Made by a program: the position numbers and the translations under genes
Part shown: positions 1 through 33,094 of the stretch, in pieces
How the letters are laid out: every line of letters starts with the position of its first letter
How positions within the stretch are numbered: the first letter of the stretch is position 1
The notes under the pieces: generated by a model
What the model was told of the DNA's origin: nothing
Database searches by the model: none
What the model saw: the letters and a program-made list of their open reading frames with translations, nothing else
NCBI GenBank assembly: GCA_944389915.1
Contig: CALXOC010000023.1
Coordinates: 1 to 33,094, forward strand
DNA: 33,094 nt
Direction of reading: 5' to 3'
Origin: an uncultured Opitutales bacterium
GTDB lineage: Bacteria > Verrucomicrobiota > Verrucomicrobiia > Opitutales > Intestinicryptomonadaceae

Positions 1-363
1 AATTATTCAGGAATAGATGGGGACGAATCTAAAGAATATAATGTGGCATATGATTCAAGATCTGATACAAATGGAAATATAATATTAGAACGTGTCGGTT
101 TTCTAAATTCTAAAACTAACGGTATGAGTGAAATTGATGCCCAAATTAAAATTTATACATTTAAAGGGAATGCATCAGAAAATTTTGAAAATATAGGAAA
201 GGTTCAATGGACTTCCAGTAAAGACGGAATGGGAAATTATCTTGCTTCTCATGCAAGTGATGGTTCATATAATGGATTAGGTTATAAAATTACAGGCAAT
301 TATAATGGCGGAATCATAAAAGATTTTCCCAAAAAAGTAACCATATTTATGAGGAAAAATTAG
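1..363 (+). CDS. 3' end of an unrecognised gene (partial)
   Basis: An open frame enters from the left edge in frame 1 and stops at 361-363, giving 120 visible residues. The GTG at 43 is internal in this reading, because the frame stays open to base 1, so the true start lies outside the window. The visible part is rich in Asn, Gly, Ser, Asp and Lys, with many short polar stretches and alternating Ile/Val/Tyr. That looks like a secreted or surface beta-rich protein. There is no membrane segment, cysteine pair or recognisable motif. Base composition is much more AT-rich than the genes after 1213. I do not recognise the family and assign no function. Confidence 0.6.
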   Translation, partial: NYSGIDGDESKEYNVAYDSRSDTNGNIILERVGFLNSKTNGMSEIDAQIKIYTFKGNASENFENIGKVQWTSSKDGMGNYLASHASDGSYNGLGYKITGNYNGGIIKDFPKKVTIFMRKN

Positions 364-699
364 AAAAAAATACGCGTTTTAAATCCATGAATTGATTGAA
401 TATTGATTCGCTTGCTCTATCAAGCAAAACTTAAAAAGATATAAAATATACCAGAAAATAGAATTTTCTCCGCTTTGTATTCTTTTGCTTCTTTACGCAA
501 ACTGGATTGTAGGATTTGATATTTTTTAAGATGCTTAGAGCAAAATTACAGATTTGCATAGTATCTTTATTTATTGATTGAATCGCATAAAATTCGGAAA
601 CTAATATTCTTCCCTATGCTTTCGGCGGTATGATGCCTATGCTACTGGCGCTAACAGATAAGCATTAAAATTAATAAAATGATAAAAATGACTACATTT
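364..699. other. AT-rich stretch with no supported gene
   Basis: This stretch carries only short open frames. On the minus strand two overlapping frames between about 370 and 610 run for 40-58 codons and look protein-like in an AT-rich way. Neither has a convincing start, and both end in frequent stops. On the plus strand a very short frame ends at the TAA near 665-667. I see no strong hairpin followed by a T-run, no tRNA-like fold and no repeat. It reads as decayed or non-coding DNA behind the partial gene at the left edge. Confidence 0.4.
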
Positions 700-990
700 T
701 CAAAGCTTTACGCCGGGAGTTAGAACAATCGCCGCACAATTTTTAATTACACGGCAAGAGTCTGAAAATATCACGTTAAGCGCACTTCGATTAACGCTGT
801 TAAATGAAATTGCATTATACAAACGCCCATTATTACCATAAAATACTTTAGGCATTAAAATTGTAGAATCATTCCCATGTCGCACACACAAAGCATGTTT
901 TCCTTCAAGATAAGAAGTTTCTTTTATCGAAAATCTATGTATTCGCATCTTTTTGGAAAACATATTCTGATGTAATAAATTCGGAAGCAT
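700..990 (-). CDS. small hypothetical protein, possibly a gene fragment
   Basis: A 96-residue frame starts at the ATG complementary to 988-990. The product is basic in its first third, then mixed, with no signal peptide, no clear membrane helix and no motif I recognise. There is no good Shine-Dalgarno sequence before the ATG. Another minus-strand frame of 67 codons without a start ends just upstream at 998, in a different frame. The two could be pieces of one frameshifted gene. AT-rich like the rest of the first 1.2 kb. It may be a fragment rather than a working gene. Confidence 0.3.
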   Translation of the reverse strand: MLPNLLHQNMFSKKMRIHRFSIKETSYLEGKHALCVRHGNDSTILMPKVFYGNNGRLYNAISFNSVNRSALNVIFSDSCRVIKNCAAIVLTPGVKL

Positions 991-997
991 TCATTAT

Positions 998-1201
998 CTA
1001 ATTTATTTCGCCGAAAATTTTGCAATCTGATTCCACTTTAGCATAACTGGCATTTGCGAACCAGCCTTCTTCGATATAGCTAAAAGATACCCAATTAGAA
1101 TTTGGAAATTCTTGTACAATATCAATTTGTAAGATAACGGCATCTCTTAGCCTATCAAAAAGCTTGTTATAATTCCGGCATAATTTATTTAACTTCCGAT
1201 A
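998..1201 (-). pseudogene. start-less open frame, probable gene remnant
   Basis: A minus-strand frame opens after a TAA at 1202-1204 and ends at the TAG complementary to 998-1000. It encodes 67 residues with no Met and no GTG or TTG in a useful position. The sequence looks like real protein: a charged amphipathic start, then a strand-rich segment with several Trp, Tyr and Phe residues (for example NWVSFSYIEEGWF). It is followed on the same strand, in another frame, by the 96-residue frame at 700-990, so both may derive from one disrupted gene. I do not recognise the family. Confidence 0.3.
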
Positions 1202-1212
1202 TTATATCCAAT

Positions 1213-2850
1213 ATGAATAGAGCTAAAAAGATAGTTATAATAGGCGGGGTGGCTGCAGGAGCAAGTTCCGCCGCACGATTAAGGCGCTTAGACGAGACTG
1301 CTCACATACTAATACTTGAGCGCGGGGAATACGTTTCCTATGCAAACTGCGGCCTGCCATACCATATCGGCGGCGTCATACCAGATAGAAACGAACTCAT
1401 TGTTACAAAGCCGGAGAAATTTTCCTCTTGGTTTAATATAGAAGTAAGGACTTCTTCGGAAGTCGTGTCTATAGACAGAATTAACAGGCGCGTTCTTGTA
1501 AGAAATCAGGAGAACGAATATTTTGAGCATTACGATAAACTTGTAATAGCCACTGGGGCCCGCGCTTTTACGCCTAAAACTGAAGGAGACGATAGCGGAA
1601 AGATACGCCATTTATGGACGATGTCAGATATGGACGCCATATTGGAAGACCTCAATGGAAAATCCTCGCAAGCCACTATAATCGGCGGAGGTTTTATAGG
1701 CCTGGAAACCGCGGAAAATCTGAGGCGCAAAGGCATTAAGGTAAATATAATACAGCGCAGCGGACATGTTCTGCCGGTTTTTGACGAAGAAATGGCAATT
1801 CCATTAACAGCCGAGTTGAAAAATATGGGCGTAAACGTAATTCTCGGACGCGTTGTAAAGAAGTACGAAGATGCCGAGGGGGGAATCATAGCCGTCTTAG
1901 ACAACGGGGAGAAAATTTTTTCAAACATTGTCATATCGTCAACTGGAATCAAGCCGAATTCTGAACTTGCCATTGAAGCCGGCATAGAATGCTCAAAAGA
2001 CGGCTTTATAAAAGTTGACAACCACATGAAAACTTCGGACGACAACATATATGCAGCTGGCGATGTAGTTGAAATTGACGAGCCCATCTTTAAATCAAGG
2101 ACACATATACCGCTTGCCGGACCGGCAAACAAACAGGGAAGAATTGTCGCAGACAATATTGCTGGAATAGAAAGCACATACAAGGGCACATACGGAGCAT
2201 CGGTAATAAAACTCGGGAGGCTTACTGCGGCGAGCGTCGGTATGACTGAAAAGCGCCTAAAGTCGGCCGGGAAAAAATACAAAAAAATATATACCCATCC
2301 CTCTTCTTCGGCGTCGTATTATCCGGGAGCGGCGCGCATGGACATAAAATTCATGTTTTCAGACGACGGCACAATATACGGGGCGCAAATTATAGGAGAA
2401 AAGGGCGTTGACAAACGTATTGACACAATAGCGCAGGCCATGTTTAACGGCCTAAAAGCCGACATGCTCGGCGAACTCGAGCTATCATACGCGCCTCCTT
2501 TTAGCTCCGCAAAAGATCCTATAAACTACGTCGGATATGTAGCGTCGAATGTCCTATCTGGAATGTCCACTCCGGTTTATGCAGATGAAATTCCCGACGG
2601 AGCCATTATTCTTGACGTGCGTGAGCCGGCGGAAGCCGCAACGGCTAAGATTCCCAATTCCATAAATATCCCCCTTGGGCAACTAAGAGCGCGATTGGGT
2701 GAAATTGACAAAACGCGCCTAATTGTAGCTTCATGCCAGGTGGGTTTGAGAGGATATTTGGCTGAACGCATATTAAAGCAAAATGGATTTAACGCCGCAA
2801 ACCTATCCGGGGGATATTTGACATGGAAAGCCTTAAACGCAAAATTATAG
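1213..2850 (+). CDS. CoA-disulfide reductase-type FAD/NAD(P) oxidoreductase with C-terminal rhodanese domain
   Basis: A 545-residue flavoprotein of the pyridine nucleotide-disulfide oxidoreductase class. Residues 7-20 carry the FAD dinucleotide motif (IVIIGGVAAGASSA). The redox-active single cysteine is C46 in SYANCGLPYHIGG, typical of CoA-disulfide reductase and CoA-dependent NADH persulfide/polysulfide reductases. A second dinucleotide motif (ATIIGGGFIGLETA) near residues 154-167 binds NAD(P)H. The FAD-contacting segment YAAGDVVE is present, followed by the dimerisation domain with SASYYPGA. The last 90 or so residues form a complete rhodanese domain with LDVREPAE and an active-site loop at C508 (CQVGLRG). 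Such fusions reduce CoA persulfides or polysulfides with NAD(P)H. No clear ribosome-binding site precedes the ATG. The next gene is a broken rhodanese, so the pair probably formed a sulfur/thiol redox operon. The exact substrate is not settled by sequence. Confidence 0.9.
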   Translation: MNRAKKIVIIGGVAAGASSAARLRRLDETAHILILERGEYVSYANCGLPYHIGGVIPDRNELIVTKPEKFSSWFNIEVRTSSEVVSIDRINRRVLVRNQENEYFEHYDKLVIATGARAFTPKTEGDDSGKIRHLWTMSDMDAILEDLNGKSSQATIIGGGFIGLETAENLRRKGIKVNIIQRSGHVLPVFDEEMAIPLTAELKNMGVNVILGRVVKKYEDAEGGIIAVLDNGEKIFSNIVISSTGIKPNSELAIEAGIECSKDGFIKVDNHMKTSDDNIYAAGDVVEIDEPIFKSRTHIPLAGPANKQGRIVADNIAGIESTYKGTYGASVIKLGRLTAASVGMTEKRLKSAGKKYKKIYTHPSSSASYYPGAARMDIKFMFSDDGTIYGAQIIGEKGVDKRIDTIAQAMFNGLKADMLGELELSYAPPFSSAKDPINYVGYVASNVLSGMSTPVYADEIPDGAIILDVREPAEAATAKIPNSINIPLGQLRARLGEIDKTRLIVASCQVGLRGYLAERILKQNGFNAANLSGGYLTWKALNAKL

Positions 2851-2868
2851 AAAATTGCGGAGGGCAAT

Positions 2869-3371
2869 ATGTATAAAAACCAGATTGACTATGCAGACCT
2901 TCAGCCAGATGCCGTGGTACTCGATGTTAGAAAGGGTAGCGAACATTCGTAAATCGCTCTAAAACGCAAATATTACTTTGTAGAATTGCCCAATTTTGAC
3001 GTGGCGCAATTTATTAAAGAGCACGGTCTAAAAGGCGGACATACGTATTGTGCAAAAGCGGAATGCGCGCAAGCAAAGCAGCATAGAAGGTTGAAGAGAG
3101 GGGGTACACAAATGTATCAATTATAAGGGGCGGTATAGACTCGCTGCGCGGTAAAGCAGAATTCGTGCATGAAAAAACGGCAATATCAATGGAAAGACAA
3201 GTGCGCATAGCAGCCGGAGCTCTTGTTTTATTTGGCTGCATATTGGCATTTGCAATGAACTCTGCATTTTTACTTCTGCCAACATTTGTCGGTTGCGGAC
3301 TAATATACGCCGGAATATCAAACACCTGCGCTATAGCATCATTGCTTGCAAAGATGCCTTGGAACAAATAG
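2869..3371 (+). pseudogene. rhodanese-DUF2892 (YgaP-like) membrane sulfurtransferase, disrupted
   Basis: The ATG at 2869 has a good ribosome-binding site (GGAGGG, 2859-2864) 18 bases after the preceding gene. It opens a rhodanese domain (VVLDVRKGSEHS) that meets a TAA at 2950-2952. The same frame continues with VELPNFDVAQFIKEHGLKGG, then homology jumps frame near 3039 to YVLCKSGMRASKAA, which contains the rhodanese active-site Cys loop. It hits a TAG at 3084-3086 and resumes with KVEERGYTNVSIIRGGIDSL. After that comes an intact C-terminal DUF2892 pair of membrane helices (MERQVRIAAGALVLFG to SLLAKMPWNK, stop at 3369-3371). Two nonsense changes plus a one-base deletion explain everything. The restored product is about 168 residues, the usual architecture of YgaP. 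Sequencing error cannot be excluded, but three lesions argue for decay. Confidence 0.85.
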
Positions 3372-3496
3372 CGCCTTAATTTTTAATATTATCAGCATAG
3401 AACTATTGCATTATATTGGAAGCGTTTTACAAGAGGCGCAAAGCCTTTCGATACATCCTGCAATAAATTCAACCCGCCGATATAATCGCGCATAAC

Positions 3497-3535
3497 AAAA
3501 ACAACGCCCACCGTATTCGGCGGGCGTTGTTTTTT
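3497..3535. terminator. bidirectional rho-independent terminator
   Basis: The arms AAAACAACGCCC and GGGCGTTGTTTT enclose a further CCG/CGG pairing and a TATT loop at 3514-3517. One internal position is a mismatch read on the plus strand and a G-U pair read on the minus strand. A T-run follows the plus-strand read (3530-3535), and an A-run precedes the stem, giving a T-run on the minus strand. It sits between the convergent YgaP-like pseudogene and the catalase and is placed to end both transcripts. It lies 10 bases beyond the catalase stop codon. Confidence 0.85.
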
Positions 3536-3544
3536 ATATAATAG

Positions 3545-4984
3545 TTACTTTAAACCGAGCGCCTTTGCAACGCCCTCTCCGTACTCGGGATCGGCTTTTG
3601 AACAATTTTCTATATGGCGGCGCTTTATAAATTCCGGAGCGTCTCCCATTGCCCTCGCGGTATTGGCAAAGAGCCTTTCCTTTTGTTCCGGCGTCATTGC
3701 GCGGAAACGCCTGCCTGGTTGCGAATAGTAATCGTCGTCGTCCTCCCTGAAATTCCAAAAATCGCCGTTTCCCTGCACAGGAGTCGGCGGAATCTTGTAT
3801 TCGGGCTGTTCCGTCCATGCTCCGTAAGAATTGGGCTCGTAAGATGTTTTTGCCCCGTGATTGCCGTCGACACGCATTTGGCCGTCTCTGGAATATCCCG
3901 TAACCGGACATCTGGGGCGGTTCACGGGAATCTGGTAATGGTTTACCCCAAGTCTGTAACGCTGGGCGTCTCCGTAAGCAAACAAGCGCGCCTGCAGCAT
4001 CTTGTCAGGTGAAAAGCCTATACCCGGAACAACGTTAGCAGGATTAAATGCCGCTTGCTCTACATCTTGAAAATAATTTTCCGGATTTCTATTCAGCTCC
4101 ATTATCCCCACTTCTTCCAAAGGGAATTCGTCCGTGTACCATTCCTTGGTAAGATCGAAGGGGTTATATGGCATCTCTTTTGCTTGTTTAGGCGTCATTA
4201 CCTGAATGCAAAGTTTCCAACGCGGATATTCCCCTTTTTCAATGTGTTCGAATAAATCCCGCTGATGGCTGTCTCTATCTTTCGCAATTACGGCCTCGGC
4301 TTCTTCGTCGGTGAGAAACTTTATCGGCTGCTGGCACACCCAGTGAAACTTTACCCAAAGCAAATTGCAGTCGGCATCATACATGCTGAAAGTATGGCTC
4401 CCAAAACCATGCATATTCCTATATGAAGCAGGAATGCCGTCGTCGCTCATTGTAATTGTTATCTGGTGGAGAGCCTCGGGCAAGCTTGTCCAAAAATCCC
4501 AATTATTCTTGGCGGAATGCATGTTCGTCTTCGGATCGCGTTTTACGGCGTGGTTTAAATCCGAAAAATGATGGCCGTCGCGCAAAAAGAAGACGGGGGT
4601 ATTATTGCCCACAAGATCCCAGTTGCCCTCTTCTGTATAAAATTTTACCGCGAAGCCGCGAATGTCCCTTTCCGCATCCGCTGCGCCGCGCTCCCCTGCC
4701 ACGGTGGAAAAGCGCACAAAAACATCTGTTTTCTTGCCAACTTTTGAAAAGAGTTTTGCGCGCGTGTATTTTGTGATGTCCCGCGTAACTGTGAATGTCC
4801 CGAAAGCCCCGGAACCCTTGGCGTGCATGCGCCTTTCGGGTATTACCTCGCGATTAAAATTAGCCATCTTCTCCTGAAACCACACGTCTTCCATCAGCAT
4901 CGGCCCGCGCGGACCTGCCGTGCGCGAATTTTGATTGTCGGATATCGGCCTTCCGAAGTTGTTTGTCAGCTTGTCTTTTTTCAT
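3545..4984 (-). CDS. katA: monofunctional haem catalase (small-subunit type)
   Basis: A 479-residue catalase that converts hydrogen peroxide to water and oxygen, probably in the cytoplasm. The start at 4984 is chosen because AAAGGAAA lies about 6 bases upstream and the product then begins [11 protein letters not shown], as catalases do. An upstream in-frame extension of 18 residues lacks such support. The catalytic His is H54 in [12 protein letters not shown], and the distal Asn is N127 in [11 protein letters not shown]. The proximal haem-ligand Tyr is in [14 protein letters not shown] near residue 337. Length and the absence of a C-terminal flavodoxin-like domain match small-subunit, NADPH-binding catalases. 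It is transcribed alone, with its own terminator downstream and a long intergenic region upstream. I saw no clear PerR or OxyR box, although the upstream DNA is AT-rich. Confidence 0.97.
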
Positions 4985-5703
4985 GGTATTTTCCTTTCGT
5001 TGACGGTTGGGTGTTTTGGCGGCTCCGAAGCGCCGCATCCGCCCTGCCCGGCGGTATTTGCGACAGCTTGCGCCTTAAAGAAATTTCGAGCGATTAATGC
5101 GGCGCTCTTTGATAATTGAATGTAAATATGAACAATTAACAATAGCAGTCAAGTATTATTTGCGCAGAAATCTCGCGATGGACGCGCAGATACGCGCCGA
5201 GCGCAAAAAAAGAATGCGGCAGCGTTTTTTCGGCATTTGTCGAATAAAAAAAGCCGGGGTTGTGTAAGCCTCTCCGGGCAAATAGGGTACCGGCTATTTT
5301 GCGGACTACCTAATATCTTAGCACAGGAGACGATATATTTTTTCAAAAAATCCGGAGCTTAGGAATGCGCATTTATGAAATTTACGGTGTTTTTTAAATG
5401 CTCCGTATATACGTGAAAAGCAAAACACCCTATCTAAGCACATATGTATATTCCCCCGAAAACACAGCGACTTTTTATATTCGAAACCCTGCAAAGCTGC
5501 CGCTTTAGAAACCTTATTGCTGCGCATTCCAAAAGCCTTAAGCGGTGCCGAATATCAGTGTCATTTCAACCCCGCATAACAAGCATGCCAGAAAAAGAAT
5601 CTCAAGTAATAGAGGCGTGGTATTTTGCGGCGCATTGGGAATTCCCCTCAACAATCATAATGTTTGAATAGGCATTCCGCCTAAAAAGCAGATATTTTCC
5701 ATG

Positions 5704-5727
5704 CCGCTAAATTCTCATGTTTAGCGG
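5704..5727. repeat. inverted repeat (hairpin) in the catalase-GH110 intergenic region
   Basis: The perfect 8-base arms CCGCTAAA and TTTAGCGG are separated by eight bases (5712-5719), and two G-T pairs could extend the stem outward. There is no T-run on either side, so it is not a simple terminator. It could be an operator or an RNA stem. Arms of this length arise by chance at low frequency, so significance is modest. Confidence 0.4.
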
Positions 5728-5779
5728 TGAATAGCGCTATGCTTTTAGGGATTTTTTTAATTTTTCATAAAAATACAAA

Positions 5780-5809
5780 AGGCTTATTCCATCATAGCAC
5801 AATAAGCCT
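5780..5809 (-). terminator. possible minus-strand terminator hairpin
   Basis: The perfect 9-base arms AGGCTTATT and AATAAGCCT flank a 12-base loop (5789-5800). Read on the minus strand, the stem is followed by TTTTGTATTTTTA, which resembles an intrinsic terminator. No convincing minus-strand gene lies just upstream of it (5810-6055). If it functions, it may end a small RNA or an antisense transcript. Confidence 0.35.
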
Positions 5810-6055
5810 AAACATGCTGCGGAAAATAAAAGAACGCATTCATTTTTGCGCAAATGAAAATTGTGGCCCTGAGCATTTACTTGCAATGCTATTGCCGATG
5901 CATCGGCCATGTTGCCCCCATGCGTTAAATGCAACATTGCAGGGAGAAATTTCCCGCCTGGCTATTTTTTAATTTACAGCGCATAACTTCAAAATTAGTT
6001 TGCTTTTATTTCTGGCATGGTGCTTTTCAGAAAGAAGTATAAAATTATGGGAAAT

Positions 6056-7678
6056 ATGAATAGATTTGCTTTTGTTTTATTTTTTATTTTGGCGGCATTT
6101 GAAATTTCAGGCGGAGAGCCCCTTGGATATGAGGGCGCCTTGAAACTCTATCCGCAGACTGTATCCGCAAGGGATTTCGGTGCCGTGCCCGACGACGGCA
6201 AAGATGACGCAAAAGCCCTGCGAGACGCAGTTTCCGCCGCGAAAAAGCTCTCCGGTAACGGCGGGGTGCGGATAGTTTTGGGGCCCGGACGTTACGATTT
6301 ATTGAGCGAGTCCAATAACACTGCCGTGCCTTTGACAAAATCCAGAAACATAATGATAGACGGCGCCGGGGCAACATTGGTGCAACACAATCAATGGACC
6401 AACTTTCTCGTTATCGGATCTGAAAATACAACTCTGGCAAATATGAATTTTGAGACGGCCGCTCTCCCATATGCGGGCGCCAAAGTAATAGCCCACGGCG
6501 ATTCGTATTTCGATTGCGAAATTCTCTCTCCATATTCGATTAGGGAAGTCCATCCCAAGGCGATAATTACATACGACCGCACTAAAGACGCCCTAAACTG
6601 GTTGGGTTCCGATATATATCAACTATTCACTAAATTGCGGATAAAAAAGCTTTCGGAAACGACCATGCGGGTACCCTTGGAGAAACACAATATGCGAAAA
6701 ATTCCCGCTGTTGGCAGCTATGTGGTGATTCGTTACGAAGTTTATGGGCCGTCAGTGTTCAATATAATGGGGAGCGAAAACACACGCATTTATAATATTG
6801 ACATATATACGCATTCCGGAATGGGCGTTTACGGTTCAAACAGCCGAAATATCTTAATAGACAATTTAAATATAGCCGCAAAAAGCAGAGATTTTTGGAT
6901 GACTACCACCGCCGACGCCACCCATTTCAACTACTGCCGCGGGAAAATAGAGATTCTAAATTCGCGTTTTGAAAAGATGGGAGACGACGCCACAAACGTG
7001 CATCAAATGTATTGGATCCTCAGAGAAAAAATCACTCCATTGAAAATAAGAATCGCCTGGGGAAAGAAATCCAAGCCCGCACCCATATTTTTGCCGCGCA
7101 TCGGAGACAAAATAGCCTTTGGAGAATCAAATAACTGGTTTAGATTCGGAGCCTTTTCGGAAGTAATAAAAATTGACAGCGATGCCGAATCCAAAACTTG
7201 GATTTTAGACTTAAACACCCCACTGCCCGACTATGTTTGCAAAGGGATGCCCATGGGAAACGTCTCCGCAGACCCAAAGCTCATAATACGAAATTGCAAA
7301 GTTCGCGGGAACAGGGCGCGCGGATTTTTAATAAAAGTATCCGAGGCAATAATAGAAAACTGCAGCTTCGACTATCCTACGGGAGCCGCAATACTCATGG
7401 AAAACGACGCAGACTACTGGTATGAGGGATTCCGTACACAAAAAGTTGCAATACGCAACTGCCGCTTCAACAACTGCAATGCAGTGCCCGCGAAAAGCGC
7501 CACTCCCGCCGCGGCTATACTCGACGCCGTAAAATTCTCAAAGGGCATGCCATGCGAAGGCTATGTAAACGGGACAACTACAATAGAAAACTGCATATTT
7601 GAAAATAACGGGCCTGCCCCGATAAAATTGCACCAAACTCAAAATCCCGTATACAAAAACATAACCATAAGGGAGTGA
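6056..7678 (+). CDS. secreted GH110-like alpha-1,3-galactosidase (right-handed beta-helix)
   Basis: A 540-residue exported protein. The start at 6056 is chosen because it gives a clean signal peptide (NRFAFVLFFILAAFEISG); ATGs at 6017 and 6047 add a basic stretch before it. After the signal comes a pectate-lyase-type opening (DFGAVPDDGKDD, a common entry to parallel beta-helix glycosidases) and then repeated beta-helix coils. The diagnostic block is TADATHFNYCRGKIE followed by EKMGDDATNVH. It places Asp residues at 287, 310 and 311, and the 23-residue spacing matches the three acidic catalytic residues of GH110 as I recall them. GH110 enzymes remove terminal alpha-1,3-galactose, as in blood-group-B and linear alpha-Gal structures. 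The enzyme would act in the periplasm or outside the cell. It stands alone on the plus strand, convergent with the GH39-like gene. Family placement is by motif; substrate is inferred. Confidence 0.8.
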   Translation: MNRFAFVLFFILAAFEISGGEPLGYEGALKLYPQTVSARDFGAVPDDGKDDAKALRDAVSAAKKLSGNGGVRIVLGPGRYDLLSESNNTAVPLTKSRNIMIDGAGATLVQHNQWTNFLVIGSENTTLANMNFETAALPYAGAKVIAHGDSYFDCEILSPYSIREVHPKAIITYDRTKDALNWLGSDIYQLFTKLRIKKLSETTMRVPLEKHNMRKIPAVGSYVVIRYEVYGPSVFNIMGSENTRIYNIDIYTHSGMGVYGSNSRNILIDNLNIAAKSRDFWMTTTADATHFNYCRGKIEILNSRFEKMGDDATNVHQMYWILREKITPLKIRIAWGKKSKPAPIFLPRIGDKIAFGESNNWFRFGAFSEVIKIDSDAESKTWILDLNTPLPDYVCKGMPMGNVSADPKLIIRNCKVRGNRARGFLIKVSEAIIENCSFDYPTGAAILMENDADYWYEGFRTQKVAIRNCRFNNCNAVPAKSATPAAAILDAVKFSKGMPCEGYVNGTTTIENCIFENNGPAPIKLHQTQNPVYKNITIRE

Positions 7679-7942
7679 GCCGCGCTAACAAGCGAAACCT
7701 TAAATCCGTCTGCGCACGATTGATTGCCGTCGCAAAACTTGCGCGGGCAAGTAAAATATTGTCTTAAGGGCCCCCCGCCCCGCGCATGCCCAAGTTACAA
7801 GGCAACTCTGAAATTTACGGACTCCATTTCCAATGCACTTGCGTCAAGCATTCCATGACGAATTTCGCGCATGCGGGCACGCGCGCAGTTTTCTTCTTAG
7901 CTTTCAAAACGGCCTTGCGCCGCTTTGCGTTGCGCACATATT

Positions 7943-9352
7943 TTAGGGGGCTTCTATTTTCAAAAGCGCCACAGATTTTCCGCGCATATCAAGCGTGGAA
8001 TTCTTTTTATCATACATGAAATTGAGCTCGGCATAGCTATACCGGTCGTCTATAATAAGGCACGACTTTAATTTTCCATTAAAAGACATTTTCACGCGCT
8101 TCCTATCGGGAGAGTTGTTGCTTACAAGTATCGCCCTCTCCTTGCCGGAATCGGAAATAGCCGCGCAGACATATATACCTCTATCTCTTGATGATTCGCA
8201 TAAGGCAGCATTTCCAAGTTTTTTCAACTCATTAAAGGCCTTGAATACAAAATAGGATTTTGCAAGTTTGTTCGGCGGTTCATAAAGGCCGCAATAGACT
8301 CCGCCAGGGCGTGCATTGTAATACATGGCCTTGTCTATTGGCGCATCTTGCATTATGCAAAAGGCGGCGCCAACATTGGACGCCCCCAGATATGTGCGGC
8401 GAAGGTCGCTCTCATCTATGCGCGTATTGTCATTCCATTCGTTAAATATGCTTTCTACGTTTGCAAATCCGTTTTCGTCGAGCTTGGAGCGGACATATTC
8501 GGCATGTTTGGCTATGGTGTCAGGATTGGCAAAATACAAGTGCCAAGAAAAAAAATCGAGCGGCGCGCGGGTGCCGGGAGCCGATATGTATTTGAGGAAA
8601 TCGTTAAAATACTGCACAAGACTCTTGTTAAAAGAACTCGTATTTTCACCTGTTATAGCGTAAAATCCGCACGAGGCGTATCCTCCGACTTTTATTTCGG
8701 GAAAGCGCTTCTTCAGATAATTTGCCGCCACACGGTATAGTTCAAAGAACTGTTCTTTTGTTCCGGTCCACATTTGCGGAATTTCAGGCTCATTCCATAT
8801 TTCCCAATATTCTATACCGTATTTGAAACCTTTCGCCCAACCCTCGTTATAATGGCGTATTATGCCCTCGCATATCTTCGCCCATTTGAGGTTGTCCACG
8901 GGCGGATGAATTCGGTAGGCCTTTATCTTATGGTAATTTTCTATTGTTACGCCAAGCCTGTAAAAAACTTTTACGCCGCTGTTTACCAATGTGGCTATAT
9001 ACGCATCGGTAAAGGCGAAATCGTAAGAGTTCGGATCTTCGGGATCGGCGTTAAAGTCGGGAAACACATTGGGAATATCGACAAAGCAAGACCCGCCATA
9101 GCGCCCTCCCACATCGTGCAGCCTGACATAGGGGATTCCAGCCTCAATAAACTCGGGCAAGCTACCGTTGAAAACAATTGGAGATTCGTTCACCCCATGC
9201 AAAGGCTTTATTATTCCCGCTTTTTTTGAAAAATCCACATTTGCATACGGAGCAGTTTCCCCCGCGGCGTTTGAAGAATAGAGGCTATTATAAATAAATA
9301 CCACGCCTGTGCATAGCGCGCATGAAAAAACAAGCCGAAAAATTTTTAGCAT
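7943..9352 (-). CDS. exported GH39-like glycoside hydrolase
   Basis: A 469-residue protein with a hydrophobic N-terminal signal or anchor (about residues 3-25), then a (beta/alpha)8 glycosidase domain. The probable acid/base is E188 in EIWNEPEIP and the probable nucleophile is E305 in IFNEWND. That is the clan GH-A arrangement seen in GH39 beta-xylosidase and related enzymes. A small C-terminal beta domain begins near residue 385. The start at 9352 is supported by a strong G-rich ribosome-binding site (GGGGGGA, complement of 9359-9365) seven bases upstream; a start five codons earlier lacks this. The gene is transcribed toward the GH110 gene and is presumably part of the same glycan-degrading capacity. 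Members of this group act on varied beta-linked substrates, so the substrate is open. An inverted repeat and a -35-like element lie upstream. Confidence 0.8.
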   Translation of the reverse strand: MLKIFRLVFSCALCTGVVFIYNSLYSSNAAGETAPYANVDFSKKAGIIKPLHGVNESPIVFNGSLPEFIEAGIPYVRLHDVGGRYGGSCFVDIPNVFPDFNADPEDPNSYDFAFTDAYIATLVNSGVKVFYRLGVTIENYHKIKAYRIHPPVDNLKWAKICEGIIRHYNEGWAKGFKYGIEYWEIWNEPEIPQMWTGTKEQFFELYRVAANYLKKRFPEIKVGGYASCGFYAITGENTSSFNKSLVQYFNDFLKYISAPGTRAPLDFFSWHLYFANPDTIAKHAEYVRSKLDENGFANVESIFNEWNDNTRIDESDLRRTYLGASNVGAAFCIMQDAPIDKAMYYNARPGGVYCGLYEPPNKLAKSYFVFKAFNELKKLGNAALCESSRDRGIYVCAAISDSGKERAILVSNNSPDRKRVKMSFNGKLKSCLIIDDRYSYAELNFMYDKKNSTLDMRGKSVALLKIEAP

Positions 9353-9394
9353 ATTTAATCCCCCCATTTAGTTTAGTTGCAACATATTTCCTTG

Positions 9395-9417
9395 AAGCTA
9401 CTTGATTGTAGTAGCTT
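9395..9417. promoter_or_regulatory. inverted repeat upstream of the GH39-like gene, possible operator
   Basis: The perfect 8-base arms AAGCTACT (9395-9402) and AGTAGCTT (9410-9417) are separated by seven bases. The repeat lies 43-65 bases before the start codon, downstream of a TTGACA element read toward the gene. That is where a repressor or activator site would sit. A repeat of this size can occur by chance in a window this long, so the case rests on position. Confidence 0.4.
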
Positions 9418-9425
9418 AGATTTCT

Positions 9426-9437
9426 ATATATTGTCAA
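9426..9437 (-). promoter_or_regulatory. possible -35 region for the GH39-like gene
   Basis: Read on the minus strand this is TTGACAATATAT, with a consensus -35 hexamer. The core also forms a 15-base palindrome (TATATTG T CAATATA, 9427-9441). No clean -10 hexamer is found at the expected 16-18 base spacing, so the promoter assignment is tentative. The same 12 bases occur at 20265-20276 before the DUF721 gene. Confidence 0.3.
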
Positions 9438-9589
9438 TATAAAAATATTGCATTTCAAATATTACACAAATTTTTCAAAAAATACAAATTCCATGCCAAT
9501 AGGCGCTTTAATTGCTTCACTCTTATGCAATAAAAGCTGCAATTTAAATATATGCCAGCCAAACTGTTTTCCCGCGCAGCCATTGCCTG

Positions 9590-9634
9590 AAAAAAAATGG
9601 GCATGCGCTATAAACAATCTGCGCATGCCCATTT
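9590..9634 (-). terminator. rho-independent terminator of the MFS/metallo-hydrolase operon
   Basis: The perfect 14-base arms AAATGGGCATGCGC (9595-9608) and GCGCATGCCCATTT (9621-9634) flank a 12-base loop. An eight-base A-run at 9590-9597 becomes a T-run on the minus strand. It begins 18 bases beyond the stop codon of the metallo-hydrolase gene, exactly where its terminator is expected. Confidence 0.92.
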
Positions 9635-9652
9635 GAGGAGGCAAATCTATAG

Positions 9653-10384
9653 CTAATAAAGCTCCGCTTTGCCCGGAACCATTGTATGGGCATTTATGGA
9701 TTTGCCCCTCAATGCGTTTACAAAAGGTTCAGGATCTTCGGTATTTTTTGCAAATAAGCCGTAGTGCATTGGTATGGCTGCCATGCCGGGAGCCAATTCT
9801 TCAACAACTTTTACGGCTTCGTCCCACTTCATATTGCCGAGTTTGCCGTTTATGCATATCGCAACTATGTCCAAAGGATTCTTGCCGCAGGCTTTTTTTA
9901 CGCCTTCAGCCAAATCATCTTCAAACAAAGTATCGCCGCTTATATATACCGTGCGCCCCGATATGCTTATAACCAGACCTATGGATTTGGGATCCGAATG
10001 GTGCGCCTTAACCGCCTTCACCAGAACGCCGCCGCGCGCATAGGCGTCTCCGACATCCATAATTACAAAGCGCTTTGGGTCATAGCCCATTTTTTTAAAA
10101 TGCTCATATGTGCTCGACGGCCCCACAAAAACGCAATTCGGATACATCTTGGCTATTGGCCTTACAGATTCCTCGTCAAAGTGGTCGAGGTGGTCGTGGG
10201 TAAATATGACCACATCGGGTTTTAGGTCTTCAAACGAGACCGGCACGGGTTGCATTCTCGGCATTCCCCTATCCGCCAAAGCGTCGGAAAGATATGGATC
10301 TACAACAATGCGAATGCCGTCGCCTTCAAGCAGAAAATTGCCCTGGCACAGCCATGTTAATTTTAATTTCTTAAGATTGTTCAT
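9653..10384 (-). CDS. UlaG-like metallo-beta-lactamase-fold hydrolase
   Basis: A 243-residue cytoplasmic protein of the MBL fold, L-ascorbate-6-phosphate lactonase (UlaG)/YtkL-like group. The metal-binding signature is THDHLDHFD near residues 62-70. Further ligands are expected at KAHHSD, at the SGDT loop and at the C-terminal IPMHYG. The short form with a GNFLLEGDGIRIVVDPYL opening is typical of small MBL hydrolases of unknown substrate. The ATG lies inside the last codons of the MFS transporter gene, a 14-base overlap, which implies translational coupling and a shared role. A terminator follows directly. A lactone or phosphodiester of a transported sugar is a reasonable guess, but the sequence does not show it. 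Confidence 0.85.
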   Translation of the reverse strand: MNNLKKLKLTWLCQGNFLLEGDGIRIVVDPYLSDALADRGMPRMQPVPVSFEDLKPDVVIFTHDHLDHFDEESVRPIAKMYPNCVFVGPSSTYEHFKKMGYDPKRFVIMDVGDAYARGGVLVKAVKAHHSDPKSIGLVISISGRTVYISGDTLFEDDLAEGVKKACGKNPLDIVAICINGKLGNMKWDEAVKVVEELAPGMAAIPMHYGLFAKNTEDPEPFVNALRGKSINAHTMVPGKAELY

Positions 10385-11681
10385 AATTACAGTTGTTAAA
10401 ATGGGCTTTTTGATAATCGCGCAGATAAGTGATTTTGTATCCTAATATCAGGAGCAGGCTGCATGCAATCCAAATAATCGATAAAAGCGAAATGCCGAGG
10501 GAAAAGCCTATTACGGGACTGAGTTGCCCAAGAATCCACGGCGCAAGCGACCCCACTCCGAATCCTACCATTAACATGACCCCCGCCGCCGACGAATGGT
10601 ATTTTTGGGGAATTACATCATACAAAACCGGATATGTGTTTGCGTCGAAGAAAGCCCTGCCGAATCCAAACCCGAATAAGCCCAGATAAACCATCCAGAG
10701 CTCGGAGCATATCCCCATGGCCACTATAAAAGGAACCGCAAACAACAAGCCGCATGCCTGCAGCAATATTCTAAATGAACGCCTCTTTGCCGCCAGAATG
10801 TCAGACAATCTTCCCGCAAGTAAAATACCGACAAACGCGGCTATATGGGTATACAACATTGAGTTTAAACCGGCATCGGCCAAATTCATGGAGAATTTTT
10901 CGTGCAAAAACGTGGGAGTCCATGTCAGATAACCCGTAATCACAAATATTAAACCGCTAAAACCTATAGTAAGAATTATGGCGGTTGGAACCTTAAATAG
11001 AGCCCGCATGGCTTCCAGGAAGCTTATTGATTCGGATTTCCGCCCTTTTGCGTCGGCCATAGGCGGTGAATTCTTCTTGTCTCTAAGGCGACGCATTATC
11101 AACAAGCCGTGAAGCACGCCTACAGCTCCGAATATGAAAAACGCGCTCCTCCAACCCCATCTATCGCCAATGTAGCCTGCCAGAAAACCGCTTACTATAA
11201 CCCCGAAATAATATGAAGTTTGGTGTATGCTCATTGCGGAAGCGCGCGTGTCCTCTCCGTGGTAATCCGCTATTGTAGAATAATTAGCGGGTCCAAATAG
11301 AGCCTCTCCCAAGCCCGTGGCGGTACTTCTAAACAAGATAAACATCAATATTCCCGTGCTTAATCCGGTCAGCATTGTCGCAGAGCTCCAAAGCAAAATG
11401 CTGCTGACGATAATCCATTTTTTGCTGAACCTGTCGCCTATATAGCCCGATATGGGAACAAATAAAGCTAACGTCAGATTAAACAGCATGGCTATAAACC
11501 CAATTTGGGCGTCGGTTAGATGCAGGTCCGCCCGTATTAGAGGAAGAACCACATTGAATACTTGGCGATCGGCCTGATTCAGAAAAAATGCGAACCACAA
11601 CAACGCAAGAACTTCCCATTTATAATAGGGATTTTCCGCTATGCCGCTCCTTAATATAGTACGAGTTTCAGATTTCTTCAT
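10371..11681 (-). CDS. MFS transporter (sugar/anion symporter type)
   Basis: An inner-membrane carrier of about 436 residues with 12 predicted helices and a short basic hydrophilic loop near the middle (RRLRDKKNSPPMADAKGRK). The signature loop between helices 2 and 3 is GYIGDRFSKKW. The first helix carries NQADRQVFNVVLPLI, a pattern seen in the anion:cation symporter and spinster-like branches of MFS. The start is uncertain: the ATG at 11681 gives MKKSETR, and an ATG at 11705 adds eight residues. Neither has a good ribosome-binding site. It overlaps the UlaG-like hydrolase by 14 bases, so the two are co-translated. Given the adjacent glycosidases, uptake of a sugar, sugar acid or derivative is likely. 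The specific substrate cannot be read from sequence. Confidence 0.88.
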   Translation of the reverse strand: MKKSETRTILRSGIAENPYYKWEVLALLWFAFFLNQADRQVFNVVLPLIRADLHLTDAQIGFIAMLFNLTLALFVPISGYIGDRFSKKWIIVSSILLWSSATMLTGLSTGILMFILFRSTATGLGEALFGPANYSTIADYHGEDTRASAMSIHQTSYYFGVIVSGFLAGYIGDRWGWRSAFFIFGAVGVLHGLLIMRRLRDKKNSPPMADAKGRKSESISFLEAMRALFKVPTAIILTIGFSGLIFVITGYLTWTPTFLHEKFSMNLADAGLNSMLYTHIAAFVGILLAGRLSDILAAKRRSFRILLQACGLLFAVPFIVAMGICSELWMVYLGLFGFGFGRAFFDANTYPVLYDVIPQKYHSSAAGVMLMVGFGVGSLAPWILGQLSPVIGFSLGISLLSIIWIACSLLLILGYKITYLRDYQKAHFNNCNYEQS

Positions 11682-11816
11682 GTGCGTTACAAATAATTTG
11701 AACATTCATTGGGGCGTGTGTCAATAGCGATTTAGCTTTACTTGGGGATTTGGCTCGCTATGGTGGCGGCAATGGAGTGAATTTCCACAATAAAGCTTTA
11801 AACATGCCGACATTTT

Positions 11817-12653
11817 ATGACATCCGCAAAAAATAAAATAACAGCGATTGTATTGGCGACATTTCTCATGCTTGCGGCGCAAACTTACGCCTTCAGCTTG
11901 ATTGCCAAACGCGGAGATTGTCCGCGCGCACCTGAGAATTCGGTAGAGGCTGCAAAACTCAGTTGGAAGGCCGGAGTAAAAGTGCTCGAGGCCGACTTCC
12001 ACATTACAAAATCGGGAAAGATAATATGCGTAAATTCTGAGATCGAGTTGAAGGAGCTATCCGGATGCAATAAGAAAATAAGCGATATGAGCAATGCCGA
12101 CATAGCCAAAATTAGCTTGAGCGCCACAAAGCGTTGGAACAGGGAATATCCCTACAAAGTGCCGCTTGCCACTCTTGAAGATATTTTAAAAACCATACCC
12201 GCCCAAGGTTCCATAATAGCAGAGATACGCGGTTACGGGCGTGATTTTGCCGAAAAGTTCGAGCTTGCCCGCAAAAGCGCCGGAGTGCCAAAAGACAAAA
12301 TAGCGGTTTCATGCACAAATCTGGGCGAACTTGCCGACTTTAAATCAAAGAGCGGCGGATACACTTATTACTGGTCTTTCTATATGAACGAGCAGCCAAA
12401 TTCCGTATATCCGGCCGCCGACGACGTTGCCGCAAAGTGCAAGAATTTAGGAATAGACGGCGTAATTATTACAAATCCGAAAGTCGTAAAATATCCGGAA
12501 TACATATCTATATTGAAGAAATCCGGGTTAAAGGTGTACGTTGCCCCCGTCAACACTGTGGAATTGACAATGGAGCTTAGAAATATTGGCGTTGACGGTG
12601 TGCTCGCCTTTAACGCGGCGGAACTCTTAAAAAAGTTTAAGCCCGCGCGATGA
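11817..12653 (+). CDS. exported GDPD-fold protein, probably catalytically inactive
   Basis: A 278-residue protein with a signal peptide (about residues 6-25, ending TYA-FS) and a glycerophosphodiester phosphodiesterase TIM barrel. The family opening IAHRG...PEN appears as IAKRGDCPRAPENS, with K31 in place of the first catalytic His. The metal-binding pair remains as E58 and D60 (LEADF). The second catalytic His, normally in an (I/L)HD motif, is replaced by N73 in ICVNSEIEL. EIR replaces the usual EIK. Losing both histidines while keeping the fold and metal acidic residues suggests a binding or structural role, or a changed chemistry. It is divergent from the MFS gene. No clear ribosome-binding site precedes the ATG. 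The fold is confident; inactivity is inferred from the residues. Confidence 0.82.
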   Translation: MTSAKNKITAIVLATFLMLAAQTYAFSLIAKRGDCPRAPENSVEAAKLSWKAGVKVLEADFHITKSGKIICVNSEIELKELSGCNKKISDMSNADIAKISLSATKRWNREYPYKVPLATLEDILKTIPAQGSIIAEIRGYGRDFAEKFELARKSAGVPKDKIAVSCTNLGELADFKSKSGGYTYYWSFYMNEQPNSVYPAADDVAAKCKNLGIDGVIITNPKVVKYPEYISILKKSGLKVYVAPVNTVELTMELRNIGVDGVLAFNAAELLKKFKPAR

Positions 12654-12685
12654 CCAAGATTTTCAGATAATTTTGCAGCAGCATT

Positions 12686-12701
12686 AAACAATATATTGTT
12701 T
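12686..12701. promoter_or_regulatory. 16-base perfect palindrome upstream of the AsmA-like gene
   Basis: AAACAATATATTGTTT is a perfect uninterrupted palindrome lying 70-85 bases before the chosen start of the AsmA-like gene and just after the GDPD-fold gene. It could be a dimeric repressor site or part of a promoter. An AT-only palindrome this size is near the level expected by chance in 33 kb, so support is weak. Confidence 0.25.
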
Positions 12702-12770
12702 TAGACCGATACGACAAAGGCGCTTTATTTGCGCGCCAAGCATATTGCGCAATTACACAAGAGTTACAAT

Positions 12771-15700
12771 ATGAAAAGAATTATAATAATAACATCTTGC
12801 ATTTTCGCATGCGCGGCGATCTTGCTTGCATGCATTGCGAACAGTTCCCTGCAGACGGCATTGGCAAATAAAATTTTGTCCGAAAATATTCCCGAGGCAA
12901 AAATATCGAAACTGGACATAGGTCTAAGAGAGATTACAGTCGGGGGCTTGAAGCTGCCAGTTCAAAACGGAGACATTGCCGAAATGGAATCGCTCTCGGT
13001 TCGCTATTGTTTTTTTGCCTTATTTGAGAAAAAAATAAAAATATTGGAGCTTAATATAAGCAACGCAAATTATGCTTTAGCGCCACGGACGCAATCGCAA
13101 AGCACGCAAAAAATTGCCGATAAAAATTCGGATGCCAAAAGTAAAAATGCCGAAGGCGAAAAAAGCGCACGCAGCACAAACGCACAAAACCAAAGCGCCT
13201 CTTGGAGCTGGAATATAGAGCTCGACAAAGCTGCAATAAATGCGGGGCTGTCGGGCGACGGCGGAAAAGTTAGAATAAAAGCGGAAATATCGAAACTTGC
13301 CATCGACAAGAATTTTTTTCCCGAATCCGCAGAAATTGATATCGCAATCAATGCTTTCCCAAAAAATGCCCCCGCAAGCGAAGCGTTTTTCAAAGCCGAA
13401 GTAATTCCCGAAAATGGCGCCAGGAAAATCAGCGCCAAGCTCGACTTGAATGCAAAAGAACTGCTCCGCCTGTCGGGGCAATGCCACCAACATTTCGATT
13501 CCGGCAATGCGAATCTAAAAATAGACATAGACGACAAACTAATCTCCTCATTGACGGCAGGAATCTTTAGCATTCCGAATTTCCGGGCCGCCATGGACGC
13601 CGCAATAAAATTCAACGGCGGCAAAGCCCGCTCGACGCTGTCATTTGACGGCGACTTCGCCATGCCAAACACGTCGGCTATTTCCGGGATAAAAATTGCG
13701 GACAATTTTAACTTTAAAGCCTTTGCGTCGCTAAGCGCCGACGCAAAAAGCGCGCAGATTGACAATGCCAATTTGAAGCTTTTTGCCGGAGCCAATCTGC
13801 TTGCATGCGCGGAAACGAAGCGGCCATTTTGCATTGGCAAGAACTTTGAGTTTCCCGAAGGCGAATTGCTCGCAGTGGAGGCCAACATACCCAAAAAAAT
13901 AATATCGCAATTTTTCAACAACGGAGCCGTGGATGCGGAACGCCTTAAGCTCTCCGCCCTATTAAAAGGCGTTCAAGACGGGAAAATCTCGGCAGACGCC
14001 TCGGCGGCGCTTGAAGGCATATCTATTACATCAGGCAAGCGCCCCATTCTGAGCGGCGCCGAGCTCCGCGCGGACATGGTTGCGCTTCTCGATATTTCAA
14101 AAAACCCCAAATGCCTACAAATATCAAAACTGAACGCGGAATCGAGGATATCGGGCAAGAGTTTCGTGGAGGCAAAAAGCACAAAAGAAGTCTCCCTTTA
14201 TCTGGATCGCTCCGCAAAGATTCCGCAGGGCGAGCTGGCTGACATAAAATTGGACATTCCCGTGTCAGTGTTTGCATCATTTATTCCGAATATGGAAATA
14301 GACGCTCAAAATCTGTGGGGCGAAATGATTTTGTCGGCAGACGCCGACGGCACGGTAAATCTCTCCACAAAGAACGGTGCCCAACTCGACAAGTTAAGCC
14401 TGCGTTCGAGCTCGGGCGGCATATTATCAGACGCTAACCTCAAAGCCGATTTAAAAGCCTATTTAAAACCCGATTTTTCCGGCGGCGCCGCCATAAAAAT
14501 CTCTGCCGGATCAAAGAATCGTGAAATGGCCGAAGCCACTGCCGATATTTCCCTGCCGGGGAAAGACCGCCTTTGCGTATCAATATCAGGAAACGCCGAT
14601 ATTCCGGCATTGCTTTCGCAGCCGGCATTGAAAGTTTTGGAAGGGCTCTCGTCCGGCAAACTCGATATAAAGCTGTTTACCGACGGGAAAAGCGCCGAAC
14701 TGAGCGCTTCGGCAAAGGACCTGAAGAATGCCAACAACACTAATCTCGCAGATTCGATATCCTTGAATGCAAGCGCCAATATCATCGGCGGATTTTCGAA
14801 TGCGGAAGGCAAAGCAACAATTGAAATTGCGGCTCCATCGGGCATGAGCGATGCTTCGTTAAATTTCAAGAAAAAGGAAAACATAAGCTTCAATATAGTC
14901 TCAAATAAAATTTATGTCGACGACCTTCTGGGATTGATGGAAGTTCTATCCCGCAGCAGCGCCGAGCCCGAATCGCCGCTAAGCGCGCAAGCCAAAAGCG
15001 GAATCCCGCACGCGAGCCGCAGCTCCACCGCTTCAGATGCAAAAGCCCGCACAGGCAATGAAAGCGCGGCAAATGAAAGCGCGTGCTGGTATATCGGGAG
15101 CGACATAATCGCCGATGCGGAATTAAAGCTCGTAATGTTCCGCTCGAATCCCGTACTTGAAAAACTAAAGCTGTCGGCATTGTGCAACAGTAGCGAAATT
15201 TGCTTGGAGCGCCTTAGCGCCGAGATTTACGGAGCTCCGCTTAGCGGGAGCGCGAAGGCCATTTTTACCCCCGGGAACGGCGGCGAATATTCGCTGGAAA
15301 ACGCAAAATTATCGCTGGCGAATTTCCACTCGGAGAAGCTATTTTCAGACAAATCAAATCCGCCTATAAGCGGCGCATTTGATATAGACGTATCGCTTTA
15401 CGGAAAAGCCAAAAGCCTCAAAGAGTTGCCGGCATCGGCCGCCGGCCAGGCTGAAATAAAGAGCGGGGGCGGATTTGTAAAAATACTATCTGAAGACTCC
15501 AAAGCCGGAAAAATAACAAAGGCGGCCGGGACCGCCGCTAAGATAGCCAACGCCATTTTTTCGGACCGCGTAAAAGAGCTGGGCGGAATATCCGAACTGA
15601 CCGACATTCTGTCCAAGTTAAAATACAATTCCGCCGAGGTGCTGATTATTCGGAGTCCGGAAACTCTTGATCTATCTATAAAAAAAGCCGTATTTAACAC

Positions 15701-16001
15701 CCCGCAAATAATACTGTCGGCCTCCGGGGGAAAAATACTTTCGGACGGAAGCGACAATTTGAAAAACTACAAGCTCGACATTCCCGTATCTACCTATGTC
15801 GCCAAGGGAAACATGTGGGATTTATTCCGCAAATGCGGCTTGGCTGGAAATTCGGAAAGCGATATTTATCCGGGCTATTACAACGGGGCCTCGTTCAATG
15901 TGGGCGGCACTGTAAGCTCGCCCGAAAACGACATGATGAGCAAAGTTGTATCCCGCCCGGTGTTGACAGGAGAGAGCCTTCTTAAAAAGCTTTTTAAATA
16001 A
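12771..16001 (+). CDS. AsmA-like large envelope protein
   Basis: A 1076-residue protein with one N-terminal hydrophobic segment (about residues 3-24) and then a very long periplasmic region of repeating beta-strand units. The start at 12771 is preferred because the membrane segment follows at once and GAG lies upstream; a TTG start at 12729 is unsupported. The pattern of alternating Ala/Ser/Lys strands with recurring phrases such as ISANADI, and a C-terminal block (about 930-1076) ending in GGTVSSPENDMM, fits the AsmA/TamB-like bridge proteins. These carry or regulate lipid traffic between the two membranes. Two low-complexity linkers, near residues 108-142 and 735-775, interrupt the repeats. 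A cysteine in LLAC near residue 21 gives an imperfect lipobox. It stands alone between GDPD and the convergent glnD. Family assignment is by architecture. Confidence 0.7.
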   Translation: MKRIIIITSCIFACAAILLACIANSSLQTALANKILSENIPEAKISKLDIGLREITVGGLKLPVQNGDIAEMESLSVRYCFFALFEKKIKILELNISNANYALAPRTQSQSTQKIADKNSDAKSKNAEGEKSARSTNAQNQSASWSWNIELDKAAINAGLSGDGGKVRIKAEISKLAIDKNFFPESAEIDIAINAFPKNAPASEAFFKAEVIPENGARKISAKLDLNAKELLRLSGQCHQHFDSGNANLKIDIDDKLISSLTAGIFSIPNFRAAMDAAIKFNGGKARSTLSFDGDFAMPNTSAISGIKIADNFNFKAFASLSADAKSAQIDNANLKLFAGANLLACAETKRPFCIGKNFEFPEGELLAVEANIPKKIISQFFNNGAVDAERLKLSALLKGVQDGKISADASAALEGISITSGKRPILSGAELRADMVALLDISKNPKCLQISKLNAESRISGKSFVEAKSTKEVSLYLDRSAKIPQGELADIKLDIPVSVFASFIPNMEIDAQNLWGEMILSADADGTVNLSTKNGAQLDKLSLRSSSGGILSDANLKADLKAYLKPDFSGGAAIKISAGSKNREMAEATADISLPGKDRLCVSISGNADIPALLSQPALKVLEGLSSGKLDIKLFTDGKSAELSASAKDLKNANNTNLADSISLNASANIIGGFSNAEGKATIEIAAPSGMSDASLNFKKKENISFNIVSNKIYVDDLLGLMEVLSRSSAEPESPLSAQAKSGIPHASRSSTASDAKARTGNESAANESACWYIGSDIIADAELKLVMFRSNPVLEKLKLSALCNSSEICLERLSAEIYGAPLSGSAKAIFTPGNGGEYSLENAKLSLANFHSEKLFSDKSNPPISGAFDIDVSLYGKAKSLKELPASAAGQAEIKSGGGFVKILSEDSKAGKITKAAGTAAKIANAIFSDRVKELGGISELTDILSKLKYNSAEVLIIRSPETLDLSIKKAVFNTPQIILSASGGKILSDGSDNLKNYKLDIPVSTYVAKGNMWDLFRKCGLAGNSESDIYPGYYNGASFNVGGTVSSPENDMMSKVVSRPVLTGESLLKKLFK

Positions 16002-16077
16002 GCGTTCGGCGCCATGGGAAATCCAGAGGGCGCAAACATCCTTTGCAGCGCTTTGCTTGGGTCTTTCCCGCGCTTTA

Positions 16078-18792
16078 TTAAAACAGGTTCTTTAGGCTTT
16101 TAGCCAGCTCCGCGCTCGGCTCAGACAGAGGGCGCGGAGAAATGTGAAATGTATTGTGCCCCCATTTGCCCTCGGTGTTGACTCTTGCGAATTCAATGTC
16201 GTAACCGCACTCGCTTATTGTCTTGGCAAGTTTGTACAGCAGCCCCACGCAGTCGCGCGCAAACACTTCCACTACGAGCTTTCCCGACTCCCTGCGCATA
16301 AAGACGTCCCCCACAAGCTCCCCTCCAAGCTTTCCGAGCGCCGAATAAAATAGTTCGTTTACGGCCTTGTCCAGAGACATTCTGCCCTTTAGGGCGGAGT
16401 TGAGGTTTCTCGAAAACCTGTCGCGCAGGCGCGGATTATTCAAGACGCCGTCCGAAACGCCTGAGACATAGAAAGTGTCTATGGTAATGCCGTCGTCTCT
16501 GGTGAGTATTTTCGAGGCGAGAATGTTTAGACCCACGAGCGTAAGCACGCCGGAAAGAATGGCAAAAAGCCCGCTTCTGTCGGTTGACACCACGCATAGG
16601 CGGCTTATAGACCTGTTGGGGTCGTCCCTCCATTCTATGACGGGAGCCGCCTTTTCGTCGGAATCCTGCGCGGCCCTCTTGCGCCTTAAGGCGTGCACCA
16701 TATGGACGTGCGATACAAGATCCTCCAATCCGTGATAATAGAAATAATTTCTGGGCAGGTTCTCTATATGCTCGCAAAGCTCCTCTTGAAGGCCGGCTAT
16801 GTCGGGGCTTGTAAGCGCGGCGCGCAAAACTTTTTCCTTGCGCCTCTCGTAGAATTTGGCGCTCCCCGACTCTCCCTTCTCCAGCAGGGAGAGAGTGGCT
16901 CCGTAAAGCATTGAATGCAAGCTCTGCTTGTAGGAATTCCAAAAGCCGTCGCTTGTCGCCATGGCGTCGCAAAATGTTACAACGTACAAAAATTTCAAAT
17001 GTTCCTTGTTCCCGACTATCGAAGCGAATTTAGCCACGCTCTTTTCGTCCTCCACATCGTTGGACTGCGCAAAGCGCGCCATCTCAAGATGGTTTCTCAC
17101 CACAAACAATATGGTTTCGGCGTCGCTCTCAGAAACGCCGAGCCTCTCGAGTATGCGCGAGCCTATTTCGGCGCCGACTTCGGCGTGCCCCCTTATGCCG
17201 TCGGCCTTGCCTATATCGTGCAACAGCAGCATAAGATACGCCAAATGCGGAGACTGCAGCGATATGAGAACTTTGTGGCACTCTCCGTAAAAGCCGTCCT
17301 CAGGGCGGGATAGGAAAACCTTGTCGAGTTCGGCTATGGAATTCAATATATGAACATCGGCGGTATAGCGGTGGTAAAACTCGTGCTGGACAAGGCATGT
17401 TATGTCGCTAAACTCAGGTATAAATGCGTCGAGCACGCCCCAGTAATGCATGAGCTCCAGCACGGGAAAAACCTCGCCCCTGTTTGCCAATATTTTTAAG
17501 AACAGCGCATTCGCGTCGGCAGAGGCGCGCAGGTTGTCGTCTATGTATTTTCTGGAATCTTTTATCAAAACTTCAAGGCTGTCGCTCGGGGCCGCCCCGA
17601 ATTTTTGACAATACAAAAAAACTTTCAATATGGACTTTGGGCGGCGCTTGAAAATATCTGAACGAATGGCGTCTATCTCGCCGCGCCAGATTGTAAAGCC
17701 GTCTATTGTAAATTTTACATTGCGCGGCCTGCGCTTTCCCATGCGCCTCATGTTTTCAACAACGTCTCCGGGAAGCATCAGCCCCATGCGCTTTCTCGCC
17801 GTCTTTGCAACGCCGTCTATATCCCTAAAGGCGAAATAAAGCCTGCGCATAAATGCCTCAACGCACTCCTCGTCGCTGCCCTCGCAAAAGCCGAGCCGCC
17901 GCGCAATCTTAGACTGGGTTTCCAGATCGAGCAAATCGTTTTCCCTACCCGACAAATAGTGCATGTCGTTTCTCACCCGCAAAAGAAAATTGCGCGCCCT
18001 CACGGCTGACGCATACTCCGACACCGATATAATTCCCCTCCTGACGAGCTCGCGTATGTCGGACGTGCCGAAATTTAAAAAGGTTTTCCACGACATCGTC
18101 TGGAAATCCCTCAATCCGCCTACTCCATTCTTTACGTTGGGCTCCTGCAAATAAGGAGTCCAATTATACCTCTCATGGCGGTCGCGTTTTAGGCGCATGA
18201 GGGCGTCAAAATGCCCGGCGGAATTTTCGCGGCAAAATCTTTCAAATCGCCTCTTAAAGCGGGAAAACAGCCTCAAATTTCCCGCTACGGGGCGGGAGTC
18301 CAACATGGCGTTTCGCGCAAGTATATCGCTTTGGGCGGCCTCTACCGCCTCCGCTATTGTCCTGCTCGAATGCCCCAGTACAAAACCCGTATTCCACAGC
18401 GGATACATTATTTCGTCAACTATCAGCGTCTTAAACCTTTCGGTGGCGTCGTCGGAATACAGAATCATTATGTCTATGTCGCTTTTCGGGCACAATTCAC
18501 TGCGCCCGTAGCCGCCGAGCGCCACGATGCAGAATTTTGCGGCAACGGCGCCCGCCCTGCGGCCGCGTTTTTTCACAAACGCGGCCGTTAAACGCCCTAT
18601 GGCTATGTCTGCGGCGAGCGACAGCGCCGAACATACGCGCAGGCCGCTCTCGCCGCCATTGTGGGCTTCCTCTATGATTTTCCTGCATGTGCGCAAAAAC
18701 TCCGGCGCTTGAATTTGGACATTGCCGCCATCGGGGAAAGAATTCCTGGCAATCTCCCCTACTTTACTCTCCAAACTGCGCATCTGCAACAT
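16078..18792 (-). CDS. glnD: bifunctional [protein-PII] uridylyltransferase / uridylyl-removing enzyme
   Basis: GlnD adds UMP to PII when glutamine is low and removes it when glutamine is high, so it is the primary nitrogen sensor. Domains in order: nucleotidyltransferase with ALGGYGRSEL and SDIDIM (about residues 90-110), a helical domain with the EPNVKNGVGGLRD signature, an HD hydrolase with LLHDIGK (near 524), and two ACT domains that bind glutamine (starting near 727 and 837). At about 904 residues it is full length. A longer TTG-initiated version reaches 18828. The ATG at 18792 is preferred and a third candidate is 18783; none has a good ribosome-binding site. It is divergent from the LysM gene and convergent with the AsmA-like gene. 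The window also holds glutamate synthase, but glnB and glnK are not present. Confidence 0.96.
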   Translation of the reverse strand: MLQMRSLESKVGEIARNSFPDGGNVQIQAPEFLRTCRKIIEEAHNGGESGLRVCSALSLAADIAIGRLTAAFVKKRGRRAGAVAAKFCIVALGGYGRSELCPKSDIDIMILYSDDATERFKTLIVDEIMYPLWNTGFVLGHSSRTIAEAVEAAQSDILARNAMLDSRPVAGNLRLFSRFKRRFERFCRENSAGHFDALMRLKRDRHERYNWTPYLQEPNVKNGVGGLRDFQTMSWKTFLNFGTSDIRELVRRGIISVSEYASAVRARNFLLRVRNDMHYLSGRENDLLDLETQSKIARRLGFCEGSDEECVEAFMRRLYFAFRDIDGVAKTARKRMGLMLPGDVVENMRRMGKRRPRNVKFTIDGFTIWRGEIDAIRSDIFKRRPKSILKVFLYCQKFGAAPSDSLEVLIKDSRKYIDDNLRASADANALFLKILANRGEVFPVLELMHYWGVLDAFIPEFSDITCLVQHEFYHRYTADVHILNSIAELDKVFLSRPEDGFYGECHKVLISLQSPHLAYLMLLLHDIGKADGIRGHAEVGAEIGSRILERLGVSESDAETILFVVRNHLEMARFAQSNDVEDEKSVAKFASIVGNKEHLKFLYVVTFCDAMATSDGFWNSYKQSLHSMLYGATLSLLEKGESGSAKFYERRKEKVLRAALTSPDIAGLQEELCEHIENLPRNYFYYHGLEDLVSHVHMVHALRRKRAAQDSDEKAAPVIEWRDDPNRSISRLCVVSTDRSGLFAILSGVLTLVGLNILASKILTRDDGITIDTFYVSGVSDGVLNNPRLRDRFSRNLNSALKGRMSLDKAVNELFYSALGKLGGELVGDVFMRRESGKLVVEVFARDCVGLLYKLAKTISECGYDIEFARVNTEGKWGHNTFHISPRPLSEPSAELAKSLKNLF

Positions 18793-18884
18793 TAGCGGCC
18801 ATATTGATATATTTACCGCATTGGGCAAACTTTTTGTGCAGGCGCAAAGAAATGTTGAGTTTTTTTAAAAAAAGCGCAATATAC

Positions 18885-19508
18885 ATGGCAAATCATAAAC
18901 AACATATGGAAGATTCCGACATTTCAAAAACCGAAAAATCATCATCTTTGATTCCCGCACTCGGCCTATTGGGGCTGGGAGTAGGCATTATAGCATTGGC
19001 GCTTGGAGTGCTCGCCATGGTAAAAGTGGGTGATACCGCAAAATCGATGGACGAAAAAATCGAAAAGGCGGCGGCGCTTTCTCTCGATATGAAAAAAATC
19101 TCGGACCGCATCGACTCGCTCGCGGCGCAAGTCAATGACATAAAAGGTGCCAGCAGCGACAAAGTCGACATCCTCGCCAAGCAGGTTCAAAGCGCAATCA
19201 ACGAGATTTTTTCCCAGCTGAACGCGGTAAAGGGAGAAATAGCAGAAGATAGAAAAGCCATAGAATCAATAGCCAAGCGCTCTCCCAGCGCCTCGGCGCC
19301 CTCAGAAGCTGCGACAAGCCAGCCCACCCAAAGTCCCGACGCAAGCAGCGAATCGGGAACCTCAACAAAGACCTACGTGATCCAACCGGGCGACACCTTC
19401 GGGAAACTCGCAAAAAAGTACAATGTTTCTGTCGACGCCATAATACAGGCCAATCCCAATGCGAATCCATCGCGCCTGAGAATAGGGCAGGAAATAGTAA
19501 TTCCCTAA
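18885..19508 (+). CDS. membrane-anchored coiled-coil protein with C-terminal LysM domain
   Basis: A 207-residue protein: a short polar N-terminus, one membrane helix rich in Gly, Leu and Ala (about residues 22-46), then an Ala/Lys/Asp-rich predicted coiled coil (about 52-125). A Ser/Pro/Thr linker follows (about 128-162), and the C-terminal LysM domain begins at TYVIQPGDTFGKLAKKYN and includes ANPNANPSRLRIGQEI. LysM binds peptidoglycan, so the protein probably tethers the inner membrane to the cell wall. The start at 18885 was chosen; ATGs at 18852 and 18906 are possible and none has a strong ribosome-binding site. It is divergent from glnD and followed by a clear terminator. No enzymatic domain is visible. 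Its partner and role are unknown. Confidence 0.85.
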   Translation: MANHKQHMEDSDISKTEKSSSLIPALGLLGLGVGIIALALGVLAMVKVGDTAKSMDEKIEKAAALSLDMKKISDRIDSLAAQVNDIKGASSDKVDILAKQVQSAINEIFSQLNAVKGEIAEDRKAIESIAKRSPSASAPSEAATSQPTQSPDASSESGTSTKTYVIQPGDTFGKLAKKYNVSVDAIIQANPNANPSRLRIGQEIVIP

Positions 19509-19515
19509 TGCTTGC

Positions 19516-19548
19516 GGCGCCCACCAAAGGGCGCCTCTTTAATTTTTG
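19516..19548 (+). terminator. rho-independent terminator after the LysM gene
   Basis: The perfect 7-base GC-only arms GGCGCCC (19516-19522) and GGGCGCC (19529-19535) flank a six-base loop, followed by TCTTTAATTTTT. It begins seven bases after the LysM stop codon and lies just before the NUDIX start, separating the two transcripts. Confidence 0.85.
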
Positions 19549-19558
19549 GCAATAAGCG

Positions 19559-20140
19559 ATGGACCATACATCTACAGGCGTTAAAAACTGGAAGCTTGTA
19601 AAAGAGGAACCCTATGCGGACTGCAGGGTATTTAAAGTTTTAAAGAAAACTTTCGTGCACCCCGACGGCCGCAGCGGACAGTTTTACGTCAACGATTCCA
19701 ACGACTGGGTGCAATGCGCCGCGCTCGTGCGCGACGCCCGTGGGACCCTGTGCATCGTTCTTGTAAACCAATTCAGATTTGGCGTTCAAAAGAAGTCATG
19801 GGAATTTCCGGGGGGAGTTGTGGAAAACGGCGAAAATCCCGTGGAAGCGGCCAAGAGAGAACTGGCCGAGGAAACCGGATACGTTGGCGAAAATGCCGAG
19901 CTTGTTGCTCAATATTCGCCCAATCCCGCGATACAAAGCAACAGCGCTTTTTTTGTAGTAATAGATAATTGCAGGAAATCGGCATCTCTCCATTGGGACG
20001 AAAACGAGGAAATAGAAACGAAAATCGTGCCCGTATCCGAGCTCGACGGAATGATATCAAGAGGTGAGATATACCACTCCATAGCAATAAGCTCCGCGTA
20101 CTTTTTAAAGCGCTACATTCATAAGAATGCTTTGGCTTAG
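19559..20140 (+). CDS. NUDIX hydrolase, ADP-ribose pyrophosphatase-like
   Basis: A 193-residue cytoplasmic enzyme that hydrolyses nucleoside diphosphates linked to another moiety. The full NUDIX box is present at about residues 84-107 (GGVVENGENPVEAAKREL followed by AEETGY), with the metal-binding REL-EE glutamates intact. The N-terminal strands with WVQCAALVRDA and NQFRFG resemble ADP-ribose or GDP-mannose pyrophosphatases. The start at ATG 19559 is the first in frame after the upstream terminator; its ribosome-binding site is weak. It is transcribed with the same polarity as the DUF721/DciA gene but separated from it by 227 bases. Substrate preference is not decided by sequence. Confidence 0.88.
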   Translation: MDHTSTGVKNWKLVKEEPYADCRVFKVLKKTFVHPDGRSGQFYVNDSNDWVQCAALVRDARGTLCIVLVNQFRFGVQKKSWEFPGGVVENGENPVEAAKRELAEETGYVGENAELVAQYSPNPAIQSNSAFFVVIDNCRKSASLHWDENEEIETKIVPVSELDGMISRGEIYHSIAISSAYFLKRYIHKNALA

Positions 20141-20264
20141 GATTCTTCCGCATACCTATAGGCGTATAAACAACTATGGTTTGGCTGTGTTTTTTGCTTG
20201 TATAATATAAAAAAAGTTATTTCTTTAAAAAAAGCGGTTATTTGGTGTGCCAATGTGTTTATGA

Positions 20265-20276
20265 TTGACAATATAT
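20265..20276 (+). promoter_or_regulatory. possible -35 region before the DUF721-amidase operon
   Basis: TTGACAATATAT contains a consensus -35 hexamer and is identical to the element upstream of the GH39-like gene. It lies about 100 bases before the DUF721 start. No convincing -10 sequence follows at the normal spacing. A separate TATAAT lies near 20201. The assignment is tentative. Confidence 0.25.
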
Positions 20277-20367
20277 TATTTTGCATGGTTCAGGCAATAT
20301 TGAAAAATACGCCGACGCCAATGCATAGGCGCTTAATAAACGCTTACAAATTACGATAAAAACACTT

Positions 20368-20742
20368 ATGCCTCTACACGAAGACAACAGCACTCTAAGC
20401 TCCTTTAGGGAGTTGAAATTTTTTCCTGCAACAATAGTAAAGAGAAGCACATCAGGAAGGCCAGCCTCGTCCGAAGAGTTGACAAACTCCTTTTTAAAAA
20501 AATTCGACTTCGCAAAAGCAATAACTGACCTGCGCGATATTTTATCCGAGAATTGGGGCATGTGCGTAGGGGCAAACATTGCCGACAAATGCCGACCCCA
20601 GAACGTCAGGCTGAATGTTCTATATGTGTACGCAGCCAACTCGACGGTCAAGCAGGAGCTGATTTTTGAAGAAAAGGCTATACTTAAAAAGGTAAGAACT
20701 CTAAGCGGCTGCGCCAAAATTAGAAGGATAAGAGTAATATGA
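20368..20742 (+). CDS. DUF721/DciA-type protein (putative replicative helicase loader)
   Basis: A small basic protein of 124 residues. The C-terminal half (about 72-124: NVRLNVLYVYAANSTVKQEL then AILKKVRTLSGCAKIRRIRVI) has the beta-strand, helix, strand pattern of DUF721. That family includes DciA, which delivers the replicative helicase DnaB in bacteria that lack DnaC or DnaI. The N-terminal third is polar and probably disordered. It would act in the cytoplasm at the replication fork. Its TGA overlaps the ATG of the nitrilase-family gene by four bases, so the two are co-translated. No good ribosome-binding site is visible at the chosen ATG. The family match is moderate and is by pattern, not alignment. 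Confidence 0.72.
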   Translation: MPLHEDNSTLSSFRELKFFPATIVKRSTSGRPASSEELTNSFLKKFDFAKAITDLRDILSENWGMCVGANIADKCRPQNVRLNVLYVYAANSTVKQELIFEEKAILKKVRTLSGCAKIRRIRVI

Positions 20743-21536
20743 GAATAGCTCTCGCACAAACGGGAGTCGTTCAAGGCGACTTTGAAAAAAATATCGAACT
20801 TATAAACGATGCCGCCCGCCGGGCCAAAAAGGGGGGCGCGCAACTTGTAGTCTTCCCCGAAATGTTTGTATGCGGATTTGACTACAAGAAAAATTCCGCC
20901 TTTTTAAAGGCAAACAAGATATCGCTCGAGAAGGAGCTTGGGAAGATAGCCAAATCGAACGACATTGCCCTATGCGGCTCAATTCCACACCTGGCAAAGG
21001 CAAACGATCTGCCGACAAACAGGCTCGTTCTAATAGGCGCGGATTCTAAAGAAATAGCCCATTACGACAAAATACACCTATTCAGAATATTTAACGAAGA
21101 CAAATTCGTGAAGGCCGGAGACGACATAGTAGTTTCGGACACTCCATTCGGTAAAATGGGCTTTGCCGTATGCTACGACCTGCGATTCCCCGACATTTTT
21201 GTGAGAATGGCAAAACGCGGCGCGAAAATAATAATAATAAGTGCTGCCTTTCCGCATCCGCGCTCGGAGCATTGGAGAATATTGAGCAGGGCGAGGGCAA
21301 TAGAAAACCAATGTTTTGTAATTGCCGTAAACCGCGGAGGATCTGAGAACTTCGGAGATACGCAGGTTAGATATTTCGGGCTTTCTGCTGCAATAGACCC
21401 TTGGGGCGGCATACTTGCAGAATGCGGAGAAGACGCATCAGACGCCATGGCATTCGCCGACATAAATATAGACGAAGTGGAAAACATACGCGGCCAAATT
21501 CCGGCATTTGCCGACAGGCGGGACGATATTTATTAA
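20739..21536 (+). CDS. carbon-nitrogen hydrolase (nitrilase superfamily amidase)
   Basis: A 265-residue cytoplasmic enzyme of the nitrilase superfamily. The catalytic triad is complete: E41 in FPEMF, K111 in YDKIHLF and C145 in VCYDLRFP. The RFPDIF segment and the overall length match omega-amidase/Nit2-type members, which hydrolyse alpha-ketoglutaramate, or the related enzymes that clear deaminated glutathione. The start codon overlaps the stop of the DUF721/DciA gene (ATGA). An omega-amidase would return ammonia and 2-oxoglutarate and thus fit the nitrogen genes in this window, but the substrate is inferred. No clear terminator follows it before the convergent MFS gene. Confidence 0.9.
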   Translation: MRIALAQTGVVQGDFEKNIELINDAARRAKKGGAQLVVFPEMFVCGFDYKKNSAFLKANKISLEKELGKIAKSNDIALCGSIPHLAKANDLPTNRLVLIGADSKEIAHYDKIHLFRIFNEDKFVKAGDDIVVSDTPFGKMGFAVCYDLRFPDIFVRMAKRGAKIIIISAAFPHPRSEHWRILSRARAIENQCFVIAVNRGGSENFGDTQVRYFGLSAAIDPWGGILAECGEDASDAMAFADINIDEVENIRGQIPAFADRRDDIY

Positions 21537-21728
21537 AAAAGCTCCACGGTCCAATAACGCGCTCAATAATGCAAAGACTCTGAAGCAACATTGAGAGCGT
21601 GAATTTTGCCTCCTGTATTTATTGCGGAATTGCATCAGTAAGGGTCGCCATTCGAATTCTTGCTATTTGCCTTTATCGAAGCAATGCCGCTTCAGATTGC
21701 AAACCTGCGAACGCCCGCCGTGCCTGAC

Positions 21729-22913
21729 TCAGCTTGGATTCTCTGCGCGCGAACGTATGGTGGGGGCGATTAAAGTTACCATTATTCCCATTATTGACAT
21801 TAAAGCGAAAGACAGTCTCAAACTTGAGGCGTGCGCTATATAACCTATAAACGGTGGGCCTGCAAGAAATCCGAAAAATCCTATGGTTGCGACTGTCGCA
21901 ATGGCCATGCCGGAACTTATACGCCTGGAGCGCCCCGCTAAACTGTAGCATGTAGGCACTATGCTTGATACACCCAATCCGACAAGTAAAAAGCCAAGTG
22001 CCGCCGCTACAGGATGCGGGAAAACCACAGTTATTAGCAAGCCGCCGTTTATAATTAAACCGCTTGCCTGCAACAGCAATATGTGCCCAAATCTCGTGAT
22101 TAGATAATCTCCGCAAAATCGTCCTGCGGCCATGGCGCTCATAAATGCTATAAAGCCAACCCTGCTAATTTCCGGATCGGTTTTTAGTACGTCGCGAAAG
22201 TATATTACGCTCCAATCGAACATAGTGCCTTCGCAGCTCATGGAGCCGAGCGCGAGAAGCCCAAGTATCAATATAAACGGAGTTGGCCTCCAAATACTGC
22301 GCGGTTTCTTTTTAAGGTCGGATTCCAAAGGCTCGCGCTGGGAATCGAAAGGCGCCAAGTATTTTTTTATCAAACATAAAAGTATGACGGAAAACGCTAT
22401 AACCCCTATAAAATGCGCCCTCATTCCCACATGCCATGCAACAAGAAGCGCGCTTGTCAGACCGCCGACAAATCCGGCCAAACTCCATATTCCGTGAAAA
22501 GACGCAATTATAGAGCGCCCATATATGCGCTCAACCGAAACAGCCTGCGTATTTATGGAAATATTATTTAGGTTGGCCGCTACGCCGAATATCATAAGCA
22601 AAGCAAAAAGCATTTCCATTGAAGCTGCAAAAGACAAAAGTATCAGCATCGACGGATAAAACACTCCGGAAAATTTTATTACGTTCCTGCTCGTATAGCG
22701 CGTAACTAAATATCCCGAGAGCCCCATAGCCAATAGCTGCCCAAGCGGAAGCGCTAAAAGCACAGTACCAACATCCGCATCAGACAAAGCCAACTTGTGC
22801 TTTATATCGGCTATTCTGCACGCCCACGCCGAAAACACAATGCCTTGCATGAAAAACATAGCCCCCACGGCAATGCGGTAAACAATAGGCTTGTAATTTA
22901 ATATATTATCCAT
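21729..22913 (-). CDS. MFS transporter (YbjJ-like)
   Basis: An inner-membrane protein of about 394 residues with roughly 12 hydrophobic helices. The N-terminus (VGAMFFMQGIVFSAWACRI ADIKHKLALSD) and the helix 2-3 region (GYLVTRYTSRNV) resemble the YbjJ and fucose-permease-like branch of MFS. The central segment with WSVIYFRDVL (residues around 235) is also typical of that branch. The start at ATG 22913 (MDNILNYKP) is preferred over a GTG at 22958 that adds 15 residues; neither has a good ribosome-binding site. It follows the DevC-type permease on the same strand after 92 bases and may be co-transcribed. The substrate is unknown. Confidence 0.85.
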   Translation of the reverse strand: MDNILNYKPIVYRIAVGAMFFMQGIVFSAWACRIADIKHKLALSDADVGTVLLALPLGQLLAMGLSGYLVTRYTSRNVIKFSGVFYPSMLILLSFAASMEMLFALLMIFGVAANLNNISINTQAVSVERIYGRSIIASFHGIWSLAGFVGGLTSALLVAWHVGMRAHFIGVIAFSVILLCLIKKYLAPFDSQREPLESDLKKKPRSIWRPTPFILILGLLALGSMSCEGTMFDWSVIYFRDVLKTDPEISRVGFIAFMSAMAAGRFCGDYLITRFGHILLLQASGLIINGGLLITVVFPHPVAAALGFLLVGLGVSSIVPTCYSLAGRSRRISSGMAIATVATIGFFGFLAGPPFIGYIAHASSLRLSFALMSIMGIMVTLIAPTIRSRAENPS

Positions 22914-23005
22914 GGGAAATAAACATAAAGAAAATAACAAGAGCCCTTTAGAGCGCACTTATCAATCATTTTTTTTCGTATTGTTGAAATAAAGCGCAAT
23001 AACAA

Positions 23006-24205
23006 TTAAAATATGTCGGCGGGATTGGCCTTGCGCAATTTCCTTGTAGCCAACATTCCGGCACTCATGCACATTACAAGAGTTAAAGCCAAGACAATGA
23101 GCAAGTCCGATACGCTCATATATGTGGGCATATTAGCTACTTTACGAGTAAGAATATACAAAAGCTCTGCAAGCAGCGCCCCGGGAATAAATCCGAGAAC
23201 AGAAAGGATTAGAGACTCCTGAGAAATTATCCACACAAAAAAAGAATCCGAAAATCCTATCGCCTTGAGAGTAGCATATTCCGGTATGTGATCCGACACG
23301 TCCGTATACAGTATCTGGTATACTATAACTGCACCCACAAAAATAGCAACCGCCATGGATGCTCCTATTACGAATCCTATTGGGGTACGAACCGACCAAT
23401 ATTCCTTTTCGCTGTCTATGAACTCGGATTTCGTCATGACTTTGACGTCGTTCGGATAAATCGCCCGGAGCTTATCCGCAACAGATTTTGCGTCGGAATT
23501 TTTTCTTAACTTTACAACCCCAACATCAACCACTCCGTCCGAAGTGTGCCACATGTCGGAAAGAGTCTTCAAGCTTGTCACTATGTTTCCGTCGGCGGCA
23601 AATGTTGGGCCTATCTCCATCAGCCCGACAATATCGGCCTTTTTGCCAGATATTTCCGTGCGCACACTGCCATTTTTTGCAAAGGTCCCGGAAACATCGC
23701 CATACTGCGCGCGAGAAAGTTTGTCGAACAGAACGGCGCCATCACGCTTTAAAAGATTTTGGCTCTTTTTTATGTCTGGAGAAATAAAAACGCTCTTCGA
23801 CGGATCAAAGGCAATGATAAATATGTCGCGCTCCCTGCCTGTCTCAACATTTCTAACCGGCGCGCAACCGAGCCTTATCGCATCGGCGTCTACAACTTCT
23901 TCCAATGCCCGCGATTGGTGGAGTCTAATTTCCGGGAACCCCCCTCCAACTCCGAAATATTCGTAATTGGGGCTCACTAAAATTATGTCTCCGTCTATTA
24001 ACAACAGAGGCCCCACAACCTGCTTGAACAAAGCCGACTGCAACCCCATTTGAAAAAGCATCATCGCAACCGCAAAAGTGATGCCAGCTATAGCCACAAA
24101 GAACCTCTTGCGCTCTCCGCTAAGTTGAAGCCATGCCAGCGGTATCCCCAGCGGAACCAGCTTCTCATACAAACTTTTCCCGTGATTGGCCACGCCTTTA
24201 TCCAA
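23006..24205 (-). CDS. DevC-type ABC transporter permease (FtsX-like fold)
   Basis: A 399-residue inner-membrane permease. The layout is one N-terminal membrane helix (about residues 36-58), a large periplasmic domain (about 60-260), then three C-terminal helices. It is the MacB/FtsX topology. The opening PLAWLQLSGERKRFFVAIAGITFA is typical of DevC. The conserved cytoplasmic-side region EYATLKAIGFSDSFF is present. The start codon is non-ATG: TTG at 24205, or GTG at 24193 four codons later. It begins five bases after the stop of the DevB-like adaptor, so they form an operon. DevBCA exporters in cyanobacteria move glycolipids with TolC. The ATPase DevA is not adjacent here. Confidence 0.88.
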   Translation of the reverse strand: MDKGVANHGKSLYEKLVPLGIPLAWLQLSGERKRFFVAIAGITFAVAMMLFQMGLQSALFKQVVGPLLLIDGDIILVSPNYEYFGVGGGFPEIRLHQSRALEEVVDADAIRLGCAPVRNVETGRERDIFIIAFDPSKSVFISPDIKKSQNLLKRDGAVLFDKLSRAQYGDVSGTFAKNGSVRTEISGKKADIVGLMEIGPTFAADGNIVTSLKTLSDMWHTSDGVVDVGVVKLRKNSDAKSVADKLRAIYPNDVKVMTKSEFIDSEKEYWSVRTPIGFVIGASMAVAIFVGAVIVYQILYTDVSDHIPEYATLKAIGFSDSFFVWIISQESLILSVLGFIPGALLAELLYILTRKVANMPTYMSVSDLLIVLALTLVMCMSAGMLATRKLRKANPADIF

Positions 24206-24210
24206 AATGC

Positions 24211-25134
24211 CTATTTCGTCAATATCCTAACATTAACTTGGGATCCTATGAGATTCTTAAATTTAGACGGATTGTCTAATTTTATCTTTGCTATGACGAC
24301 CCTGAGATTTGAGAAGTCGCTCGGATTCGTGCTGAACATTCTGTTTGCGCGCACATATGACGATATCTGAACCACTTTTCCCGCGCATTTCTCGTCTCCC
24401 AGCGCATCTGAAAATATTTCCGCCGCGTCGCCGACTTTGACCTTTGAAATATCTGAGATATAGACTTCGGCGTCAACGTACATCTCCGACGAATCAACAA
24501 TTTCGCATATTCCCTCCATGCCGGGGGCCTCTCCGACCTTCACATGGCATTCAATCACCTCGCCCGATATCGGGGAACGTACAAAATGCGCTTCGTAAAA
24601 TTTTTTCGCCTCCTCTACCGCGGCGCGCGACTCCTCTAAAACCGCGGCTTCGTTTGCCTCCACCAAGGGCAGCATAGCCTCGGCTTGGGCTATTTTGCGG
24701 GCGAGCGACACCTGTTCGTAATCTATCTCTTCGCGCTCGCGCCTTGGCGGATCCTTTTCGTTCAATATTTTTGCATTCTGCTCAAAAGAGCCCTTGAGGT
24801 CCGCTATGAGGTTTTTTTGGCGCATTACGCGCAGGTCGGACGCAGTCTTGGCGGCCTTTGCTCCAGCTTCCGCCCTTTTTAATGCTGCCTCGGCCCTTGC
24901 CGCTCCGCTCATCACGGCCACAACCGCTCCCTTGTCCACGGAATCCCCCTTTTCAACGCGCAAGTCCTCAATTACAGCCTGCGCCCCGGATGGCGAAAGC
25001 GCCGCCAGTTTTGCAACCCGCGCGCCCGGGACAACCTTTCCGATGCACGCTACAGCCTCCGCAGCCGAAGCGGCATAAGCAAAACAAAGAATTGACACGG
25101 CCGCGCACGACGCGCAAAAAATAAATTTTTTCAT
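24211..25134 (-). CDS. HlyD/DevB-type periplasmic adaptor (membrane fusion protein)
   Basis: A 307-residue exported adaptor. The signal peptide KKFIFCASCAAVSILCFAYAASA gives the preferred start at ATG 25134; an in-frame upstream extension to 25287 adds 51 residues of unlikely sequence. A biotinyl-lipoyl-like half (about 35-70, with EDLRVEKGDSVDKGAVVAVM) is followed by an Ala/Glu/Lys-rich coiled-coil hairpin (about 75-175). The second lipoyl half (VRSPISGEVIECHVKVGE) and a beta-barrel domain complete the fold. Such adaptors link an ABC permease to an outer-membrane TolC channel. It is the first gene of the DevB-DevC pair on the minus strand and is divergent from the VOC-fold gene, with 114 bases between. 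Confidence 0.87.
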   Translation of the reverse strand: MKKFIFCASCAAVSILCFAYAASAAEAVACIGKVVPGARVAKLAALSPSGAQAVIEDLRVEKGDSVDKGAVVAVMSGAARAEAALKRAEAGAKAAKTASDLRVMRQKNLIADLKGSFEQNAKILNEKDPPRREREEIDYEQVSLARKIAQAEAMLPLVEANEAAVLEESRAAVEEAKKFYEAHFVRSPISGEVIECHVKVGEAPGMEGICEIVDSSEMYVDAEVYISDISKVKVGDAAEIFSDALGDEKCAGKVVQISSYVRANRMFSTNPSDFSNLRVVIAKIKLDNPSKFKNLIGSQVNVRILTK

Positions 25135-25248
25135 GCGTGCATTATTTGTAAAAAAGCATGCATTACAAGCCGAAATTCGCCAATAGGCGGCTTTTGATGC
25201 AGAGAAAAATACTTGCCATGCGGAAGCGCATGTAAATAATTGTTTCAT

Positions 25249-25566
25249 ATGAGAACACTCGCCCACATAGGTATACCAGTAAAACAAAAGCCGGCAAAGG
25301 CCACATATTTGCCCGAAGCCAAGCTTTATATAACCGATCCCTCCGATTCGAAAAACAATATAGAATTTCTATTTTTTGAACCGGAATGCAAAATGCCGGA
25401 AATAGTAAAAAGTTCCACGCATATTGCTTACATGACCGACGATATGGAAGCTGAGCTGAAAGACGCAAATATTTTAATTGAACCTTTCGAGCCCCTGCCC
25501 GGGCTAAAAGCCGCATTTGTGCTTGAAGACGGCATTCCCATAGAACTTATGCAGCAAATTGCCTAA
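25249..25566 (+). CDS. small VOC-fold (glyoxalase/dioxygenase superfamily) protein
   Basis: A 105-residue protein with the beta-alpha-beta-beta-beta order of a vicinal-oxygen-chelate fold: it opens MRTLAHIGIPV, has IEFLFFEPE in the middle and closes GIPIELMQQ. Potential metal ligands are H8, a central glutamate in this segment and E100, but the set is not the classical glyoxalase I one. The start at ATG 25249 is preferred to a TTG three codons earlier. It is divergent from the DevB-like gene and convergent with the sigma-54 activator, ending at a shared bidirectional terminator. No substrate can be proposed from sequence. Confidence 0.75.
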   Translation: MRTLAHIGIPVKQKPAKATYLPEAKLYITDPSDSKNNIEFLFFEPECKMPEIVKSSTHIAYMTDDMEAELKDANILIEPFEPLPGLKAAFVLEDGIPIELMQQIA

Positions 25567-25580
25567 ATATGGGCTAACGT

Positions 25581-25612
25581 AAAAAATGGAGGCTGTTAAG
25601 CTTCCATTTTTT
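25581..25612. terminator. bidirectional rho-independent terminator
   Basis: The 13-base arms AAAAAATGGAGGC (25581-25593) and GCTTCCATTTTTT (25600-25612) pair fully apart from one G-T or A-C position and enclose a six-base loop. T-runs follow on both strands. It lies between the convergent VOC-fold gene and the NifA-like gene, so it ends both. Confidence 0.9.
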
Positions 25613-25665
25613 AATACGCTTGCCTCAGATTGCATGCATGCAACAGCGATTGGATTAAATTGCGA

Positions 25666-27192
25666 CTATTTGTAAAGTTCAGTATTTATGCCGAGCTTTT
25701 TGATTTTATAAAGCACAATGCGTTGCGTAGTGCCCAGATGTTTTGCCGCCGCGCTCGCGTTTCCCTTCTTAAGTTTTAAAGCCTCCACTATCAACTCTTT
25801 CTCAAAAGATGACACCAGAGATTCGTAGTCTCCGCCGGAAGACGAAGGCACTATAGAAGTTTCAGTCATCTCCGCAGTCTGAAGCGAAGGCGGAAGATTA
25901 TATCCGCTTATTACGCTGTCGGAAGTATTGAGAACGGCATACTCTATGCAATTTTCCAACTCACGCACATTGCCGGGCCAATAATATGAAGTCATCATGT
26001 TTATTGCGGGTGTGGATATGCGCAAGACCTGCTTGTTATGTATAGAGCTGTACTTTTTAAGGAAATATTCCGCCAGCAAAACAATATCGCTCTTTCTGTT
26101 CCTGAGAGCCGGCATGTAAATGGGGAACACATTTAAGCGGTAGTACAAATCCTCGCGAAAAGTTCCCGAATTTATCATATCCTCGAGGTTGCGGCTCGTA
26201 GCCGCTATTATTCGGACATCTACCTTGTGCTCCCGATTGCCTCCCACCCTATAAAAAGTATGCTCCTGTATAAAGCGCAATAACTTTAGCTGCATCGGCA
26301 AAGACAAATCGCCTATTTCATCGAGAAACAGAGTCCCCGTATCGGCAAGCTCCGCCAAGCCCGTCTTGCGATTTATAGCTCCGGTAAAAGAGCCCTTTTC
26401 GTGCCCAAAAAGCTCGCTCTCGACAAGTCCTTCTGGAAGCGCGGCGCAATTTACAACTATAAATGGCTTGTCGCTCCTGGCTGAATTCTTTTGAATCGCC
26501 TTTGCGACAAGCTCTTTCCCTGTACCCGATTCCCCTCTTATCAAAACTGTAGCGTTTGAAGATGCTACTTTTGATATCATAGCATAAACCTTCTTCATAT
26601 TGCTGCAATTTCCTATTATCTCAGTCGGACGCAATTTATTCTCAAGTTCCAACTTCAATCTTGCGCTCTCGCTTATGAGCTTTTCTCGCTCGGCGTGTTC
26701 GGAATATGCGGCAAAAATGGCGTCTGCCATAATGGTTGATATGGTATCGAGAAGATGGTAGTCAGACTTAAGGTCGGTGTCGGCGTCAACTTTTCTGTCT
26801 ATGCTGAGAGTGCCTATTACGTCGTCTCTATAAACTATTGGAACGCATATGAAGGCTATATTCTTCATGTCGTCCCTTGCCTTGGTCCTGTTTAAAAAGC
26901 TCTTTTCCTTAGATATGTCGGGAATTATCCTGCCTTTGCCCTGGGCAGCCACAATGCCTGTAACACCCTCGCCCATGTGGTACATGCCCCTGTCTATTTC
27001 TGTTCTGCTCAATCCTTCGGAAGCCTCTATTACAAGAACGTCCCCCTCGCGCAAGGTAACGGTACCGCGCAAAAGCCCCATTTCAACCCTGAGTATTTTT
27101 AAGACTTCACGCAACATTTCGCCCACAGCCGTCCTGCGGGCGACAAGATGGCTAATCTTGTTCAATACTGACACTTCTACATGCAGACTCAT
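25666..27192 (-). CDS. NifA-like sigma-54-dependent transcriptional activator (GAF-AAA-Fis)
   Basis: A 508-residue bacterial enhancer-binding protein. Residues about 15-170 form a GAF sensor domain. The AAA+ domain has Walker A GESGTGKE (near 218), the sigma-54-contact loop as GSFTGA (near 265, where the consensus is GAFTGA) and Walker B LFLDEIGD (near 288). It also has FREDLYYRLNVFPI and WPGNVRELENC. The C-terminus is a Fis-type helix-turn-helix (SAAAKHLGTTQRIVLYKIKK, about 477-500), close to NifA-group helices. The cysteine motif of oxygen-sensitive NifA between the AAA and HTH domains is absent. It starts seven bases after gltD, with AGAGAAA before its ATG, and is the last gene of gltB-gltD-activator. 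It probably regulates nitrogen genes; no nif gene is in view. Confidence 0.9.
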   Translation of the reverse strand: MSLHVEVSVLNKISHLVARRTAVGEMLREVLKILRVEMGLLRGTVTLREGDVLVIEASEGLSRTEIDRGMYHMGEGVTGIVAAQGKGRIIPDISKEKSFLNRTKARDDMKNIAFICVPIVYRDDVIGTLSIDRKVDADTDLKSDYHLLDTISTIMADAIFAAYSEHAEREKLISESARLKLELENKLRPTEIIGNCSNMKKVYAMISKVASSNATVLIRGESGTGKELVAKAIQKNSARSDKPFIVVNCAALPEGLVESELFGHEKGSFTGAINRKTGLAELADTGTLFLDEIGDLSLPMQLKLLRFIQEHTFYRVGGNREHKVDVRIIAATSRNLEDMINSGTFREDLYYRLNVFPIYMPALRNRKSDIVLLAEYFLKKYSSIHNKQVLRISTPAINMMTSYYWPGNVRELENCIEYAVLNTSDSVISGYNLPPSLQTAEMTETSIVPSSSGGDYESLVSSFEKELIVEALKLKKGNASAAAKHLGTTQRIVLYKIKKLGINTELYK

Positions 27193-27199
27193 ATTTTCT

Positions 27200-28624
27200 C
27201 TATTTTGTAGCTTTTTTTAGATAAGAGTCAACTCCAAGAGCCATATCCCTGCCCGAACGTATGGCACGAACTACGAGAGACGGCCCGCTTACTGAATCTC
27301 CGGCCGCAAAAACGCCGCCTATGTTTGTGGAAAAATCCGCAGCCGCGCTTATCATTGAACGCGGAGTCAGCATTATTCCCAACTCCTCAATCAAGCCCTT
27401 TTTCTTTACCCCGACAAAACCCATGCTAAGCAAAATCAAGTCGGCTTCTATCTTAAAGTTGCCGTTTTGCCTCTCCGTAAAGCCCGACGGCCTGCCGTTA
27501 GAGTCGAAATTCCAGTCGCAATGGGCAAAAGTTGCCGACCTGACATTCCCGGACTTCCCCTCTATGGATTTTAAGTTCACGCTCCACAATCTATTTCCGC
27601 CCTCCAAATGGCTGCTCGAAGTGCGTTTCATATAGGGCCACATCGGCCACGGCGTTGAGCTATGCCTGCATTCGGGCGGTTCGGGCATAATTTCCACCTG
27701 GGTAACACTCTTTGCGCCCTGGCGGAAAGCCGTTCCCATGCAATCGCTTCCGGTATCGCCGCCCCCCACTATCAGAACATTTTTGTCTTTTGCCGTTATT
27801 TGCAGCTCCGATATTTCTCCCGAATTAAATTTAATTTGTGAGGACAGAAAATCCAAGGCGTAATGGATTCCTCCGAAAGAAGCGCCAGAGACGTCTTTTC
27901 CCAAGGTTCTTGGCATCTGTGTTCCCACGCACACGCACAGTGCGTTGAATTTCCTGCGAAGATATTGCGCCGATATGTCAGAACCTATCTCAACCCCGCA
28001 CTCAAACGTGACTCCTGATGCGCGAAGTATCTCCAAGCGCCTTTCTATAACGGATTTTCCGAGTTTAAAATCCGGAATGCCGTATCTCAAAAGTCCCCCG
28101 GGATTTGCGCTCTTTTCAAAGACCACTACTTCGTGCCCCATTTTGTTCAGGAGTTCCGCAGCCGCCAATCCCGACGGCCCTGAACCAATCACTGCAACGC
28201 GCATGCCGGACCGGTATCGTGGGATAAAAGGCTCAACGCAGCCCCGTTTAAATGCGTTTTCTATTATGGCATATTCAATTTGCCTTATAGACACGGGATC
28301 CGACGCCAACCCGGCACAGCACGAGGCCTCGCACAGCGCCGGGCAAACTCTGGAAGTGAACTCCGGGAATGGAGAAGTCTGGCTTAAAACCAAGTATGCG
28401 TCCCTCAGCCTGTCTTCTTTGACGGCCTTGTTGAACTCCTGTATGCCGTTTGAAAGCGGACATCCGAAGCCGTGGCAAAATGCGATGCCGCACCCCATGC
28501 ACCGCGACGCCTGCTTGCGAATGCTTTCCTCAGGCAACCTGATTTCAACCTCGTCAAAATCGGAGCTTCTCCCATTCCTGTATCCGGGATTCTCGCGCCT
28601 AATGTCCAAAAACTCCCTATACAT
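27200..28624 (-). CDS. gltD: glutamate synthase small subunit
   Basis: The 474-residue NADPH-dependent beta subunit of glutamate synthase. It passes electrons from NADPH through FAD and two 4Fe-4S clusters to GltB. The N-terminal cysteine motifs are CMGCGIAFCHGFGCPLSN (about 42-59) and CPALCEASCC (about 94-103). The FAD motif is VIGSGPSGLAAAELL (near 145) and the NADPH motif is LIVGGGDTGSDCMG (near 285). The final FAD contact is GGVFAAGDSVSG. Length is normal. The start codon overlaps the end of gltB by eight bases, and the NifA-like gene follows seven bases after the stop. This is the standard gltBD order with translational coupling. Confidence 0.97.
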   Translation of the reverse strand: MYREFLDIRRENPGYRNGRSSDFDEVEIRLPEESIRKQASRCMGCGIAFCHGFGCPLSNGIQEFNKAVKEDRLRDAYLVLSQTSPFPEFTSRVCPALCEASCCAGLASDPVSIRQIEYAIIENAFKRGCVEPFIPRYRSGMRVAVIGSGPSGLAAAELLNKMGHEVVVFEKSANPGGLLRYGIPDFKLGKSVIERRLEILRASGVTFECGVEIGSDISAQYLRRKFNALCVCVGTQMPRTLGKDVSGASFGGIHYALDFLSSQIKFNSGEISELQITAKDKNVLIVGGGDTGSDCMGTAFRQGAKSVTQVEIMPEPPECRHSSTPWPMWPYMKRTSSSHLEGGNRLWSVNLKSIEGKSGNVRSATFAHCDWNFDSNGRPSGFTERQNGNFKIEADLILLSMGFVGVKKKGLIEELGIMLTPRSMISAAADFSTNIGGVFAAGDSVSGPSLVVRAIRSGRDMALGVDSYLKKATK

Positions 28625-31600
28625 ACAGAGCGCTTTCCTTTGGCGAAACTTCGTCGCCCTTTGCCATTTTTCCGAGAACCTTCCTGTATTCTACAGGGAA
28701 AACCTTCACAAATTTTGAAAGTTCGCTCTCCCAGTTTTCAAGAATAAATTCCGCCTTCTTGTTGCCTGTGGCAGCATGAAATTCCATCAGCAGGCTTTTC
28801 AATTCGCTTTCGTCGGGGGAGCCCCTATATACTGTTTCAAGGTCTATAGACTGCAGATTGCAGCGTATGTCGAAGTTCCCGTTTTCGTCGTAAACATATG
28901 CGAAGCCTCCTGTCATGCCCGCGCCGAAATTAAATCCCGTCGGGCCGAGGCACACTACGCGCCCTCCCGTCATGTATTCGCAGCAGTGGTCTCCAACTCC
29001 CTCCACCACAAAAGTTGCGCCGCTGTTTCTTATGGCGAATCGCTCTCCCGCGCGGCCGTCAAGGAACACTTTGCCGCCAGTTGCCCCGTATCCTATCACA
29101 TTTCCGGCTATAACATTGTCGGAAGAGGAATATTTTGCGCCCTCCGGGCGCCGAAGCGTTATCATGCCTCCTGACAAGCCCTTGCCCACATAGTCGTTGG
29201 CCTCTCCATTTAAAACGAAGCCCACTCCGCGGGCGAGGAAAGCCCCGAAACTCTGGCCGGCAACTCCGCTGAAGTTGACCTTTATAGTTCCGTCGGGAAG
29301 CCCGGAATTGCCGTACTTCTTGGCTATAATCGAACTCAGCATCGTGCCAACGCTTCTGTCTGAATTGCAAATCGGCATGGAAATCTCGCGCGGAATCCCC
29401 TTTTCTATTGATTCCTTAAAGGCCGATATCAGCTTTTTGTCGAAGGCTTCCGAAAGTTCGCGGGGAGCCAGGCCGGAACTCTTGCGGGGAAGAGATTCAT
29501 CGCCCACGGGGGCGAATATTGGCGAAAAGTCCAAATTTTTATTCTTCCAAAATTCTATTGCCGTATTGGTATCGAGAAGGTCGCTTCTGCCTACCGCCTC
29601 GCCTATGGAGCGCAGGCCCAAAGAGGCCAGAATTTCGCGCACTTCCTCCGCGACAAAGTTTAGAAAGTTTTCTATATGTTCGGCTTTTCCCTTAAAACAC
29701 TTGCGCAAACGCGGATCCTGAGTGGCGACTCCCACGGGGCAGGAATTGTCGTGGCACTTTCTCATCATGACGCAGCCGAGCGTTACGAGGATTGTCGTGG
29801 CAAAGCCGAATTCTTCAGCCCCCAAGAGAGCCCCTATGACAACGTCCCTGCCGGTCTTCAACTGGCCGTCCACCTGAAGCCGTATTTTATCCCGCAACCC
29901 GTTTAACCTGAGCGTTTGTTGGGCCTCCGCTATGCCCAATTCCCAAGGTAGGCCGGCATGCTTAATGCTTGTTAAAGGAGATGCTCCCGTGCCGCCGTCA
30001 TGCCCGCTTATTAGGACAAGGTCGGCTTTGCCTTTAGCCACTCCGGCGGCTATTGTGCCCACCCCGACCTCGGAAACAAGCTTTACGGAAATCCTTGCGC
30101 TTTCGTTGGCGTTTCGCAAATCGTAAATCAGCTGGGCCAAATCCTCTATTGAATATATGTCGTGGTGCGGCGGCGGAGATATCAGGGTAACGCCCGCAGT
30201 GGCGTGGCGCACTTTGGCTATGCTTTCGTCCACCTTGTGTCCGGGAAGCTGCCCGCCCTCTCCGGGTTTCGCTCCTTGGGCTATCTTTATTTGCAGCTCC
30301 TTAGCGTTTGCAAGATATTCGGCGGTAACGCCAAAGCGCCCGCTGGCAACCTGCTTTATGGCGCTTGCTATATTGTCGGGAGTGCCTATGGTCTTATAGC
30401 GGGCGGGGTCTTCTCCTCCTTCCCCGCAGTTGCTCATGCCCCCGAGCTTGTTCATTGCGCGCGCTATCGTCTCGTGAGCCTCTGGGCTTATGGAGCCGAA
30501 ACTCATCGCTCCGCTTACAAACCTGTGTATTATGCTTTCTCTGCTCTCGACCTCATCTATTGGTATTGCTTCGGTCTTTTTAAATTTAAACAATCCGCGC
30601 AAAGTGCAAAGATGCTCGGCCTGATTGTTTATAAATTCGGCATATTCCCTGTATTTTGCGAAATCATTCTCCCTAACGGCGCGCTGAAGCAAAGTTATTG
30701 TTTGCGGAGTCCACAAGTGGTGCTCGCCGCCCTTCTTGAACTTGTACTTTCCGGAATTTTCAAGCACCGATTCAAAGTCGGGCTTTGGATAGTGGGCGCT
30801 TTTATAGCGCTCGAGAGTTTCCCTGGCTATTTCCTTAATGCCGATCCCCCCCACGCGGGAGGCAGTGGGGGCAAAATATTTTTCTATGAGTTCGCTTCCC
30901 AAACCGACAGCTTCAAATACCTGCGCCTGCCTGTAACTGCGCAAGGTTGATATGCCCATTTTGGACATTACTTTCAATATGCCCTTGCATATGGCACGAA
31001 TGTAGTTTTCAACCGCTCCCGCAGCGTCAATGCCCTTTATTTGCCCCTTCTCAACCATGTTTGCAATAGACTCTATTGCAAGGTACGGGTTTATCGCCGT
31101 GGCGCCATACCCGAGCAATAGCACCATGTGGGCTATTTCCCGCGCCTCAGCGCATTCCGCCACAATGCCCGCGCTGGTTCTGAGATTTTTTTCTATCAAA
31201 TGCCTGTTTACGGCAGCCACAGCAAGCAACATTGGAATTGGGGCGTAGCCGTAAGACAGGTTTTTATCGCTTAAAATTATGACGCTTTTGCCTCCGCGAA
31301 CGGCGTCTTCCGCGTTCCGGCACAGCTTCGACAGCGCCGGCTCCAGGCCATCCTCCCCCGAAGCCGCGGAAAATTCAGCAAGCAATCTTTCAGCTTGAAA
31401 GTTTTCCACTTTTGAACTGCACAAGCACGCAACATCGCGGTTCGCAAGTATGGGGCGAGGCAGCTTTAAGAGATGCGCGTGAGACGGCAAATCCACGAGA
31501 GTGTTTCCCTGGTTGCCTATGTATGTCATAAGGCTCATTACAAGCTCCTCGCGTATGGGGTCTATCGGAGGATTAGTAACCTGCGCAAAGAGCTGTTTAA

Positions 31601-33094
31601 AATAATCATACAGCAACTGGGGCTTTTCCGACAAAACAGCCAAAGAAGCGTCGTTCCCCATTGAGCCGTTGGGTTCGTGGCCCGTCTCCGCCATTGGGCG
31701 CAATATGAGCTCAAGATCCTCGTAAGTGTAGCCGAACAGCTTCTGCCGCTGTATTAAATTGTCTCCTACTATAGGATCTGGAACAGATTCAAATATGCCG
31801 CTTAATGTTATGCGGTTGTCGGCAACCCACCTGCGATAGGGCTTTGCGCGAGCCACGAGAGTCTTTATTTCCTTGTCGTAAAATATCCTGCGGCTTTCCA
31901 TGTCTATGTACACCATCTCTCCGGCTCCAAGCTTCCCATGGCGCACCACTTTTTCCGGCGGAATATCCAAAACTCCCGCTTCCGAGGCGAGAACAAATAT
32001 TCCGTCTTCGGTCAAAGTGTAGCGCGCAGGCCGCAGGCCGTTTCGGTCGAGCAATGCGCCGGCTCTAATTCCGTCAGTAAAGGCTATGGCGGCGGGTCCG
32101 TCCCAAGGTTCGGACAATCCGGAATTGTATTCGAAAAATCCCTGTATGTCCTTGCTGACGTAAAAATTTTTTCCCCACGCCTGCGGGACAAGCATGAGCA
32201 TTGTATGGGCAAGGGATCTGCCCGCCGAAGCATAGAGTTCAACTGCGTTGTCCAGACACGCGGAATCGCTTTGATTCTCGCGTATGACAGGCAGCACTTT
32301 CTTAATGTTGTTTCCAAAGAGGGGTGAAGCGAAATGCGCTTCGCGCGAGCGCATTTGGTTTAGATTGCCGCGGAGGGTGTTTATTTCGCCATTGTGCGCC
32401 AAATAGCGGAAAGGTTGCGCCAGCTGCCACGTCGGGAAAGTGTTTGTGCTGTATCTTTGATGAACAAGAGCAACGGCGCTCTTTACGTTTTCCTGGCCCA
32501 AATCCGGATAAAACACTTTGAGTTGCGGCGCGTTTAACAATCCTTTGTAAACTATTGTTCTGCACGAAAGCGAACAAATGTAAAACGACTCTCCGGCGGA
32601 GGTCTTGGCGTCCACCTCCTTTTCTATGCATCTGCGCAATATGTAGAGCGAGCGCTCAAAGCACCCGCTATCAGCCATCTCGCGTTCAGGCCTTATAAAG
32701 AACTGCCTTATGCGCGGACAAGTTGCGAGGGCTTCGCCTCCTATGGCCGATTTGTCGAGCGGAACATCGCGCCACGACAGCACGGCAAATCCTTCAGAAG
32801 CCGCAAGCTCCTCGATTATAGATACGCATTCGCGTTCAATATTGCCGTCTTGCGGCAAAAAAACCATTCCTACGGCGTATTGTCCGCGCTGGGGCAAGTT
32901 TGCTATCTTTTCGCGGAAAAATTCGTCGGGTATTTGAATAAGAATGCCTGCCCCGTCTCCGGTTTGCGAATCTCCCCCGACCGCGCCTCTATGCATCAGG
33001 CGCTCCAATATTTTTATTCCGTCCGCCACAATACTGTGGCGCGCTGTCGCGTTTATGTCCGCCACAAGTCCCACTCCGCATGCGTCGTGTTCGT
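28617..33094 (-). CDS. gltB: glutamate synthase large subunit (5' end outside the window)
   Basis: The alpha subunit makes two glutamates from glutamine and 2-oxoglutarate. The frame continues to the right edge, where EHDACGVGLVADIN is readable. The Cys at 33078-33080 is the expected N-terminal nucleophile exposed after propeptide cleavage, so only the short propeptide and start codon are missing. The order is the glutaminase domain, a central domain, and an FMN-binding synthase domain with SGHDGGTGASPLTSIKHAG and the 3Fe-4S cluster cysteines in CVMMRKCHDNSCPVGVATQ. A C-terminal GltB beta-helix with Gly-rich turns (GLSGGMITLRRPEG, EYMTGGRVVCLGPTG) follows. The visible 1492 residues match the usual length. 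It overlaps gltD by eight bases. The promoter lies beyond the window. Confidence 0.97.
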   Translation of the reverse strand, partial: EHDACGVGLVADINATARHSIVADGIKILERLMHRGAVGGDSQTGDGAGILIQIPDEFFREKIANLPQRGQYAVGMVFLPQDGNIERECVSIIEELAASEGFAVLSWRDVPLDKSAIGGEALATCPRIRQFFIRPEREMADSGCFERSLYILRRCIEKEVDAKTSAGESFYICSLSCRTIVYKGLLNAPQLKVFYPDLGQENVKSAVALVHQRYSTNTFPTWQLAQPFRYLAHNGEINTLRGNLNQMRSREAHFASPLFGNNIKKVLPVIRENQSDSACLDNAVELYASAGRSLAHTMLMLVPQAWGKNFYVSKDIQGFFEYNSGLSEPWDGPAAIAFTDGIRAGALLDRNGLRPARYTLTEDGIFVLASEAGVLDIPPEKVVRHGKLGAGEMVYIDMESRRIFYDKEIKTLVARAKPYRRWVADNRITLSGIFESVPDPIVGDNLIQRQKLFGYTYEDLELILRPMAETGHEPNGSMGNDASLAVLSEKPQLLYDYFKQLFAQVTNPPIDPIREELVMSLMTYIGNQGNTLVDLPSHAHLLKLPRPILANRDVACLCSSKVENFQAERLLAEFSAASGEDGLEPALSKLCRNAEDAVRGGKSVIILSDKNLSYGYAPIPMLLAVAAVNRHLIEKNLRTSAGIVAECAEAREIAHMVLLLGYGATAINPYLAIESIANMVEKGQIKGIDAAGAVENYIRAICKGILKVMSKMGISTLRSYRQAQVFEAVGLGSELIEKYFAPTASRVGGIGIKEIARETLERYKSAHYPKPDFESVLENSGKYKFKKGGEHHLWTPQTITLLQRAVRENDFAKYREYAEFINNQAEHLCTLRGLFKFKKTEAIPIDEVESRESIIHRFVSGAMSFGSISPEAHETIARAMNKLGGMSNCGEGGEDPARYKTIGTPDNIASAIKQVASGRFGVTAEYLANAKELQIKIAQGAKPGEGGQLPGHKVDESIAKVRHATAGVTLISPPPHHDIYSIEDLAQLIYDLRNANESARISVKLVSEVGVGTIAAGVAKGKADLVLISGHDGGTGASPLTSIKHAGLPWELGIAEAQQTLRLNGLRDKIRLQVDGQLKTGRDVVIGALLGAEEFGFATTILVTLGCVMMRKCHDNSCPVGVATQDPRLRKCFKGKAEHIENFLNFVAEEVREILASLGLRSIGEAVGRSDLLDTNTAIEFWKNKNLDFSPIFAPVGDESLPRKSSGLAPRELSEAFDKKLISAFKESIEKGIPREISMPICNSDRSVGTMLSSIIAKKYGNSGLPDGTIKVNFSGVAGQSFGAFLARGVGFVLNGEANDYVGKGLSGGMITLRRPEGAKYSSSDNVIAGNVIGYGATGGKVFLDGRAGERFAIRNSGATFVVEGVGDHCCEYMTGGRVVCLGPTGFNFGAGMTGGFAYVYDENGNFDIRCNLQSIDLETVYRGSPDESELKSLLMEFHAATGNKKAEFILENWESELSKFVKVFPVEYRKVLGKMAKGDEVSPKESALYV

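Follow-up and report, generated by a model that had tools for sequence, protein, structure and literature searches.

Both catalytic histidines of the glycerophosphodiester phosphodiesterase (GDPD) fold are replaced, by K31 and N73, in a protein encoded at positions 11817..12653 (+ strand) of the window, the 33,094-nucleotide stretch of DNA from an uncultured Opitutales bacterium that was analysed here. An earlier note on this DNA had reported the two replacements; the loss is confirmed and is somewhat stronger than was stated there. The analysis shows the sequence, the open frame, the predicted fold and the uniqueness of the protein in our sample. We lean towards the reading that this is a GDPD paralogue, probably exported, in which catalysis has been disabled and the pocket for metal and phosphate retained, perhaps so that it serves as a binder.

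The gene (P0001) starts with ATG and runs for 278 codons without an internal stop, so that its ORF translates into a protein of 278 amino acids. Pfam family GDPD (PF03009) covers residues 32-263 with 56.8 bits, above the curated cut-off of 23.6. When 50 viral-contig GDPDs were supplied as an alignment, AlphaFold2 gave a model with a pLDDT of 91.1 and a pTM of 0.86; the alignment rows are 14-21% identical to the window protein, and the model therefore speaks for the fold and not for the detailed shape of the pocket. A prediction made without an alignment (pLDDT 55.6) was set aside in favour of the alignment-based model. The predicted fold is a TIM barrel nearest to the GDPDs. Among solved structures it is closest to 2pz0, the GDPD of T. 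tengcongensis, with a Z of 30.0 and an rmsd of 1.9 over 235 residues, and Foldseek also places this entry first; the B. subtilis GlpQ structure 5t91 gave a Z of 28.6. The SMaseD/PLD-type fold of spider and bacterial PLDs was rejected as the nearest relative, its Z of 15-16 being far below that of 2pz0. Thus, the GDPD barrel that the earlier note had proposed, and for which it had suggested structural modelling as a check, is borne out by the Pfam match and by the model. A GDPD-fold region is also found at residues 8-240 of a multidomain beta-1,3(4)-glucanase (PDB 7ww4 and 7wwc), which matches the model with Z values of 25.5 and 25.9.

Residues 1-25 (MTSAKNK...QTYA; 11817..11891, + strand) form a putative signal peptide. 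Read by eye, it consists of K5-N6-K7, a hydrophobic stretch at 8-21 and QTYA before F26, and the model places a helix at residues 4-21. The protein is thus apparently exported.

To map the catalytic residues, we used the motif of PfGDPD together with an alignment to 2pz0. According to the PfGDPD paper (PMC4926365), the motif is HR..EN..EXD..HD; His17 and His59 form the catalytic pair, Glu44, Asp46 and Glu111 lie at the metal, and the substrate network includes Arg18 and Lys113. From reference to window protein, the correspondences are H17 to K31, R18 to R32, E44 to E58, D46 to D60, H59 to N73, E111 to E136 and K113 to R138. The comparison set comprised 122 other GDPD sequences (26 from the family search, 75 from the order level, 20 from the phylum level and 1 from a viral contig), including 3 pairs that are more than 90% identical. 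The K31 codon (11907..11909; all codons given here are on the + strand) lies at the first catalytic position, H17 of both TtGDPD and PfGDPD, which is histidine in 122/122 of these sequences. The N73 codon (12033..12035) lies at the second, H59, which is histidine in all 121 that have a letter there, the single gap belonging to a fragment (L057 2-319). A catalytic GDPD carries one histidine in its HR motif and another in its HD motif, and the window protein has neither.

The remainder of the site is kept in part. R32, the phosphate-contact arginine (11910..11912), is present in 121/122 others, and the metal ligands of the E58-A-D60 segment (11988..11996) are Glu and Asp in 122/122. In the E136-I-R138 segment (12222..12230), the metal ligand is kept (E or D in 119/121 others, H in 2) and the lysine, present in 120/121, has become arginine. 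The metal-ligand trio Glu/Asp/Glu is therefore complete at the aligned columns, and the RG..PEN motif is also kept, in agreement with the earlier claim that barrel, PEN motif and E58/D60 remain. However, the description of the motifs as otherwise well kept was overstated, because pocket changes absent from that account, namely K138R, W243A and the conversion of 263-265 to LAF, accompany the loss of the histidines. A243 (12543..12545) occupies a position that is W, Y or F in 117/117 others. L263-A264-F265 (12603..12611) stands in place of a (T/C)-T-(D/N) segment, in which position 264 is T, S or C and position 265 is D or N in 116/116 others. K138R alone has little meaning, since position 138 is loose among 86 viral-contig GDPDs (K in 43, R in 13, another residue in 30). 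These sequences are looser elsewhere in the pocket as well: position 243 is W, Y or F in 83/85, position 264 is T or S in 72/75 and A in 1, and position 265 is D or N in 72/74.

An ordinary active GDPD that draws its histidine from elsewhere, or an artefact of assembly, was also considered, and we regard both as highly improbable. H62 (codon 12000..12002) is only two residues away from D60, one of the metal ligands, and the genome assembly is a draft in 218 contigs. However, H62 is the sole histidine of the protein and the mechanism employs two; it aligns with a glutamine in 2pz0; and histidine occurs at this position in 45/122 others, all 45 of which have both catalytic histidines as well. 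No catalytic histidine supplied from another position was found, and H62 is no substitute. As for an artefact, several base changes would be needed within an open frame that is about 34% identical to its relatives, for which isolated read errors are insufficient.

Matches at E 1e-8 or better were obtained in 15 of the 19 family genomes, the own genome included, and among the matches listed in the family, order and phylum searches, identity to the nearest relatives reaches no more than about 36%. Among the viral-contig GDPDs (89 matched ORFs minus 3 short ones, of which 50 were left after removal of similar ones), histidine occupies both positions 31 and 73 in 86/86; because AHRG is part of one of the two search patterns, the count at position 31 is partly built in, while position 73 lies outside the patterns. 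A clade with K and N at the two histidine positions, which the earlier note had put forward as the thing to look for, was not found among the matches listed in the family (19 genomes), the order (273 genomes) or the phylum (387 genomes), and the window protein is a singleton in this sample. The order-level sample consisted of the family rows, 15 loci (L046-L060) and 60 further stretches, weaker matches being left out, and the phylum-level sample consisted of the 18 new loci returned by the search. A DNA pattern for (A/G)KRG-x5-P(E/Q)N hit 14 places in the 387 phylum genomes, among which the window's own was alone in matching the family profile. Plasmids and phages yielded one weak match each, and no K/N clade. 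All of these searches are biased towards sequences with normal motifs. One further match, L030, the sole one in the genome-contig search, was rejected as due to chance, since the matched ORF is by eye a penicillin-binding-type protein and not a GDPD.

Does the loss reflect selection for another role, as had been argued earlier, or simple decay? At least 4 base changes are required to account for H-to-K, H-to-N and K-to-R; over the seven key codons, with their 21 bases, this amounts to 0.19 per site. In 2000 runs of a drift simulation without indels, the frame stayed free of stops in 0.9% at 0.19 substitutions per site, in 5.9% at 0.1 and in 21% at 0.05, with the reservation that the seven key codons may be atypical of the whole gene. 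The intact frame thus argues against a long neutral decay, while it leaves room for a recent relaxation. The codon-bias score of the gene, 0.074, falls within the span of the other 13 window genes tested (0.035-0.122). On a profile built from the 25 remaining family members, the window protein reaches 240.7 bits, which is 23rd of 26 in a leave-one-out ranking and above three members.

The distribution of the changes bears on the same question. The window protein misses 4/9 conserved pocket positions and 15/45 other conserved positions. At the non-pocket positions its match is 0.67, against a mean of 0.78 (sd 0.11), and 4/25 relatives are at or below its value; these four, equally or more diverged at non-pocket positions, miss at most 2/9 pocket positions. 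As equally diverged relatives kept the pocket and the window protein did not, the comparison points to a lost constraint on catalysis. The similar proportions missed inside and outside the pocket fit such a loss, and they fit selection for a new pocket just as well. Of the earlier proposal, therefore, the part directed against decay holds for a long neutral decay, whereas the idea that a new role was selected is plausible and no more, since it cannot be shown when no K/N clade was found.

A redundant paralogue that lost its function recently and is now drifting, a dead enzyme with no new role whose frame is still unbroken, is the most likely of the rivals, and we consider it possible but rather unlikely. 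It would account for a singleton without K/N relatives, for the similar proportions missed at pocket and non-pocket positions, and for an end branch of 1.72, which is among the five longest of 35 in a tree that did not resolve the placement of the protein. GDPD paralogues are moreover many in the genus, where decay does occur, and a frame without stops is nothing unusual at 0.05 substitutions per site. On the other hand, the changes at the catalytic codons imply at least 0.19 per site if they are typical, a level of drift that seldom leaves a frame free of stops; the protein still outscores three family members on the family profile, and its fold is confidently predicted. The decaying copy of the genus, moreover, has the opposite pattern, an in-frame stop with both histidines kept.

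That copy, L020 (G006:C1:1190077-1190847, - strand), is a GDPD paralogue from a genome of the same genus. It is interrupted by an in-frame TAG some 228 codons in, past which the family motifs continue in frame. It is a copy decaying by ordinary means. Elsewhere in the family, two GDPD genes lie in tandem at L022 (G015:C8:6281-8060), and a genome carries up to 4 exported-looking GDPD paralogues. The own genome of the window has a second GDPD, the visible 5' part of which has both histidines; hence, the cell may still possess GDPD activity, and redundancy with this other GDPD is plausible.

The fold being kept while the catalytic residues are lost supports the reading that we prefer, a disabled paralogue with its binding pocket retained. 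A paralogue of the family's glycerophosphodiester phosphodiesterases would have lost the acid/base histidine pair (K31, N73), most likely making the GDPD reaction impossible at a useful rate and the protein a pseudoenzyme, while the metal ligands E58, D60 and E136 and a positive pocket (K31, R32, R138) would have been kept. With these features in place, a divalent metal and a phosphodiester or phosphate ligand would most likely still be bound outside the cytoplasm, without turnover. Judging from mutants of related enzymes, turnover would be absent and the fold and metal site maintained; its export, its ligand and any benefit for the cell are points that we infer. Some of the evidence already given runs against this reading: the changes at 138, 243 and 263-265 mean that the old ligand may not be bound, the similar proportions missed inside and outside the pocket are what plain relaxation predicts, and the occurrence of K/N in no relative gives no sign of a conserved state.

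The mutants of related enzymes bear on both sides. In S. aureus LpgD, the mutant of the second histidine (H93A) and the double mutant H51A/H93A are folded, stabilised by Mn2+ and deficient on LPG, whereas H51A alone retains significant activity, and H93A and the double mutant still act, although in a compromised manner, on the cyclic intermediate, cyclic LPA (PMC10404611). A spider PLD with H47N (PDB 9die) is catalytically inactivated and gave crystals with substrate or product (PMC13079978). Both cases resemble the window protein, either in the loss of the acid/base pair or in an Asn at a His position, although the correspondence of H47N with N73 is taken from the fold family and was not computed. 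They differ from it in that they are engineered single or double changes in pockets that are otherwise intact. As the LpgD mutants act on the cyclic intermediate, "dead" may be too strong a word for the window protein. The histidine mutants of LyPls-PLD were made but failed to express (PMC5095149), and loss of the histidines is therefore not always harmless to folding or expression. The cyclic-intermediate activity and the failed expression both count against the preferred reading; nevertheless, that the window protein binds without turnover can fairly be inferred, with weak residual chemistry being possible.

Two more specific proposals can be made. The first is a changed chemistry powered by K31 or by the metal centre, such as the opening of a cyclic phosphodiester or an attack on another phosphate ester. 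The metal ligands and R32 are kept, K31 could serve as an acid or base, and LpgD devoid of both histidines acted on cyclic LPA (PMC10404611). However, the near-invariant aromatic at 243 and the 263-265 segment are lost too, no conserved clade marking a new activity was found, and no partner gene is steadily linked, so that we judge a changed chemistry to be improbable. The second proposal is that the GDPD barrel has become a natural phosphodiester-binding receptor, in which N73 would block turnover, much as the engineered H47N holds its substrate, and K31, R32, R138 and the metal ligands would hold a phosphate ligand outside the cytoplasm, for sensing or for ligand delivery. We offer this as a speculation that is unlikely as it stands.

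Compared with the bacterial GDPD/GlpQ family (PF03009; 2pz0, 5t91), the window protein shares the TIM barrel, the HMM match, the RG..PEN motif, the E/D/E metal ligands and the phosphate-contact arginine; unlike that family, it has both histidines replaced, arginine for lysine at 138, no aromatic at 243 and an altered 263-265 segment. The nearest natural cases are those of PMC6299612, which reports GDPD-derived sequences with His 12 and/or His 47 replaced, comprising a fungal group and two actinobacterial sequences, and puts them aside as likely to have diverged in function. Like the window protein, these variants are natural cases in which a lineage derived from GDPD has lost one catalytic position or both. 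However, they belong to the GDPD-like SMaseD/PLD lineage, which is marked by a largely deleted GDPD-I insert and a C-terminal plug motif (PMC6299612), whereas the nearest fold of the window protein is a true GDPD; the fungal group also lacks Glu 32, whereas the window protein keeps its metal ligands. Among the titles and abstract beginnings covered by our literature search, no bacterial GDPD devoid of both histidines was found.

Disarmed enzymes are a known kind of protein and dead enzymes are common; for this reason the wider surprise is small, and the window protein is a clear but isolated example of a disabled enzyme. Lost histidines in GDPD-derived proteins are also known already (PMC6299612). 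Since both histidines are present in every other aligned GDPD that has a letter at these positions, a whole and apparently exported homologue without them offers a natural means of testing what barrel and metal site can do unaided. It also serves as a warning, as the Pfam score alone, well over its cut-off, would label the protein an active phosphodiesterase.

The neighbours described earlier, a divergent MFS carrier and UlaG-like hydrolase in a glycosidase region, are present, although the UlaG-type and GH39-type matches are weak. Divergent from the GDPD-fold gene lie the MFS carrier (10371-11705, - strand) and a beta-lactamase-fold protein with the UlaG-type match (9653-10384, - strand), and beyond these two is the GH39-type match (7943-9367, - strand). 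MFS, UlaG-like and GlnD genes were found near GDPD in none of 15 stretches from relatives. A beta-helix protein, weakly rhamnogalacturonidase-like (6017-7678, + strand), has a 73% identical homologue (G014:C4:91350-92984) about 6 kb from a GDPD gene in G014 (L126), one of the 15 stretches. There is no steady link between the two, as none of six other beta-helix homologues (at least 38% identical over most of the query; the best rows of G012, G001, G002, G018, G016 and G013) shares a contig with the GDPD matches. The surroundings are thus no dependable hint of function. A scan for promoters and terminators gave 4 promoter-like sites, compared with 2.5 expected, and no terminator.

On the other side of the GDPD-fold gene, a large protein of 1090 amino acids with a hydrophobic N-terminus is encoded at 12729-16001 (+ strand); neither Pfam, at a threshold as loose as E 10, nor the PDB sequences, at E 1, gave a match to it. 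From its likely start, ATG 12771, it would have 1076 amino acids, and that ATG, if it is the start, is 117 bases past the stop of the GDPD-fold gene. Homologues occur in 16/19 family genomes, the own genome included; the gene adjoins a GDPD gene here only, and in G007 (L135), another of the 15 stretches, the two are about 6.5 kb apart.
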